Under the pieces are notes generated by a model. The model had not been told where the DNA came from and ran no database searches. It worked only from the letters and a program-made list of their open reading frames with translations. The translations under genes and the position numbers were made by a program. Positions 1 through 64,000 of a stretch of 64,000 bases of DNA are shown piece by piece. Positions within the stretch are counted from its first letter, which is position 1. Each line of letters begins with the position of its first letter. The stretch is from Methanosarcina sp. MSH10X1 (GTDB lineage Archaea > Halobacteriota > Methanosarcinia > Methanosarcinales > Methanosarcinaceae). The stretch is from positions 62,001 to 126,000 of the forward strand of contig NZ_SCHL01000010.1 of assembly GCF_004099695.1 (NCBI RefSeq). Direction: 5' to 3'.

Positions 1-719
1 TCTTTGAGACAAAATTATTTGTAAATTCGAATGAAAACAGTTGAGGAATAGAGTAGAAAGACAGTTAATTGCTTGAGCTATCAAGTTTTAAATAGGAATT
101 GCAAAATTAAATATTTTTATTATTCAATCTCCGAGAAAGCCTGTTATGTTTTAAAAAGATATCACTCCATAATGAAAACATTTTTGAGTATGTCAGGGGA
201 ATTGAATTGTACAACCAGCCGCAGTAAATTTATCTTTCCAGTTTCTCAGCCATTTAGCTCTTGTTTGATATTGATTTTTTATTGATGCTGGTTAGCTGGT
301 ACTATTTTTTCACCTTCTTCACCAGGAAAATAAATACTAATGCTGACCAGAGGCCGGAATTTTTATCCAGATATCCTGCCTGACTTTTTATATAAATATC
401 CTGCCTGACCTGAGGCGAGAAGCAAATGTTTTAAATTCTTGAATTAACATTCCCGGATTCTGAGCTGCAACCTGAAGCATTCGATAGATACAGCTTCATA
501 CTGGTTTTCAGCCAATGAACACTGATATGCAATTATGATTAGAAGATATTTTACTTCTATAATTATATCTTGTGTAGTAATTCTATTAACATAATAATAA
601 CATTATAAATCAATGATTTAATCAATTATTAAAGATAAATTACAATTATATTAACTTGTGTTGTTATGATAATGTCTGAGGAGATTAAGGCTTTACTAAC
701 GGCATCCGGTGGGGAAAAA
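1..719. other. gene-free upstream stretch
   Basis: No convincing gene is visible; the one short open frame has no Shine-Dalgarno site and biased, unlikely composition. The stretch contains a perfect 14-base direct repeat (371-384 and 396-409) on either side of a TATA-like run, and AT-rich DNA just before the secreted protein gene at 720. Confidence 0.6.
371..409. repeat. 14-nt direct repeat flanking a TATA-like box
   Basis: The sequence atatcctgcctgac occurs twice without mismatch at 371-384 and 396-409, offset by 25 bases. The spacer is T/A-rich and reads like an archaeal TATA box (tttttatataa, 385-395). Such a layout could be a pair of regulator sites around a promoter, but no gene starts close downstream, so the role is open. 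Confidence 0.5.
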
Positions 720-1628
720 ATGAAACGAACATTATTTTCGATATCATTAGTTCTTATACTTTTGATTCTCGTATCGACAGCGGCTTCAGCCGGGCAATAT
801 GAAAAAATTGGCAGTGGGTCTGAGCCTGCTGTCGATGCTGGTAGAATAGTGTGGGTAGATAATGGTACTATTCACGTCTATGACCTGACGACTAAAGAAG
901 AAACTGAAATTCTATCTTCTTCAGCCTCTCATCCAGCGATTTCAGGCAATAAATTAGTGTGGTGTGATAAGAGCACTGGAGTCCCGAGGCTTACTGTATA
1001 TGATATAAGTAATGGGGCAAGATCTTATATCACAGCAGATGTAGATAACGGCAGCATTCCTGCCATTTCTGGCGATAGGGTCGTGTGGAGTGCAGATTCT
1101 ACGGTTTACATGCGTGACATATCTACCTCCACACAGATCAAAATCGCAGCTGGAGACAATCCTGATATTTACGATAACAGGATCTCATATGAGTCATATT
1201 CCGGCGATGATACTCCGCAAATTTACATATACGATATTAACACCAGAACAGCAATAGATGTCAGCCAGTATGGTGATAATATGTTTTCACACATTTACGG
1301 CGATAACGTCATATGGTCGGATTTCTACAACAGGCTGGGCAATATCCGCATGTACGATACTGCTACCGGAAAACAGATCGAAGTCACGACAGGTGACGGC
1401 ATGACTGGTTATGATACTGGCGGTCCAGCTGACATAAGCGGCAATAAAATTCTGTATTTAAAACATAATGAGCTTGCGGATCTGAATTCAGGCTATTTAT
1501 ATATATACGATATGGATACCGAAAAAAGTGAACAGTTGACCAATAGCTACACTGCACAAACCCCGGTGATATCCGGCAACGTCATAGTGTGGTCCGATTC
1601 CGGTAGTATCTATATGTTAGATTACTGA
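720..1628 (+). CDS. secreted TolB-like beta-propeller protein
   Basis: A 302-residue exported protein. Residues 1-25 form a signal peptide: a short basic start, a hydrophobic leucine/isoleucine core and an Ala-Ser-Ala-Gly cleavage region. The rest consists of about six or seven repeats of 40-45 residues built on the pattern ISGNxIVWxD...IYxYDI, typical of the beta-propeller surface proteins that are numerous in Methanosarcina. I start it at the ATG at 720, behind a ggtgggg ribosome site. An in-frame ATG at 666 would put 18 polar residues before the signal peptide and is unlikely. It is probably cell-surface or S-layer associated, perhaps a binding scaffold. No enzymatic motif is visible. It is monocistronic, with a hairpin terminator behind it. 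Confidence 0.8.
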   Translation: MKRTLFSISLVLILLILVSTAASAGQYEKIGSGSEPAVDAGRIVWVDNGTIHVYDLTTKEETEILSSSASHPAISGNKLVWCDKSTGVPRLTVYDISNGARSYITADVDNGSIPAISGDRVVWSADSTVYMRDISTSTQIKIAAGDNPDIYDNRISYESYSGDDTPQIYIYDINTRTAIDVSQYGDNMFSHIYGDNVIWSDFYNRLGNIRMYDTATGKQIEVTTGDGMTGYDTGGPADISGNKILYLKHNELADLNSGYLYIYDMDTEKSEQLTNSYTAQTPVISGNVIVWSDSGSIYMLDY

Positions 1629-1663
1629 TAGGAAAATCAGACAGCGAAATATACCATAGTAAA

Positions 1664-1700
1664 ATAGAGTAGCAAAATCACTACTCTATCTTTTCTTCTT
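1664..1700 (+). terminator. hairpin plus T-rich terminator
   Basis: A 9-base perfect stem (atagagtag, 1664-1672, with ctactctat, 1681-1689) and an 8-base loop is followed by a T-rich run to 1700. It sits 35 bases behind the stop of the propeller gene and probably ends its transcript. Confidence 0.6.
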
Positions 1701-3262
<1,562 letters not shown>

Positions 3263-3283
3263 TTCTGTTACATCTTTCATAAT

Positions 3284-3318
3284 ATTTTTTAATTTTTTCT
3301 TATTATAATATTTTTAAA
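3284..3318 (+). terminator. T-rich run between mer and fpoF
   Basis: Two oligo-T tracts (about 3285-3300 and 3311-3317) lie just past the mer stop. Archaeal RNA polymerase can terminate at such tracts. It may separate mer from fpoF or allow partial read-through. Confidence 0.4.
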
Positions 3319-3367
3319 AAACGTCTTGTCTGTAAGGCAGGTAAATCAAGGCACTGGAGGTAACTAA

Positions 3368-4408
3368 TTGCCACCAAAGATTGCAGAAGTCATCGAACAT
3401 GACATATGCGCAGCCTGCGGGGCATGCGAAGCCGTATGTCCCATAGGGGCTGTAACTGTAAAGAAGGCGGCAGAAATTCGTGATCCGAATGATCTGAGTC
3501 TTTATGAGAAGGGAGCTGGGTATCTGGTTTGTGAGGGGTGTTTAACCTGCAGCAGAATCTGTCCGGTAGTAGACGGCTTCATCGAGAATGAACTTGCAAA
3601 TGTGCGCAAGTTCTTTGCCGCAAAGTCCAGGGATAGTGCCGGCAGCCAGGATGGAGGGGTAACCAGCGGCATCCTGAAGACTCTTTTCAATCAGGGTAAA
3701 ATCGATTGTGCCGTTGGAATTACTAGAAATGAGAACTGGGAACCTGAAGTAGTTCTATTAACAAGTGCTGAAGATGTCGAGAGGACAAGGGGGACCAAGT
3801 ATACCTCTGATCCGGTTGTTGCAGCTCTCAGGGAAGCGTTCGAAAAATACGACAGGATTGCAGTTGTCGGGGTTCCTTGCCAGGCTCACTCTGCAAAGCT
3901 GATCCGTGATAATGTAAGCGAGAAAATAGTGCTTATTATTGGATTACTCTGTATGGAAAGTTTTCATCAAGATGTAATGCTTGGGAAGATAATTCCTGAG
4001 ATCATGAAAGTAAAGATTGAGGATGTCACGAAGATGGAGTTTACCAAGGGTAAGTTCTGGGTCTACACCAGTGATGGCGAGGTTCACTCTGTGCCTATTA
4101 AGGATGTAGCCAGATATGCCCGGAACCCCTGCCATCACTGCTGTGACTACACTTCGGTCTTTGCCGACATTTCAGTAGGCTCTGTCGGAGCCCCGGATGG
4201 GTGGAATTCAGTCTTTATAAGGACAGAGGTCGGAGAGAAATACTTCGATATGGTCCGCGATGAGATGGAAATTATGGAAGACCCCAAACCAGGCCTCGAA
4301 CTTGTCGGAAAGCTTATTGATATGAAGCGCAAAAACAATGCTGAACATTTTAGAGAAGTCTGTAAAGAGTTCAGTTTTGAAACAGGAATCCGTAACGAAA
4401 CGGTTTGA
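3368..4408 (+). CDS. fpoF: F420H2 dehydrogenase subunit FpoF
   Basis: A 346-residue iron-sulfur flavoprotein of the FrhB/FdhB family, the electron-input subunit that oxidises F420H2 for the membrane Fpo complex. The N-terminus holds two 4Fe-4S binding motifs (CAACGACEAVCP near residue 15, CEGCLTCSRICP near residue 56). The FrhB core follows, with GGVTSGILKTL, the VVGVPCQAHSAKL segment and the NPCHHCCDYTSVFADISVG motif. FpoF is encoded apart from the main fpo operon and next to mer in known Methanosarcina genomes, as here. Translation starts at a TTG (3368) behind a strong ggaggtaa site; no ATG is better placed. FrhB or another F420-oxidoreductase beta subunit is possible from sequence alone, but context favours FpoF. 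Confidence 0.9.
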   Translation: MPPKIAEVIEHDICAACGACEAVCPIGAVTVKKAAEIRDPNDLSLYEKGAGYLVCEGCLTCSRICPVVDGFIENELANVRKFFAAKSRDSAGSQDGGVTSGILKTLFNQGKIDCAVGITRNENWEPEVVLLTSAEDVERTRGTKYTSDPVVAALREAFEKYDRIAVVGVPCQAHSAKLIRDNVSEKIVLIIGLLCMESFHQDVMLGKIIPEIMKVKIEDVTKMEFTKGKFWVYTSDGEVHSVPIKDVARYARNPCHHCCDYTSVFADISVGSVGAPDGWNSVFIRTEVGEKYFDMVRDEMEIMEDPKPGLELVGKLIDMKRKNNAEHFREVCKEFSFETGIRNETV

Positions 4409-4462
4409 AATCAAAATATATCGAGATAATAACCAGGGCAGAGTTGGAGGTTGGAATCCGGG

Positions 4463-4984
4463 ATGATGCGAGCTTTTTATATTGGACGTTTTCAACCGTA
4501 TCATTTCGGGCACCATGCCATAATTAAGCAGATTGCGGAAGAAGTTGACGAACTGGTTGTAGGCATAGGAAGTGCCCAGAAAAGTCATGAATCCACTGAC
4601 CCGTTTACGGCAGGGGAAAGAGTGCTGATGCTGTACAACGCGCTTGAAAATCTCCCTATCCGGCATTATGTCCTGCCCATTGAAGATGTAAGGTACAATT
4701 CTATATGGGTTCATCATGTGGCATCCCGAACGCCTAATTTTGAAGTGGTGTACTCAAACAATCCGCTGGTTATCCAGCTCTTTCGGGAAGCCGGGTTTTG
4801 CGTAAAGGAATCTCCCCTTTATGTCAGGGAAAGATACTCAGGTACGGAGATCCGAAGGCGAATGGTTGCAGGGGAAAAATGGGAACATCTTGTTCCAAAA
4901 CCTATCGTGGAGGTCATCAGAGAAATCGATGGAGTAACTCGCCTGAGGAATGTTTCCGCCAGTGATTCTAACTCTTCTTTATAA
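4463..4984 (+). CDS. nicotinamide-nucleotide adenylyltransferase (archaeal NMNAT)
   Basis: Joins NMN and ATP to give NAD+. The protein is about 173 residues, typical of archaeal NMNAT. It shows the nucleotidyltransferase motif GRFQPYHFGHH at the very N-terminus (HxGH class), the VGIGSAQKSHESTDPFTAGER segment, and the C-terminal YSGTEIRRRM motif equivalent to ISSTxxR. I use the ATG at 4463; the ggagg site at 4446-4450 fits this or the ATG at 4466 better than the TTG at 4451, which abuts it. It lies 54 bases after fpoF and may be cotranscribed. Confidence 0.93.
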   Translation: MMRAFYIGRFQPYHFGHHAIIKQIAEEVDELVVGIGSAQKSHESTDPFTAGERVLMLYNALENLPIRHYVLPIEDVRYNSIWVHHVASRTPNFEVVYSNNPLVIQLFREAGFCVKESPLYVRERYSGTEIRRRMVAGEKWEHLVPKPIVEVIREIDGVTRLRNVSASDSNSSL

Positions 4985-5723
4985 GAGTACTCCCTCGTTA
5001 CTTAATTTTAACAACTTAATTCTTCACTGCGTATTTTTTGACATCATTGCAGTCTTTTTTCTTCACCCCAATCTGGCTTCTCTTGACCCCTGGCTTTCTT
5101 CACATTTATTTTCTTATTTTTTCCTTGCTTTCTTATTTTTTTCTCGATTCTCTGTTGTTCTTTATTGGTATTTGCAGAGGCGTCTGCTATTAATAATGCT
5201 TCATATCTAATCACAATCTACGTGTAATTATTTTTCTGTGTACGTGTCAAAACAATCTCTATACATTTTTTAAAAAAGTGGGAAAACTAAACAGTCTAAC
5301 ATAAAATTAAGAGATAATTTCTTATAAAAGGAAACACTATTTCTATTTGTGTACTCTTAAAACTTTTTGATACGAATATGGGGTCATTTTCTATGTGTTT
5401 TGCGATAATCTATTTCAACTTTTAAACTTGATTTGATGTATCAGGTTAATTGCTGCAATCGATATTACAATAATGCACATTGATAAATCCCTTTATTTCT
5501 TGAGAAAGTTTGAGGTGCATAAACTTCATAAAAATCGGTTAAATCTTTAACCGTTTGTTAAGTAATAGATAAGAAATATCACTCAATCATTGAAAATATA
5601 TCTCCCTGATAAATCGGGGGGTTTAATCCGGAAGAGTATATTTTCATTGCCAGTGAGAATCGGATTTAAAGATCAATATCTTTGAAATTTTTATGGTTGA
5701 GTGTATACTATGGAGGATATATT
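4985..5723. other. long gene-free stretch before the Cys-rich gene
   Basis: No gene is supported. The stretch is T-rich (a leftward pyrimidine bias up to about 5200 gives a spurious open frame). It contains a TATA-like cttataaaag near 5322, a perfect 8-base inverted repeat with a 2-base centre at 5536-5553 (cggttaaa / tttaaccg), and a TATA-like tatatttt near 5636 that could drive the gene at 5724. Confidence 0.5.
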
Positions 5724-6179
5724 ATGAGAAGAACTATGTTTAAGGCAATCTGCGTTTTCACGCTGGTTTTCTTTGTCATGTCTATGACTGGAGCAGCCGC
5801 GTGTTCTTCATGCAGCAAGTGTAAGACGAAGACAGACGCTAGAGACGATACATTTACATGTAACTCTAAATCCTGTTGCTATAATGTGCTGAAGAATGAC
5901 AAGGGATGCAGCCTTAAAGTTACATCTCCTACAAAATGTATCACAACCAAAATGGGTGGCAAGGTCTGTATGCAGAGCAACGGTAAATTCTGCTATACAA
6001 AGCCAGCAAAATGCAGTAAATCTTTTACTGACAGTTTCAAATACTGTGTAAAAAGCACTGATGGAAAAACCGACTGTGCAACCGTTAAGATTAATGTCAA
6101 ATGCAACAGCTGCTCAAAGTGCACCTCCATCTGTGCAAAGAGTCCTACCAGCTCAGCATGCAAAACTTGCAAGTGCTAA
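5724..6179 (+). CDS. secreted cysteine-rich protein, unknown function
   Basis: The 151-residue protein has a clear signal peptide (residues 1 to about 24, MRRTMFKAI then a hydrophobic core ending in GAAA). The mature part of about 127 residues carries roughly 20 cysteines and many lysines. CxxCxxC clusters stand near both ends (CSSCSKC right after cleavage and CNSCSKC near residue 132), and the chain ends CKTCKC. The start at 5724 has a ggagg site 7 bases upstream; the longer frame from 5682 would bury the signal peptide. I do not recognise the family. The cysteines could form disulfides outside the cell or bind metal or iron-sulfur clusters. It is monocistronic, convergent with the kinase gene behind it. 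Confidence 0.7.
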   Translation: MRRTMFKAICVFTLVFFVMSMTGAAACSSCSKCKTKTDARDDTFTCNSKSCCYNVLKNDKGCSLKVTSPTKCITTKMGGKVCMQSNGKFCYTKPAKCSKSFTDSFKYCVKSTDGKTDCATVKINVKCNSCSKCTSICAKSPTSSACKTCKC

Positions 6180-6352
6180 GCACATTTAAGGGAAAAGGAA
6201 GTGTTAATCTTCCGGGGTCTAATCCCCTTATCCCTTACTACTTTTCTTTAAAACAAAACTTTTTATATAAAGTTTTATCAAAAGATTTTTTGAAGAGAAT
6301 TTTGTCAAAAACTTTTTAGGAGAACGTTTTATTAAAATGGCAATTTAAAAAA
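6180..6352. terminator. convergent intergenic region with T-rich tracts
   Basis: A small ggggtctaatcccc hairpin (about 6217-6230) followed by T-rich DNA lies after the Cys-rich gene, with further oligo-T/A tracts (6245-6320) before the oppositely oriented kinase stop. It probably terminates both genes. Confidence 0.4.
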
Positions 6353-6901
6353 TCAAGGAACGAGGTCAATCCAGTCAATGGATCCGGGTTTATACATCAG
6401 TAATTCTTCTTCACTGCCACTTAAAACATGATTTATGATTGTCTCTATATCCTGACCTGTTTCTTCAAGGCTTTTTCCTGTTGTATCGATTTCAAAAACC
6501 TTCTCACACCATTCAAAGGCTTCAACCAGAATCACATCAAGAGCCTCAGCCTCAAGATTTTCTTTTATCTTCTCTTCCGAATAACCCCTTGCTTTCAGCC
6601 TTATTTTTAATTCCGGCGGGCGTGTCCTGAGTATAATTACGGTATCCGCAATGTAATGAGCAAGATGGCTCTCAAGAATTATTACCTCATTTTCCCTTCC
6701 ACAAATAATCTCTTCAACGCGCTGTCTGACAAATTCCATATCTGCAATGACAGCATCTCTTTCCTCATCAATCTCAGTGTAAAGGTGTTCCTCTTTGATC
6801 AGGTCGTTAAGATGGATTACTTTCCAGTGTCTTTTGCCTTCCAGAAGCTTGCTCACTGAGGTTTTTCCAGTACCCGGTGTACCGGTGAGTCCTATTAACA
6901 T
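6353..6901 (-). CDS. AK6/Fap7-type adenylate kinase (P-loop NTPase)
   Basis: A 182-residue P-loop kinase of the archaeal Fap7/hCINAP (AK6) group, an adenylate-kinase-like ATPase linked in related organisms to small-subunit ribosome maturation. The N-terminal Walker A is GTPGTGKTSVSKLL (residues 6-19); a HLNDLIKEEHLY NMP-binding segment follows, and the lid region reads LRTRPPELKIRLKARGYSEEKIKENLEAE. Length fits the family. It stands alone on the minus strand. Confidence 0.88.
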   Translation of the reverse strand: MLIGLTGTPGTGKTSVSKLLEGKRHWKVIHLNDLIKEEHLYTEIDEERDAVIADMEFVRQRVEEIICGRENEVIILESHLAHYIADTVIILRTRPPELKIRLKARGYSEEKIKENLEAEALDVILVEAFEWCEKVFEIDTTGKSLEETGQDIETIINHVLSGSEEELLMYKPGSIDWIDLVP

Positions 6902-7301
6902 GGAGAAAAGAATGGATTTATATCAATTATACTTAATGCATCCTGAAAAAGCATTTGATAAAATATTGCTGGGAAGATTATTTGTGAAAAGTATTGACAC
7001 CTATATTCAGGCATGCAACTGTTTTTTATCAGCCCTGAAGTCTAACCTTTATTTTTTCCACGGCTTCCTGAGCTGGTATAAAATAAAAAAGAAGCGTTTT
7101 TAGGATAGCTTTCTGACAGATTTCAGAATAGCTTACTGTGAGAATCTGCCCGGAAGCGAATTAATTTTTCCTAAAATGAGAAGAGGCTAGAAAAACCTCA
7201 GCCGAAATCTCATAACACGCCAGTCTGAATAGTATTGGCAAATCTACGATAGCTTTTTTCTATCCTTATTTCATTATGCAGGCGAACCCTTTAGAACCAT
7301 T
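6902..7301. other. intergenic, no gene seen
   Basis: About 400 bases between the kinase and the cytochrome-b5-like gene, both on the minus strand. A short gagg/cctc stem with an A-rich loop (about 7184-7200) may act as a weak terminator for the upstream minus-strand genes. I see nothing else. Confidence 0.5.
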
Positions 7302-7532
7302 TTATTTTTTCAAAGTTCCGATAACAGGAAAATCCTTAAATATTTCAGGCCCATGAGGTGCCTCGTCCATCTCCTCGGTAAGGTCCTTCCCTGAGTCATG
7401 AAGTCCCTGGTGAGTGCCACCGTCCCATAGATAACTGTCCGAAACATCATAGACCTGGCCCTGGTAGGCAATATACATCTTGCCGTTTTGGCCATTGTAC
7501 TCTGCAAGTTCTTCAATTGTGTATTCCTTCAT
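7302..7532 (-). CDS. cytochrome b5-like heme/steroid-binding domain protein
   Basis: A 76-residue single-domain protein of the small cytochrome b5-like heme/steroid-binding family. It begins with the typical EYTIEELAEYNGQNGK, then MYIAYQGQVYDVSDSYLWDGGTHQGLHDSGKDLT and the APHGPEIFKDFPVIGTL tail. The two histidines in GTHQGLH and APHG are the candidate heme ligands; the classical HPGG is absent, as is usual for this prokaryotic branch. It has no signal peptide or membrane segment, so it is cytoplasmic. A tatacctcc complement (ggaggtata) gives a ribosome site just before the ATG. It lies 62 bases after the thioredoxin-domain gene and is probably in the same operon. Confidence 0.88.
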   Translation of the reverse strand: MKEYTIEELAEYNGQNGKMYIAYQGQVYDVSDSYLWDGGTHQGLHDSGKDLTEEMDEAPHGPEIFKDFPVIGTLKK

Positions 7533-7594
7533 TTCCTATACCTCCATTCTAATCTTTAAAACTAGCTTGCTAGCTGCCTCTAATTCAGCTAAAG

Positions 7595-9688
7595 TCACAC
7601 ATTTAACATTTTTAACATTTCATTGACCTCAGTAGTAGGAAGCTGACATTCATAGTTCTGACAAACGTATGCAGTAGCCTTCCCTTCTATAGGGGTCTGC
7701 TCTTTCGTATATGCTGCCAGATCTGTAATCTCAGGATCTTTTCCTTCAGGTCTGAAAATAAGCACTTTATTGGGAATGAAATAAGCCCGGAGTTCTTCGA
7801 GCATATGTACTGTGTCCGGCGACTCATGCTTTCCGACAATTACCACCTGATATGTCGGGCCCAGACCAAAGTCAAGCGCTGACAAAAACTGAGCATATCC
7901 TGATGGTATCTTCCTGATGAGCTTTGAGAAAGCACGCTCCAACCCCTGAGCTCTGTCTTCCAGTTCTGGATCCGCAGTCACTCTGGCAAGCCGAAGAAGA
8001 TTCAGCATCTCAACAGAGTTTCCAGATGGTATGGCCGCGTCCGCAAACTCTTTTTTCCTGAAAATAAGCGATTCGCTGTCGTCAGCAGTAAAGAACAGCC
8101 CGCCCTGAATGGGGTCCCAGAAGTGCTCAAGAAATTCCTTATTGAGGCAAAGGGCTGCTTTAAGATAGCGTATTTCGAAGCCGGCCTCGTAAAGGTCCAG
8201 AAGTCCGTTAACCAGAAAAGCGTAATCGTCGGCAGTCCCGGAGATTCCGGCTTCCCCTTCTCTGTATCGGTGAAGCAGTCGTTTCTCGGAACTGTAAAGA
8301 GTCTTTAGAATGAAATCCGCAGCATTCGAAGCAGCCCTCAGATATTTCTCCTCCCCAAAGATCTGGAAACCTTTTGCAAAAGCTGTAATCATAAGTCCGG
8401 TCCAATCGGTCAGGATCTTGTCATCTTTTGCAGGCCTTTTACGTTCGTTCCGGGCTGCCAGAAGTTTTTCTTTAGCCAGTTTCATCTGGCTCTTAACTTC
8501 ATCAGCGGGAATTCCCAGCTCGGCAGCAACGGCTTCCAGGGAGCGGGGCAAATAAAGAATATTGGTTCCGGTCTTTCTGCCTCTTATTTCCTCTTCAAAG
8601 TTACCTCCTTCCTTGAGATTAAACGCCTTTATAATCAGTTCGGCATCTTCAGGGCTGAGCACACTCTTGATCTCTTCTAAAGTCCAGAGATAATATCTTC
8701 CCTCCTCCCCTTCAACATCGGCATCTTCCCCACAGTAAAACCCACCTTGCGGAGATGTCAGATCTCTTAATACGTAATCAAGAACTCCCTCTGCTGCTTC
8801 TCTATAGAGGCTCTTTCCTGTAACCTGGTAAGCTTCCGTATATGCGGTTGCAATAAGAGCCTGGTCGTACAACATCTTTTCGAAATGGGGGACAATCCAC
8901 ATATTATCCGTAGAGTAACGGTGGAAACCCGAACCCAGGGGGTCATGGATTCCTCCCCTGTACATATTCTCCAGAGTGTATTCGACCATATGGAGAGCTT
9001 CAGGATTCCCGCTGCGTCTCCAGTAACGGAGTAAAAAAAAGAGCTTGTGCGGTGTAGGGAATTTTGGGGCTCTTTCAAAACCTCCGTATTCGTTATCAAA
9101 AGAGCTCAATAGTTCTTCATAAGCCTCCTCTATTATTGACTCTCCTATGCCCTCTCCTGCTGATTCGGAGATCATATTCTGGATAGTAGATGTGATTTTT
9201 TCAGCTGAATCAAGCACTTCTTCATGCTGTTTGTTCCAGATTTCTTCTATTCTGGGTACAAGTTCGAGCATCCCTGTCTGGCTAAAACGGGATTTTTTGG
9301 GAATATAGGTTCCTGCAAAAAAAGGCTTCATTCTCGGAGTCATAATAATATTAAGCGGCCAGCCACCTCTTCCAAGGATAATCTGGCAGACCGTCATATA
9401 TATATTGTCAATATCCGGCCGTTCTTCCCGGTCTACCTTTATGCAAACAAAAGCCCTGTTCATGAGCCTTGCTACCTCTTCGTCCTCAAAAGACTCATGC
9501 GCCATCACATGGCACCAGTGGCAAGTGGAGTAACCAATTGATAGAAAGATAGGTTTATTTTCCTTCCTGGCTTTGTCAAAAGCTTCTTCTCCCCAGGGAT
9601 ACCAGTCCACAGGATTATAGGCGTGCTGGAGGAGATACGGACTCTTTTCATTTATCAGGCGGTTCGGTTTACCGTATTCTTTTCCCAA
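7595..9688 (-). CDS. thioredoxin-domain protein of the YyaL/DUF255 (SPATA20) family
   Basis: The 697-residue protein starts with the DUF255 thioredoxin-like domain: [25 protein letters not shown], the redox pair in [16 protein letters not shown] (near residues 54-69) and [15 protein letters not shown] long alpha/alpha-barrel-like region follows, with [38 protein letters not shown] and the [17 protein letters not shown] segment, characteristic of the whole family. Length is normal. The biological role is not established; glycosidase-like and redox functions have been discussed. It is preceded 21 bases upstream by a small gene (9710-9988) and followed by the cytochrome-b5-like gene, suggesting a three-gene redox-flavoured operon. 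Confidence 0.92.
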
Positions 9689-9709
9689 TAAGATCCCTCC
9701 GGCTTTTGT

Positions 9710-9988
9710 TCAGGCTTCTTTCTCTTGCCAGGTGTGCATGCTGTCTTCAGGGTTTATAGCTTTCTCTATACTTTCCCTGGCCCGTATCCTGTCAGCTAAC
9801 ATTGCCTGCACGCCTGAAGGGCATACAGCCGCAATTTCTCGGTCTCCGACTCGTTCGATTTCCAGTAACTTCAAACTATACTGAAAATTATCCTGAATCA
9901 TAATTACAGGTATGATACCTTCCGGTTTCCCGTCCCCCTTAAAACAAGCCCTGCAGGGATGCGGATTTAACTCGATAATAGCGTCCAT
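9710..9988 (-). CDS. small conserved-looking protein, unknown
   Basis: A 92-residue protein I do not recognise. Near the N-terminus it has NPHPCRACFKGDG, a CxxC pair, and one later cysteine in AAVCPSGVQAML; the middle is mildly hydrophobic and the end acidic/polar. There is no signal peptide. I start it at 9988, where a ggggag ribosome site lies 6-7 bases upstream. An in-frame ATG at 10027 would add 13 residues but has no such site. Its stop is 21 bases before the thioredoxin-domain protein, so the two are very likely cotranscribed. Confidence 0.6.
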   Translation of the reverse strand: MDAIIELNPHPCRACFKGDGKPEGIIPVIMIQDNFQYSLKLLEIERVGDREIAAVCPSGVQAMLADRIRARESIEKAINPEDSMHTWQEKEA

Positions 9989-10371
9989 TCTAACTCCCCT
10001 GGTCCAACCGATTTCCAGATACCCCATTCTAAATGAATAGCCAGCTCTGGAGCGAATTGGTTTAACCCCAATATAACGATAATCTTCCTCAAGCTCCTCT
10101 TAGCCTGTAAACTGAAAAATTAGGTACAGCCAAATTTCCCCACTTTAAATATTCGTCCCCTGAATATCAATATATCGGTATTTCGGGAGATTGTTTTTAT
10201 AATATACTGGAAAGTCCGGCAGGTCTCTTAAAGGTGATATATGAAGAAGGCTTCCTGAATATCTATATCCTTCCTATTTTGGTTTTCTGGACTCTATCTT
10301 AAAAAGCAATTTATAACTGAAGTAGTACTGTCTCAGGCTGCTTTTAATACAATTGTGTTTTGCAGAATACT
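9989..10371. other. intergenic, no gene seen
   Basis: Between the prenyl synthase and the small gene, both on the minus strand. It contains AT-rich stretches, including tttttataatata near 10194, but nothing I can assign. The promoter for the 9988-7302 operon probably lies in its left part. Confidence 0.4.
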
Positions 10372-11268
10372 TTAGGAAATCCCCTGTTTTTTTACTGGCT
10401 GAAGCTGTCCAATCTCTTCGTGTTTTTCTCCGTGCTTTCCCAGTTCCAGGAAATTTACAACTTTCGAAACTCTGTATGATTGTTCCTGTTTTTTTTCGGC
10501 TTTTCTGGCCTGATATACCCTGATAGAGCGAAGGAGATCGATTTTCCGGAATTCTGGCCAGAAAGGAACACAGAAATAGGTTGCACACTCGCTTCCGTTA
10601 GCCTGCCAGGGAAGGAAATTCGAAACCCTTTCATCACCGCCAGTTCGGATAATAAGATCAACATTCGGAACAGAAACTCCCGGGGCGGGGTAGAGGTGTT
10701 TCGAAATAAGGCTCTCATCTACTTCCTCAAGGGAAAGTTTTCCACTGGAAATACAGTCTGCAATATCACGGACTGCCTGAATTATGTCCTGCCTGCCTCC
10801 ATAGGCAATGGCGACGTTAAGATGAAATTTCCTGTAATTTTCCGTAGCTTTTTCTATTCTTTCGATCGACTCATTGAGAAAAGCAGGCAGTTTTGACCTA
10901 TCTCCTATAACGCGAACCTGCATCTCTTTTTCATGAGTCCTCGGATCAGAATAGATCTTCAGGAATTTTTCGTTGATAAGATTAAAAAGGCCGTCAACTT
11001 CCTCTTCCGAGCGCTGGAAATTTTCCGTAGAAAAAGCGTAAAGAGTAAGCTGCTTTATCCCTATCTCATAGCACCACTCAATAACCTTTTCGGTAACTTC
11101 TGCTCCCATAGCATGCCCGAAGCTCCGGGCTCTTCCCAGCTGCCCCGCATACCTGCGGTTCCCGTCCATAATTACAGCTACGTGATGTGGAATCTCTGAA
11201 TTCAGAATATCTATCTCGAGTCTTCGCTCATACTCACGATAAAACATACTGAATATGCGGTTTTTCAA
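10372..11268 (-). CDS. uppS: cis-prenyltransferase (UppS / tritrans,polycis-undecaprenyl diphosphate synthase)
   Basis: A 298-residue soluble or membrane-associated enzyme that condenses isopentenyl diphosphate onto an allylic primer to make the long polyprenyl chain used as glycan-lipid carrier in archaea. Family signatures are clear: [18 protein letters not shown] with the catalytic Asp, [52 protein letters not shown], and [19 protein letters not shown]. The [17 protein letters not shown] end is also typical. About 35 extra C-terminal residues (Lys/Glu/Gln-rich) exceed the bacterial length. It is monocistronic on the minus strand. It may supply carrier for the surface-glycan genes at 48-64 kb. 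Confidence 0.93.
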
Positions 11269-11664
11269 AAAACGAAGCCCCGCTCGGAAGATTCCCCTGT
11301 TCCAGGGGATTTCTTTAAGATTATTTATACACTCTCCTCCTGAGATATCCTGATATGAGAAGTACCCGCGTAAATTCTCTCCAATGGAACCTAATTACCT
11401 TTTCTTACTCAAGATATTAATATTTCTTTTGCTTAAGAAATCTCTTTGTCGCAAAAGATTACTGACTTTATCCTGTCTATTTGCACATCCTCTCTTGTTA
11501 CATTTTACACTGAAAAGATAGCAGCAGACCTGTGTATTATGTGCAACTATATACAGGCTTATATACAGTCTTGTATGCAGTCTTAGATAACTGATTCAAG
11601 TTTTAATGGATTTCCCCACGAATTCTCTCCTGGGAATTCTCTAAAATGACTAACCGAATGAACT
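11269..11664. other. intergenic with 12-nt tandem repeats
   Basis: Divergent region between uppS and a truncated membrane gene. I find no coding frame that would extend the truncated gene upstream. It contains three 12-base direct repeats at 11548-11583. Confidence 0.5.
11548..11583. repeat. three 12-nt direct repeats
   Basis: Consecutive units tatatacaggct (11548-11559), tatatacagtct (11560-11571) and tgtatgcagtct (11572-11583) are in perfect 12-base phase with one to three differences. They lie about 80 bases before the truncated membrane gene and resemble overlapping TATA boxes or a degenerate operator array. Confidence 0.55.
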
Positions 11665-12729
11665 TTGACCGGGAAATTTATACTTTTCGGAGTGTTGCTG
11701 ATATTAACTATATTTGTCATCACATGGACTCATACAATCTCAACGTTTATTTATATGGTATCAATATTTTCGCTATGCATCGGATCTTATCTCTATGAGC
11801 GTATGTACGCAACTAAACGCGACTCCGCCAGAATGAGAACAGATATCTTTCTCTGTATACTTTCTGTATTGATATTAATCTACCACTGGACGGACCCAAG
11901 ATATCCTTTCAGTGAGACAATAGTAAATGGGCTGGGAAACTCATTATCAACTGAGGCAAAGTTCTTGGGAAGGAGTGCGATTTCGAATTCAGGAGATTCT
12001 TTCTCCTCTATTCTTGATATTTTCGGTTTTCTCATCTTTATTTTTTTCGGGGTAATTGGAAGTTTTCATAGCTTATCAAAAGAGTATCAAACCAGAACTA
12101 AGGTATCCCTTGTCTTAATGATTGTGGTATTATTCGGAATCTTCTTTACTTTTCCTGTAATGGGAGTCCGAAATATCGTACCTTTCAGATGGCCGGCGTT
12201 CATATATACAACTTTTGTATTGTTTTTTGGGATCGGAATCATCAAAACAACCAGCACTATTAACGGTAGATTTCGTAAAGCTGCTTTTATCTCTATCCTA
12301 CTTATAATATTTTCATTCTTTATGATAACTAATTCTATGGCAAATATGGATTCTCCCATCTATGGAAAAAGTTTCAATCAAAAACTGATCTGGACTGAAT
12401 CTGAGCTCGGGATGTGTGTAAAACTTAACAATTCTTATGACGATATAATCCTGACAGATGCCCAGACAGTCAGTAATATATTTCAAATATACTTATCCAG
12501 AGACAGAATCGGAGAGTATGCAGTTACTCCTGAGGGAACCTTAGATTGGGAGCGTACGGCAAACAGAATGTTAATCTGGAGAAAAATTAGTTTAGATCGG
12601 CCTATCAGAGTTCAATATGTTCCTAAACTGTTACTTGGTCCTTCTTTTAAACACGCCCTCGATAACAATTATCATGCAATATATGATAGCGGATATGCCA
12701 GGACATACTTAGGAGTTAAAAGGATCTGA
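11665..12729 (+). pseudogene. 5'-truncated polytopic membrane protein (GT-C-like family of the 50.4 kb gene)
   Basis: An open frame of 354 codons encoding about seven hydrophobic segments and a C-terminal soluble tail. It begins inside a membrane segment, at a TTG with no ribosome site and only two codons after an in-frame stop. Its order of segments, including ITWTHTISTFIYM, matches the C-terminal 340 residues of the 606-residue protein at 50443-52263 (LPFTHPIVSLIFLL and onwards), so about 265 N-terminal residues appear to be missing. The remaining frame is intact, which means recent truncation or possibly a short functional form. Function unknown; see the 50.4 kb gene. Confidence 0.55.
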
Positions 12730-13044
12730 GTTTTAACAAGTATATTCCGGAACAGCAGACACTATTTCATATTTAATCTGTTCCTGAGTATCTGATAGAG
12801 ACAGGACTAGCGTAATAGTTATATCCGTATCATCTGGAGTGATTTTAGTGTGGTACAACTGATCACGCTGGAATAAATTCTCGAAGCCTCCAGATTTCTA
12901 ATCTCTTAGTTTTTACTTCAGATTAAACAGAATACCGAAGCAAGATCAAAAACCTGCAGTCAGTCCATATATTTTCGCTGTTTCAGCAGAACAGGCAGGC
13001 AATTTGAAAATTCTCACCTAAAAACAGATAGCAATAAAAGTGGC
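12730..13044. other. intergenic with an inverted repeat
   Basis: Convergent region. A perfect 7-base inverted repeat (ggaacag 12749-12755, ctgttcc 12778-12784) follows the truncated membrane gene by 20 bases and may act in termination. No gene is seen. Confidence 0.4.
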
Positions 13045-13314
13045 TCAGTAGTTTTCAAGCACGGAGCCGACAATGTTTTTATAGCTTTCTTTCAGGGAAT
13101 AGACGTTGTGATCCCCGGTAACATTTATGCTCAGGATCCCGAGCCTTGTATTCATGAGCCCGACCATAGCCGACACTCCCCGGTAGCTTACCTCAAAATT
13201 CCCTTTATCCAGGTAATCGTAAACTTCACCGGTGGTGAACTTGTCTCCGGTCAGGAAGAGATTGAGCACAACCTTGCGTATCCCGTTTTCATCCCTGCCG
13301 AGATACTTTATCAA
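13045..13314 (-). CDS. small DUF2551-like protein
   Basis: A protein of about 89 residues from a TTG at 13314. The body, DENGIRKVVLNLFLTGDKFTTGEVYDYL then YRGVSAMVGLMNTRLGILSI and DHNVYSLKESY, reads as a winged-helix-like fold and resembles the short methanogen family I know as DUF2551; that name is from memory. The frame stays open upstream to about 13362 with AEERVRAR just before the start, so the true N-terminus is probably 10-15 residues longer, from a non-ATG codon after the gaggtg at about 13357. It may be a DNA-binding regulator. It stands alone and is transcribed away from the phosphopantetheinyl transferase gene. Confidence 0.6.
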   Translation of the reverse strand: MIKYLGRDENGIRKVVLNLFLTGDKFTTGEVYDYLDKGNFEVSYRGVSAMVGLMNTRLGILSINVTGDHNVYSLKESYKNIVGSVLENY

Positions 13315-13508
13315 TCTCGCTCTTACCCTTTCTTCCGCAGTTTGCAGTTTCGGACACCTCAGTTAATGATTGAATTATATTGATTTAACATTATATTACT
13401 CACTATTTTTCTACTTATAAAAATGTGCGACCTCCTAATAGGGGCGCTAAGAAACGAATACCCTATATCCTTATCGTTTATATATTTTAGGATTGCCTTT
13501 TTGAATTA

Positions 13509-13518
13509 TTTATATAAA
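13509..13518 (+). promoter_or_regulatory. TATA box of a candidate small RNA
   Basis: The run tttatataaa in AT-rich DNA has the archaeal TATA spacing for a transcript beginning near 13540. No gene starts for 340 bases downstream, but a structured element ends at 13770. Confidence 0.4.
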
Positions 13519-13539
13519 GTATAACTTTAATACCAACAT

Positions 13540-13770
13540 AAGAATTTCAGAGTGCAACCGGTGACGGTGAATGATCCATGCTTTTTGCTAACTAAAATTT
13601 TCCTACTTCAATACTTAAGAAAGGGTGAGAATTGTAAAGTATGTTGAAGAAGTAAGAACTATCTATACGAAACTTAGGTTCATAAACTTGAGCATAGCGG
13701 CAGAGGCATATTACACTGAACGAGGGAACTCGTAACTGAACGGGCTCAAGCATTCCGGGATTATTTTTTC
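13540..13770 (+). ncRNA. candidate structured small RNA
   Basis: No protein frame is convincing. The 3' part folds simply: an outer 7-base perfect helix (cttgagc 13687-13693 with gctcaag 13744-13750) encloses a 5-base stem, acgag/ctcgt (13720-13724, 13729-13733), closed by a GGAA tetraloop of the GNRA class. A T-run (about 13761-13768) follows, as expected for a terminator. With the TATA box at 13509 this gives a transcript of about 230 nt. It could instead be the decayed end of a mobile element. Confidence 0.35.
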
Positions 13771-13858
13771 CCTATCCAATTATGAGGTAAGGCAGGAGTT
13801 TTCTTACCCTTCCTCTCATGCCCCTGTCATTCAATTTCAAATAATAAAGAACACGGAG

Positions 13859-13866
13859 TTTATATA
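13859..13866 (+). promoter_or_regulatory. TATA box for the phosphopantetheinyl transferase gene
   Basis: The sequence tttatata lies only 20 bases before the proposed GTG start, so the transcript would begin at or near the start codon. The mRNA is probably leaderless or nearly so, which leaves the exact start open (GTG 13886, GTG 13895 or ATG 13913). Confidence 0.5.
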
Positions 13867-13885
13867 CTACGATAAATGGATACCG

Positions 13886-14578
13886 GTGAGTTATGTGCTC
13901 AATGAGAATTTAATGCTGCCATTCCTCATTTCTCTCGAATCTATCTCTTTCCTGTGGCGACATAATGATGTTCTTATCTTCCTTGTTGACCTGGACGACT
14001 ACGACACATTCAATACAGCTTACCTCAACAGGATGGAACTTGAATCTCTTGAAAGGTTACGGACCGGTTATTTTAAGAAAAGGTATATTGTTTCGAGAAC
14101 GGCTTTAAAACACATTGTATGCAGTATTGTCGGTGAACGGTCCGCTTCGGGCATATCCACATATAATGATAGGCATGGAAGGATCTGCATCCTTAATCAC
14201 AATGAGCTGTATATCTGTGTATCTTATACCGGAAGTATGGCAGCCCTTGCGATCTCAAAAGTCGAGATAGGCATTGATATCGAACTTGTGAAAAAACTGT
14301 CTCTTAAAAGTAACTTGAGAAACCTGAGTAAGAAATTTATCTCCACGGATGAGCCCTTAAGCGAAACCGAGCTTTTAAAAATATGGACTTTGAAAGAAGC
14401 CTATTCCAAGTTCTCAAACAAAAACATGCATCTCATTTTTAATAAGGAACTGGATCTCAGCAGTGTCAACTATTGGACTTCTGTTTTAGACAACAAATAC
14501 ATATTCTCTGTTATAACCCATTCGGACTCGAATATCGATATAAACCGCCTTTGTAAAATCAACTGTTACTGGGACTGA
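13886..14578 (+). CDS. 4'-phosphopantetheinyl transferase (Sfp type)
   Basis: A 230-residue enzyme that would move the phosphopantetheine arm of CoA onto a serine of a carrier protein. It has the Sfp/AcpT core: YICVSYTGSMAALAIS, the metal-binding GIDIE (Asp131, Glu133) and WTLKEAYSKF (residues 167-176, with the catalytic Glu and Lys). Size matches single-domain Sfp enzymes. Such transferases are rare in archaea, because most lack fatty-acid and polyketide carriers. Here the obvious substrate, an acyl carrier protein, is encoded 340 bases downstream on the same strand. It has its own TATA box, so it is a separate transcription unit. Confidence 0.9.
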   Translation: MSYVLNENLMLPFLISLESISFLWRHNDVLIFLVDLDDYDTFNTAYLNRMELESLERLRTGYFKKRYIVSRTALKHIVCSIVGERSASGISTYNDRHGRICILNHNELYICVSYTGSMAALAISKVEIGIDIELVKKLSLKSNLRNLSKKFISTDEPLSETELLKIWTLKEAYSKFSNKNMHLIFNKELDLSSVNYWTSVLDNKYIFSVITHSDSNIDINRLCKINCYWD

Positions 14579-14918
14579 GTATTTTCTATAAAATGCAGAA
14601 CTTAAATTTTGCATCTGTACTATCTTTTTGCGGTCTTATATTATTCATCTGAATAACAGGGTTATACTGGTGGATGAGCCGATTATTCTATTTTTGTGAA
14701 GTAATTAATTTCTATAAACCGTATGCATCCGCGTACACTAAACTGTTTTTACTTAGATTCTTAGCTTATGTAAGTGCTTTTTGGTCATCAATAAGTGGCT
14801 CAAATTATTTATATAGTTGTATTGCCTAATTACCTGTGGGGATTCACGTTATTGTGGACATAATTGTGTTATTCACAATCAGCCGTCCGCTAAACGAAAA
14901 CAAAGGGGATAACAGAAC
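14579..14918 (+). promoter_or_regulatory. promoter and leader of the carrier-protein operon
   Basis: A TATA box (tttatata, 14808-14815) implies a start near 14835-14840 and an 80-base leader. The leader holds two copies of attgtg (14851-14856 and 14863-14868), both able to pair with cacaat (14874-14879), so two mutually exclusive hairpins are possible. An aaagggg ribosome site precedes the ATG at 14919. Confidence 0.5.
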
Positions 14919-15164
14919 ATGGAACAGATTAAGAATGATATAGTTGATTACTTGAAGGCTAATTCTTTTATGGACAACAGCAGCAGCTTGACAGATAATG
15001 ATTCTCTCACTCAAAACGGCATTATAGATTCTATCGGTTTGCTTGAACTTATGGACTATATCTGTGAGAAATATTCTATTGAGATCCCTGAAGATATGCT
15101 TACACCGGAAAATTTTGATTCGTTACAGGGAATTACCAATATGATAACCAGGCTGGCGAAGTGA
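14919..15164 (+). CDS. acyl/peptidyl carrier protein
   Basis: An 81-residue acidic four-helix carrier protein. The phosphopantetheine attachment site is Ser38 in GIIDSIGLLELMDYI (DSxGxxEL, the usual D-S-L/I motif), and the following YSIEIPEDMLTPENFDSL is typical of carrier helix III. It is a stand-alone carrier, not part of a multidomain synthase. It is first in an operon with an AMP-forming ligase (6 bases downstream), so it probably holds the acid activated by that ligase, as DltC does for DltA in bacteria. The substrate is unknown. Confidence 0.93.
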   Translation: MEQIKNDIVDYLKANSFMDNSSSLTDNDSLTQNGIIDSIGLLELMDYICEKYSIEIPEDMLTPENFDSLQGITNMITRLAK

Positions 15165-15170
15165 AAAAAT

Positions 15171-16649
15171 ATGCAGATTGATGCGTATATCACTGAGTAC
15201 GCCAGAAAAACCCCTCAAAATATTGCTCTGGAAGAGGGCAAAAGTTCAATCTCCTATAGCTGCCTTGACAATGATATAAATGCCACTGCTTCACATTTGA
15301 TGGATTTTGGCCACTGTCGGTTTGCAATACTGGCAGAGTCAGGCACACAATACATAAAGGTGCTCATGGCAGTATATCGATCAGCTAATATCGCAATTCC
15401 TCTGCCAATAGAATTACCTAAGTTCAGTCTTGAGAAAATCCTTGATGCTGCGCATGTCAATAATATCATAGCAACCGATGCACAGTATTCAAGATTTGGA
15501 AAGGAATTTTTTGAGCGTTTCGGAACGGTAATAGTTATTTCCAGTGATACTTCCGGAGTGATTCTGCGTAAAAAGATTGAGACCGAAAAGAACAATCCCG
15601 AACTGCGGCTGGTTCTTTACACTTCAGGCACAACAGGTACCCCAAAAGGAGTCATGTTAAGTGACAGAAACCTGGCGGCAAATGCAGAGTCAATAATAAA
15701 GGTACTTCGGATAACTTCCAGAGATAAGGGAGCACTGGTGATCTCTCCCCATCACGCTTTTGGGAATTCCATAATTAACTCCCATCTGACAGCTGGCGGC
15801 TCCATCAGGGTTGGGAATATGAATTTTATGGACCCTGTTTTCAACCTTATTGGGTCAGGCGTGTCCATATTCTATGGAGTGCCCAGTACTTACCGCATAC
15901 TTCTCAAGTATCCGGATAGATTTAAAAGAGCTTTTGCAAACGTTAGAATCGCTGCATCGGCAGGCGGGGGAATGGACCGGGCTATTGTGACAGATATAAA
16001 AGAGTTAGCTCCTGATCTGGAAATTTTACCAATGTACGGGCAGACTGAAGCTACAGCAAGGCTTGCCTACCTGCCAGCAGAAGATGTGGATGAGTTCGTT
16101 GGTACTATAGGAAAAGCAATTCCGGGGGTTACACTGGATGTCTTTGACTCCAACTACCGGTCAGCAGGCTTCAATATAACGGGTGAACTGGTTGCCACGG
16201 GAGATAACATTATGCTGGGTTATCTGGACGATGAAATCGCTACTGAAAAGAGAATTATAAATGGATGGTTGCATACCGGCGATCTCGCACAGAAACTGCC
16301 CAATGGGTACATCAGACTCCTCGGGCGCAAAGATGACCTCATAAAAATCGGCGATCATCGCGTTAACCCGAGAGAAATCGAGAGAAATATAGAAGAAAAT
16401 AATGAAGTTTCCAGGGTTTTTGTCGTACCCGTGCACCATGAGCTTATGGGGACTGCGATCAGTCTCATGGTCATACCTGCAGAAGGAACAGAAATAGAAA
16501 AGCTGTTTGCGTTCTGCCGAAAAAGCCTGCCAGGCTACCTGTGCCCGAGAGAAATACTATTCATTGATCATCTCCCTTTGAGCGAGAATGGGAAAATATC
16601 CAATCGATCCATTATAGAGGAATATCAACATGTCAAAGCTAGTATGTAA
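15171..16649 (+). CDS. AMP-forming acyl/amino-acid ligase (ANL superfamily)
   Basis: A 492-residue adenylating enzyme. The core motifs are all visible: LYTSGTTGTPKGVML (residues 149-163), YGQTEAT near 289, GWLHTGDLAQKLPNGYIRLLGRKDDLIKIGDHRVNPREIE, split by its hinge into N- and C-terminal domains, and the C-terminal PLSENGKISNRS with the catalytic Lys. The first 140 residues are short, as in stand-alone adenylation domains. By position its product is loaded onto the carrier protein at 14919. It resembles both fatty-acyl and amino-acid adenylation enzymes, so I cannot name the acid. The end overlaps the next gene by 20 bases, showing translational coupling. Confidence 0.9.
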   Translation: MQIDAYITEYARKTPQNIALEEGKSSISYSCLDNDINATASHLMDFGHCRFAILAESGTQYIKVLMAVYRSANIAIPLPIELPKFSLEKILDAAHVNNIIATDAQYSRFGKEFFERFGTVIVISSDTSGVILRKKIETEKNNPELRLVLYTSGTTGTPKGVMLSDRNLAANAESIIKVLRITSRDKGALVISPHHAFGNSIINSHLTAGGSIRVGNMNFMDPVFNLIGSGVSIFYGVPSTYRILLKYPDRFKRAFANVRIAASAGGGMDRAIVTDIKELAPDLEILPMYGQTEATARLAYLPAEDVDEFVGTIGKAIPGVTLDVFDSNYRSAGFNITGELVATGDNIMLGYLDDEIATEKRIINGWLHTGDLAQKLPNGYIRLLGRKDDLIKIGDHRVNPREIERNIEENNEVSRVFVVPVHHELMGTAISLMVIPAEGTEIEKLFAFCRKSLPGYLCPREILFIDHLPLSENGKISNRSIIEEYQHVKASM

Positions 16650-17667
16650 AAAATGTATTCTGGATTCCGATATTCCAGGTATACAGATTAATGAGGAAAA
16701 CGGTCTTTGCCACTTTTGTGAGACATATACTCCCCTTACTCAGCAGGAAAAGAATGAGTATCTGGCAAAAATTGAAAAACTTTTTGAACAGTATGGGGGG
16801 AAGGGAAACTACGATGTGATTTATGCACTTTCTGGTGGGAAAGATTCATCGTATACGCTTTACAAGCTCAAAAAAGATTATCCTTTCCTTAAGATACTGG
16901 CTGTGCAGTTCGATAATGGATTTACTTCCGAAAACGCAATAATGAATGCCAAAAAAATGTGCATGATCACGGGATGCGATTATTTCCAGTTGACAATGAA
17001 GGAAGAAATTCTGCTGGACACGTTCCGAAAAGCTGCAGAGTCATACGATGCATTCCCGAAGTTCGCCAAATATCGAGCCAGTGATATATGCAACGTTTGT
17101 ATCACTATTATTAAACAGAAGCTGATAGAGCAGGCAATTCTTCAAAAAGCACCTTTTATTGTATTTGCCTTTACAGCCGGACAGTCTCCTAATCCCATAA
17201 TCAACCTATCAGTTAATTTTATTCAATGGTCCAGAAACTTATTTGACAAGCAGCTTCAAAAAATAGGTATTGACGATAAGGACGAATTGTTCCTTCTGAA
17301 AAAAGAGGTTCTTGAAAACATAGGTGAGAATGCTCCGAGTATCCTGCATCCTCTATGCCTGTGGGATTATAGTGAAAATAAAGTACTTGAGACCCTGCTG
17401 GAGATCGGGTGGGAACCTCCGGGAATCAACGACAGCAACTCAACCAACTGTACATTAAATTCCTTTGCCTGTTACAACCACATGGAAAAATACGGATTCC
17501 ATCCTTATGCCTTTGATGTAGCAGGGCTTGTGCGAAGCGGAGAAATGCCGCGGGAAGAAGGATTTGAAAAAATTAACCAGGAACTGTCACAGCCATTAAT
17601 AGAAGAGGCTGCAAGCAGGCTTAAACTGAATATAAAGAATCCACAAAAATTATCTGTTAAAGTTTAA
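16630..17667 (+). CDS. PP-loop ATP pyrophosphatase, sugar-amidotransferase-like
   Basis: A 345-residue N-type ATP pyrophosphatase. The N-terminal CKKCILDSDIPGIQI then GLCHFC (Cys 6, 9, 27, 30) is a zinc-ribbon-like start found in the WbpG/LpsA type N-acetyl-sugar amidotransferase group. The ATP-binding PP-loop SGGKDS is at 68-73, with a further CxxC (DICNVCITI) near residue 155. Bacterial relatives convert acetamido groups to acetamidino groups or amidate acids during O-antigen sugar synthesis, with a glutaminase partner; no HisH-like partner is visible here. A gagg ribosome site lies inside the preceding gene. The reaction is inferred only at the level of adenylation followed by nitrogen transfer. 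Confidence 0.75.
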   Translation: MSKLVCKKCILDSDIPGIQINEENGLCHFCETYTPLTQQEKNEYLAKIEKLFEQYGGKGNYDVIYALSGGKDSSYTLYKLKKDYPFLKILAVQFDNGFTSENAIMNAKKMCMITGCDYFQLTMKEEILLDTFRKAAESYDAFPKFAKYRASDICNVCITIIKQKLIEQAILQKAPFIVFAFTAGQSPNPIINLSVNFIQWSRNLFDKQLQKIGIDDKDELFLLKKEVLENIGENAPSILHPLCLWDYSENKVLETLLEIGWEPPGINDSNSTNCTLNSFACYNHMEKYGFHPYAFDVAGLVRSGEMPREEGFEKINQELSQPLIEEAASRLKLNIKNPQKLSVKV

Positions 17668-17701
17668 GCTATACAGCCTGATTATTCCAGGGGGTAATAT
17701 A

Positions 17702-18694
17702 ATGCAGGTCATGGAAGAAACGAGTGTGAATATAATAGAAGCGCTCAAAGGGGATATTGATAGTATAGCTTTAAAGCTCAGGGGTTTTATCAGAGATCAG
17801 GTTACAGGTTTTAAGAAAAAAGGAGTGATTATAGGGGTATCGGGTGGAATCGATTCCGCAGTAGCACTTACCCTTTGTGTACAGGAGCTTGGAAAGGAAA
17901 ATGTGTATGGCCTTCTCCTTCCTGAAGAAGAATCCGCCCCTTCCAGCAAGACTCTGGGAGCAGAAGTCTGTGAGAGCCTGGACGTGTCATATGAAGAGGT
18001 GCCTATCTCTCCTATCCTGAGATCTCTTAATATCTATGATCAGAAAGAGCAGATCATAAAAAGAACCTGTCCTGAGTACGATCCCGACATACATAAGACG
18101 TCACTGGTGCTGCCTGATTTCCTTAACCAGGGGCTGTTAAATGTCCCTTACATTCGGCTGATAAAAGACGGCGAAACCGCTGCCAGACACAGGTTGAGAG
18201 CAAATGACTATCTGGAACTGATAGGGCTGCAAAATGTCAAGCAAAGATCCAGAATGATAGTCCAGTATATGTATGCTGAAAAGTTGAACTATGCAGTTTG
18301 CGGTACAACCAACAAGACAGAACTGGCTCTTGGTCAGTTTGTGAAATACGGAGACGGGGGAGTAGATCTTGAGCCTCTGGCAGACTGCTACAAAGTCCAG
18401 GTATATGCTATGGGGAAACTGCTCAATGTCAATGAGGAGATTATAAAACGCCCCCCAAGTGCTGACACATGGAGCCATTATACAACTGATGAGGAATTCT
18501 ACTGGCGTATGCCGATTCAGATTATGGACCAGCTGTTGTACGCTCAGGAGCACCAGCTGCCCTTGAAGGTGATTGAAAAGAATACAGGACTGTCCGCAGA
18601 TACGATAGAAAAGGCCTGGAGGCATATCAATAGAATCAGAGATAGCACGGAATATGTGCGAGCCACGCCACCGGTTTGCTATATTAACAGGTAA
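17702..18694 (+). CDS. NAD-synthase-like ATP-dependent amidase (NadE family)
   Basis: The 330-residue protein belongs to the ammonia-dependent NAD synthetase family. It has the PP-loop SGGIDSA (residues 47-53), CGTTNKTELALGQFVKYGDGGVD and the LADCYKVQVYAMG segment. Beyond that it leaves the NadE pattern: EIIKRPPSADTWSHYTTDEEFYWRMP and a 55-residue tail replace the usual NadE ending, and the region around residues 120-145 is longer. Placement 34 bases behind the PP-loop gene in the carrier-protein operon suggests a specialised amidating enzyme rather than the housekeeping NAD synthetase. A housekeeping role cannot be excluded without seeing whether another nadE exists. Confidence 0.8.
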   Translation: MQVMEETSVNIIEALKGDIDSIALKLRGFIRDQVTGFKKKGVIIGVSGGIDSAVALTLCVQELGKENVYGLLLPEEESAPSSKTLGAEVCESLDVSYEEVPISPILRSLNIYDQKEQIIKRTCPEYDPDIHKTSLVLPDFLNQGLLNVPYIRLIKDGETAARHRLRANDYLELIGLQNVKQRSRMIVQYMYAEKLNYAVCGTTNKTELALGQFVKYGDGGVDLEPLADCYKVQVYAMGKLLNVNEEIIKRPPSADTWSHYTTDEEFYWRMPIQIMDQLLYAQEHQLPLKVIEKNTGLSADTIEKAWRHINRIRDSTEYVRATPPVCYINR

Positions 18695-18860
18695 ACCGCG
18701 TCAATGCCGAAGACAAAGTTAAACCAGGTAAAAACCGGTGTTTCAGGGCTTTGCCTCCAGTGAAGCTCTGATTATAAGCTTCCAGAAGCGTTCTGGCAGG
18801 CTGCTGTCATGTTAGTAGCATTGTAATAATAAAGTTAATTACTAACCCAAAAGTGTAATT
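18695..18860 (+). terminator. intergenic hairpin after the NadE-like gene
   Basis: A perfect hairpin ccagaa-gcg-ttctgg (18782-18796) lies between the NadE-like gene and the DUF362 gene. There is no long T-run, so it could be a processing or attenuation site rather than a full terminator. Confidence 0.35.
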
Positions 18861-19994
18861 ATGAATCCAAAGGTTTCAATTGCCCGATGCCAGGATTACT
18901 CGAATGTGAAAGAAGCAATCAAAGAGGCGCTGAACCTGATAGGAGGGCTTGAAAAGATTATAGCGCCTGGCAGCCGTGTACTCCTCAAACCCAATGTACT
19001 TGCTATCAGACCTCCAGAGGATGCCGTTACAACTCATCCGGCAGTAGTAACCGCAATGTGCGAACTTGTCTCGGAAGTGGGTGGTATTCCAGTTATAGGC
19101 GACGGCTCAGGCATTGTAAAACCCGGATCTACCACGACTTCACAGGCGCTTAAAAAATCCGGTATTGAAGGGGTTGCTTTAAGTCAAGGGGTGGAACTTA
19201 TCAATTTTGAGACTTCAGGTTTTGTTGAAGTTGACGTTCCGGATGCCAGGGAGTTTTCACGCCTGCATATCTCAAAGGCTGTACTTGAAGCTGATGTAAT
19301 AATTTCGCTTCCAAAGCTCAAGACTCATGAACTTACACTGTACACCGGGGCAGTTAAAAATTTCTTCGGCACCGTGCCTCAGAAAACTCGAAAACAGGCT
19401 CACTTTCTGGAAGATCGCCGCCGTTTCGGGGAAGCGGTTGTCGATATATATTCTGTCGTCAAACCCCAGCTTGCAGTTATGGACGGTGTGGTCGGAATGG
19501 AAGGAAACGGCCCGGCAAATGGTACGCCTGTCTTTGCAGGCGTAATTCTGGCAAGTTATGATTGTGCAACTCTGGATATAGTCGCATCTGAACTTATAGG
19601 AATCGATCCCCTTAAAGTCCCTACAAATAAAGCTGCACTCGCAAGAGGATTCGGAACCGAGCATCCGGAGATTGCTGGGGCGCTTCTGGAAAAGGTAAAA
19701 GTTGGGTTCAAAAGACCGGAAGGAGGAATCACTGCTTACATACCTTCTTTTCTTATGAGAATCCTTCGAAAGCAGCTGGCTGTTAAACCCTTTATTAACG
19801 CCTCAAACTGTGCACTTTGCAGAGCCTGTATTTCGAACTGTTCGGCAAATGCCATTGAAGAAACAGGCAAGGCATTCAAAATTAACGATGAAAAATGCAT
19901 TCAGTGTTACTGCTGCCGCGAACTCTGCCCTAACGATGCGGTAGAAATAAAAAAATCACCGCTTCTGAAACTTGTGACCCGAATTAAGAGTTAA
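18861..19994 (+). CDS. DUF362 protein with C-terminal 2x[4Fe-4S] ferredoxin domain
   Basis: A 377-residue protein. The N-terminal 300 residues are the DUF362 domain, with LLKPNVLAIRPPEDAVTTHPAVV, GDGSGIVKPG, SLPKLKTHELTLYTGAVKNFFGTVP, and MDGVVGMEGNGPANGTPV. The C-terminus (about 317-360) carries two 4Fe-4S motifs, CALCRACISNCSANAI and CIQCYCCRELCPNDAV. This architecture is widespread in anaerobes, and no reaction is firmly established. It lies 166 bases after the NadE-like gene on the same strand and may or may not belong to that pathway. No membrane segment or signal is seen, so it is probably cytoplasmic and redox active. Confidence 0.88.
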   Translation: MNPKVSIARCQDYSNVKEAIKEALNLIGGLEKIIAPGSRVLLKPNVLAIRPPEDAVTTHPAVVTAMCELVSEVGGIPVIGDGSGIVKPGSTTTSQALKKSGIEGVALSQGVELINFETSGFVEVDVPDAREFSRLHISKAVLEADVIISLPKLKTHELTLYTGAVKNFFGTVPQKTRKQAHFLEDRRRFGEAVVDIYSVVKPQLAVMDGVVGMEGNGPANGTPVFAGVILASYDCATLDIVASELIGIDPLKVPTNKAALARGFGTEHPEIAGALLEKVKVGFKRPEGGITAYIPSFLMRILRKQLAVKPFINASNCALCRACISNCSANAIEETGKAFKINDEKCIQCYCCRELCPNDAVEIKKSPLLKLVTRIKS

Positions 19995-20149
19995 CAGAGG
20001 AATTCTCCGGAAGCTGGTGTCTTCGGTACACTGGAAACTGGCTCATTCAATAGATTCACGGTATAAGGATTAATTAAGCATAAACTATACGAATATATTT
20101 ATCCGTTAACTTGCAATGGAAGAATAACTTAAAATAATTTGACAGAAAA

Positions 20150-20698
20150 TTGGGGGGTACTAGTATAACTGCTGTAGTATCTAATAGAGATCAGGTAGCT
20201 TTTGGCGAAATTGCGGACCATTACCACAGTAATAAACTTCTGTTCGGAATCAAATATTTTAAAAACTGGATTCTGGAACAACTTGCCTCAATCATTCCTG
20301 TGCCCTCCTGGAGGGCACAATTGCACAGGATGCGGGGTGTAAATCTCGGGCAGAATGTATATGTAGGCTATAACGTGGTTTTTGATAGGATTCATCCTGA
20401 GTTAATAACGGTAGGGGATTATTCCGAAATCGGCGACCGGTGTATATTATCTGCTCATACGAGAGGAAGTTTGACTACAAGGCAGGCGTATCCGAGAACT
20501 ATGTCTCCTATAAAAATCGGACGTGGAGTTTGTGTCAATCCGGGGTGTATAATTACACAGGGTGTCGAAATAGGGGATAATTCAATAATAGGTATCGGAT
20601 CAGTAGTTAACCGCGATATCTCTCCAAATAGTCTTGCTCTGGGCTATCCTGCCAGGGTAGTTAAAAAGCTTGAAGGTGTAGGTGAACTTAAAACCTGA
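20150..20698 (+). CDS. hexapeptide-repeat (left-handed beta-helix) acyltransferase
   Basis: About 182 residues of the maltose/galactoside O-acetyltransferase fold. An alpha-helical N-terminus (KYFKNWILEQLASIIPVPSW) precedes the helix coils: VNLGQNVYVGYNVVFDRIHPELITVGDYSEIGDRC, then IKIGRGVCVNPGCIITQGVEIGDNSIIGIGSVV and the ALGYPARVVKKL end. The usual catalytic His is probably in ILSAHTRG. It transfers an acetyl or other acyl group from CoA, probably to a sugar hydroxyl or amine. The start is doubtful: a TTG at 20150 overlaps a ggggggt run that looks more like a ribosome site for a start further in, yet no ATG/GTG follows at proper distance. Confidence 0.85.
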   Translation: MGGTSITAVVSNRDQVAFGEIADHYHSNKLLFGIKYFKNWILEQLASIIPVPSWRAQLHRMRGVNLGQNVYVGYNVVFDRIHPELITVGDYSEIGDRCILSAHTRGSLTTRQAYPRTMSPIKIGRGVCVNPGCIITQGVEIGDNSIIGIGSVVNRDISPNSLALGYPARVVKKLEGVGELKT

Positions 20699-20778
20699 TT
20701 TTAATTCATTCGTTTTTTTATTTCTTCACTTTTTTACTCATTCACCTTTTATTATTGACATCTTTACTTCTTTGTTTT
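20699..20778. terminator. T-rich convergent terminator region
   Basis: Repeated T tracts (for example 20711-20720 and 20764-20782) between two converging genes are suitable for terminating the acyltransferase transcript. Confidence 0.45.
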
Positions 20779-21363
20779 TTATTTCTCTGCTCTGTACTTT
20801 AGCTCAAAACCGTATTCGCTGAGGGCAAACAGTGCCATCATTATTACGGAGCAAATTAAAAAGACCGATACAAAAGATGTCATCAGGTAGTCAAGGAGCC
20901 CGGTTCCCTTAAAACTTATGTCCATCATTGAGAATACACTGATATTTTTTTCGTATAACGGATAAAGGTACTCACAGCCGCCTTCACTGATGTCGTCCAG
21001 CAACAGATGTGAAGCAAAGGCAGCTTCTGCAAAGAGACCAAGATACATTGCCTTTCCAGGCTTCCTGTATATAACGTATCCTGTAACTATCCCGAACAGG
21101 ACTGCAGGAAGACTGAACAGAAGCGAATGTGTCGGGATAGGGCCAGCCCAACAATGTTCCATAGTACCGTTTACAAGAAAGCTGTGAACAATCATAATGT
21201 CCGGGAATAATGAGCATATACTGCCTACGAACAGTAGCGGCAGTAAATGCCTTGAACCTTTGAGAGAAAGTTCCCCTTGAAAATATGATCTGACAGTAGC
21301 GTAGACTGCTACTGCACTGATACAGAGTACGAAGAATAAAACATGTACGACCGGGTAAGGCAT
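20779..21363 (-). CDS. DUF457/YdjM-like membrane metal-dependent hydrolase
   Basis: About 194 residues with four or five membrane segments. The family's polar motifs are visible: SLFPDIMIVHS, GPIPTHSLLFSLP and AASHLLLDDI (Asp/His clusters in membrane loops that would bind metal). These match the YdjM-like inner-membrane hydrolase family. I place the start at the ATG at 21363 (MPYPVVHVLFF); an in-frame ATG at 21450 would add 29 mixed residues before the first membrane segment. Neither has a good ribosome site. The substrate is unknown. Confidence 0.7.
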   Translation of the reverse strand: MPYPVVHVLFFVLCISAVAVYATVRSYFQGELSLKGSRHLLPLLFVGSICSLFPDIMIVHSFLVNGTMEHCWAGPIPTHSLLFSLPAVLFGIVTGYVIYRKPGKAMYLGLFAEAAFASHLLLDDISEGGCEYLYPLYEKNISVFSMMDISFKGTGLLDYLMTSFVSVFLICSVIMMALFALSEYGFELKYRAEK

Positions 21364-21590
21364 AAGAAAACACTTATTATTTTCTGAGTGTAAAATTATT
21401 TCCCTAAAAGTAAAGAATCTTGCGGATTTCAGAAATAAAATTGTTTCCAAACTATTTAATATTTTTTACATACACTGATAAAAGAAGATACCTTTAAGTA
21501 AAAGTTATGTTGAAGGTCGGCAGAATTTAAAGTCTGTAATAAACTGGCAGGAAAACTCTTTCCTATCAGTTTATTTTCCCGGAGGCTGAC

Positions 21591-22766
21591 TTAAAGAGGA
21601 ATTAACTCGACAAGCAGTCCGTCTTCGAAAGGATATCTTTCAATAATTAGAAGCCTGGATCCTGAAGGCTCAAGTTCTTCTTTAATCCCCTCTTTTAACT
21701 CCTCAAGTACCCACCAGGCTACTTCGATTTTTCCGTCTTTTATTTCAAACAATTCTGCCGGGATTTCCATACTCTGAAGGGTCTCCTCTGCAAGGTCCTG
21801 ATCTCCCCCTTCGATTACTCCATATACCAGGGTGCCGTCTTCTGTGATTTCGTCAAAACCTCTTGCAGTATTCTTTGCAATCCGCTTAAACCTGTTGCGA
21901 AGCTGGACTGCATCCTTATAGGTTGAGGAACAAAAATGGGTTTTTCTACAAATAGACGTTGCCTTCCCTGCAGATTTGCAGGACCCTGTAGCCGCGTTGG
22001 ACGTGTCGGACTCAAGGCAAAAGCCTTTTTTCAGGAGGGCTACGGAATTATTATCTGAGAATTCCAGTTCGTTCAGGTTAAGGAAAACCCCCATTTCTTC
22101 TGCAAAATCAGCGACCTTCTCCACTCCTTCAAGGGAAGGAATCTCGATTCCGGCTTCGATTCCAAGTTCTTTTGCATTCTGCAGGGCCGCTGCATAAGGG
22201 CTGTTTTTAAGATATTCCCAGCATTCCTGCGGCGGATGAAAACGGATCTCGTCAAGACCTGCTTCTGTGAGTTTTTCAAGAATCTGTCTTCCTGGAGCCA
22301 GGGAAGTATATAGATGGATGTGATGCTCTTCTCCAAATGAAGCTTTCAGCATCCGGATATAGTGCAGAACTCTTTCGGTTTTCAGCAAGGGCTCCCCGCC
22401 TGTAATCCCTGTTCCTAAAGCATCCATAAGCTCAGCTTCTTTAAGTAAATCCTCATCGTTTTTTACAGCCCTCTCGTTTGCAAAAATAAGGTCTTTCCCT
22501 CGCCTTTCATCAGAAAGCGGGCAATAAAAACAACTCTTAGGGCAAAGCCCTGTCACGAATAGTACCATTTTGGCGCCTTTCTGGCAGAGCCTGCACCCTT
22601 GTGAAAGATAACTGTAAAAAGAGCCGGTCTCGTCTTCAATGATCTTTTCCATACCTGAACCTGCATATCCTTTTTTTATATATAAGGCTTGTTTTTGGGT
22701 CTCTATACTTTCAATATGAATACAACTTTCCAAAGCTGGCTTTTCCTTAGAAACTGATATATCCAT
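21591..22766 (-). CDS. radical SAM protein (COG2108-like)
   Basis: A 391-residue radical S-adenosylmethionine enzyme. The cluster-binding motif is CPKSCFYC within LFVTGLCPKSCFYCPLSDERRG, preceded by YLSQGCRLCQKGAKM with two more cysteines. TGGEPLLKTERVLHYI and IHLYTSLAPG then DEIRFHPP continue the barrel. The C-terminal third is not a known SPASM/twitch domain, though CRKTHFCSSTYKDAVQLRNRFKRIA is conserved-looking and contains two cysteines. It resembles the archaeal PFL-activase-related COG2108 group, whose reaction is unknown. Start at 22766; a longer frame to 22868 would overlap the divergent ferredoxin gene and is unlikely. It is divergently paired, 17 bases apart, with that gene. Confidence 0.85.
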   Translation of the reverse strand: MDISVSKEKPALESCIHIESIETQKQALYIKKGYAGSGMEKIIEDETGSFYSYLSQGCRLCQKGAKMVLFVTGLCPKSCFYCPLSDERRGKDLIFANERAVKNDEDLLKEAELMDALGTGITGGEPLLKTERVLHYIRMLKASFGEEHHIHLYTSLAPGRQILEKLTEAGLDEIRFHPPQECWEYLKNSPYAAALQNAKELGIEAGIEIPSLEGVEKVADFAEEMGVFLNLNELEFSDNNSVALLKKGFCLESDTSNAATGSCKSAGKATSICRKTHFCSSTYKDAVQLRNRFKRIAKNTARGFDEITEDGTLVYGVIEGGDQDLAEETLQSMEIPAELFEIKDGKIEVAWWVLEELKEGIKEELEPSGSRLLIIERYPFEDGLLVELIPL

Positions 22767-22783
22767 AAGGCGCCAAAGGTTCA

Positions 22784-22972
22784 ATGATGTCAGAAAAAAC
22801 CGGATACGTCGTGGTTTTCGGCTGTAAAAGATGCGGAAAATGCAAGGATGTGTGTCCTGTGGGCGCAATTTATGAGGAAAACGAACTTGCGAAAATCGAC
22901 TTCAAAAAATGCACCCTCTGTATGAAATGCATAGATGAATGCACTAACAGGTCCATCATCTATATGGAATAA
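22784..22972 (+). CDS. small 2x[4Fe-4S] ferredoxin
   Basis: A 62-residue ferredoxin with CKRCGKCKDVCPVGAIY and CTLCMKCIDECTNRSI, two complete cluster motifs. The last CP of the second motif is CT, which is tolerated. It lacks signal or membrane segments. It is divergent from a radical SAM gene and 9 bases before the cyclase gene, so it may donate electrons to the radical SAM enzyme. Confidence 0.92.
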   Translation: MMSEKTGYVVVFGCKRCGKCKDVCPVGAIYEENELAKIDFKKCTLCMKCIDECTNRSIIYME

Positions 22973-22981
22973 GGTGTCAGT

Positions 22982-23065
22982 ATGGAAAAGATCCCGGTAG
23001 ATGTGGAAAAAATTCCTGTTAGCGTGGAAAAAACTCAGATTGATATGGGAGAATTCCCGGTTAAT
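22982..23065 (+). repeat. four 21-nt in-frame tandem repeats at a gene start
   Basis: Units begin at 22982, 23003, 23024 and 23045 and each encode seven residues (MEKIPVD, VEKIPVS, VEKTQID, MGEFPVN). Every unit starts with ATG or GTG. They look like a diverged expansion of the N-terminus. Confidence 0.65.
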
Positions 23066-23767
23066 GGAAAAATTATAGACATCACATCCCCGATTTCCCC
23101 TTTTACACAGATCTTCCCCGGAGACCCTATGCCTGAAATTGAGAGGGTCTGTACGCTTGAGAATGAAGGCTGTGCCGTATCAAGGTTAAACTTTGGAAGC
23201 CATACCGGGACCCATGTCGATGCTCCTTCTCATATCCTGAAAAATGGCGTGACCATTGACAAACTGGAACTCAAAAACCTCATGGGCAAAGCCATTGTTC
23301 TCGACTTCTCTTTGCTGTCAGGTACACTTACTGCGGATATTCTTGAAACTGCCTTCAGGAATACAGTAACCGCTGAAAATACTCCGATTCTCCTTTTGAA
23401 AACAGGAGCACTTTCCCGAAAAGGGAGCGGGACAGGTGAAGTTATCCCTTCCGGTCCAGAATCAGGTTCTCAGAGTATGAAATCAGGGAACGAGGAACCT
23501 GGCTCTACATACCTTGACGAGAGCAGTGCAGCCTTGATTGTGGAAAAAGGATTCAGGACGGTAGGAATTGATGGCTTTTCCGTGGATGATCTTTATTCCG
23601 AAACTCTACCTGCCCATCACATCCTTCTTTCAGGTAACGTGAACATAGTAGAATGCCTTGAGCTCGACTCCGTAACAACCGGCACTTACTTCTTCCTGTG
23701 CCTCCCCCTGAAAATTGAGAACTGTGACGGCGCACCTGCAAGAGCTTTATTAATCTCTTACTCTTGA
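22982..23767 (+). CDS. cyclase-family (kynurenine-formamidase-like) metal hydrolase
   Basis: A protein of up to 261 residues. The signature is SHTGTHVDAPSH (HxGTHxDxPxH, near residue 76), preceded by IIDITSPISPFTQIFPGDP and followed by FRTVGIDGFSVD and AHHILLSGNVNIVE. This family hydrolyses amides, lactones or similar bonds with a metal. Unusually, the first 28 residues are four tandem heptads (EKIPVDV-like), each beginning with ATG or GTG, so up to four in-frame starts exist. The first has an aaggtg ribosome site. A variable insertion near residues 145-175 (GSGTGEVIPSGPESGSQSMK) is rich in Gly/Ser. It is cotranscribed with the ferredoxin. Confidence 0.85.
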   Translation: MEKIPVDVEKIPVSVEKTQIDMGEFPVNGKIIDITSPISPFTQIFPGDPMPEIERVCTLENEGCAVSRLNFGSHTGTHVDAPSHILKNGVTIDKLELKNLMGKAIVLDFSLLSGTLTADILETAFRNTVTAENTPILLLKTGALSRKGSGTGEVIPSGPESGSQSMKSGNEEPGSTYLDESSAALIVEKGFRTVGIDGFSVDDLYSETLPAHHILLSGNVNIVECLELDSVTTGTYFFLCLPLKIENCDGAPARALLISYS

Positions 23768-23770
23768 GTT

Positions 23771-23815
23771 CTCATTTTCGGTATTTCGTGTTTCCGGGCT
23801 CCCCTCAAAAATGAG
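23771..23815. terminator. inverted repeat between convergent genes
   Basis: A perfect 8-base inverted repeat (ctcattttc... at 23771-23778, aaaatgag at 23808-23815) spans the junction of two converging genes and overlaps the end of the minus-strand one. Confidence 0.4.
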
Positions 23816-24404
23816 ACATGGTATATCTTATCCCTTTCTGCGCGACCAGTTCGAAAACAAACTCTCCTGACACCGGATACTCGATTACTACTCCTGATTT
23901 CTCAGGAGGTAGCAGTGTCAGGGTGTTTTCCTGGCTTTCGGAAGGCATCCATGCACCTCCTGAGTTTTGTTTGCCTTTTATAAAATGCACCGGCTTTCCT
24001 TCGAGAAATAATCTCTTTTTAACCCCGTTTTTGTACTGGTAGATAATGGTATTGTTCTCATAAGTCCATTCCGAGTCCTTCAACTTTCCGTTACATTCGG
24101 GATCAGGGTCAACTCCGAAGCTGAGGTACCTGACTGAAGCCGGAAGGGTAAATTCGAGAGTACACATTGTTCCTTCAGGACTGTAGCTCTCATCAGAATC
24201 CCGGGCGTATCCCTCCTGAATTGAGCGGATTGACAGGGAAGCGGCCTCAACCTGGGCTTTAATTTGTGCATCTTCCATGGTAGGATTTGCTGTATTCCAT
24301 GCCTGGTTCAGAAGCATTAGCACTGCTGCGAGCAGTCCGAGATATACGACCAGTTTCATAGGGATAGTATCTGCAGCCGCGGTGTCGGAAGCGAGACTTC
24401 TCAT
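23805..24404 (-). CDS. type IV pilin-like / archaeal pseudopilin-like protein
   Basis: A 199-residue protein with a short polar N-terminus (MRSLASDTAAADTIPMK) followed directly by one hydrophobic segment (LVVYLGLLAAVLMLLNQAW, residues 18-36) and a soluble beta-rich domain. The layout, class III-like positive/polar leader then hydrophobic stem, is that of archaeal type IV pilin-like proteins that sit in the membrane with the domain outside. The C-terminal half (TLTLLPPEKSGVVIEYPVSGEFVF) shows no known enzymatic motif. It is monocistronic and convergent with the cyclase gene. The leader does not show an unambiguous prepilin peptidase site, so the call is tentative. Confidence 0.55.
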   Translation of the reverse strand: MRSLASDTAAADTIPMKLVVYLGLLAAVLMLLNQAWNTANPTMEDAQIKAQVEAASLSIRSIQEGYARDSDESYSPEGTMCTLEFTLPASVRYLSFGVDPDPECNGKLKDSEWTYENNTIIYQYKNGVKKRLFLEGKPVHFIKGKQNSGGAWMPSESQENTLTLLPPEKSGVVIEYPVSGEFVFELVAQKGIRYTMSHF

Positions 24405-24665
24405 ATAATATTAACATGCTGCACATAATAAAAATTTTACTCCAGACTCCAGAGGATAGATTTGATTAACGGACTATCTCTGAAAGCACGGCTAAAAGGA
24501 AAACTTGAAGGATAAAGAACAGATTAAAACATAAACAATAGAAGATATAAAGAGTAGACGATCGAAGGAAAAGTGAAAAATTACTCAAAAATAAAATAAG
24601 AAATCAAGTTGAAGAAAGGCAAATAAAAGTCGGATTAAAATAAGAAAGCAGAAGACCAGTAAACA
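24405..24665 (+). promoter_or_regulatory. A/G-rich leader region before an orphan gene
   Basis: The plus strand from about 24475 to the ATG at 24666 is nearly all purine and A-rich, with no gene in it. Such a leader would be largely unstructured. The promoter probably lies further left, near the divergent pilin-like gene. Confidence 0.35.
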
Positions 24666-25139
24666 ATGGAAACACATGGAGGGTTCAGGATAACAAAAGA
24701 ATGTGATGAAAACCTGCTCTGTATACCTTTTTCGGAAGAGCAGCTTGCCGAAATAAAGAAATATGCAGGCATGAGCGGCATGGAAGTTGAAGACTTTATA
24801 AGGAGCGTTTGCCTGACTCATTGCCTCCAGCAGATGGAGTGCCTTTACGGGCAGAAACAAGAAGTGCCTGAGAGCCTAGGAGGCACTGCACAATCTGGAA
24901 ATGGGGCAAAAATAGAACCAAGGAAAGTTGAGATTAAAGGTCAAAAACCAGGCTCGACCTCAAAAGATCTGCTTGATGGACCACTTATTCTGGATCAGCA
25001 GTGTATTATGGATTTATTTGCAATCAAACGCGAGTTCGGCAATATCTCGAATAACAGAGTCATCACTATCGCCCTGAAACTGGGCCTGAACCAGCTCAGT
25101 GTAGCCCTTGGTTTACTTAAAAGTAAACTGAAAGAATAA
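24666..25139 (+). CDS. orphan protein, unknown
   Basis: A 157-residue protein I do not recognise. An N-terminal part (residues 1-60) with three cysteines and IPFSEEQLAEIKKYAGMSGMEVEDFIRSV suggests a ribbon-helix-helix-like or CopG-like fold; the centre is Gly/Lys-rich and likely disordered. The C-terminal 50 residues (LILDQQCIMDLFAIKREF, NNRVITIALKLGLNQLSVALGLL) look helical and could dimerise. It may be a DNA-binding protein, but no definitive motif is present. It has a purine-rich leader and stands alone. Confidence 0.6.
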   Translation: METHGGFRITKECDENLLCIPFSEEQLAEIKKYAGMSGMEVEDFIRSVCLTHCLQQMECLYGQKQEVPESLGGTAQSGNGAKIEPRKVEIKGQKPGSTSKDLLDGPLILDQQCIMDLFAIKREFGNISNNRVITIALKLGLNQLSVALGLLKSKLKE

Positions 25140-25282
25140 GAAAGGTGGGAAAAAGGAAGGATTATATAAAAATTCTTTCGGTCACTCTTTCCTCTAAATT
25201 TTATGAGGTTGAAGCTTACTAAGGTTACTTGCAGTCCTTACTTTCCGGTTTTGCTGTCAGGTTTCAATCTCAAAACTTGTTA

Positions 25283-25858
25283 TCAAACCTTATTTTCAGG
25301 ATTTTCAAATTTACCCTTAAACCATTCCAGAAAGCTGTCAATAGCCCTGCGCCGGTGAGAGACCTTATTTTTTTCGGCATCTCCGAGTTCCCCGAAGGTT
25401 GTTCCCCGGTACTCGAAAATAGGGTCGTAGCCAAAACCGCCTGTACCTCTCTCTTCATATGCGATTTTTCCTTCAACTACACCCGGGAAGACCAGAGGCT
25501 CTTTTCCGGGTTCGCAATATCCTATTACGGTTTTAAAATAGGCTGTCCTGTCGGTTTCCCTTTCCATGAGCTTGAGCACTTTCGGATTTCCGAGCCTATC
25601 CTCCACAAAACGAGAGTAAGGGCCTGGAAAGCCATTTAAAGCTTTTATGAAAATCCCGGAGTCGTCCACCATTACAGGCATGTTCAGTCTGTTTGCAACG
25701 TGCTGCGCGCCGTAGGCTGCAATGGGCTCAAGTTCGTCTTCCTGAAGTTCAGGGTAACCGTTTTTATCCTGAATTACTTCAATCCCGAAAGTCTTGAGGA
25801 TATCCCTTACCTCGGCAAACTTGCCTTTATTTCCTGTAACAAATACAACCTTATGCAT
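25283..25858 (-). CDS. rdgB: XTP/dITP pyrophosphatase (RdgB/HAM1)
   Basis: A 191-residue house-cleaning enzyme that hydrolyses non-canonical purine triphosphates to monophosphates. Family motifs are complete: FVTGNKGKFAEVRDIL at the start, VDDSGIFIKALNGFPGPYSRF, FVEDRLG, and FGYDPIFEYRGTTFGEL with SHRRRAIDSF at the end. Length is typical. Its start codon lies within the last 8 bases of the upstream Kae1-Bud32 gene, a coding overlap that implies cotranslation. Confidence 0.96.
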   Translation of the reverse strand: MHKVVFVTGNKGKFAEVRDILKTFGIEVIQDKNGYPELQEDELEPIAAYGAQHVANRLNMPVMVDDSGIFIKALNGFPGPYSRFVEDRLGNPKVLKLMERETDRTAYFKTVIGYCEPGKEPLVFPGVVEGKIAYEERGTGGFGYDPIFEYRGTTFGELGDAEKNKVSHRRRAIDSFLEWFKGKFENPENKV

Positions 25859-27488
25859 AACGAGCCCTCTTTTTTATCTCTTCAACGCGCTTGAGTACAT
25901 CTTCTGAATCTATAAAAGTTCTCTGGTATCCTTTTTTGAAAGCTTCGATAAGGGCCTGGTGGTTGCGGTGGGTACTTTCAAACGTCTGGAAAAGCACATG
26001 GACATCCACACCTCTCGACTCAAGGCCTTTATCAAAATATGCAAGCCCGAAGTCAAGTAGATAAAGCCGTTCGCCCGCAAGCAGGAGATTTGAAGTTGTC
26101 AGGTCCCCATGTACTATACCCGCGGTATGGAGTTTTCCTACAAGCTCTCCCACCTTTTCGGAAAGCTCAGGAGTAATCAGGTATTTTATGGGAACCCCGT
26201 CAATGTACTGCATCTTGAGCTTGAAATCTTCCACGTCATAGATAATCGGCGTAGAAACTCCATTGCGCCTGGCTTCAGACATCAGGCGGGCTTCTGTCCG
26301 GTTCCTTTCGGTCCTGATCCTCTCGTCAATCTCTTTATGCCTGTAAGCCTTCGGGACTCTTTCCTTAACAAGTACTTGCTTCCCCTCATATCCTTTTTCC
26401 AGATAAACAACAGCTTCGGCCCCGTTATCTAGCATTTCCCCGATCCTGAGCGAAGTTTCAGGGGAAATCTCAGGAACCTTCTTCATCTCTTCTTCCCTGA
26501 TCCAGGTCACTTTCACATCGTCAGTCCGGAAACTCGGGTTTACGCGGGATTCTTCAAGGGACAGTGTATTTCCCGATTTATACATCAGAAGCCCGGTATA
26601 TGCGATCATTGTTCCGTTGTCCCCCATGAAACGTTTCTCGGGCACATAGAATTTCGCGCTTCTGGCTTCGCACATATCGTTTAGCATTTCCCGAAGCCTG
26701 GTATTTGCCCCGACTCCTCCTGCCAGCAAAACTTCCTTTTTCCCTGTATGGGCAAGAGCTCGCTCTGCAACCTCAACAATCATTGCAAAAGCCGTTTCCT
26801 GGTAAGAATAGCAGACATCCTCAAGAGACGCTTTTTTCAGGGCTTCGCTGGCTGCCGTAGAAAGTCCGGAAAAGGAAAGGTCCATGCCTTTTATGACATA
26901 AGGGAGTGGGATATACCGGTTTGCGTTCTTTGCATATGCCTCGATTTTCGGCCCGCCCGGATGCGGGAGGCCAGCTCCCCTTGCAAATTTATCAAGGGCG
27001 TTTCCAAGCCCTATATCCAGGGTTTCCCCGAATACTCTGTACCGCCTTCCCATATAGGAAATAACCTGGGAATTGGCTCCGCTTACGTATAGAACAACAG
27101 GGTCCTTTGCGGGTGTTCTCCAGATTCCAATTTCGATATGGGCAATGCAGTGATTAACCCCTATCAGGGGAACACCCAGGGATATGGAAAGCATTCTCGC
27201 TGCCGTTGCAACCGTTCTAAGGCATGGCCCAAGTCCGGGTCCCTGGGAAAAAGCTATACCGTCAATCTCGGAAGGCTGGACTCCCTTTTCTTTTGCCTCC
27301 GCAAGCAGCCTTTTTATAACGCTGGCTGCGTATTTGGCGTGGTGCTGGGCGGCTTCCCTGGGGTGAATTCCTCCGGTCTCGGGTTTGTAGGTCTCTGTGA
27401 CTTCGGCAATAATTTCGGTCTCGGTCACGATTGCGGCACTCAGATTCCAGGCAGTGCCCTCGATTCCAAGGATTAACGTGTTTTTCAA
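25851..27488 (-). CDS. fused Kae1-Bud32 (KEOPS tRNA t6A synthase and kinase)
   Basis: A 545-residue fusion of the two catalytic KEOPS subunits, which make N6-threonylcarbamoyladenosine at tRNA position 37. Residues 1 to about 325 are Kae1/TsaD: LGIEGTAWNLS at the ATP-binding start, the metal-binding HCIAHIEIG (His113, His117), LYVSGANSQV, and AGGVGANTRLREML. Residues about 345-545 are the Bud32 kinase: glycine/Ala-rich start, VLVKERVPKAYRHKEID, GIVHGDLTTSNLLL catalytic loop and LLDFGLAY. The fusion is well known in methanogens and some other archaea. It overlaps rdgB by 8 bases. Confidence 0.96.
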   Translation of the reverse strand: MKNTLILGIEGTAWNLSAAIVTETEIIAEVTETYKPETGGIHPREAAQHHAKYAASVIKRLLAEAKEKGVQPSEIDGIAFSQGPGLGPCLRTVATAARMLSISLGVPLIGVNHCIAHIEIGIWRTPAKDPVVLYVSGANSQVISYMGRRYRVFGETLDIGLGNALDKFARGAGLPHPGGPKIEAYAKNANRYIPLPYVIKGMDLSFSGLSTAASEALKKASLEDVCYSYQETAFAMIVEVAERALAHTGKKEVLLAGGVGANTRLREMLNDMCEARSAKFYVPEKRFMGDNGTMIAYTGLLMYKSGNTLSLEESRVNPSFRTDDVKVTWIREEEMKKVPEISPETSLRIGEMLDNGAEAVVYLEKGYEGKQVLVKERVPKAYRHKEIDERIRTERNRTEARLMSEARRNGVSTPIIYDVEDFKLKMQYIDGVPIKYLITPELSEKVGELVGKLHTAGIVHGDLTTSNLLLAGERLYLLDFGLAYFDKGLESRGVDVHVLFQTFESTHRNHQALIEAFKKGYQRTFIDSEDVLKRVEEIKKRARYA

Positions 27489-27611
27489 GGCTTACGGTCT
27501 CCTTCCAGTCCTTTTTGCTGTCACTGCCTCCGATAATACAGTAGAGAGCTTATATACATTTGCTTTCCTGAGTGCTTTCCGGAGTTCCCAAGCTCTTCTT
27601 TTGCCAGGGCT

Positions 27612-30600
27612 TCAAATAATTCCGAGTTTTCGCACGTTTTCTTCCATAGGTTCGGGAGAAAACAGGTTCCTTTCAAGCCTTTCACAAAACTCCTCAAGTA
27701 TGGATAAAGGGATATCAAGATCCGGAGGGGGAGGAGTAAGAGTCTCAAGTTCAGGTTCTTCTGCTCTGCCTTGCCTCAGTCCGGGCAGGAGCAGGATAGA
27801 AAACAGAAACAGGATAAATATTACGTACTCTGTGCCGTAAACCGGCCAGGAGATATAACCTGTGAGCGAAAAAACGTAATTTACATACGAGGCTGGCCAG
27901 GCGATAACTGGAAGGGATAAGGCTGCCGGATGTGACAGCAGAAGGCTGAATATAAATAGAACGATGAGCCCGAAACTCGTCTTTTTAAGCAGGCTGTTTT
28001 TCCTCGAATTCAGCCACCATTCCCACCAGGGAGGTCTCAGAGGGCCGGTACGAATATTTTTAAGGAGCAGGGCTGCAGGCCTTTTTACTCTGTCCGGGGT
28101 TTCCGGTTTAAGGCATTCCTCAAGCCTTTCGGCAGCTTTCTGGAAATAACGGGCCCGGCAGTAAAAAAGACCCTGAAAATAAAGGGCATAAGCTTTCAGC
28201 TCATTATCCTGGGGTTTCTGCCAGATAGCTGCTTTTTCAAGCTTTCCCGCGGCTGCAAGGAGCATGTGCCTGAAATGTGTGCTATTTTCTTCAAGAGAGG
28301 CTTCCGCATACATATACCTTGCGTAAGCTTCCCAGAGCAGAAATCTCCGGTCTTCGGTATTCAGAGAAAGAGCACGCCTGAAAGACTCAAGCGCTTCCTC
28401 GCATGCCTGTTCCTCAAGTTCCACTCTCCCTTTCAGGTTTCTTGAGAATGCATTCTCAGGAGCTTCCGAAATCGAGGCTTCAAGTTCTTTTAGTGCGCCC
28501 CTGCAGTTTCCCACCCTGAAGTAAAGCTCTGCAAGCCCGTTCCTGGAGTGGAAATCTTTCGGGTTTGCGCTGATTGCTTTCCTGTATGCTTCGAGAGCCC
28601 TTTCAAAATCTTCCAGCCTGAAGCAGGCAAAGCCCAGCAGGCAGGCAGGCAAATCCGAGTTTACATCATCTGCTGCCAGCTTTTCTAAAACTGCAACCGC
28701 TTTCTCAAACTCCTGCAGCCTTATGAGAGCAAAGGCTTTCATAACGGAAGCCCTGGTATTTTGAGGATCAAGGGTCAGGATTTTATCAAATGCTTTCAGG
28801 GCTTTTTCCCATTCTCCGCAGTGTGCAAAAACAAGACCTTCTTCTGAACATCCAACTCTTTTGTCTTCGGAAAACTTTCTTGCGCTCTCAAAAGCATCTA
28901 AAGCATCCTTATATCTGCCAAGAGCATCCAGAGCAAGCCCTTTAGCACTCATGAGAATTCCCAGCCTGGATTTTTTTCCAGCAGGATTGAATATTCCAGG
29001 TTCTTTACCCTCCTCATTTTTCATGGGCACCTTTGCTTCTTCTGTTGCATAAAAAGTTCTTTCTGCTTCCTCCAGAATTTCCAGAGCTTCCTCATATCTT
29101 TTCAAGCAAATGAGAGTAATTCCTTTCCACATCAACGGAGAATAACTTTCGAGATCCTTTTTCGTGGCATTGCTAAAAGCTTTGAAAGCCTCATTATATT
29201 CTCCAAGCTCGGCAAAAGCAAAACCCCGGTATTTCCAGTTCTCCCCGTTTTCTCCCTCCGGAAGTTCTCCTGACAATTCCAGGTATTTTTTAAAAGCTGT
29301 CTGGAGCTGGGTTTCGAGAATCTCTTTGAAGTCCTTTTCCTGATGTTTGAGCCGGGAAAGGGCAACTCCCCGGTTATAGCGGGCAGGCAGGCTTTCATAG
29401 TCAAGCTCCAGGAGCGTTTCATAGGCTTGCAAAGCCTCCCTGTATTTTCCAAGCTTGCAAAGCGCGTTTCCTTTTCCGTTCCATGCAAAAAGATTTTCGG
29501 GGTCAAGCCTGAGAGCTTTCTCGAAATTCGTGAGAGCTCTGGAATATTCTTCAAGCTTATAATATACTTCTCCAAGCCCGCTAAGAATGCCGCTATTTTC
29601 AGCCCCTGACAAAAGGGCTTTTTCATAAGCCTGCAGAGCTCCGTGAAGTCTGTCCAGAGCTAGGAAACAGCCGCCTGTTCCTCCCCATCCCTCCGGACTC
29701 GAAGGGTCGGCTTCAAGGGTCTTCCTGAAAGCGTTAAGGGATTCCTGATATCTTCCAAGAGCCAGCAGGGCTTTTCCTTTGCCAATTTCCGCTTCCAGTA
29801 GGGAGCTGTCCAGCTCAAGTGCACCTTCAAATGCCTCAAGTGCTTCCCTGCACCTGCCAAGTCTTCCGAGAAGCCTGCCTTTTTCGAGCCTGTTTTTTGC
29901 GTTACCGGGCTCAATAATAAGGCTTTTTTCGAAGGCTGAAAGAGCCTCTTCCTTTCTTCCCATGCCGCTGAGAATTCTGCCCTGGGTTTCCCAGGCAGCA
30001 GCAGATGCAGGTTGGAGTTCCAGAGACTTTTCACAGGCTCTCAAAGCTTCTCTCCTTCTGCCCAGGGCAAGGTATGCTTTTGCTTCACCTTCCCATGCTC
30101 CCGAATGCGAAGGTTCCAGCATCAGGGTTTTCCCATAAGCCTCAAGTGACTCCTCATTTCTCCCAAGTGCTGAGAGGGCTGTTCCTCTGTAATACCATGC
30201 TTTCAGATTTTCGGGATTAAGCTCGACGGCTCTTGTAAAAGCCTCCAGGGCTTCTTCGTTTCGTGAGAGTTGTTTTAAAGCAAGCCCGCTGTAGTACAGC
30301 GCACCTGCATGCTGCTTATCTCTTGCAAGCACGCATTCAAAAGCATCAAGTGCCTGCTCAGGCAGGTTAAGGTATCCGAAGGTTAGTCCTTTGAGGTAAC
30401 GGGCAGGCACATTATCCGGATCAAAATTAAGAGCCCGGTCAAAAGCCTGCAGAGCTTCCTCCGGTCGGTCCAGGTAGCGAAGTATATTTCCCCTGTATTG
30501 CCAGGCAATACTATCGTCAGGGCTCACCTCAAGTACGGCATCGAAAGCTTCAAGCGCCCTTTCAAAATTTTTCTCTGACCCGATCTGGTTTTTCAGGTTC

Positions 30601-30650
30601 AAAAGAGCAAGGGCTTTACTGTACCAGGCTCTGGCATAAAGAGAATTCAT
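27612..30650 (-). CDS. large TPR-repeat membrane protein
   Basis: A 1012-residue protein made almost wholly of tetratricopeptide repeats (about 20 units of 34 residues) with the pattern AWxxKGxxLxxLGRxxEALxAFxxALELDP, e.g. AWYYRGTALSALGRNEESLEAYGKTL. Near the C-terminus, after about residue 870, it has two membrane segments (SFGLIVLFIFSLLLSH and YVIFILFLFSILLLPGL) and then a proline/acidic tail. It has no signal peptide, so the repeats probably face the cytoplasm. A binding scaffold for an unknown complex is the usual role. The start at 30650 fits the flow of repeats, with no obvious upstream extension. It is the largest protein in the window. Confidence 0.92.
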   Translation of the reverse strand: MNSLYARAWYSKALALLNLKNQIGSEKNFERALEAFDAVLEVSPDDSIAWQYRGNILRYLDRPEEALQAFDRALNFDPDNVPARYLKGLTFGYLNLPEQALDAFECVLARDKQHAGALYYSGLALKQLSRNEEALEAFTRAVELNPENLKAWYYRGTALSALGRNEESLEAYGKTLMLEPSHSGAWEGEAKAYLALGRRREALRACEKSLELQPASAAAWETQGRILSGMGRKEEALSAFEKSLIIEPGNAKNRLEKGRLLGRLGRCREALEAFEGALELDSSLLEAEIGKGKALLALGRYQESLNAFRKTLEADPSSPEGWGGTGGCFLALDRLHGALQAYEKALLSGAENSGILSGLGEVYYKLEEYSRALTNFEKALRLDPENLFAWNGKGNALCKLGKYREALQAYETLLELDYESLPARYNRGVALSRLKHQEKDFKEILETQLQTAFKKYLELSGELPEGENGENWKYRGFAFAELGEYNEAFKAFSNATKKDLESYSPLMWKGITLICLKRYEEALEILEEAERTFYATEEAKVPMKNEEGKEPGIFNPAGKKSRLGILMSAKGLALDALGRYKDALDAFESARKFSEDKRVGCSEEGLVFAHCGEWEKALKAFDKILTLDPQNTRASVMKAFALIRLQEFEKAVAVLEKLAADDVNSDLPACLLGFACFRLEDFERALEAYRKAISANPKDFHSRNGLAELYFRVGNCRGALKELEASISEAPENAFSRNLKGRVELEEQACEEALESFRRALSLNTEDRRFLLWEAYARYMYAEASLEENSTHFRHMLLAAAGKLEKAAIWQKPQDNELKAYALYFQGLFYCRARYFQKAAERLEECLKPETPDRVKRPAALLLKNIRTGPLRPPWWEWWLNSRKNSLLKKTSFGLIVLFIFSLLLSHPAALSLPVIAWPASYVNYVFSLTGYISWPVYGTEYVIFILFLFSILLLPGLRQGRAEEPELETLTPPPPDLDIPLSILEEFCERLERNLFSPEPMEENVRKLGII

Positions 30651-30911
30651 ATGCCCTCGGAATCTTTGAGTAAAATTTGGTTAATAAAATTCATTTAATT
30701 ATATATGATGCCTATTATAAATACGGGCACAGAAGATAGTTACTGATTTAAATCTCCCTCATTTCCCAGTTCACCTAAACTCAAACCTGGACAATTTATA
30801 ATGAAAACACTCATAGGGAAAACAGGAAAAAAATATAATTTGAGAATAGGTAGAAGGCTGGAGTAAGAAAATAAATAGAGAAAGATACAATTAATACTGC
30901 TCCCAATTTCG
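30651..30911. other. intergenic, AT-rich
   Basis: The TATA-like tataatt on the minus strand near 30700 would suit a promoter for the TPR gene. No gene is seen. Confidence 0.4.
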
Positions 30912-31076
30912 TCAATTCTTTTTTTGCGGCGGCAGCCTTATAATTAACCTGACGTTTTTCAGGGTCACATTCCGCATGATAAGGGGCTTTTGCTTTATTC
31001 CTTCGATTTCCAGGTTTTGTATGCTTCCTTCCTTTATTTTGATAGTTATTATTCTCTCGTTTTCTTCGTGCGGCAT
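30912..31076 (-). CDS. 54-residue small protein, unannotated, unknown
   Basis: A 54-codon frame with an ATG at 31076 and a ggag ribosome site 7 bases before it; the stop is at 30912. The sequence MPHEENERIITIKIKEG then IQNLEIEGI and LIMRNVTLKNVRLIIRLPP looks like alternating beta-strands, with a basic PPQKKN tail. It reads much more protein-like than the lysine/arginine/asparagine-rich frame overlapping it on the same strand. I do not recognise it. It lies between the eS31 operon and the TPR gene on the same strand. Confidence 0.55.
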   Translation of the reverse strand: MPHEENERIITIKIKEGSIQNLEIEGIKQKPLIMRNVTLKNVRLIIRLPPQKKN

Positions 31077-31449
31077 GTTTTTCTCCTTTTCTTGCCAGAA
31101 AATGTTTCCTTAGCTTTTCCAATTATCTATATTCTCGCCTGAGCTTGTGGAGAAAGTAACGTAACTTGCCATAAATATAATATTCTGGAAATAAACGGTT
31201 TTCTATTCGCTGGCCCGATTTTGAAAACTAAACTATTGTCTTTCCGGTTTTTCTCAATCGCTATACTTAAAATGTTCATGAGACCTTGGAGTGAGAAACA
31301 TAATGAAAAAAAGGCAATGTACCGCATGGATGCAGCTACTGGCATAACTCGGGCTGTTCTCCTGAGCCAGGAGTCGGGTGAGTGAAATGAACCACAGGAA
31401 ATTTCCTGCGGTTCGGGTTGAAAAGAGTCAGATTAATTCATTAAGCAGG
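31077..31449. other. intergenic between the eS31 gene and the small gene
   Basis: No gene supported. Short frames on the minus strand lack ribosome sites and have unlikely composition. Confidence 0.5.
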
Positions 31450-31599
31450 TTACTTCTTGAATTCGGTGTAGCCGCACTTCCCGCAGGCGAGGCGGTTTTT
31501 ATGATCGGCGAGGAATGTACCTGGTCCGCATCTGGGGCAGAACTGTTTGAGTCTGGTTACGGAGTCGCCCTGGACTTTATAATAATCTTTTACTGTCAT
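31450..31599 (-). CDS. rps27ae: 30S ribosomal protein eS31 (S27ae)
   Basis: A 49-residue zinc-ribbon ribosomal protein. It reads [13 protein letters not shown], then a [24 protein letters not shown] ribbon whose two CxxC pairs bind zinc, and ends in TEFKK. It lies 15 bases behind eS24 and is the last gene of the operon. In eukaryotes this protein is fused to ubiquitin, but in archaea it stands alone as here. Length is normal for archaea. Confidence 0.95.
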
Positions 31600-31614
31600 C
31601 TATATACACCTCGC

Positions 31615-31920
31615 TTAAGCCTCTTCTCCCTCAGTTTCCGTACCTGGGATAGCGTTTCTCTTCAGAACGTAATTCAGTTCTACCTGTTTCATGCGGTCGG
31701 CGTCTTCATAAAGCTTGGCATAGCCCTTGCCTTCCTGCATACCGTATTCGGTTTTGACTCTCTGGATTACCAGCAGTTCAAGAGGGGCGTTCAGCATTGC
31801 AGCGAGTTTATTCTTAATGTCACTTCTGGAAGGAGTCGAACCTTCATATTTCACAATGAAATCCAGTTCCCTTCGGTTTAAAAGTGCATTTTTCTTATCT
31901 TTAAGTATTCTTATGTCCAT
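31615..31920 (-). CDS. rps24e: 30S ribosomal protein eS24
   Basis: A 101-residue ribosomal protein with the family start [45 protein letters not shown] and the [23 protein letters not shown] segment. An acidic ETEGEEA tail ends it. Its ATG lies 20 bases inside the end of the preceding dephospho-CoA kinase gene, so it is translationally coupled. Confidence 0.96.
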
Positions 31921-32488
31921 CTAAAATTCTCCGTATTTTATCCAATTCGTAATTCTGATTTTTGCTGATGAGTTTCTCAAAGAGAGCTCTTATCTCCCCT
32001 TTTTTCTCCTCAGTAACCTTTACAAAGACCACACCTTCATCGGGCTGTCCGTACAGGACCACAGCACCCAGAGGAGCCAGAAGGATTACAGGAAGGGTTG
32101 CCAGGTCCTCTTCCCCCCTTACAAAGATCCTTAGAGGTTTTTCGGAAGCAAAGGCTTCACAAAGGGTTTTAATCAACTCATCGGTAATAATTCCCGCGGG
32201 GTTGTCCACAGACACTTCGTTGTAAACCTTGTCCATGTTCCGGGCCGACATATCACTGGAGACAGGCTTCCTTTTTGTGCGGTTGTCCACAATACAGATA
32301 TCCGGAATAATCCCGGCCTCAAGCAGGTGGAATGTAGTAACATCCCCTACGGATATAAGTTTTGTGGGGCTTCCAAGCTCTCCTGCAAGTTTCTCTATTG
32401 TATCCCTGCCTTTACCCCTGTAAAGCGTGCCCAGAGGTTTCTTCATAAGTGGACGGAGTTCTCTCGGAAGCTCAATATGAACACTCAA
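31901..32488 (-). CDS. GTP-dependent dephospho-CoA kinase (DUF359)
   Basis: The 195-residue enzyme makes the last step of CoA synthesis in archaea using GTP, and is unrelated to bacterial CoaE. The DUF359 features are visible: [63 protein letters not shown], and [32 protein letters not shown]. It begins with TTG at 32488, just one base after the spt4 stop, with a ggtg site inside spt4. Genes for ribosomal and polymerase subunits flank it, a common archaeal arrangement. Confidence 0.93.
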
Positions 32489-32489
32489 A

Positions 32490-32675
32490 TCAGCGCACCT
32501 TCAGAGCAAATTTATCCGGAATGTCAACCCCAAGTTTCTTTGCTATTTCCGAGCGTTCAGCGTCCAGGATAATTACAAGCCCACTCCATTCCTCTGCCAG
32601 ATCCGAAGTCCCGCAGATTACGCAGGTTTGCCCTTCCAGGACTCTCATGCAGTGTCTACACACTTTTTCTGCCAT
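32490..32675 (-). CDS. spt4: transcription elongation factor Spt4 (RNA polymerase subunit E'')
   Basis: A 61-residue zinc protein that pairs with Spt5 to aid elongation. It has CRHCMRVLEGQTCVICG (two CxxC pairs near residues 6 and 18), DLAEEWSGLVIILDAERSEIAKKLGVDIPDKFALKVR, the full archaeal Spt4 pattern. A gggagaggat ribosome site precedes the ATG. It lies between rpo7 and the dephospho-CoA kinase gene. Confidence 0.95.
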   Translation of the reverse strand: MAEKVCRHCMRVLEGQTCVICGTSDLAEEWSGLVIILDAERSEIAKKLGVDIPDKFALKVR

Positions 32676-32692
32676 ACAAATCCTCTCCCTTT

Positions 32693-33277
32693 TCAGGCAG
32701 TTCCTTCAGGAGTAGCTTCATGGGGCTGCTTCTTTTTACGGGCTTCTTCGAGCCATTGAAGTTTTCCAAGAGCAGTTTGACGCATTGTAAGCCCGATCTT
32801 GCTTTCTTTTGGCTCTCTCTCGTTAATACTTACCGCAACAACTCTGGCTCTTACGTGGTCACCTTCGGAAATGGCTTTGCCTCCGTTCTTTGCCACGAGT
32901 CTTGCGTTCTTAGCGTCGTATGAAATAAAATCATCCGTAATCTGGCTGACGTGAAGCAGTCCATCCATTGGTCCCATTCCTATGAAAACTCCGAAACCGA
33001 CTGCCTCAACAACTTCACCCTCAATAATTTCCTGGAGCTCAGGCACAAACATTATTGCTTCGAATGTCACATCATAATATACTGCCCCGTCTCCTACGAG
33101 GATGTGCCCTTCCCCTATCTCGACGATCTTGCAAACCGCAACGAGAGACCCAAGCTTTTTGTCAACCTGCCCCTCGAGTTTTTCTCTTAACGCGTTTTTT
33201 ACAGTAGGCATTACCTCTGCTCCCAAAAAGGTAGGAGGGATGCGAACCGTATCAACGAGTTTCATCATTTTATACAT
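32693..33277 (-). CDS. rpo7: DNA-directed RNA polymerase subunit Rpo7 (E')
   Basis: A 194-residue stalk subunit. It starts MMKLVDTVRIPPTFLG and has the tip domain (VGDGAVYYDVTFEAIMFVP), then the S1/OB fold with VVEAVGFGVFIGMGPMDGLLHVSQ and SEGDHVRARVVAVSI. This is the usual archaeal length. Start at 33277 has a gggtgatt ribosome site; the next Met codons at positions 4-5 are alternatives. Together with Rpo4 it would bind the emerging transcript. Confidence 0.96.
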   Translation of the reverse strand: MYKMMKLVDTVRIPPTFLGAEVMPTVKNALREKLEGQVDKKLGSLVAVCKIVEIGEGHILVGDGAVYYDVTFEAIMFVPELQEIIEGEVVEAVGFGVFIGMGPMDGLLHVSQITDDFISYDAKNARLVAKNGGKAISEGDHVRARVVAVSINEREPKESKIGLTMRQTALGKLQWLEEARKKKQPHEATPEGTA

Positions 33278-33336
33278 CTGCTAATCACCCGTAAATACAA
33301 TCAATTCAATGCTGCCCGGTAAAATAATATAGTCTT

Positions 33337-33705
33337 TCAGACAAAATCCAGTTTGTTTTTCTGGCGCAGGGAGATGGTCTGGATCCCTTCTTCGGCAAGC
33401 CTGCGCTTCAACCCGATGTCATTTGTCAGAACAGCTGCTCCCATTTCTTTTGCCAGCCTGAGAATTACATCATCCGCAGGTCCTGTAGCAGCAGTTATAC
33501 GCTCGCACCTGTCCATCATGGACCTGGCAACCTTTGCAGCTGTTCTGTTCGAACCTTTTTCCCGTTTTATGAGTTTTTCTATCTCGAATACTACAGCCTC
33601 AGGCACAAAAAATTCGTCAAGCCCCAGTCTTTTCAGTTCTTCGAAAATATCGACTCCGAACTGGACCGGGATCATGAACCCGTTAGTATCGATTATAACT
33701 TTCAA
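33337..33705 (-). CDS. PIN-domain nuclease (FCF1/rRNA-processing type)
   Basis: A 122-residue PIN domain. The acidic residues are present: [15 protein letters not shown] (Asp5), the [10 protein letters not shown] segment, and [34 protein letters not shown] near the end. Its position between aIF2-gamma and Rpo7 is conserved in archaea and fits a role in rRNA maturation or RNA decay, not a toxin-antitoxin pair; no antitoxin gene is adjacent. It overlaps the aIF2-gamma gene by 4 bases (ATGA). Confidence 0.9.
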
Positions 33706-34928
33706 CTCTTAATTACCCCTACTCCAATTAGCCTCCAGCGGGAGTCAATTCTCCTGCTGATTGCAACCCTTGACCCGATGGCTGCGCTTATCGGGCGCTT
33801 GAGGGCTACCTGTGCTTCGTTTTTCCGGGCACTTGTAACCACTCCTACTGTAGTTGCAGTTCCTATGTTGAGCATAAGGGGTTCACTGGTCTTGATCTCG
33901 TTGATTTTTTCTTCCCTCGTAACTCCCACTACCCTCTCAAGCAGGTGTAATTCCATGACGAACTGGTGCCTGGTGTCAGGAAGGGTACCTGGTGTACCTG
34001 CGATCTGTCCTGTTAAAGAGTCGCCCTTTGTAAGGGTAGGGTCAAGATGAGTTCCGACAGCCAGAAGGCCTCCGGGAGTTGCTTCTTCTACCATTGTCGG
34101 GCCTGCAAAGATTGACGAAACCGTTGTCAGAATCGGGACCCATCTTGTAGCACCTTCTGTGGTAACCTTAATTCCGGGCCTTATTTCCAGCTCGTCTCCG
34201 GGGTGAAGAACGCCTTCAGTGAGAGTGCCCCCGATAACTCCTCCGCGGATCTCGTCGATTGAAGCCCCTGGCTTGTTAATATCAAAAGAACGCGCAATCA
34301 GCATGCTGGCAGGCCTGTCAACTTTATGGACCGGGGCAGGAATTTCGGTTTCCAGAGCATCGATAAGAATATCGATATTAATATTCTGCTGCGCCGAAAT
34401 CGGGATTACAGGTGCATTTTCTGCGACCGTGCCCTTTACAAATTCTTTTATCTGGTGATAGTTCTCGATAATGCGCTCTCTGGATACAAGGTCGATCTTA
34501 TTCTGTACTATTACAATATTCTTGATCCCTATTATATCCAGGGCCATAAGGTGTTCTTTTGTCTGGGGCTGCGGGCAGTCTTCGTTTGCGGCAATTACCA
34601 GCACTGCCCCGTCCATAATTGCGGCGCCTGAAAGCATGGTAGCCATCAGGGTTTCGTGCCCCGGGGCGTCTACAAAGGACACAGTCCTGTGCTCTTCAGT
34701 CTTTTCCCCACAGGTGGGGCAGGTTTTTTCCACAGTGTAACATTGGGGGGAAGGGCATTTTGGGCATTTCATGAATGGGGAGTCTGCATACCCCAGTCTG
34801 ATAGAAATCCCTCTTTTTACTTCCTCACTATGTGTATCTGTCCAGACGCCTGATAGGGCTCTAACAAGTGTAGTTTTTCCATGGTCGACATGTCCTACCA
34901 TGCCGATATTAACACAAGGCTGACTCAA
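33702..34928 (-). CDS. translation initiation factor aIF2 gamma subunit
   Basis: A 408-residue GTPase that binds initiator tRNA. The GTP-binding motifs are complete: [36 protein letters not shown], and [10 protein letters not shown] zinc knuckle, [19 protein letters not shown], lies in the first domain. I start at a TTG at 34928 with a ggagg site 10 bases before it; this gives the normal N-terminus [12 protein letters not shown] longer frame to 35099 exists but would add 57 hydrophobic/basic residues and is rejected. It heads the operon with PIN, Rpo7, Spt4, kinase and ribosomal proteins. Confidence 0.95.
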
Positions 34929-35273
34929 GTTGTAGTTTCCTCCAGTAAAGTGAAGTGATCCGATATAAAACAGGTCTTTATCCGAAACCTGTACCATAAT
35001 AATTTGAATTACTTTTTCAAGTGAGTCCGAAGCTTCCAACCCTGAACTCACCTGACCTATAATTTTAAATATAAGTTTCAATTTAAAGCGGAATTTCAAG
35101 CCGGAATCTTTCCCCGGCCCAATCCGTATCCCGAATCTCCGAAAGGATACCCACGAAGGGCTGTCACTAAATTTTCTCTCGCAGTTTAAAGCTTGCAGAT
35201 TCAGGCGATACTTTTAAAGTTTACGGTATCCTGCATAATTCATATCTACTAATGCCGGAAAGCCTTAATAAAT
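34929..35273. promoter_or_regulatory. aIF2-gamma operon upstream region
   Basis: On the minus strand, a TATA-like cttatatttaaa at about 35059-35073 could start the transcript some 110 bases before the operon. No gene is seen. Confidence 0.4.
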
Positions 35274-36437
35274 TTATGTGACGATTGCGTCAAGCTTCTC
35301 CAGCTCCAGGGCGCGCCTGATCTCAAAGGCCAGCCTTCTTCCTGTGCTCATCGGTCTTCTCCAGAGCGAGTTGCCGTAAGAATGGCCTACTGACATATGT
35401 ACATTGGTCCCGCCGCCTACTCTTGGGGCAACATCATATATATAGAAGTTAAGATCCTTATCCACGCAGGTCTGCAGGCAGAAAGGTCCTATTATTCCGG
35501 GTGCATAATGTTCCTGGGTAGCTTTTATATATTTTTCTCCCATTTCGAATACTTTTTCAAGCAGGGACTCCCTCAGGGTTGCTGAGTTATGACCACACAC
35601 CGTGTATTCGGGAGTTAGCTGATGTTCGGCAAGAGCCATTTGCTGCGGAGCAGGAAGCCTTACGTGCCCATCAAGGCTGGTCTCAAAGCGCCAGTCAATG
35701 CCAAGAAGTTCCAGCTTACTCATCTTCGGCTCGATTGGAGAGTAAAACATATCAAGATTGAATACAGGACCTATAATATAACGCTCTATTCTTGCGCTTT
35801 CAAGAGCTTCCGGTGTGATAACTCCCTGTTTTATGAGGGCTTCGGATTTCTCCAGGTATTCCCTGTAACTTGAGGCGGTAAAAAATCCTCTTTCGAGTTT
35901 TTTTACTGCATGCGGAAGCTTGACCATTACAAGTTCATTAATATCTTTTGGAGACTCGATTTTTTCCGGGAAAGGAAGACCTGCTTTTTCCAGAATCCAG
36001 TAATAACTCTGCTGCTCACTGCGTTCTTCACTCCTAAGCAGATTCCGGCTTCCTACAAGAGGCACTCTAAAATTCTCTTCTATCTCATCTATACTGCAGT
36101 AGGAGGTAAAAGAACGATTGGGGATGAAAAGTACATTCTCATCAACGAGTTTCTGCTGGTTTTCGGGTAGAAGGATCTCATTATACTTTTTGAAGACAAG
36201 GGTCTCGTCAACAATCCCCCTTCTTACTTTCCCGTAAGGGTCTCTCTGTGCTCTGAAGTATTCGCTGTATGTTTTCTCCCTGCCATCCTGGCAGACAGCA
36301 AGAGTCCTGAATTCCTCTTCAACTGCGCCATCACAAATGTCAAGACCTGAATGGGAAGCTATTGTTCCTACCTTTATTTTATCAGCGTGAGCATAATAGC
36401 CTTCAACGATTTCCTTAATTTCTTTCCTGTCAATCAT
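35274..36437 (-). CDS. purP: PurP-family ATP-grasp (FAICAR synthetase, IMP biosynthesis)
   Basis: A 387-residue ATP-grasp enzyme of the archaeal PurP family, which formylates AICAR with formate and ATP in purine synthesis. It begins MIDRKEIKEIVEGYYAHADKIKVGTIASHSGLDICDGA, the family start, and has RNLLRSEERSEQQSYYWILEKAGLPFPEKIESP, the GPVFNLDMFYSPI segment and the YDVAPRVGGGTNVHM end. About 25 residues longer than a typical PurP, with an insertion near residues 55-80. Genomes with two PurP paralogs exist, so a PurP-like paralog with a different task is possible. It is monocistronic. Confidence 0.85.
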   Translation of the reverse strand: MIDRKEIKEIVEGYYAHADKIKVGTIASHSGLDICDGAVEEEFRTLAVCQDGREKTYSEYFRAQRDPYGKVRRGIVDETLVFKKYNEILLPENQQKLVDENVLFIPNRSFTSYCSIDEIEENFRVPLVGSRNLLRSEERSEQQSYYWILEKAGLPFPEKIESPKDINELVMVKLPHAVKKLERGFFTASSYREYLEKSEALIKQGVITPEALESARIERYIIGPVFNLDMFYSPIEPKMSKLELLGIDWRFETSLDGHVRLPAPQQMALAEHQLTPEYTVCGHNSATLRESLLEKVFEMGEKYIKATQEHYAPGIIGPFCLQTCVDKDLNFYIYDVAPRVGGGTNVHMSVGHSYGNSLWRRPMSTGRRLAFEIRRALELEKLDAIVT

Positions 36438-36775
36438 ATCTGATGTTCCTTGGCTTTGGAAATAATTCCTCTCAATAAATGGTGATAGGTATGGCTTTTC
36501 AAACCTGCTACTCGCGTGGAGATTCTTTGAAGTGCAGGCCTGACTACTATTTGCCAGGTGTTATGAAATAGAGATTCTGATAGGTTTTCCCCATTAACGG
36601 CTTTACCTATTAAAACCCTTTCTAATATAAGTAATCATTTATATAATGAAAGACAGGTCGCAAGAGAATGGATTAGAAAAGTTCTAAAAACAGAAAAAGG
36701 TAGCCCGAAAGAGATATCTTAACTTTCTACGGTGGTTTCAGGTTCCGCTTCTTCTCCTCAGGCTTTGATGCTTTC
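36438..36775. promoter_or_regulatory. intergenic, promoter of purP
   Basis: On the minus strand the tatataaatgatt at about 36634-36646 is a likely TATA box, giving a leader of about 170 bases for purP. No gene is seen. Confidence 0.4.
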
Positions 36776-37606
36776 TTATATGAAACTCAGGATAAGAGGC
36801 GTGATAAAGGTCTCAATTGCGGCTGCAACGAAGAGAAGAGGCAGGATCCAGCGGAAGTAAAATACCAGCCCGTCTTTAAACTCCTTTTTAATTTGTGTAG
36901 GCTTGCCTATAAGGGCGGAAAATACCTGGTGTCCGAGCCGGAGCCCTATGCCCGCAGCCAGGAAAACCATAGGCAGTTCCAGTATTCCATGTGGGAGGAG
37001 GGCGAGCAGAATGAAGAGCATGCCCCTTTCCTGAGCTACCAGGTAAGCGATTACTCCCACAAGATACCCATTGAAAGCAATAAACACAACTGGAAGAACT
37101 CCCAGAGCCAGCCCGAGTACCAGGAAAAGCAGGCTTACAAAGGCATTGTTAAGAAAGATAGCAAGCATTATGGAAAGAGGGTCCATTGTCAGGAGCGACT
37201 CGAAACGGGAACTGAAACTTTCCCTGAGGGCATCAGCCATTGAAGGGAAATTTTCCGCTGAGATATAGCCTGTAACCAGAGCCCCGAGAAATATAAAGGC
37301 CATGATTACCGTATAAGGCCAGATAACGCGTAAGTATCCGGTAAACCCTTTTTTTGGATCTTTTTGGTTATTGAGCGAGGGCTCTGCCGCAATACTCCCG
37401 GGAAGAAAGTTTTTATCTTCTACAGCGTATTCACTGCTTTCTATCGCTCTTTCAGGAGTTTCTGCCTGTACTCCTGCTCTTTTTTCTCCTAAATTATAGT
37501 CTCTCTCTTTTTCCATACCTATCCCCACAGTAGTTTTCACCCTGCTTGATCCTGATTCATGTGCATAAGCCTCTTTCCTGATCGTTTTTATCTCGGCTAC
37601 TGGCAT
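36776..37606 (-). CDS. SpoIIM-family (DUF95) membrane protein
   Basis: A 276-residue protein. An N-terminal charged region of about 90 residues (low complexity, probably disordered) is followed by about five membrane segments. The family motifs LNNAFVSLLFLVLGLALGVLPVVFIAFNGYLVG, VAQERGMLFILLALLPHGILELP and the ILPLLFVAAAIETFITPLIL end match the archaeal stage-II-sporulation-M-like family. No reaction is known. It lies 2 bases after the DUF63 gene on the same strand, so the two are cotranscribed. The long soluble N-terminus is unusual for the family. Confidence 0.85.
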   Translation of the reverse strand: MPVAEIKTIRKEAYAHESGSSRVKTTVGIGMEKERDYNLGEKRAGVQAETPERAIESSEYAVEDKNFLPGSIAAEPSLNNQKDPKKGFTGYLRVIWPYTVIMAFIFLGALVTGYISAENFPSMADALRESFSSRFESLLTMDPLSIMLAIFLNNAFVSLLFLVLGLALGVLPVVFIAFNGYLVGVIAYLVAQERGMLFILLALLPHGILELPMVFLAAGIGLRLGHQVFSALIGKPTQIKKEFKDGLVFYFRWILPLLFVAAAIETFITPLILSFI

Positions 37607-37608
37607 TC

Positions 37609-38478
37609 TCAGATTCCCAGCATCATCCGTACCGTGTTCCGGGTTGCAGGAGAAAGCCCAAGGATCAAGATGACCAGTTTGATTAACACTTTAAGGTTCA
37701 AAGAACGTTCGTCATCCTCAAACTGAGTGTCAAGTACATAAAGAACCCCTATAAAGATAATAAGCTTCAATGGATACATAACCAATGCGGTGCCGGTCAG
37801 ATCAATAAGATACGCCGGCACGACGTGCTTTTCAAAGTATCCGAGATTGTCTACCCCTACGTAGGTTGAGGAAGCATCCATCATATGAACCATCAGGATT
37901 GAAAGGTTCAGGGGATCGGTGAATATCGAGGATTTGAAGTGGTAAGCAATCAGGTAGAAGATAAAGGTCAGCCCTATTCCTGCACCTAGCACAAATAGGG
38001 GAACATACGAGGCTACTACATTCTCAAAATACAGGAGAGCAGCAAGATTTACGAAAAACCACGCGAGTCCGAAGCCTGCGAAAGCTGGATGAAAGTCCTT
38101 TATCATCCCTGCTTTCTGCAGCCGGATGGAAATCCAGAGGCAGCCTACTGTTATCGCGAAAACCAGGAAGTAAATATTGGGAGTAATTAGAAGGTAGCTA
38201 AATGGCGGGTGGAAAATACCTGCAGGGGAATCCTCAATTACGCGCAGGGAAGAACCTGCAAGTACGAAGGGGATGATAGATGCAATAAATCGCGGGGTTA
38301 TTTTCACATCAAGCTTTTCAAGCAACCTGTAAATCCCGAATATACAAATGCCCAGTACTACTGCCCAGGTAAAAGTATTTACTATATTATACCCTTCATC
38401 ACCTCTTATGGGGTCAAGATAATAGGTATTAATAAACTGTGATATCTTCTCTGTTAAAAAACTCATCTTATCACTCAT
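37609..38478 (-). CDS. DUF63-family membrane protein
   Basis: A 289-residue protein with about seven membrane segments. The family core is visible: a soluble start, ITPRFIASIIPFVLAGSSLRVIEDSPAG, SYLLITPNIYFLVFA, and HMMDASSTYVGVD then a KLVILILGLSPATRN end. DUF63 proteins occur across archaea with no known function. Directly upstream of a SpoIIM-like protein on the same strand, they form a two-gene operon, perhaps a membrane-remodelling or lipid-related pair. Confidence 0.85.
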   Translation of the reverse strand: MSDKMSFLTEKISQFINTYYLDPIRGDEGYNIVNTFTWAVVLGICIFGIYRLLEKLDVKITPRFIASIIPFVLAGSSLRVIEDSPAGIFHPPFSYLLITPNIYFLVFAITVGCLWISIRLQKAGMIKDFHPAFAGFGLAWFFVNLAALLYFENVVASYVPLFVLGAGIGLTFIFYLIAYHFKSSIFTDPLNLSILMVHMMDASSTYVGVDNLGYFEKHVVPAYLIDLTGTALVMYPLKLIIFIGVLYVLDTQFEDDERSLNLKVLIKLVILILGLSPATRNTVRMMLGI

Positions 38479-39069
38479 TCAAAATGGCAATATCCTAATA
38501 CGATTAATACTTACTGTTGTGTATAGGGCGAACTTACTTCCTTAATCAAGAACTTAATATTCCTTTCCAGTGCGCGATGTTCGTTCTAATGACAGATATT
38601 TCTTTCCGGAAGAATTTACCCCGGTAAGGGTTAATATACTATGAGATTAAGCTTAATATATTACTTCATTTTTATAATTATATATACTCCTGATGTTATA
38701 ATCATACATAATATGTGATGTAGATTGGAATTATAGTAGTGTAAACATATAAATTATAATGATATAAACATCGAAATGCCCTTAAATAAGTTCTGAATAA
38801 AAGAATTGTAATAAACAAGTCCTGGAACAGAATCAACGCTAGAACAAAGTCAGCCCCTGGACAAAATTAACGCTTGAATAAATCAGTTCTGAAGTACATG
38901 CAATACTGGAATTAATAAGAATTAAGTTAATGAATTAAGTTAACATATTAAATTATGTGCCCCGTATATTGTAGTCTGCCGATAATCGAAAATCTGTGTC
39001 TCCATATATGTACCGGGCTTATAGGACCATTTACCTTCTATAGTGATCGAATATTGATGCAGGTATGAA
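38479..39069. other. divergent AT-rich region with degenerate tandem repeats
   Basis: The DUF63 and egsA genes diverge here. It contains an imperfect tandem repeat of about 35 bases (38822-38856 and 38857-38890, units starting cctgga and sharing caacgct/taacgct), and TATA-like runs near 38670-38690 and 38930-38950. No gene is seen. Confidence 0.45.
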
Positions 39070-40134
39070 ATGACCATCGATAAAAACAGCGCAAAATGGA
39101 TGCAGCTTCCCAGAGATGTACTTGTAGGGCATGGTGTGCTTGAAGAAGTTGGATATGTCTGCAGGGACCTGAAATTGAAAGGGAATGCGCTGATAGTAAC
39201 CGGAAATACTACAGGGGATATTGCAGGCAAGAGGGTCTGTAACCTTCTTGATTGCGCAGGCAGTAGCGCTGAGACGGTTCTAACGTGCAAAGCTACTATT
39301 GAAGAAGTTGAGAAGGTTATGGAGAAAGCCCTTGAGGTAGAGGCGAATTTTCTCCTCGGGGTCGGAAGCGGCAGATCAATCGACCTTGCGAAACTTGCTT
39401 CGACCCGGCTTGAGCTTCCTTTTATCAGCGTGCCGACTGCAGCTTCCCATGATGGCATTGCATCTTCTCGTGCCTCAATTGTGGATAACGGGAGGAGCAA
39501 GTCTGCACAGGCTCAGGCTCCGATTGCCGTTATTGCAGATACCGAGATTATCTCTGCAGCTCCCTTCCGCCTTCTTGCAGCTGGCTGCGGAGACATAATT
39601 TCCAATTACACGGCAGTACTGGATTGGGAGCTTGCAAGCAGGATCAGGAATGAATATTTTGGGGAATATGCGGCAGCGATCTCCCGTATGGCTGCCCGGG
39701 TCGTTATAGATTATGCAGATTCAATCAAGCCCGAGCACGAGACTTCGGCAAGGCTTGTGGTAAAGGCTCTTGTATCGAACGGGATTGCGATGAGTATTGC
39801 AGGCTCTTCCAGACCTGCTTCAGGCTCGGAGCATATGTTCAGCCATGCTCTTGACAGGATAGCTCCAAAACCCGCACTTCACGGAGAACAATGTGGAGTT
39901 GGCACAATTATGATGATGTACCTTCATGGCGGAAACTGGCAGGAGATCAGGGACGCCTTAAAAATAATAGGGGCCCCTGTAACTGCCGAAGAGCTGGGTA
40001 TAGAAGATAAATATATAATCGAAGCCCTGTTACATGCACATAGTATTCGCCCTGAACGTTATACAATTCTCGGGAGTGGCCTTACCCTTTCGGCTGCTGA
40101 GAAAGTCGCAAAAATCACAAAGGTCATAAATTGA
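39070..40134 (+). CDS. egsA: sn-glycerol-1-phosphate dehydrogenase
   Basis: The 354-residue enzyme makes the sn-glycerol-1-phosphate backbone of archaeal ether lipids from dihydroxyacetone phosphate with NAD(P)H. The motifs are [62 protein letters not shown] and [17 protein letters not shown]; the Asp/His residues ([21 protein letters not shown]) bind Zn. Length is typical. It identifies the organism as an archaeon. Monocistronic, with a weak ribosome site at 39059-39064 (tgcaggt). Confidence 0.96.
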
Positions 40135-40468
40135 AAAGTTATTCTTATTCAGGCTAAAGCCGAGAATCAGTATCCGTTCAAAGTACCGGTATCAGGATTC
40201 AATTCTGGTGTCCGACTGCTCAAACTCCGTTAAAAGGAAAGCGGTTAAAAGGAACGATTAGTTCGGAGCCGCATAATTTCCGATCAATAGTCACTTAAAT
40301 CTAATTAAAATAATCACTTGAAATCCAATTAAAGTAATTAACTAACTCCCAATTAAATTATCATTTCAATAGATCCCGATGTTGAATTTCAAATTATCCC
40401 GGGATAAGCTCAAGGCGTCCCTGAGAAACAGGGGTAAAACCCGAATATAACCAGATGGAAGAGTTATT
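40135..40468. repeat. intergenic with AT-rich tandem repeats
   Basis: Imperfect units of 23-25 bases starting TCACTTAAATCTAATTAAA recur at 40291, 40314 and 40339 (3rd unit degenerate). They lie 100-180 bases before the UPF0179 gene. Upstream of this is no gene. Confidence 0.5.
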
Positions 40469-40918
40469 ATGACAGAAAGCGATACCAAAATAACGCTCAT
40501 CGGATCACGGCTTGCAAGAGAAGGGCTGGAATTCATATTTAAAGGTGAGATGCCCGAGTGCAAGAAATGTCGGCTGAAGAATACCTGCCTTAACCTTGAA
40601 CCCGGACGCAGGTACAGGATCGAGAGAATCAGAAGCAACGACATCCATGAATGCTTCCTGCACGACAGCGGGGTACTTGCCGTAGATGTGAGCAGGGCTC
40701 CAATCCTGACTACGGTGGAATCAAGAAAGGCAATCGACGGGGCAAAAATTATGTATGAGTCTCCAAAGTGCGGGAAGAGAGAATGCGGGGTATATGAGGT
40801 CTGCCACCCTGAAGGGCTCTCAAAGGGCGACAAATGCAAAATCGTAGAGGTTCTCGAAAGTCTTGACTCCAGGTGCGAAGCCAACTATTCTCTGAAAAAG
40901 GTAAAGTTGTCCTGGTGA
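40469..40918 (+). CDS. UPF0179 family protein
   Basis: A 149-residue protein of the archaeal UPF0179 family. It has ITLIGSRLAREGLEFIFKGEMPECKKCRLKNTCLNLEPGRRYRIERIR and later CGKRECGVYEVCHPEGL; the eight or so cysteines may bind an iron-sulfur cluster or zinc. No function is known. A ggaagag site near 40456 precedes the ATG. It starts a two-gene run with the gene at 40992. Confidence 0.9.
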   Translation: MTESDTKITLIGSRLAREGLEFIFKGEMPECKKCRLKNTCLNLEPGRRYRIERIRSNDIHECFLHDSGVLAVDVSRAPILTTVESRKAIDGAKIMYESPKCGKRECGVYEVCHPEGLSKGDKCKIVEVLESLDSRCEANYSLKKVKLSW

Positions 40919-40991
40919 ATGTAAACAAACACATTTTAGTAATAGTAAGATTGATTATCAATAAATAAAAAAGGTTAAAGCGGTGTTATAA

Positions 40992-41627
40992 GTGCCTGAA
41001 CAGGAAATGAACCAGGTCCCCCCCTATGAATTTTATACCCAAAAGCGCTGGGAAAACTGGCTAGGACGGGCAAAAGAGAGCGGTTTCCAGATAAAGGAGT
41101 CGGAAGAAGAAGCCGGAAAGGAAAGTGCCATATTCGTAAATATGGTTGATGATGTTATCCTTGCCTGCCTGAAAGTGACTGCACGCTTTGATAAGGGTAT
41201 GCTCTCCAGAGAAAAAGCTCTGGAAATCCTGGCTGAAGTCCGGGATATCGTACTTGCCGATGTCGAGCCAATTTCCGAAGACATCGACCTTATGATCGAG
41301 TCGGTCCAGACCTCCCTTATGGGGGCTCTTGTCGCCTTCGAATCCTATGTTATGGGTGACTATGACGAGGGAGCCAATATTGAAGAGCTTGCAAAGTCAG
41401 CCATCGAGGCTGAAGCTTCGGACAACCTTGAACTTGCCCTTGACTATACAGCATTGTGCGGTGCGCTCGTGCTAAAAGGAAAAAGCCTGCCTGAAGAGGT
41501 TATGGCCGAACTTCCCTATGGCATTGTCGCAGAATGGCTTGACGGAATCGATTCCATCTCAGCTGCAATGGTAGGAAGCGACAGTTACAAGGAATTTGAC
41601 GAAGAGGACGAAGAGGATATCGCCTAA
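40992..41627 (+). CDS. acidic DUF2150-like protein
   Basis: A 211-residue acidic protein that begins with GTG at 40992 and has AFESYVMGDYDEGANIEELAKSAI, then an EVMAELPYGIVAEWLDGID segment; the end is a run of Asp/Glu. It resembles a methanogen-restricted family I know as DUF2150, recalled from memory. Its structure would be mostly alpha-helical. It lies 73 bases after the UPF0179 gene on the same strand. Role unknown. Confidence 0.65.
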   Translation: MPEQEMNQVPPYEFYTQKRWENWLGRAKESGFQIKESEEEAGKESAIFVNMVDDVILACLKVTARFDKGMLSREKALEILAEVRDIVLADVEPISEDIDLMIESVQTSLMGALVAFESYVMGDYDEGANIEELAKSAIEAEASDNLELALDYTALCGALVLKGKSLPEEVMAELPYGIVAEWLDGIDSISAAMVGSDSYKEFDEEDEEDIA

Positions 41628-42027
41628 AAGGTTCCTCTGCAAACAAAGGATTCCCTTTCCAATTTTTCAGGAATGCGGAAGTCCTTTGGAAATTTATAAA
41701 AATAAAATTCGGTTAGAAAGCCGAATATTAACTCAAACAACAGTTGAAAAACTAAATATATCGAAAAATCAATTAAATATGACTTACGCATTTGAAGTAC
41801 ACAATCAAGCACATTAGACATTGCGTTTTTATGTATTTTCTAAAATGCTGATGGTTAAAATCATATCGATTTATCAGTTCAACCGCGTAAATCCTATTAA
41901 AAAATAAATATTAATAAAAGCCTGGATATTGAACAGACTTCTATCCTGGTCATCCCGAGTCCGGGCTTTAACCAGGCATTTCATGTTTTTACTAAGTGGT
42001 CCGAGCTCTTATAGGATTACTTCCTCT
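41628..42027. other. convergent intergenic, no gene seen
   Basis: The stretch is AT-rich with no ribosome-site-supported frames. It separates two converging transcription units. Confidence 0.5.
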
Positions 42028-43227
42028 CTACTTTGCAGCTTCAACTAACTTTCCTGCTCCAGATGTATGCTTTTCAATCACTTTTTCGTATACCTCGAGA
42101 GTCTTTTCAGCTATTGTTTTCCAGTTGTATCGTTTTTTGAGGAGGTCGTAACCTTTTTCTCCCATCCGGTTGTGACCAAGCCCTTCAAGGACGTAATTGA
42201 GACCCCAGGCGATAGAAGAAGGTTCTTTGTGGGCGACAACACCTGTCCTGAAATTCTCCACAAGGGCGACAGCATCGCTTGCAACTACAGGTTTTTTAGC
42301 ATCCCAGGCTTCAAGCACCACGATTCCGAAAGGCTCGTTCCGGCTTGGCACACAAACAAGGTCGCAGGCGTTAAACCAGTCTATTACGGTATTATCCGGG
42401 GCATACCCGAGGAAATTGCACGAGTTTCCGATTCCAAGCCTGTGGGCTTGATTCTCGCATTGGGAGCGCATGTCCCCTTCGCCTATAAGCACAAACTGGG
42501 CATTCCTCTTTTTCAGGACTTTAGCTGCCGCTTCCACCAGCAGGTCAGGTCCTTTCTGATAAGACATCCGTCCCGTAAAAAGCACAACCGGAAGACATGG
42601 ATGGATGCCATAGTGCCTTTTCACATCTCCGGGGTCAATCTGTCTTTTTATCTTTCCTACATTTATGCCGTTAGGAATTTCCCATAGCTTGTAATCGGGA
42701 ATCTTGTATATGTGTTTAACTTCTTCCTTCAGTACAGTCGAGGTTGCGATAATATCCGAAGATTCATAACCTCCGAGCCACTCCCTGTGTGAGATTTCCT
42801 TTGCTTCCCACCAGTCCCCGTGGCGGTTTCCGTTGCGCCCCCATTCCGTACTATGGAAGGTAAGTACAAAAGGCAGTCCGAACTGGGCTTTTATCCTGCA
42901 CAGAACATTTACAGGATGCCAGTCGTGACCATGAAGCACATCAAATTCTCCTGTACTTTCGCTCACTTCAAGGAACCGGCAGTACATACCATCACACATC
43001 CGGTTCATCTGTTCTACGATTCCTCCGCTCTGGTCACAGGCAATCTTGTGATAATATACCCCATTGATTAATTCGTCTTTATCTTCACGATCTCGTGTAA
43101 ACAGGTGGACCTCATGTCCCTCTGCCGCAAGCGCATCCGAGAGTTCGGATACATGGGGTGAGATTCCTCCTACACGTATCGAATACAAACTTTCCCAGGT
43201 AAACATTCCTATTCGAAGCTTTTTCAT
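42028..43227 (-). CDS. GT4-family glycosyltransferase (glycogen-synthase-like)
   Basis: A 399-residue retaining transferase with two Rossmann domains. The N-terminal MFTWESLYSIRVGGISPHVSELSDALAAEGHEVHLFTR matches starch/glycogen synthases and sugar-nucleotide transferases; DVLHGHDWHPVNVLCRIK, FTGRMSYQKGPDLLVEAAAKVL and the E-x7-E motif in NEPFGIVVLEAWDAKKPVVAS are present. It is probably cytoplasmic and adds glucose to a polymer or to another acceptor. It lies downstream of galT (368 bases) and GT3 glycogen synthase in the same direction. Confidence 0.9.
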   Translation of the reverse strand: MKKLRIGMFTWESLYSIRVGGISPHVSELSDALAAEGHEVHLFTRDREDKDELINGVYYHKIACDQSGGIVEQMNRMCDGMYCRFLEVSESTGEFDVLHGHDWHPVNVLCRIKAQFGLPFVLTFHSTEWGRNGNRHGDWWEAKEISHREWLGGYESSDIIATSTVLKEEVKHIYKIPDYKLWEIPNGINVGKIKRQIDPGDVKRHYGIHPCLPVVLFTGRMSYQKGPDLLVEAAAKVLKKRNAQFVLIGEGDMRSQCENQAHRLGIGNSCNFLGYAPDNTVIDWFNACDLVCVPSRNEPFGIVVLEAWDAKKPVVASDAVALVENFRTGVVAHKEPSSIAWGLNYVLEGLGHNRMGEKGYDLLKKRYNWKTIAEKTLEVYEKVIEKHTSGAGKLVEAAK

Positions 43228-43595
43228 AGGCTCACTTATCCCTTTTTGTCAAAACGGGAGTTAAGGAGTAACGGAGAATGCAGGCTTCCCCTTGCCTTTT
43301 TAATACATTCTTCAGTTTGCTGAATTCAGTTCTATTAATCTCAAGTTCACTGAACTCAGTTCTCCACAGTTTCTATAACTCTGTACCCTTAAGCCTTTAA
43401 TTTACTATATACAGGTAAAAGGGTATGATCTTGATTTACGTAATACAAAGGCGGTTTCCGCATTAAGATTACTTCTTCTTTACTTTCTTAAGTTTATTCC
43501 TTTTTAATGGTAGATAAACATATCTGTGAATTTTTATTACAACTTTGTCTGAAAATAATGAGAGTCTTTTTCAGATTCTTTTCTTTCAGTCTGAT
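43228..43595. other. intergenic, with short repeats
   Basis: Between galT and the GT4 gene. Degenerate repeats of tgaattcagttct occur (about 43320-43370). Its TATA-like tatatac (minus strand, near 43405-43411) could start the GT4 gene separately. Confidence 0.4.
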
Positions 43596-44621
43596 TTACA
43601 GCTCTATTTTGCGGTTCTTATCCTCCGGGCGTAAATCACCCTTCAAATAAGAGGCTGCCCTTTCCGGAGACATCGTATTGATATAGGTCCCCGTATCCAG
43701 TTCAAATCCCGCATTAATAGAAAGCCTCGGCAGCAGCCGGAGATTCAGGTGATATTCAGGGGCTTCGGCAAGCTGGTAAAACATATAGTTAAAAGGCGGG
43801 TTTCCAAGAATTCTTACATAGCTTTTTAGAATCTCCCTTAGAATCTCCCCGAGAGCAAAAAGCATTCCGTCACTGCAATCTCCAAGGTAGCTGACGTGTT
43901 CTCTGGGAAGAACCCACACCTCAAATGGCCCCATTGAGAAGTAAGGGGTAAATGCTATCCACTCGCTATTCTCAAGTATGGTACGGGGAGATGCTTTCTC
44001 TATATCAAATATGGCACAATAAGGACAACTTTCTTTGTTCCTGATAGCCTTTAATTCCCTTGCCAGAGGAGGAGGGCAAAACGGCAGGGCAATGAGCTGG
44101 CTGTGAAGGTGGTTAATCGAAGCTCCGGCTTTTTTCCCGAAATTCTTGAACAGGGAAACATAATGTATTTTTTCACGGGTTGTGTAACTGCATGTACGGT
44201 CCCTGTAGACCTGCATTAGTCCTGAAATTTCAGAGTCAGAAAAGCCCTCAAGCCTTCTCCCATGTAAAGGTGATTCTATGATAACTTCATGAAAACCATA
44301 ACCGGGTTCTGCCTGCAGGCTGCTTTCTCCAGGTTCCTGGATGTCCTGAGCAGGCGAGAGAGCAGGATAAAGATTCGGAAAGCAGCGAAAATCCCAGTTG
44401 CGTACCCTTTTTTCAGGAGTATCGGAATAAATTTTCCCGTTTTTATATACTGCAGTAGCAAGTGGAGTATTCTCCTCAGCTCCCCCGCAAAAAAGACAGT
44501 TTTCAGAGCTCTCTTTTCCGGTATCCTCATCTGCACCTGTAAAATCCGAAGGTTTTTTAGCCCTTTCTTCGGCAATTATACAGTACTCGGAAAGAAAGTA
44601 ATGCTTTCTGATTTCTGACAT
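43596..44621 (-). CDS. galT: galactose-1-phosphate uridylyltransferase (GalT-like)
   Basis: A 341-residue HIT-superfamily nucleotidyltransferase. The zinc site has CLFCGG (Cys42, Cys45) and a second CPYC near residue 198, and the active-site motif is the INHLHSQLIALP segment (HxHxQ). It ends with AEAPEYHLNLRLLPR. Overall it follows GalT; the exact substrate (Gal-1-P or Glc-1-P with UTP/ADP) cannot be told. Its neighbours, GT3 and GT4 glycosyltransferases, suggest it supplies UDP-sugar for them. Confidence 0.85.
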   Translation of the reverse strand: MSEIRKHYFLSEYCIIAEERAKKPSDFTGADEDTGKESSENCLFCGGAEENTPLATAVYKNGKIYSDTPEKRVRNWDFRCFPNLYPALSPAQDIQEPGESSLQAEPGYGFHEVIIESPLHGRRLEGFSDSEISGLMQVYRDRTCSYTTREKIHYVSLFKNFGKKAGASINHLHSQLIALPFCPPPLARELKAIRNKESCPYCAIFDIEKASPRTILENSEWIAFTPYFSMGPFEVWVLPREHVSYLGDCSDGMLFALGEILREILKSYVRILGNPPFNYMFYQLAEAPEYHLNLRLLPRLSINAGFELDTGTYINTMSPERAASYLKGDLRPEDKNRKIEL

Positions 44622-44882
44622 TTCAGAAAAACCCCGTTATGTCTTCTACTTCTCCCTTTCTTTTCAGTACCTTTCCTTCCTTTTGACTGCTTCCCCTTTT
44701 TTCCATTACCTTCTCCTTCTTTTATTGTCTTTTGTTTTTTCTTTCCTTTTGTTTTTTTCTTTTCCCTTTGTTATTTTCCTTTTCCTTTTGTTATTTTCCT
44801 TTTCTCCAGTTTTTTACACTTTTACCCTTATTTCTATTTATCACTCTTAATTCTCTTTCTTTTATCTCTTGCCTGCAGCATT
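44622..44882. other. polypyrimidine tract between GT3 and galT
   Basis: For about 230 bases (44640-44870) the plus strand is nearly pure C/T, with repeated tttccttttgttatt-like units; on the minus strand, the coding strand, it is a purine tract. No gene. It would be an unstructured leader to galT and could form a triplex. Confidence 0.55.
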
Positions 44883-46700
44883 TTACTCCTTGCAGAAGCG
44901 AGCGCCGCTTATGAGTTCATAATATTGTTCTGTAGGAGTTCTCCAGTCCATATCTTTTGCAAGGAGGAAAGCTTCCCTGCAGAGGAGTTTATACTTAACC
45001 CTATCATCTATGAAATTCCGCGTAAAGTAGCTGACTGCCAGGGCATAATCAAGGACTGCTTCGTAATAGGGGAGATCGATGTTGTCTACCACTATCACCC
45101 CTCCAAGCACTTCTTCAAGGGACTCGATTGTCTTTATAGCGTCACTGAAGCCGCAAACCCGGCTGACCACGCTTGGGGTCCCTTCTTTTCCGGCTTCAAG
45201 CCCTGTGAGCAGGAAGGGGTCGTAACGCGAAGGAAAGATGCCTGCGCAGCAGCCTGCCATAAATTCCCCAACCTCCATGCCCAGCCCTCCGTCCGAGCTT
45301 GAAAGAATCTGGGGATAGAGAAGTGCTGCAACCGAGCGTTTTCCTCTTACCATTTTCGAAAAATCCAGTCCCTTTTCCTCGATCATCTGCTGAATTCTTA
45401 ACTCGTTGCCTACAAGCACTTCTTTTGGCAGGTTAACAGGAAATCCTGAAGGGAGATTTGTTTTGGACCCTTCCGCCGTAACAAGGAAACAGATTACCCT
45501 GACCCCCTCCTGCATATGCCCTTCGAGAATACTGTTCTTTATTATATGTTCAAGAGCAACAAGGGAATCGAGAAGGTCGGGATACCCCTTATTTTCGACT
45601 TCCAGGCGGGAGATTGTGAAGATCGGGATTATCTTTTCGGGTTCTATCCTTTCTCCCCCGTGATACTTATACAGATTTTCGGAAAGGAATTTCCTTATCC
45701 GTTCGAGGAAGCTTTCTTTCAGGCTCCAGTCTATCTTATCGGATTCTATGGTTATTCCGTTTCGGATTACAATCCCTTTAATCCCGTAAAAGAGCCTGAT
45801 TTCCTGCCGGGTCGATTCTCCGACTGCAGTAACCGTATCGGCATGGGATGCAAGGGCTTCGAGGGCAGTCAGGTTTTCAGGTACACCCGGAGGCCAGGTG
45901 CTGTCATTGTTCCTTCTTTTCTGGATGGAATTATATCCAGCAGCCCTTCCGGGCAGAGTTGCATGCAGGGTCGCAACCGTGTTTACCGGGACCCCGAGTC
46001 TTTTCAGCCTGGCTGGTGCATAAAACACTCCGAATTCGTGGCAGTGCAAGGAAACTCCCGGACAGGGAATAAAACCCTTACTTGAGGTTGTATCGGGAGT
46101 TTCGACATTTTCTGAGGATTTGCTTACAAGAAGCCGGACAAGCTCGGAAATCGCATAGGAAAGGCAAAGGTAATGAGTATATTCAGGCCCGTTTGACATA
46201 TTCTCATATTTCAGGGAATCAAGCCCGAGATGTTCGTAGGCTTCAGCTTTGACCTTGCTTTCAAGGGTCATCTCATTTCCCATATACACGGTGCGTATTT
46301 TTCCGAAGTCCGAGGTTTTAAATTGCAAATAGCCGATCCTGGTATCTCCTACAAGTTTGCTTCCTGTAAAAGCCTTGATGCCTGAGTTTTCAAGGGATTC
46401 GAGGCTTTTACGGAGTTCCTCGCCAGGATTGAGAGGGTCAAGTTCCTCCATAACTGTAATCCGGTTCAATCCCCTATTCCAATCCGCACCCCTGTACCCG
46501 TAATAAGGTCCGGCAATAAGTATCTCCTTCCCTTCCTTTGTATTCAGTCTGCCGGAATCGAAAAGTGCGGCAAGGGTTTGTGCTTCCTCATTTATAACGT
46601 TCCAGATCCCACCCATCTTGTTTGATTTAGGGCCTGCTTCCTCTCCGGCAATTATGACAAAATGCTTTTCCAAATCCTGACCCCCAGGGCCTCTTGCCAT
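44883..46700 (-). CDS. glycogen synthase, GT3-like (eukaryote-type)
   Basis: A 605-residue transferase. The UDP-binding GGIWNVI starts the protein (near residue 29), followed by IAGPYYGYRGADWN, SLHCHEFGVFYAPARLKRLG, TLHATLPGRAAGYNSI, ITIESDKIDWSL and FISRLEVENKGYPDLLDSL-like elements. The catalytic region is PSRYDPFLLTGLEAGKEGTPSVVS. This is the eukaryote/archaeal GT3 glycogen-synthase type, not bacterial GlgA. It heads a sugar operon with galT and a GT4 enzyme. It probably extends an alpha-1,4-glucan storage polymer. Confidence 0.88.
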   Translation of the reverse strand: MARGPGGQDLEKHFVIIAGEEAGPKSNKMGGIWNVINEEAQTLAALFDSGRLNTKEGKEILIAGPYYGYRGADWNRGLNRITVMEELDPLNPGEELRKSLESLENSGIKAFTGSKLVGDTRIGYLQFKTSDFGKIRTVYMGNEMTLESKVKAEAYEHLGLDSLKYENMSNGPEYTHYLCLSYAISELVRLLVSKSSENVETPDTTSSKGFIPCPGVSLHCHEFGVFYAPARLKRLGVPVNTVATLHATLPGRAAGYNSIQKRRNNDSTWPPGVPENLTALEALASHADTVTAVGESTRQEIRLFYGIKGIVIRNGITIESDKIDWSLKESFLERIRKFLSENLYKYHGGERIEPEKIIPIFTISRLEVENKGYPDLLDSLVALEHIIKNSILEGHMQEGVRVICFLVTAEGSKTNLPSGFPVNLPKEVLVGNELRIQQMIEEKGLDFSKMVRGKRSVAALLYPQILSSSDGGLGMEVGEFMAGCCAGIFPSRYDPFLLTGLEAGKEGTPSVVSRVCGFSDAIKTIESLEEVLGGVIVVDNIDLPYYEAVLDYALAVSYFTRNFIDDRVKYKLLCREAFLLAKDMDWRTPTEQYYELISGARFCKE

Positions 46701-46926
46701 TCCGTTCCTTATTTATATTTTAATTCTCCTGTAAATATTAAAATCTATCAATCGAAAAATAAACTTGCAAGGGGTGCGGCTCCGTGATGAAACGGTTGAA
46801 ATCCTGTGCCTGCGCCCGATTGTTGCTGGTAACAGGAAAAGGAGAGAAAGCATTAAAGCCGCCGGACCTTTCGAGAACACCGAAGAAGACATGACTCCGG
46901 TGCATAAGCAAAGGAAAAGGAGTTTT

Positions 46927-47715
46927 TCAGGCGCTGGCATCAAGTATCGAGGCCTTTGTTTTCGCGTAACAGCTTTCCACAAGTTTCATGGTGCCTTCGA
47001 GTTCGGTAATCTCAAAATCGAAGAGTGTGGAGAATTCCCTCACGTAAGCTTCGAAATCCTTCTCATAAATAAGGCCTGTATTTATCCTTGCAACTCTTTT
47101 GTATCCGGCATAATCAAAGAAAAATTTCGACATGGAAATATCATCCGGATTCTGGCTCAAGCCTGCGGTCCTGATCATCTCTCTCCAGTTTGCAGCCCAC
47201 ATAGGGGTGAGGAAAAAGGTGCCTACACCTTTGCAGCTTTTCAGGGCATCAAGATAACGTCCCCTGCCTCCGAGCACGGCACCTATGCAGTCGTCAACGA
47301 TTTCCCCGTTTTCTTCTTTCAGGATACTGACCTTGCAGCCCAGGGTCCTGAAGTCGTCTTCAATTTTTCCAAGCACATTGCCGCAGAGCCCGTAAAAGAG
47401 CAGGATTCCATCCGAATGGGGAGCTATTGCCTCCACTCTTGAATATACTGTCTTTTTAAGATTTTCAGGAATTGCGTGCAGGGCAAGCTCAAGCATGTAT
47501 ATATTCAGGGTTAAGCCTTTCTCTTCCTGTTTTTCCGGGAGCTTTTCAAAAGGAAGCGCCGTATGCGGAATCTCGGTTTCCAGCATTTTTTTCCTGATTC
47601 CACCAGAATCATCGTTTTCTACTACGATTATTTTCTCAATCTCAGGGTCATTCTCAAGCAGGTGCATTATTTCATCTTCAAACATCCTGCACCCGATTAT
47701 ACTGATCACTGGCAT
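46927..47715 (-). CDS. DUF1638 family protein
   Basis: The 262-residue protein follows the DUF1638 family: ISIIGCRMFEDEIMHLLENDPEIEKIIVVEND, LLFYGLCGNVLGKIEDDF, KEENGEIVDDCIGAVLGGRGRYLDALK, and FFLTPMWAANWREMI. Members are common in methylotrophic methanogens, often near corrinoid methyltransferase genes, with no established function. Here it stands 226 bases before the GT3 gene on the same strand. The AAC/cobalamin-like features are not evident, so I give no reaction. Confidence 0.85.
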   Translation of the reverse strand: MPVISIIGCRMFEDEIMHLLENDPEIEKIIVVENDDSGGIRKKMLETEIPHTALPFEKLPEKQEEKGLTLNIYMLELALHAIPENLKKTVYSRVEAIAPHSDGILLFYGLCGNVLGKIEDDFRTLGCKVSILKEENGEIVDDCIGAVLGGRGRYLDALKSCKGVGTFFLTPMWAANWREMIRTAGLSQNPDDISMSKFFFDYAGYKRVARINTGLIYEKDFEAYVREFSTLFDFEITELEGTMKLVESCYAKTKASILDASA

Positions 47716-48270
47716 TCACAGTTCCTCCTTTTTTTCCCTTGAAGCTGAAAAGCGGGCTCTTATAAGAGCGTTGCATCATTCTGTATATCTTCTCTATTGT
47801 TCTGCAATATTCTATGTATTCTTCAATACTTTATGTTATTCTACAATATTTTATATTACTCAATAATGGGTTAATATTTTCCTGTTTTGGTAATTTTCTG
47901 GTTTTAATTCAAAATACTGTTCTTCAGATTAAAGCTCAATATCTCACTCCATGACTGTACAGGTATTGTTCAACCACATTTTTTGAAGTGTACCATATCA
48001 CGTTTTTCCTGGTTTTACTGCAATGACAAAACAGCACAGGAACATTAGTGCAGCCATTACTGAGATTAAATAATTGACCATTATCGATAATGGGCTAGTT
48101 ACTTAATATAGCTACATAATCATTCTAATTATAATAAGACTTGACTATTAAGAGAAAAGTTTTTATAATTTATTATATCTTACATTAATGATCTGTTATT
48201 AGAGTAATAATGGATCACCAGTTTACTTGCAATATTCAAGCAACCTTTGTCATTGCTCACAGGAATCTTT
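47716..48270. other. gene-free stretch with a 16-bp palindrome
   Basis: No gene. It has a perfect 16-base palindrome (ccattatcgataatgg, 48078-48093), an attta-like TATA (48162-48175) and a ttatta-gag-taataa inverted repeat (48196-48210) before the small membrane gene. Confidence 0.5.
48078..48093. promoter_or_regulatory. perfect 16-bp palindrome
   Basis: The sequence ccattatcgataatgg is its own reverse complement. It lies within a gene-free region, divergent between the DUF1638 gene and a small membrane protein; a dimeric transcription factor could bind there. Confidence 0.45.
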
Positions 48271-48495
48271 ATGCTAACAAGTGTTATCTCACCTACCATT
48301 TCCGCAACTGCTGGTCTTCCCGAGTACTGGAACATTGTTATTGTCGGGCTTTTGATACTTCTATCTCTTATGGAAGTCCTAGCTGCAACTCAAAAATGGA
48401 ACAGAGATATTAACTGTTCTTTTAATATTGCGATCATTCCTTTAATTTTCAGTTTTATTGAAATGGTAATCTTCAAAATTATACAATTTATCTAA
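48271..48495 (+). CDS. small two-helix membrane protein
   Basis: A 74-residue protein with two membrane segments (WNIVIVGLLILLSLMEVLA and IAIIPLIFSFIEMVIFKII). Starting at the ATG at 48271 with an aggaat site before it; TTG codons at 48247 and 48253 would add up to eight residues. The early SPTISATAGLPEYW is compact and looks conserved. I do not recognise the function. It stands alone. Confidence 0.55.
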   Translation: MLTSVISPTISATAGLPEYWNIVIVGLLILLSLMEVLAATQKWNRDINCSFNIAIIPLIFSFIEMVIFKIIQFI

Positions 48496-48829
48496 TTCTG
48501 GATCTTTGAACCTATTTTTTCAGTTAGCCATTTAAATTTTAGAAGTAATATTCTTAAAAAAGTAGCGAAGAATTAAAACATAAGAAACGTATATCAGAGA
48601 TAAGATTTTAGGACTGTGGTAGAATTTCGTAGTATACTAATGTAAAATATAATCCAAATTAACTCTAAATTAGACAAATTCTCCAGTATTTACAACCCGG
48701 TTACTGACCTAAATAGCATTGAGAAAGCAAGCACTAAAGATAAGTCGAGAACTGTCAGATAAGCGATACTAATCAGAGCTGGAAGGACTCATAAATATTC
48801 TCACCGGGTGAAAATCCGGAAGGTGAAAA
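48496..48829 (+). promoter_or_regulatory. upstream region of the flippase gene with a hairpin over the ribosome site
   Basis: TATA-like runs occur near 48640. Just before the start, tcaccgg (48801-48807) and ccggaaggtga (48816-48826) can pair (ccgg/ccgg plus tca/tga), enclosing the ggtga ribosome site 3 bases before the ATG at 48830. It could control translation. Confidence 0.4.
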
Positions 48830-50407
48830 ATGTTAAACTCAACTGAACCCCAGGACGATTTCAGCAAGCAGGTGCCTAAGAATCTCATAACCAACGTGCT
48901 ATATTTTATAGTCAATCTCGCAAGTGGACTGTTTCTGGTACCATATTTTATTGATTCACTTGGCGTGGCGAGCTATGCAATGATTCCACTGGCGACCTCT
49001 TTTACAGCTTATGTAAATTTAATTATGGTATCCCTTAACACATCAGTCTCAAGGCCTATGACTATTGAATTACAAAGAGGAGAGTTTAAAAAAGCAAATG
49101 TGACCTTTAATACGGCTCTGTTTGGAACACTTGGGATTATCTTACTAATGCTTCCTATAGTAGTACTACTTTCCTATTATTCTCCTTCGTTTTTTGACGT
49201 TCCATCAAACCAGGAAAACTCTACGAGAATTCTTTTTCTTGGGGTTATAATTGCATTCTTATTACGAGCCTGGAGCAGTAACCTCGGAGTTTCTATTTTT
49301 GCCTATAACAGACTTGACCTTCTGAACATAATAAGTGCAATAAATATCCTTGTTCAGGTGGGCCTGATCATATTATTTTTTAAGCTGGATTCCCCAAACC
49401 TTGCTTACATAGGATTAGCTTACCTGATCGCTGCCATAGTTGCCTTTGTTCTTACTTTGTTTTTCTCACATAAAATAAGCCCTCAACTTACAATAAATAT
49501 AAAGGACTTCTGCAGAATAAAGGCTAACGAGATTATGGGGATGGGGGGCTGGGTTATTATTACTCAGATTGGCTCCCTCCTCTTTCTCCAGATAGACCTT
49601 ATAGTTGTAAACAAATTATTTGGCACTCTTGCGGGTGGAGAATACTCGATAGCTTTCATGTGGAGTTCAGTGCTACGCACTATTGCAGGTGTGCTTATAA
49701 GTATCCTTACACCAGTGATTTTAACTTACTATATAAAGGGCAGGATCGAAGAACTTATAAACCTTTCAAAAAGTGCCATAAAACTTACAGGCTTTGCACT
49801 GGCTCTTCCAGTTGGCTTTATCTGCGGTTTTGCTCCACAACTTCTTTTACTCTGGATAGGCCCCGAGTTTGTAAAACTCTCACCATTAATGTTAATAATG
49901 CTGTCTCATCTTGTGATTAACCTTCCAGTAATGCTTCTCTTCGACATCAATGTTGCATACAATAAGGTGCGAACTCCAGGAATTGTCACATTTTGGATGG
50001 GAGTAGGCAATTTTCTGTTGGAAATAATACTTCCGTTTATCACTGGCTGGGGATATTATGGGGTTGCAGTTGCAGGAGCAATTGTACTGACGCTTAAAAA
50101 TGCCTTTTTTATCCCCTGGTATGCGACTAAGGTACTTGGGATCCCAAAAACCACTTTTATGAGTTCCATGATTCCCGGAGCTTTAGCAGTGTTTATAGTA
50201 ACAGGACTTTGCAGGCTTATTAGCTTTCTTGTGCCTGTTTCCGGACTTGGAACCTTAATAATATCTGGTATCGTTATAACAATAGCATATATATGTGGTG
50301 TGTGGATTTTTACTAAAGAAAATGCCGAACGTCAGATAATACTGTCTATGATTCCTTCTGCTATAAGATATAAATTTAAGCTGGAGATTAAAAACAGTAC
50401 AAAATAA
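48830..50407 (+). CDS. polysaccharide flippase (Wzx/MATE-like)
   Basis: A 525-residue protein with 12 to 14 membrane segments and an N-terminal KQVPKNLITNVLYFIVNLASGLFLVPYFIDSLG typical of Wzx/MurJ-like oligosaccharide flippases. It would move lipid-linked glycans across the cytoplasmic membrane. No single catalytic residue defines the family. The region downstream (GT-C-like protein, acyltransferases, surface enzymes) supports a role in surface-glycan export. AT-rich codon use, as in its neighbours, differs from the core genes. Confidence 0.88.
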   Translation: MLNSTEPQDDFSKQVPKNLITNVLYFIVNLASGLFLVPYFIDSLGVASYAMIPLATSFTAYVNLIMVSLNTSVSRPMTIELQRGEFKKANVTFNTALFGTLGIILLMLPIVVLLSYYSPSFFDVPSNQENSTRILFLGVIIAFLLRAWSSNLGVSIFAYNRLDLLNIISAINILVQVGLIILFFKLDSPNLAYIGLAYLIAAIVAFVLTLFFSHKISPQLTINIKDFCRIKANEIMGMGGWVIITQIGSLLFLQIDLIVVNKLFGTLAGGEYSIAFMWSSVLRTIAGVLISILTPVILTYYIKGRIEELINLSKSAIKLTGFALALPVGFICGFAPQLLLLWIGPEFVKLSPLMLIMLSHLVINLPVMLLFDINVAYNKVRTPGIVTFWMGVGNFLLEIILPFITGWGYYGVAVAGAIVLTLKNAFFIPWYATKVLGIPKTTFMSSMIPGALAVFIVTGLCRLISFLVPVSGLGTLIISGIVITIAYICGVWIFTKENAERQIILSMIPSAIRYKFKLEIKNSTK

Positions 50408-50442
50408 AGATTCTCAATACAGTTTCTATTAATAATTTCCAA

Positions 50443-52263
50443 TTATCCTTTTTCTTTACAGGATTTTGCAAGATAAGCTGAAAATTCTTTATTATCATAT
50501 ATGTGATACACGTTCATACATGAGTTAACATAAGCCAGATCACTTTCATTAACTTGTCCAACATCTTTCCACACTGTAGAATACGCCTGTCTCTCATATT
50601 CTGTTATCAAAAAATACTGGGTAAAATTAGATGGAAAGATCTCTGTCTCAGATGAACTTAAATTTGTTGGAAAACTGATCCAGGGTCTAACTGAGGACAT
50701 ATGAATTGAAGAATATTTTGAACCATAGATAAGAGAAGAGTACCTGTTCAAAGGACTAAGTAACCCAATTGTAGGTATATTCTCGTTTTTAGAATCCACT
50801 AACCATTTTCCTCCATAAATGTCATAACTAGTAAATTGATCGCTTGGATATGTGATAATAGGAGATTGGTACAGTGAGGCAACTGTAGTGATTACAGATA
50901 GGATTATGAGAAGATTTAGAACTATTCTGTACTGTTTACGCAAAGAAACCATAAGATATCCTAGCAACAATGGTGTAAATATCATGTTAACATTTAAGTT
51001 AATAAATCTATATGGAGTATGAGCCTGAGAGGAAATAAAAAGAAAAATATAAAAGATGCTACCAAAAACAAAACACAAAGAAACAGATTTCAAGCTTTTT
51101 TCTGAATTTTTAAATATAAATAAGATTGAAAGTAAAGAGAAGATATAGTACGTAAATTCATCAAAGGTCATAATTAACAATGACCTTATTGCCGTTAAAA
51201 AACCCAGCTTATTGGCATATCCCGTTGCTAAAGTCAACGTTGTAGCACCTGAACTTCTCATGAGGAGAGAATTCTCTATTTGTTCAATAATTTCAATAGC
51301 GTTTTTTGTTAAAGCATACTGAGCTAGATACCAGATAGACGAGGTTATCAAAAAAATCATAATTAAACGTAAAGATACTTTATGAGATTTGCTCTCTGAC
51401 AACGTTTCTTCAATATACATACATAAGAGATATAATAGAAAAATTAAAGATACAATGGGATGAGTAAATGGCAGTACTAAACAGATTAAAACAACAAGAA
51501 TTCTATAGCGGTAATCATTGTTTTTATTAAGGGCGTAAAATAAAAGCGGTAAAATTAAAGTTGAGATGAGCATATAATATATTGTTGGAAAAAACCAAGC
51601 AAAAAATAGAGGTATTGAAGCTATAACTGAGTATACAATAAAATTCTGATTTTGTTTAAATGATTTCGCCCAGCAATAAATAGATAGCATATAAATTATA
51701 ACAAACAAAGTTGGAACGTATTTTGATACCTCTAAAGCAGAAATGTCTAAAACTTGGCTGATCTGAGAAATAAGTACTGAGGTATATGGATAAAAATTAT
51801 AATTAGGGATATTATCATAAATGCTTACATCCATTGCATACCCTATATAGTCTGCATTATCCCCTCTACCCATGATTAGCATGTAGTTTTTTAATTTAGG
51901 AAGCAAAACTAATAATATATTACAAAAGATAATCTGAAAAAACCCTAAATTAAACTGCTTGCTGCTTCTAGTGGGAATAGAAGACCACAAGAGAAACATT
52001 CCATTTATTAAACCAAATAGTAGAGATATCCAGAAAATTAAAGGCGTAGAGGAATATATGCAAATTTCATAGCCCATAGCTGGCTTTCTTGCAATTATCA
52101 AAAGAGAGTACGAGATAAGTATAAAAGATATTGCTGTAGATAATAGCTGAAATTTATATATAGAACACATTCGACTCTGTAATTTGGACTCAAAAAATCT
52201 AATGATGTTACCCAGTTCCAAATTAATTTTGCTATATTTATTCACATTAGACTCTTTCGGCAT
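50443..52263 (-). CDS. polytopic membrane protein, GT-C-like glycosyltransferase candidate
   Basis: A 606-residue protein with 12 or so membrane segments and a C-terminal outside domain of about 120 residues (from GGKWLVDSKNENIP on). An early loop with MGRGDNADYIGYAMDVSIYD and a second PFTHPIVSL segment fit the architecture of GT-C enzymes that use lipid-linked sugars, where an early acidic residue is catalytic. No definitive motif is seen, so the function is inferred. It is convergent with the flippase. A truncated relative stands at 11665-12729. Confidence 0.6.
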   Translation of the reverse strand: MPKESNVNKYSKINLELGNIIRFFESKLQSRMCSIYKFQLLSTAISFILISYSLLIIARKPAMGYEICIYSSTPLIFWISLLFGLINGMFLLWSSIPTRSSKQFNLGFFQIIFCNILLVLLPKLKNYMLIMGRGDNADYIGYAMDVSIYDNIPNYNFYPYTSVLISQISQVLDISALEVSKYVPTLFVIIYMLSIYCWAKSFKQNQNFIVYSVIASIPLFFAWFFPTIYYMLISTLILPLLFYALNKNNDYRYRILVVLICLVLPFTHPIVSLIFLLYLLCMYIEETLSESKSHKVSLRLIMIFLITSSIWYLAQYALTKNAIEIIEQIENSLLMRSSGATTLTLATGYANKLGFLTAIRSLLIMTFDEFTYYIFSLLSILFIFKNSEKSLKSVSLCFVFGSIFYIFLFISSQAHTPYRFINLNVNMIFTPLLLGYLMVSLRKQYRIVLNLLIILSVITTVASLYQSPIITYPSDQFTSYDIYGGKWLVDSKNENIPTIGLLSPLNRYSSLIYGSKYSSIHMSSVRPWISFPTNLSSSETEIFPSNFTQYFLITEYERQAYSTVWKDVGQVNESDLAYVNSCMNVYHIYDNKEFSAYLAKSCKEKG

Positions 52264-52713
52264 GTAGTACCTCCGGTTCTATTAAGAGCCGGTTACTAAT
52301 ACTGGATATAATCTTCTGGCCCTCGCATTGCTGCAAGAATTTTGGAGTTTTTAGAAGTGTTATCAGAATCTACAACAATATCACTAGTCAAAGCAACTGG
52401 CATCAAAGCTATGCAAGATTAAAATAAACATCTATTTTTTATTAGCACATCTTTTGCAAAGCACTGAAATTCTGTAAAAACGGCTTCACAATCATCTGAA
52501 CTAGAGAGTTTTTCCATTAGTTTGAATTACCTGGTATATCTTTTCTTATTTATTCTGGGCCTCTAAAGTTTATTTAAACGTTTTCTACAAACTTAGCTTT
52601 AAAATGTCGTATAGAATGTTACCGGGTTGTCTGTTTTTTGTCTTAATTTAGCAGTTGATACTAGAATGTCTTATCTGTTACTTCAAAAGCACTACTTTAC
52701 ATTGGACAGAGGG

Positions 52714-52722
52714 ATATATAAA
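52714..52722 (+). promoter_or_regulatory. TATA box of a candidate RNA
   Basis: The run atatataaa in the context gggatatataaattt would start a transcript near 52740-52745. No long gene follows for 390 bases. Confidence 0.4.
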
Positions 52723-52739
52723 TTTATTTACGATGTGCG

Positions 52740-53025
52740 TGCTCAGCCATAAAAACCTCTGAATATTAATCCAATTATTCACAGAGTTGCATTTCTACAA
52801 TCTTTAAATTTGAGAACCCAGAGGCAAGCGGGAAGCTACAGTTCCTGCGGTTAATCATAATTAACTCTCACGAACTTAAAGTGACTGCAGATAAAAATAA
52901 TTAGCCTGAATATGCAAAAAATCATATTATGAAGGTGGCACAAATGAAGAAAAATATAGAAAAATAAACCGCTAAAATTGATTTTTATTCCGTTTTTAGC
53001 TTTTTAAAATCTAGCTAAAAGGCAT
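52740..53025 (+). ncRNA. candidate structured RNA with a 7-codon leader peptide
   Basis: Two adjacent perfect hairpins lie at 52828-52848 (gcgggaa / ttcctgc with one G-T pair, 7-base loop) and 52850-52865 (gttaat / attaac, 4-base loop). At 52944 an ATG with a ggtgg site 5 bases upstream opens a frame of just seven codons (MKKNIEK, stop 52965-52967). An inverted repeat (ttttagct 52994-53001 / agctaaaa 53013-53020) follows. This is the layout of an RNA with an encoded leader peptide or of a decayed gene; the mini-frame may be spurious. Confidence 0.35.
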
Positions 53026-53147
53026 GAAATTAACCACATGTCAAAATACTATCTAAATTATGTTAGAACAATGAAATAATTATTTATAATCAGTGTACTT
53101 AGATTATGTCAACAAAAAATTAAAGGAAGATCATGGTGGGGAAGAAT

Positions 53148-53555
53148 ATGAGAATTCGAGTTATTAGTTCAAGAAAAGAGATCTTTGCGTTAAATCCTAA
53201 TGAACGTATTGTCCATCTGGCATTCAGGCCTTCAAACAAGGATATTTTTGGACTGGTTGAGACCTGTCCAAAGATTGAAGTGATTCAATTACCTAAGTCT
53301 TACATGGGCACAATTTCAAAGTCTATAGAAATGTTTCTTGAGATGCAGAAAACTCAGCTTATAGAAGGCGATGTCTGGGGTCACCGGAAGGGTATTAACG
53401 AATACTATGCCATTCCATACTCAGTAATTGAGAAAATAAGAGAAATGAGAATAGATGGTAAAAACAATGTAGATATTGAAGTAAAAATTTCAAAGGAAAA
53501 CGGACTTAACCCTGAAATGGTCGCCTATATCATGAACAAGGAAGCTCCTGCCTGA
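53148..53555 (+). CDS. DUF1699 family protein
   Basis: A 135-residue protein of the DUF1699 family, which is restricted to methanogens. The core is MRIRVISSRKEIFALNPNERIVHLAFRPSNKDIF, CPKIEVIQLPKSYMGTISKSIEMFLEMQ, GDVWGHRKGINEYYAIPYSVIEKI. The family's usual start is this MRIRV, so I use the ATG at 53148 with gggga upstream; an ATG at 53133 with aaggaag upstream is also possible. No reaction is known. It may be regulatory. It stands alone between surface genes. Confidence 0.85.
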   Translation: MRIRVISSRKEIFALNPNERIVHLAFRPSNKDIFGLVETCPKIEVIQLPKSYMGTISKSIEMFLEMQKTQLIEGDVWGHRKGINEYYAIPYSVIEKIREMRIDGKNNVDIEVKISKENGLNPEMVAYIMNKEAPA

Positions 53556-53766
53556 GTTTTGACAGTACAGAGCATGTAGGTAGGCGTATGTTATACTGGA
53601 GAACAGGTGTAAAGATATGGGTGCATCCTTTATACCTAATCTCCAGCTTAACTACCCCAACTAATTCTAAATTTTAAAGTTAGTTTAAGTTTTATTTAAA
53701 GAAATAACTTGAATCTATATTCATTCAACAATTGGACTACTTATCAATAGTTTTCTGTATACTATC

Positions 53767-54822
53767 TCAGAAAGCATGAGGATTTTCTGCCATTCTTCCC
53801 GCAACATACGGGAAATATCTATTAATTATAACAATAATAGGGACCAATAAAATAAATGTTAAAAGTACATCAGTTATAAAAAATATGCTTTCATTGGCTT
53901 GTAAGTTTAAATAACTAAATAGAGTTGGAAGAGCATATTTTAGTGTAGAGATTATCAAATAATGGAGCCCTAAAATAATAAGGCTATTTTTTCCATAAAA
54001 CTGCAGAATTTTTAGTGGTTTTATAATCTTAAAAATATAAACATAAACCAATATTCCAGAAAAAGCTGAGAGATAAAATAACAAGTAACTGTTGTAAATT
54101 AATTTATACATATCAACCCTGGAATTTATGAAAGACGACATTATATGTATAAGGAAAAGGAAAAATATAAAAACTTGGCTTTTGTTAAAAAAAGTATTTT
54201 CATATTTTCTTCTGAAGAGGTAGCCTGCTGAATAAAAGACTATCCCAGTTAATGCCATATCAATGCCCCAGGGCATTCTCACTGAAGTGTAATCATTATA
54301 TAAGAAACCAATAAGTGAGAAGATTATCACTAAAGCTAAAAACTTATAGTTTTGTCTTAAATATTTTCTTGATACAAAAAACAATATTTCAGTTACAAAT
54401 AAACATGGTAAAAACCACAAAGGGGTATTTATAAGATATCCATTTGCTGAACATATAACAGCATACATATTGAAAAGTATACCTTTTCCAAACATTTCAA
54501 TGTTTTGAGTTTCTGGCTGATATAAACAGTCCATTAAAATATAAAACATGTAAGCGATTACTGAAAAAAAGAAGTACGGAGTGATTAGTGATGAAATTCT
54601 CTTTGTGAGATATTCTTTTTCCATATTTATATATTTCTCAAAATTAATTAAATAACCCGATATAAAGAAAAATAGTGGCATGTGAAATGAATAGATATAT
54701 TGATCTAATTCAGTAAAAATTAATCCGCTACATAGAGTACTTAAATGGCCAATGACCACCAGTATTATTGCTATACCTTTTAAAGAGTCAATCCAGGCAT
54801 GTCTCATACAAGTCTCTTGCAA
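53767..54822 (-). CDS. acyltransferase family 3 (OatA/NodX type) membrane protein
   Basis: A 351-residue protein with about ten membrane segments. The N-terminal HAWIDSLKGIAIILVVIGHLS has the acyltransferase-3 catalytic His motif, and FHMPLFFFISGYLINFEKY follows, the second family signature. Such proteins transfer acetyl or succinyl groups to surface sugars or peptidoglycan across the membrane. With the flippase and acyltransferases nearby it probably decorates a surface glycan. AT-rich. Confidence 0.88.
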   Translation of the reverse strand: MQETCMRHAWIDSLKGIAIILVVIGHLSTLCSGLIFTELDQYIYSFHMPLFFFISGYLINFEKYINMEKEYLTKRISSLITPYFFFSVIAYMFYILMDCLYQPETQNIEMFGKGILFNMYAVICSANGYLINTPLWFLPCLFVTEILFFVSRKYLRQNYKFLALVIIFSLIGFLYNDYTSVRMPWGIDMALTGIVFYSAGYLFRRKYENTFFNKSQVFIFFLFLIHIMSSFINSRVDMYKLIYNSYLLFYLSAFSGILVYVYIFKIIKPLKILQFYGKNSLIILGLHYLIISTLKYALPTLFSYLNLQANESIFFITDVLLTFILLVPIIVIINRYFPYVAGRMAENPHAF

Positions 54823-55147
54823 TTTGCTTGAATATAATTAGATATTTTTTTGGATTAACTTGGATATTATCTCATTTTATCCTATAATGGTATTAAGAAA
54901 CTAATTTCCTTATATATCCTACTGTCATATCATTTGAAGATATTTATTTAATATTAGCATGATATGTGACGGTTAACACAGAACTATAAATTAGGGGGTT
55001 TGAGTCTGGATTACTGCCGGTTCCCTGAGTTTGCAGTACTGTTTCTTTTTTTATACAAAGATTTACATATCAGATCAACTACATATTAAATTAATTGCAT
55101 ATCAAATTAATGTTAATGTTTAATAAATGCAAAACCGGCGATTCTTA
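54823..55147. other. divergent intergenic, AT-rich
   Basis: Start regions of the acyltransferase (minus) and the GH18 gene (plus). TATA-like runs occur, e.g. ttcctatat near 54908 and near 55075-55110. No gene. Confidence 0.4.
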
Positions 55148-56311
55148 ATGAAGAAAAAAATAATTATTGTTCTATTGGCTTGTCTAATTTTTACAACTGT
55201 ACCCGAAGCACGTAACAATAAGATAGTATATGGTTTTTGGCCCGACTGGCCTTATCTTGGATCCTATCAACCAGATTGGAGTACCTTAACCCATGTTTCA
55301 TACTACAAATGGACTTTAAACAGTGATGGTACACTCACAAACCCAGGAAATATAAGTAATTATTATGCAGTTAGGGACCAGGCACATCAGCATGGAGTAG
55401 AAGTAACACTGTGTATAAAATCAAGTGATCCATACGTAATGGACAGTGTAATTGCAAATCATCAAACAGATTTTATAGACAATATATCAAACTCGTTACA
55501 AATATACGGTGCAGATGGAGTAAATTTAGACTTGGAAACACCGACCGATATAAATAGTATCACAGGAACTTCAAATGTTCCTTTATTTGAAAATTTAATG
55601 GCAAATCTTTATACAACTTTAAAAACTGCCAATCCCGCTTATCATATCTCACTTGATATTCCCTGGGAGATAAAATATGTAGCAACTTTCAAGAATGCAA
55701 ATCTAATAAGATATGTGGACTCAGTTTTTCTCATGAGTTATGATTATTGTAATCGTAGGACCACATGCCCTAATTCCCCATATGACACAACAATACGATA
55801 TCATGCGCTCGATTCAGTAAATGAAATATCAAAATATTTCAATAAAAATCAAATACTTTCAGATTTGCCATTCTATGATTATCCAACTGATTCTAATATA
55901 CAATATGATGTGGTCGATGCAGTAAAAGAAACATCAAAATACTTTGATAAAAACCAAATAATATTAGGTTTACCGTTTTATGGCTATGACTATTCGACTG
56001 ATTCTAATCAGCCAGGAGCAAATATAACCAGTGAAAAAGCTATACATATAGGAGATGCTATTAATAATTCTCAGATTTATGGCAGAATTTGGGACTCGGA
56101 CTCTAATACGCCTTGGTATTATTATAAGTCTGGTGATACCTGGCATCAGGTATGGTACGATGACGACGAATCACTTCGACTGAAATATCAATATGCCAAA
56201 TCCAAAAATTTAGGTGGAGTAGGTTTCTGGGCTTTGGGATACGAAAGAAATTATCCTACCATCTGGAACGTGTTTCACTCTCCTAAACTCCCGCCTGATA
56301 GCTCATTTTGA
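55148..56311 (+). CDS. secreted GH18-like (chitinase-type) protein with internal duplication
   Basis: The 387-residue exported protein has a signal peptide (residues 1 to about 20) and a glycosyl hydrolase family 18 barrel: KIVYGFWPDWPYLG, LTHVSYYKW, and the catalytic motif YGADGVNLDLE, ending in Glu130, in place of DxxDxDxE with Asp changed to Asn at the second position. Later VFLMSYDY and VGFWALGYE follow the family. A diverged 35-residue tandem repeat covers the DLPFYDY/GLPFYGYDY strand region (codons from 55811 and 55916), which is unusual. It may act on chitin-like or related surface glycan, or merely bind it. Start at 55148; an upstream in-frame ATG at 55127 adds seven residues. Confidence 0.8.
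   Translation: MKKKIIIVLLACLIFTTVPEARNNKIVYGFWPDWPYLGSYQPDWSTLTHVSYYKWTLNSDGTLTNPGNISNYYAVRDQAHQHGVEVTLCIKSSDPYVMDSVIANHQTDFIDNISNSLQIYGADGVNLDLETPTDINSITGTSNVPLFENLMANLYTTLKTANPAYHISLDIPWEIKYVATFKNANLIRYVDSVFLMSYDYCNRRTTCPNSPYDTTIRYHALDSVNEISKYFNKNQILSDLPFYDYPTDSNIQYDVVDAVKETSKYFDKNQIILGLPFYGYDYSTDSNQPGANITSEKAIHIGDAINNSQIYGRIWDSDSNTPWYYYKSGDTWHQVWYDDDESLRLKYQYAKSKNLGGVGFWALGYERNYPTIWNVFHSPKLPPDSSF
55811..56010 (+). repeat. 105-nt diverged tandem duplication inside the GH18 gene
   Basis: The segments from 55811 and from 55916 encode DSVNEISKYFNKNQ...SDLPFYDYPTDSN and DAVKETSKYFDKNQ...LGLPFYGYDYSTDSN. The offset is 105 bases, 35 codons, without frameshift. The first copy has lost two residues and a Gly in the strand. 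Confidence 0.7.
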
Positions 56312-57640
56312 GAAATGTGTCCACTGATCGTGGTGAAGAAGTAAACCTTGAGTAATTTCTAACCGAGTGCTTAATAATATGATAGTGTCGCGTGGATGTA
56401 AGATTTTCATGCCCTTGACATAGACAGACCGTAGATTCTAATATGCTGCAGCAATACACCAGCTTTCAAATGTCTTTCTCGCTGTTTTTGCTGAGAGACC
56501 ATAGGAATTGGTACCTACATCCTCTGCCCATTTCCTTAGATCTCTATTCCGGTTACTTTCTGCATGGTTCACGGGCTTCAATTACCCACCGGGTATATTT
56601 TTATTAGCTTTTAGTAAAGCCTTGTGATTAGGCTGCAAATGCAGGCAAAATGGAGATGAAACTAAGTAAAACTCAAGGAAAACATCAGGTTTTAAGGTAA
56701 ATCTGACAGTTAGAACTTACACTGATTTTGCAACAAGAAAAGATAATTCAGTAGTTTTTAGGGGAAAATACTGTATTTTAAGGGCCTGAAAATCTGCCTG
56801 GGAAATGGCACGCTGGAGAGGATAAAACACAGGGTTAAAATCTGATTCTTTTTTGCTCTCCGTTGTGGAGTATATCCTGACAGACTCAGCTGCCAACCTG
56901 CAACGTGGTTCCCTGAACCGTGGCTATCTTCTCATGAGAGTCCTATTTGCTCTTTAAACTACTGTCTGAAAACATATTTCGCGAACACAAGGATGGCTAT
57001 GAGTGCTATGCAAGTCAATATAGCGTTTGCTGTTTCCTTATTAATGATTGTAACAAAAATAGTTAATCGGCTTTGATGACGTTATAATACTTTATGCTAT
57101 GTTTCAATGAGACAAAAAACATTAATGAGCTATAAGTTTACCCCCCTTTTGTCTTTTTGGAGTAAAAATATAATACGCAACAGTACCAGATACTGTTTTG
57201 TTTAATTATAATGTATGAATTCTTAACAGACTGTCAGGTTCAGTAAATGCAGTCATTTTCCTGTAAAACAGCTGTTTTTCTCATTCATGTCAGAAATCTC
57301 TAGAAGCTTCAGAAAACTCCAGAAAGCCCAAATGAATATAAAGGCTCTAAGGGCAGCAAAGGCTTGAAAGCAGAAATCATTAAATTATGTCTGCTGTGCA
57401 CTTTTTCAAAAAGAATACAGAACATTTTAATATTTACAGAGAGTTTGGCACACTACCACAAATAGCAATGTACAGTCTCCTCAACTTTGAAATTTCTAAT
57501 TTTTCACCACAAGGAAAACACAATAAGAAGGCATCAGGCGCAGGATAAGCCTGCTATAAGCCTTTGATAGAAGACTTTGAAACTATTTAACTCCTTATAA
57601 AATGTTTTATGATAAAGAATGGTCAAGTTTTGAAATGAAA
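56312..57640. other. 1.3 kb gene-free stretch with decayed gene fragments
   Basis: It contains a possible integrase remnant at 56438-56638 (minus) and, near 56960-57060 (minus), a frame reading IINKETANAILTCIALIAIL without a start codon, which may be another decayed small membrane protein. The rest is AT-rich with no identifiable gene, and looks like an insertion graveyard. Confidence 0.5.
56438..56638 (-). pseudogene. possible tyrosine-recombinase (integrase) C-terminal remnant
   Basis: The reverse frame reads LQPNHKALLKANKNIPGG, a stop, then KPVNHAESNRNRDLRKWAED and GLSAKTARKTFESWCIAAA, then a stop. The SAKTARKTFESW stretch resembles the helix around the HxxR box of archaeal tyrosine integrases, where the usual histidine would stand near the Ala-Lys. 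There is a stop inside and no start codon, so it is a dead fragment. The family assignment is my recollection and is not proved. Confidence 0.35.
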
Positions 57641-58555
57641 TTAATTATCACCGCGTCCTTCTATAACATCAATGATACGCTGGCCGATCAGTGGAGCGGT
57701 GGAAGCGGCAAAAGTAGGATTAGGATGAGAATCCGAAGTTGATGCGGCATTCTCTGGCAAGAGGTATAGCCCGCCTCCAGTTTCAAGATCGCGGAAATCC
57801 CAGATATAGATATTATCACCGGGCTCATCCCAGGTTGTTTTGACCCAGTTCGCGAAGTCTCTTGCTTTTTTAGCTTCTGCAGCATTGGTTGCGCTTTCGA
57901 CCAAAGCTGGACCGGTCCAAACGATGAAGCGTTTATTCGGAAACTCGTGCATCTTCGCTTTCAGGGCGTTGTACTGCAGCTTATAATTCTCTTCACTTTT
58001 AACACTGGAAGTGATATCCGGAGAGCCAGTATCGGCAACAACGTTGCTGACCGGGAAGCAGTGCTTCCAAACGATGACATCATAAGTCTTAGTCAGCATC
58101 TCCAATGACGGTTCTTTCTTATAGGCAGAAGCGCCGGCGTGATTGACCCAGATGTTCCAATAATCATAAGGATAGTTATTCCATCCATAGGGAAATGATT
58201 TCGGAAATTCCATTTGTGTTATACTGTAGCTTGTGCCATTAATAGCGTTGTAATTTGCAATCGCAGTGTCTACCCCACCGTTCCAGATGACTCCACCAGT
58301 ACTGTGATGGAGATAAATGACTTCTGCCGAATTCGAATTTCCTATGGGTATAATATTGTTGTCTGTGCTACTGACGTTCGTTGTTTTAGTCGCGTTATTT
58401 GCAGATGTTACTAACTGTGCATTTTCACTGGCTCTTGAATTGTCGGTATCCGAGTTTGAACTGCACCCTAATGTAGAAATAAATAAAATAATAGTTAATA
58501 ATCCTATAAGTTTAGTTCCAGATATAATTCCAGAAATTTTGCTTACAAGGCTCAT
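57641..58555 (-). CDS. secreted SGNH-like hydrolase lipoprotein
   Basis: The 304-residue protein has a lipoprotein signal (residues 1-31, hydrophobic core then STLGC, with Cys31 as lipidation site), a Ser/Thr/Asn-rich linker and a domain with VIYLHHSTGGVIW, where the Ser could be the nucleophile of an SGNH-like fold, and DSHPNPTF near the end supplying Asp-x-x-His. This fits esterase/acetylhydrolase families acting on surface glycans, but the usual GDS block is not evident, so the call is tentative. The body appears more GC-rich than its flanks, suggesting a different origin. Confidence 0.6.
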   Translation of the reverse strand: MSLVSKISGIISGTKLIGLLTIILFISTLGCSSNSDTDNSRASENAQLVTSANNATKTTNVSSTDNNIIPIGNSNSAEVIYLHHSTGGVIWNGGVDTAIANYNAINGTSYSITQMEFPKSFPYGWNNYPYDYWNIWVNHAGASAYKKEPSLEMLTKTYDVIVWKHCFPVSNVVADTGSPDITSSVKSEENYKLQYNALKAKMHEFPNKRFIVWTGPALVESATNAAEAKKARDFANWVKTTWDEPGDNIYIWDFRDLETGGGLYLLPENAASTSDSHPNPTFAASTAPLIGQRIIDVIEGRGDN

Positions 58556-59059
58556 GATAATCTCCAGACTTCACTTATTACTCTTTTGTAAGATGGCGTA
58601 TAGTCGGAAAAGATAAATTTTCCTTTCACTGTATTTTACAGGAATTTACATATTTTAAATGTTAGTATGTTGAACTACATCTTATTAAGTTCTCCAGATT
58701 TAATATTCAACGAATTTGCCTGACAAAGGCTTATCAGGGTACTCTGAATAGATGGAGATTGATTATCATGGTTACAGGGGTGTACCTGTTGTTGATTATC
58801 AATTGTTTTGCCCTTCCTTTCCTACATGGAGATTCCCTGGCGCAGTAGAAATCAGAGATGTTCAATTGTCTATTTCTATTTTTATGACGAATAAAATATA
58901 ATTCGAGTATGGTTATCCAGTGATCACCCGCAGATAGACAATTTGATTTTCATTCAATTAGTTCCTGAAATCTTTTCTGAATCTGGCCATCTCATAAACT
59001 ATAGAGACTCATATATTTCTGGGAAAAATTGGGATAGTTATACTATATCTCCTTCAGGG
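58556..59059. other. gene-free region before the TnpB remnant
   Basis: AT-rich. No frame with a start and ribosome site is supported. The part next to 59060 may be further decayed TnpB N-terminus. Confidence 0.45.
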
Positions 59060-59600
59060 GTATGGTAACGATTCTTTCGGCTGGTAGTTATATGTCAAAT
59101 ACAAGATTCTTTGCCATAGAAGAAAAGTTCTTGAAAAATACAGAAAAAGATCTCAATTTACAGGAAATACCTAAAAAGTAGAAGCTTTGAAAGATACTCA
59201 ACGGATTCATGAATTACAGATAAAAGAGAAGATTTCTTAAAAAATAACCCTTAAAGTTGTCAGAATCAATAATTTGATCACTTTTGAAGATATGAATGTT
59301 AAAGGAATGATTATAAATTACAAGCTGACGAAATATACTGCAGATGCAGCATGGTAGCGGTTTTATATCCAAGTTTAAAGTATAAATCAGTATGGTTCGG
59401 GAAAACTATATTGAGAATAGGAATGTTTGAACCATCTTCTAATTTCGTAACGTTTATTGAGATATTCAGTTTTGACATTAAAGGATGCAGAATGAGTTTG
59501 CTCTGATTGCAATACATCGAATGATAGAGATTTCAATGCTGCAATAAATATCAAAATTCTCTCTCCTGACCAAAGCTCCCAGGAAAGGGATGAATTAAGA
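59060..59600 (+). pseudogene. decayed TnpB (IS605/IS1341-type) transposon-associated nuclease
   Basis: Three-frame reading gives collinear pieces of TnpB: GSYMSNTRFFAIEEKFLKNTEKDL (SDG..ENPRF..EEK type), KDTQRIHELQIKEKIS, LITFEDMNVKGMIINYKL, the AAW-stop-RFLYPSLKYKSVWFGKTIL helix with FEPSS, and the C-terminal CNTSNDRDFNAAINIKIL (DRDxNAAIN, part of the RuvC III/zinc end). At least three stops and a frameshift separate them, so no protein is made. The last part lies near 59515-59565. TnpB proteins are RNA-guided nucleases related to Cas12; no guide RNA hairpin could be confidently placed at its end. Confidence 0.6.
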
Positions 59601-59683
59601 AGTTTACCATTTTTATGGCGGGGAATTGACTAGTAATTGGCCGTAACCAAAAACTCAGAAATAAGAAAAAATCTTTGATGTAA

Positions 59684-60430
59684 TCATGATCTTCTTAAGT
59701 TGCTCATACTCCTTAACTTCCTCACTTCTTTTGCTCTATCGCCTACTACTAATGAGTTAGGTTTTACATCTGCGCCCACGACAGATCCTGCAGCTATAAT
59801 CGATCCTGCACCAATTGTCACTCCGCCTAAAATTATAACATTTGCTCCAATCCAGCATCCATCTTCAACAACTATTTTCTTAGTTACATGTTTTCCGGCT
59901 CTTCTTTTCTCAGACCCTAGTTCGTGAGTGTCAGTAATAAATATTGTGTTCGGTCCTATGCCAACATTATTTCCAATAATAGTATGATGCCTTACCTCAA
60001 CATTATTACTCATTGATACATTATCTCCGATTTCTACTGGTCCAATTAATTTACAGGAATTAGAAACACGAACATTTCTCCCAAAGACATATTTTCGAGT
60101 TAACAATTCGATGAAGTAGACATCTTTCCCAATATACGGAACTGAAGCACATTTTATAAACGGAAATAATATAAGACCTCTAATTTTCCACAATGGTCTT
60201 AATGAAGTGTCTATAAATACTAACTTTAGAATTGATAAGATAATAGGAGTTATAACCCCATCGAGTGCTATTGTTATATATCTACCTGCCTCTAGTAGAT
60301 AAGAACAATAAATTATAATATGATTTACAACTCCTTCGACTGTCACTGTTAAATATCTACCTATTTTTAGCAGATAAGAATCAAATCTTGTTTTTAATAG
60401 ATAGGCCCTCGTATTTCTTAACAAAGCCAT
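59684..60430 (-). CDS. hexapeptide-repeat acyltransferase with N-terminal duplication
   Basis: A 248-residue protein. Residues from about 125 form a left-handed beta-helix (GRNVRVSNSCKLIGPVEIGDNVSMSNNVEV, VEDGCWIGANVIILGGVTIGAGSIIAAGSVV) and the C-terminal VVGDRAKEV; THELGSEKRRAGKHVTKK corresponds to the loop holding the catalytic His. The N-terminus has two tandem 25-residue hydrophobic segments (YLLKIGRYLTVTVEGVVNHIII and YLLEAGRYITIALDGVITPIIL), an internal duplication. ATG at 60430; an ATG at 60454 adds eight residues. Likely O- or N-acetyltransferase for surface sugar. Confidence 0.85.
   Translation of the reverse strand: MALLRNTRAYLLKTRFDSYLLKIGRYLTVTVEGVVNHIIIYCSYLLEAGRYITIALDGVITPIILSILKLVFIDTSLRPLWKIRGLILFPFIKCASVPYIGKDVYFIELLTRKYVFGRNVRVSNSCKLIGPVEIGDNVSMSNNVEVRHHTIIGNNVGIGPNTIFITDTHELGSEKRRAGKHVTKKIVVEDGCWIGANVIILGGVTIGAGSIIAAGSVVGADVKPNSLVVGDRAKEVRKLRSMSNLRRS
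60258..60383 (-). repeat. 75-nt diverged tandem duplication in acyltransferase gene
   Basis: On the plus strand the segments from ccatcgagtgctattgtt (60258) and ccttcgactgtcactgtt (60333) run parallel for about 50 bases at a 75-base offset. They encode the two hydrophobic repeats of the acyltransferase N-terminus. Confidence 0.65.
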
Positions 60431-61419
60431 AGTATTATTGCCCCAAAAAACCAAAAGATAATCACATTAATGTAATCTTTCCCAGTACTTAAACCTTATT
60501 AGTCAAGATGGACTCTTGCAGGCGCGAGAGAAAAATAAGTTCAATTATTATCTCAGCGAGGATATGTAAGAACGGAGCAACCGGTAAAGGATCTCATGGA
60601 TAGTTATTATAATGGAACAGGTATAGTATAGTCAGCAGAGTTATCCCGCCTGCAGGCTAGATCCGAAGAGATAGAAAAGCATAATCAAATATTGAAGGAG
60701 ATGGAGAAAGCGGAGAGCGGTAAGAGGATCTCAAGACCGCCTATACTATTATTTTCTGCCGGTTTAAAAATTGACTAATAAGAAGGCTATTGGAGTTCCA
60801 GAAAAAAGAATGTGGAAATTTTGGTAGTTCAACATTCTGCCATGCTTCTTATACGCTTGTTCAGCTGTCAGAATATAGAAAATATACACTTCCTTTTCTA
60901 CCTCATATTTTGATAAAATCTTCGACACTGAATATCAAAGCTTGGGGTTTTACCTATGAGTCCAGATTCTCGCTTTACTTCAGCTTCTTCCTATATTTTG
61001 TCATTGAGCAAATGAAAAATTGTTTCCGTATTCTGACCTCTTTGGGCCACAATCAAAAAGCGCAATTCAGGTATCGGGCTAACATCTACAGCTTTTTTAT
61101 AAAATCAAGTTTATCAATATAAAAGCCCGGGCTTCATAGTCTTTGACGAATAACTTACATGCATCAGATTTTAACCTAAATCCGCCTCAGAGGCAGTGTG
61201 AACTAGAGATATTTTGAATTCATTATTTTTTCTTTTCTTCTCTTAATTTTCTAAGAGAAGCTCTATCTAATTGCAATTCAGTATATAATTATTTATACAG
61301 TTCGAGGGTATATACAAGTTAAAAGTCACCTTACCAAAACATAAATTAAATAATACTAATGTTATAATAAAAAAGAAGTCTATTGATTACAATCACCAAG
61401 ACAAAAGGAAAGAAAGTTT
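60431..61419. other. gene-free stretch with one decayed frame
   Basis: A 47-codon in-frame stretch at 60632-60775 (plus) is described separately. A 110-codon frame near 60790-61122 has no ribosome site and unlikely composition. TATA-like tatataatta (about 61281-61290) and ggtatataca (about 61308) are candidate promoters for the gene at 61420. Otherwise I see nothing. Confidence 0.45.
60632..60775 (+). pseudogene. possible transposase coiled-coil fragment
   Basis: The frame reads ELSRLQARSEEIEKHNQILK then EMEKAESGKRISRPPILLFS between stops at 60629 and 60773. Coiled-coil followed by a basic stretch and R-P-P is common in N-termini of IS66-like or related transposases. There is no start codon. 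The family cannot be confirmed. Confidence 0.25.
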
Positions 61420-63885
61420 ATGAGATGTATAGATAAGGTTCTATTAGGGTTGCTGCTACTTTTCATGCTGGCATTTCCGGGAGCAGCACAAGTAACAGAT
61501 GGGCTGGTAACAGATGGGTTGGTTGTTTACTATAATGGTACTTTATCAGGGAATTCCCTGGTAGATCTCAGTGGAAACAGTAACACCGGATTTGCCACCA
61601 GTGTAACTCAAGGAACAAACCAAACAACTGGTGCAAGTTACATAAGCCTTAACGGTGTCAACAGTAAAATAGACATTTCCAACAATGTGAAGACTAACAT
61701 TTCCAGTCCTGTGACGATCGAGTTCTATGGTTCAGTTAACAACTTCTCAAAATATGGGGCACTTGTAAGCAAATACAATGGCTCTAGTGGCTGGTATTTA
61801 AGTTGTTCTTCTGACTCTCCTTACAAAGCTCGTTTTAATGTAGTCAGGGAGAATGGCATTACCCCATACGGATACGACTCAAACGTTGGTCTTGTTGCCG
61901 GTCAGATATATCACATCGTAGCAACTTACGATAACAACACTTCTCAGATCTATATTAATGGTGTGGGGAATCCAGCGGACACTCGTGCATGGAATTCACC
62001 TGCAGTGGGGAGTGATAAAAACATTACCATAGGCTCTGGCTACGACTTAAACTCCGGTAACTGCAGTATGTACACATTTAGACTCTATAATCGGTCGCTA
62101 TCACCGGCTGAAGTTTACCTAAATAATGAATACGAAAAAAAAACACATGAGCCAGATATTCCTGAGGATATTGTCTACTTAAAGAAAAAAGCATACGGTA
62201 ACGGTGGGTTGCCTCGATATATGGGCTCACACGCTATGAGTCAGTCCGGGTCCGAAGTGAGCCTGGTCGATTCAAACCTGTCTTTGCTCGGATCAGTATT
62301 GACGCCATATTATAAAGACAACGGAAGCGCAGAAATCAATTATACTCTTTTGGACTCTTCAGTCTCAGGTGTAAAATGGAAGAATTACTACGCTCCAGGT
62401 TCTTCAGCTTCACTATCGTTCTCTGGAAACAATCGGACTAGGCAGGAAAACCTTAGTCTTTCAAATAATTCTCTTCATCTGTCAAGTTCAGTAACTTACA
62501 TTGGGGACACATTAGTTACTAAAGAAGCAGTTCCAGTGACTGGTGATGCATTTCAGTTCTATGGGGATGGATTGAACACAATCTCAGAAAACACCGTTCA
62601 AGCCTACACCGATAATGGTGAGATTCAGAAAGACACCATCTTTATAAAGAATTCGCCAGGAATGTCACCGGGAGGTATTCCCATAGATAACGAATACCAA
62701 AACCGGACGGCTGGAACTACTCGGAGTAACTCAATTGATCTTCCAATTTCTTCTCCACAGTTGACCCCAATGCCTTGCCCGAGTGGATACCTGGGCTCTC
62801 TGAGTTTCGCAATTCATGCTGATGCACAAGACCCGGATTCCTTGAAAACGCTGATGTACGGAACCAACGATATTAATGATGCTGAATATGGCACAAAAGG
62901 GTATATTGGTCACGGGCTAATATGCACTTGGGCAGCATTCGCGGCTTCTTCTGGAGGTGGAATTGGTTTTGAGGACGCCTCGTTCAAATCAACACTTGAT
63001 GACATGCATGAAAAAGGTTTTGAAATAGTACCTCATAATGTGGTTGGTTCGGCGGGCGAAGGTAATCCTACTCGTGAAATGACTGGATATTATTTACCGT
63101 GGTACGACGGTAATTACACCTCACGAAATTGGATCGACCACGGGTTAAATGGGGGAAATAGAAACACAGGTTTAAAGAGTTTGGGTTTGGAGAATTCATC
63201 ACAATATTACATAGGGGATTTACTGCATGAACATGGGATTGAGTATGCTTGGGCGTATCAAGACATTACTCTAAAACCAAACACCTATGGAGAAATTTCA
63301 ACAAGTCGTACTCAGTCTCTTGGGCTTCCCTATGATATTGTCTGGACGAATACTAATTTTACCTGGGACGATGGCACACCGATGTACGAGTGGACCTCAA
63401 CCTGGGCGTATGATAAGACTGCTCTGGATTATTTCAAAAATGATACTCTTGAGACTATGATTGATAGTTATGGAGTATGTTTCTGGCATGATTACACAGC
63501 GCAAAATGATGAAACTTTTGAAGGCTATTATTATACTAAAGGCAATCCGTGCAGGATCAACGAGACGTATGATAATCTTTTGCTGAACATGTCTAAACAA
63601 AAGGATGATGGTAGGCTCTGGAACCCAACTGTAAGCCAGTATATCGACTATTGGCGAGCTGCATGTAACATTGAGTGTAGGTGTACTGGTCAGGACACAT
63701 ACACTTTGATCAACCACAATTCTGAAACTGTCCCTGGTTATGCCATGCGGGTCATAGGGTCATACACTATGAAACTTGACGGCAATGATTTGGGCAGCAG
63801 TCAATACAGAAAGCATGGAGACAATACAATATTCTGGATGGACCTCTCGCCAGGTACACATTCACTAACACTAGCAAGAGTTTAA
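61420..63885 (+). CDS. large secreted LamG-domain protein with deacetylase-like C-terminus
   Basis: The 821-residue exported protein has a signal peptide (residues 1 to about 24) followed by a short VTDGLVTDGLVVYY duplication. Residues about 30-240 form a concanavalin-like LamG domain (LVDLSGNSNTG, ISLNGVNSKIDI, IYHIVATYDNNTSQIYINGV and YTFRLYNRSLSPAEVYLN). The middle (about 250-460) is beta-rich and unassigned. The C-terminal 370 residues include SLSFAIHADAQDPDSLK, TLDDMHEKGFEIVPHNVVGS, YSWAYQDI-like and VCFWHDYTAQND, which resemble a polysaccharide-deacetylase-like barrel but lack a clear catalytic set. It probably binds and perhaps modifies a surface polysaccharide. Its ribosome site aaaggaaag lies just before the ATG. 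Confidence 0.75.
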   Translation: MRCIDKVLLGLLLLFMLAFPGAAQVTDGLVTDGLVVYYNGTLSGNSLVDLSGNSNTGFATSVTQGTNQTTGASYISLNGVNSKIDISNNVKTNISSPVTIEFYGSVNNFSKYGALVSKYNGSSGWYLSCSSDSPYKARFNVVRENGITPYGYDSNVGLVAGQIYHIVATYDNNTSQIYINGVGNPADTRAWNSPAVGSDKNITIGSGYDLNSGNCSMYTFRLYNRSLSPAEVYLNNEYEKKTHEPDIPEDIVYLKKKAYGNGGLPRYMGSHAMSQSGSEVSLVDSNLSLLGSVLTPYYKDNGSAEINYTLLDSSVSGVKWKNYYAPGSSASLSFSGNNRTRQENLSLSNNSLHLSSSVTYIGDTLVTKEAVPVTGDAFQFYGDGLNTISENTVQAYTDNGEIQKDTIFIKNSPGMSPGGIPIDNEYQNRTAGTTRSNSIDLPISSPQLTPMPCPSGYLGSLSFAIHADAQDPDSLKTLMYGTNDINDAEYGTKGYIGHGLICTWAAFAASSGGGIGFEDASFKSTLDDMHEKGFEIVPHNVVGSAGEGNPTREMTGYYLPWYDGNYTSRNWIDHGLNGGNRNTGLKSLGLENSSQYYIGDLLHEHGIEYAWAYQDITLKPNTYGEISTSRTQSLGLPYDIVWTNTNFTWDDGTPMYEWTSTWAYDKTALDYFKNDTLETMIDSYGVCFWHDYTAQNDETFEGYYYTKGNPCRINETYDNLLLNMSKQKDDGRLWNPTVSQYIDYWRAACNIECRCTGQDTYTLINHNSETVPGYAMRVIGSYTMKLDGNDLGSSQYRKHGDNTIFWMDLSPGTHSLTLARV

Positions 63886-64000
63886 AAAATCGTTAAAGGT
63901 TTATTTTTTTCTTGTGTGGGCGTAATATATAAAATTTGGATTCTTGAGGTTTTTGGAAGATTGATAGTTTTGTGGATTTGAAGCTAACTGAAAATACTAA
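63886..64000. other. window end, no gene
   Basis: AT-rich DNA after the LamG gene with a T-run (63901-63912) that may terminate it. Nothing else. Confidence 0.5.

Follow-up and report, generated by a model that had tools for sequence, protein, structure and literature searches.

In closthioamide biosynthesis the PP-loop enzyme CtaC works only on carrier-bound substrate, and its functional cysteines are C154, C157 and C284 (PMC6772006). Carrier proteins and the enzymes that prime them are missing in most archaea, and the few archaea that hold them are thought to have bacterial-derived ones (PMC3533463). The window analyzed here, a stretch of 64,000 nucleotides from Methanosarcina sp. MSH10X1, holds a seven-gene unit at 13886–20698, all on the plus strand, that encodes a 4'-phosphopantetheinyl transferase (PPT), a carrier protein (ACP), an AMP-forming acid ligase (LIG), a PP-loop enzyme (PPL), a NadE-like enzyme (NADE), a DUF362/ferredoxin protein and a hexapeptide acyltransferase (HEX). 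The operon is not described in the literature searched on Methanosarcina ACPs and PPTases, NadE-ACP-amidotransferase clusters and archaeal natural-product clusters. As the overall pathway type we tentatively propose NRPS-independent, carrier-protein-based acyl tailoring that feeds an acyltransferase.

The preliminary description had delimited the locus to 13886–18694 and recognized five open reading frames in it. All five are present with the sizes, motifs and spacings claimed, but that extent is too short, because the DUF362 protein (18861–19994, with two 4Fe-4S ferredoxin motifs) and HEX (20150–20698) belong to the same conserved block, as does FabG in relatives. HEX is a left-handed beta-helix (hexapeptide) acyltransferase and a candidate acyl-ACP-dependent transferase. 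At the other end, PPT (13886–14578, 230 aa) is a Sfp/AusB-like enzyme with the motifs GIDIE and WTLKEAYSK, and its match to PF01648 at 25.3 bits (cut-off 25) is the only one to that family in the genome. A gap of 340 bases separates it from ACP (14919–15164, 81 aa), in which Ser38 (codon 15030–15032) lies in I-D-S-I-G. Upstream of ACP, a putative archaeal-type promoter of the ACP operon (14799–14843, plus strand, CTCAAATTATTTATATAGTTGTATT...) is conserved in an alignment of 16 loci and common to the primary loci of the genus; no RNA element was matched in the operon region with Rfam. ACP matches PF00550 at 21.9 bits (cut-off 20.8) and is the sole PP-binding match above cut-off in the genome. 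The intergenic spacings from ACP to NADE are 6, -20 and 34 bases. ACP and PPT, together with their partners, almost certainly make up a functional carrier unit.

LIG (15171–16649, 492 aa) matches PF00501 and PF13193 and retains the catalytic Lys475; against the XrtA/PEP-CTERM acyl ligase profile TIGR03098 it scores 210.6 bits, under the cut-off of 592. Its A4 motif, HHAFGNS, reads F-G-N-S where gramicidin synthase and a Roseovarius ligase have F-D. LIG thus lacks the aspartate that marks alpha-amino-acid activation, and its substrate is probably an acid other than an alpha-amino acid, which departs from the earlier analogy to Dlt-like pairs that load amino acids. A Pfam scan of the cluster genes recognized no condensation enzyme, ketosynthase or multidomain synthase, in agreement with the earlier view of an archaeal carrier-protein pathway that has no condensing enzyme and is not a classical NRPS, PKS or FAS.

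A central question is whether PPL performs sulfur or nitrogen chemistry. PPL (16630–17667, 345 aa, with SGGKDS at 16831–16848) has a zinc tetracysteine (C6/C9/C27/C30) and a fold whose best PDB match is the N-acetyl sugar amidotransferase (NASAT) 8wex, followed by [4Fe-4S] NcsA/TtuA. Its score against the NASAT profile TIGR03573/WbuX is 112.7 bits, under the cut-off of 203.2. A Cx2C...C triad formed by C154 (17089), C157 (17098) and C274 (17449) is invariant across 21 PPL sequences, while C281 is found in Methanosarcinaceae only, and an Fe-S cluster is predicted from these cysteine positions. Written as C-N-x-C...[ST]-N-C, the triad is common to PPL and its NRPS-fused relatives and absent from every HisH/HisF-type NASAT examined, whereas the [DE]xPTD and GHHxEN motifs of the latter are absent from PPL, which has cysteines instead. 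The HisH/HisF-type NASATs form a clade separate from PPL (support 100/100), and PPL groups with moderate support (82/68) with PPL-like domains that reside inside bacterial NRPS proteins, one of them separating an adenylation core from its C-terminal subdomain. The PPL neighbors inspected include no HisH/HisF2 ammonia supplier, whereas such genes are present beside the NASATs of bacterial plasmids. Judged by motifs, clade and partners, PPL is not an N-acetyl-sugar amidotransferase, and it probably acts on a carrier-bound substrate.

An alternative hypothesis is that PPL and NADE both transfer nitrogen, so that an ACP-bound acid becomes an amide or an acetamidino-like amidine, as a decoration on a sugar or on a small molecule. 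The NASAT fold and zinc tetracysteine of PPL are consistent with this, as are the NadE ATP-binding motifs, all of which NADE retains, and a rhizobial/Azospirillum plasmid cassette, GNAT-AsnB-ACP-ligase-NadE(PRK00876), present also in Sinorhizobium meliloti, in which AsnB, a glutamine amidotransferase, stands in the place of PPL; however, the missing NASAT motifs and HisH/HisF2 partners, together with a cysteine triad of the Fe-S sulfur-transferase kind, put in doubt the nitrogen transfer by PPL that was first suggested. To our knowledge, the PP-loop enzymes that carry such a triad (TtuA/NcsA/TtcA and CtaC) are sulfur transferases. We consider nitrogen transfer by both enzymes unlikely, though a serious contender, and hold sulfur rather than nitrogen chemistry at the PPL step to be close to an even proposition, if slightly short of one, but likelier there than simple amidation. 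No sulfur donor is encoded with the operon. Since the bacterial cassette does without PPL and has AsnB instead, sulfur is not obligatory in the logic that the two cassettes share.

What, then, would be the acceptor of the finished acyl group? Several archaeal copies, like that of Azospirillum, lie in surface-glycan clusters, and the copies in other archaeal genera and the Azospirillum cassette are found amid genes for glycosyltransferases, WecB/WecC, flippases and polysaccharide deacetylases. Such neighborhoods lend support to the sugar decoration that the preliminary description had offered as one outcome, although an enrichment test for glycan genes is biased in that its queries were partly drawn from cassette loci. 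At the window's own locus, UppS and HEX are the only glycan genes nearby, and no such genes accompany several of the copies in Methanococcoides and Methanomethylovorans. The upstream membrane ORF at 11665–12729 was considered as a truncated form of a 544-aa membrane protein of the glycan clusters and was rejected for want of homology. The product may instead be a diffusible specialized metabolite that HEX or some other enzyme sets free, as would suit the fusion of PPL relatives into NRPSs, the resemblance of PPT to AusB and HetI of metabolite pathways, and the distance of some copies, including the window's, from glycan genes. The glycan surroundings of the copies in other archaeal genera and Azospirillum argue against a diffusible product, and the Pfam scan of the conserved block recognized neither a thioesterase nor a transporter nor a condensation enzyme; we regard such a product as rather improbable. 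A glycan acceptor, by comparison, is about evenly balanced between true and false.

NADE (17702–18694, 330 aa) is a PRK00876-type NadE paralogue that matches NF002048/PRK00876 at 483 bits (cut-off 313) and is an ammonia-type ligase without a glutaminase domain. That NADE makes NAD or NMN and adjoins the other genes by chance is rejected as scarcely credible, since its full PF02540 match and FtNadE-like fold are outweighed by a canonical NadE elsewhere in the genome (G000:C33, 291 bits), by an occurrence identical to that of PPL (the same 51 of 112 genomes of the family), by the absence of the C-terminal HKR motif of canonical NadE, and by an insert of about 50 aa (residues about 108–167) common to rhizobial ACP-ligase-NadE cassettes. 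The possibility raised earlier that this gene is the genome's only NAD synthetase is thereby disposed of, and the single PPTase, the single above-cut-off ACP and the separate canonical NadE together make the cluster copy a dedicated paralogue.

The order PPT-ACP-LIG-PPL-NADE-DUF362-HEX is kept within the genus Methanosarcina, and sister genera have ACP-LIG-PPL-NADE-FabG-DUF362-HEX, with a FabG-like reductase added. Gene order is thus conserved in the genus and three further genera, as the earlier proposal anticipated, and the dN/dS values of the cluster genes (0.04–0.25) indicate purifying selection; for these two reasons the cluster is real and not a chance array of open reading frames. PPL, ACP and NADE are each present in 41 of the 86 good genomes of the family, and DUF362 is kept alongside the cassette in most genomes. 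Methanophenazine is generally present across Methanosarcinaceae. Of the 14 genera sampled in the family, 9 lack the cassette, as does part of another genus, and a role in the synthesis of methanophenazine or a core coenzyme was rejected on that ground. A single scan of genome contigs, to which the search for bacterial chromosomal relatives was confined, found relatives in Methanosarcinaceae-type archaea only, the bacterial evidence comes from plasmids only, and no phage relatives of the cassette were found. Some second copies adjoin IorA/IorB, apparently at one insertion site downstream of iorB, and this adjacency was set aside as a clue to the substrate because it resembles a single insertion site.

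We put each catalytic step of the proposed tailoring pathway conditionally, as a reading of what the sequence itself shows: gene content, co-inheritance, one ACP with one PPTase, the missing alpha-amino aspartate, the cysteine triad and gene neighborhoods. PPT would convert apo-ACP to holo-ACP at Ser38, and LIG would adenylate a non-alpha-amino carboxylic acid and then load it onto ACP. NADE may adenylate a carboxylate carried by the intermediate and turn it into an amide with free ammonia. PPL, as an Fe-S PP-loop enzyme, would adenylate an oxygen, either of an amide or of an acid, in the acyl group on the carrier and exchange it, most likely for sulfur, to give a thioamide in the manner of CtaC in the closthioamide pathway. 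Redox tailoring could be performed by the FabG-like reductase, which sister genera encode within the operon, and by the DUF362/ferredoxin protein. Finally, the acyltransferase (HEX here, GNAT-type elsewhere) would transfer the finished acyl group, for which the likeliest acceptor is a sugar of a surface glycan, through one of its amino or hydroxyl groups. In its most specific form, which we offer as speculation with the balance well against it, a thioamide acyl group is made on the carrier through the NADE amide and sulfuration by a stand-alone Fe-S PPL and is attached to surface glycans in methanogenic archaea, and the related pathway of rhizobia and Azospirillum would use nitrogen only. We found no description of such a thiotemplated glycan-decoration pathway in any domain of life.

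In the genetically tractable Methanosarcina, the locus provides an ACP and a PPTase as a compact pair that is found throughout the genus and has an operon of its own. It also points to a function other than NAD synthesis for a subfamily of NadE that pipelines annotate as NAD(+) synthase in S. meliloti and on other plasmids. Moreover, it sets apart a predicted Fe-S, carrier-linked PPL group among proteins that would otherwise pass for N-acetyl sugar amidotransferases, and through this group thioamide synthesis and the surface chemistry of archaea become accessible to tests.

Among known systems, the DltA-DltC pair likewise combines a stand-alone ligase with a small carrier, but LIG is without the alpha-amino aspartate and no DltB/DltD-type transfer proteins are seen in the operon. 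The NASATs (WbuX/WbpG; PDB 8wex, PMC10607449) share with PPL the overall fold, the SGGxDS PP-loop and the N-terminal zinc tetracysteine, whereas PPL falls under the TIGR03573 cut-off, lacks the HisH/HisF-type motifs and partners, has the cysteine triad and resides in an ACP operon. The rhizobial/Azospirillum cassette has in common the ACP, a non-amino-acid ligase and the PRK00876 NadE. Most of its inspected copies also include a GNAT acyltransferase whose distant homology spans bacterial and archaeal cassettes; the cassette differs in having AsnB for PPL and no PPTase, FabG or DUF362. The closthioamide pathway (CtaC, with carrier CtaE; PMC6772006) resembles the operon in a thiotemplated logic that is independent of NRPSs, in its stand-alone carrier and AMP-forming ligase and in anaerobic hosts, and CtaC itself pairs a PP-loop with a Cx2C...C triad whose published positions, C154, C157 and C284, nearly coincide with C154, C157 and C274/C281 of PPL. 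However, the archaeal operon is without the ATP-grasp enzyme, transglutaminase and peptidyl transferase of Cta, and adds a NadE paralogue, a DUF362/ferredoxin protein and a hexapeptide acyltransferase.

The preliminary description placed five genes at 13886-18694, for an Sfp-type phosphopantetheinyl transferase (PPTase), an 81-residue carrier protein (ACP, Ser38), an AMP-forming acid ligase, a PP-loop enzyme and a NadE-like enzyme, and their coordinates, motifs and spacing were all recovered from the window sequence. In a profile search of the cluster proteins, the PPTase, ACP, ligase and NadE-like protein exceeded curated family cut-offs. Past the NadE-like gene, the conserved unit takes in a DUF362 protein, which has two 4Fe-4S motifs, and ends with a hexapeptide acyltransferase (both within 18861-20698). 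When the window is compared with two relatives, each of the seven genes has a dN/dS in the range 0.04-0.25. A predicted TATA-type promoter of the ACP gene's own, CTCAAATTATTTATATAG (14799-14816), is conserved at primary loci of the genus Methanosarcina. At 11665-12729 lies a gene for a multi-pass membrane protein with no Pfam or NCBIfam match; locus L024 has a full-length homologue, and L033 and L034 hold degraded fragments.

The PP-loop gene is found in nearly all Methanosarcina genomes at 75-90% identity, and the seven-gene order is that of the fetched Methanosarcina neighbourhoods. A scan of genome contigs found cassettes in Methanosarcina, Methanococcoides, Methanomethylovorans and other Methanosarcinaceae, and 394 genomes of the phylum yielded two further full-length, divergent copies beyond the family (G297 and G414). 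Sister genera carry a FabG-like reductase between the NadE-like and DUF362 genes or last in the operon; FabG homologues in the window's genome are distant and located elsewhere (best 44%). Across 112 genomes of the family, the PP-loop enzyme and the PRK00876-type NadE have identical distributions, each in 51 genomes, a strong match that carries no formal probability since the genomes are non-independent through shared descent. PP-loop enzyme, ACP and NadE are each present in 41 of 86 good genomes, and the three of the 51 in which ACP was undetected are 60-81% complete assemblies. The window's genome holds one PPTase and one ACP above cut-off, so the PPTase is most probably dedicated to the cluster ACP. 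A Methanosarcina genome without the cassette encodes a different, stronger PPTase (G001:C3:37385-37693, 78.6 bits), which probably indicates a separate carrier system.

Second cassette copies in three Methanosarcina loci (L032, L037, L042) immediately follow CooC-like, iorA and iorB genes, and the iorB fragment retained in L035 suggests one insertion site, with copies later moved or duplicated. In genome G003, one copy has lost intact ligase and NadE-like genes and kept those for DUF362 and the acyltransferase, and the other lacks DUF362; this complementary decay (L042 and L043) supports the assignment of DUF362 to the pathway.

Could the NadE-like enzyme be the sole NAD synthetase of the genome? 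It is not: a canonical NadE is encoded on another contig, and this, with the co-occurrence, identifies the cluster enzyme as a dedicated paralogue. Aligned with that canonical NadE it retains the ATP and catalytic motifs; like its rhizobial paralogues, it carries an insert of ~50 residues beyond the first half and no longer has the C-terminal HKR motif. Its model, moderate in quality (pLDDT 79), best matches NH3-dependent NAD/NMN synthetases in fold; we infer an altered substrate pocket.

The ligase keeps all core adenylation motifs and Lys475. In amino-acid adenylating enzymes the A4 Asp binds the alpha-amino group. F-D stands at this position in the domains of gramicidin synthase and in a stand-alone ligase of Roseovarius; the cluster ligase reads HHAFGNS and lacks the Asp, as do rhizobial cassette ligases, and so, judged by sequence, an alpha-amino acid is an unlikely substrate.

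Is the PP-loop enzyme an N-acetyl sugar amidotransferase (NASAT) or a sulphur transferase? It matches the NASAT family TIGR03573 over its full length at 112.7 bits, below the cut-off of 203, and its good model (pLDDT 90, pTM 0.89) best matches the Legionella NASAT 8wex (TM 0.69), followed by the [4Fe-4S] sulphur transferases NcsA and TtuA. NASATs adjoining HisH/HisF2 genes, and archaeal members of their clade, carry [DE]xPTD/S-like and GHHxEN-like motifs; at those sites the cluster enzyme has C154-N-x-C157 and S-[TS]-N-C274. These Cys motifs recur in a Pseudohalocynthiibacter near-copy and in NRPS-fused PP-loop domains of Roseovarius and Streptomyces. In the tree, NASATs proper form one clade (100/100) and the cluster enzymes another (100/99), which joins the NRPS-fused domains (82/68). 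The Roseovarius domain lies between adenylation core and C-terminal subdomain, directly before a carrier domain. Such Cys-triad domains in NRPS proteins (L053:9424-17472, L054:9935-12115; the Roseovarius one splits the adenylation domain) are possible tailoring domains. Another archaeal PP-loop group of NASAT-like length (L122-L126, L130), with CI[AS]C or CLGC and FDC motifs (CIPC and TDC in L125), probably comprises Fe-S enzymes outside the NASAT clade. CtaC, the closthioamide thioamide synthetase, contains an Fe-S cluster, requires Cys154, Cys157, Cys284 and its PP-loop, and is active only on substrate bound to its own carrier (PMC6772006). By published residue positions rather than sequence, C154/C157/C274 are placed near-identically. 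Together with the ACP operon and the NRPS fusions, this likeness makes a carrier-bound substrate likely for the cluster enzyme, with sulphur insertion the leading option by analogy.

What might the acceptor be? In two Methanosarcina genomes, the gene order after the second copies (L031, L032, L035) is GT2, GT2, membrane protein, flippase, GT4. Genes for Gfo/Idh and a WecC-like dehydrogenase lie upstream in one Methanococcoides group; cassettes of one further genus of the family (g5) are accompanied by WecB, WecC, GT4, deacetylase and FemAB genes, and those of G297 and G414 by GT, flippase, aminotransferase or deacetylase genes. At least two glycan-panel genes occur at five or six of ~9 independent cassette locations versus 3 of 40 control windows, an enrichment that is indicative only, the panel having been taken partly from the same loci. 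No glycan genes of such kinds occur at the window's own locus.

The nearest non-archaeal NadE homologues found lie on alphaproteobacterial plasmids, including that of S. meliloti, in an AsnB-ACP-ligase-NadE cassette. Most bacterial copies inspected adjoin a GNAT-like "hypothetical" protein, distantly related to GNATs adjoining archaeal cassettes at three loci; in Azospirillum, genes for two GT4 glycosyltransferases and one polysaccharide deacetylase precede the set ACP-ligase-AsnB-NadE-GNAT. In S. meliloti (L179:5167-9972, near minCDE) the paralogue is annotated as NAD(+) synthase, which is probably misleading. Comparison of the cassettes shows that ACP, ligase, NadE paralogue and acyltransferase are the core common to archaea and bacteria, and that the additional PP-loop enzyme differs, being AsnB in bacteria and the predicted Fe-S enzyme in archaea.

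A carrier-based acyl-tailoring operon is thus well supported, and its chemistry and acceptor are what we infer. By membership tests it falls outside Dlt, canonical NAD synthetase and NASAT systems; its closest working likeness is the thiotemplated logic of the closthioamide type.
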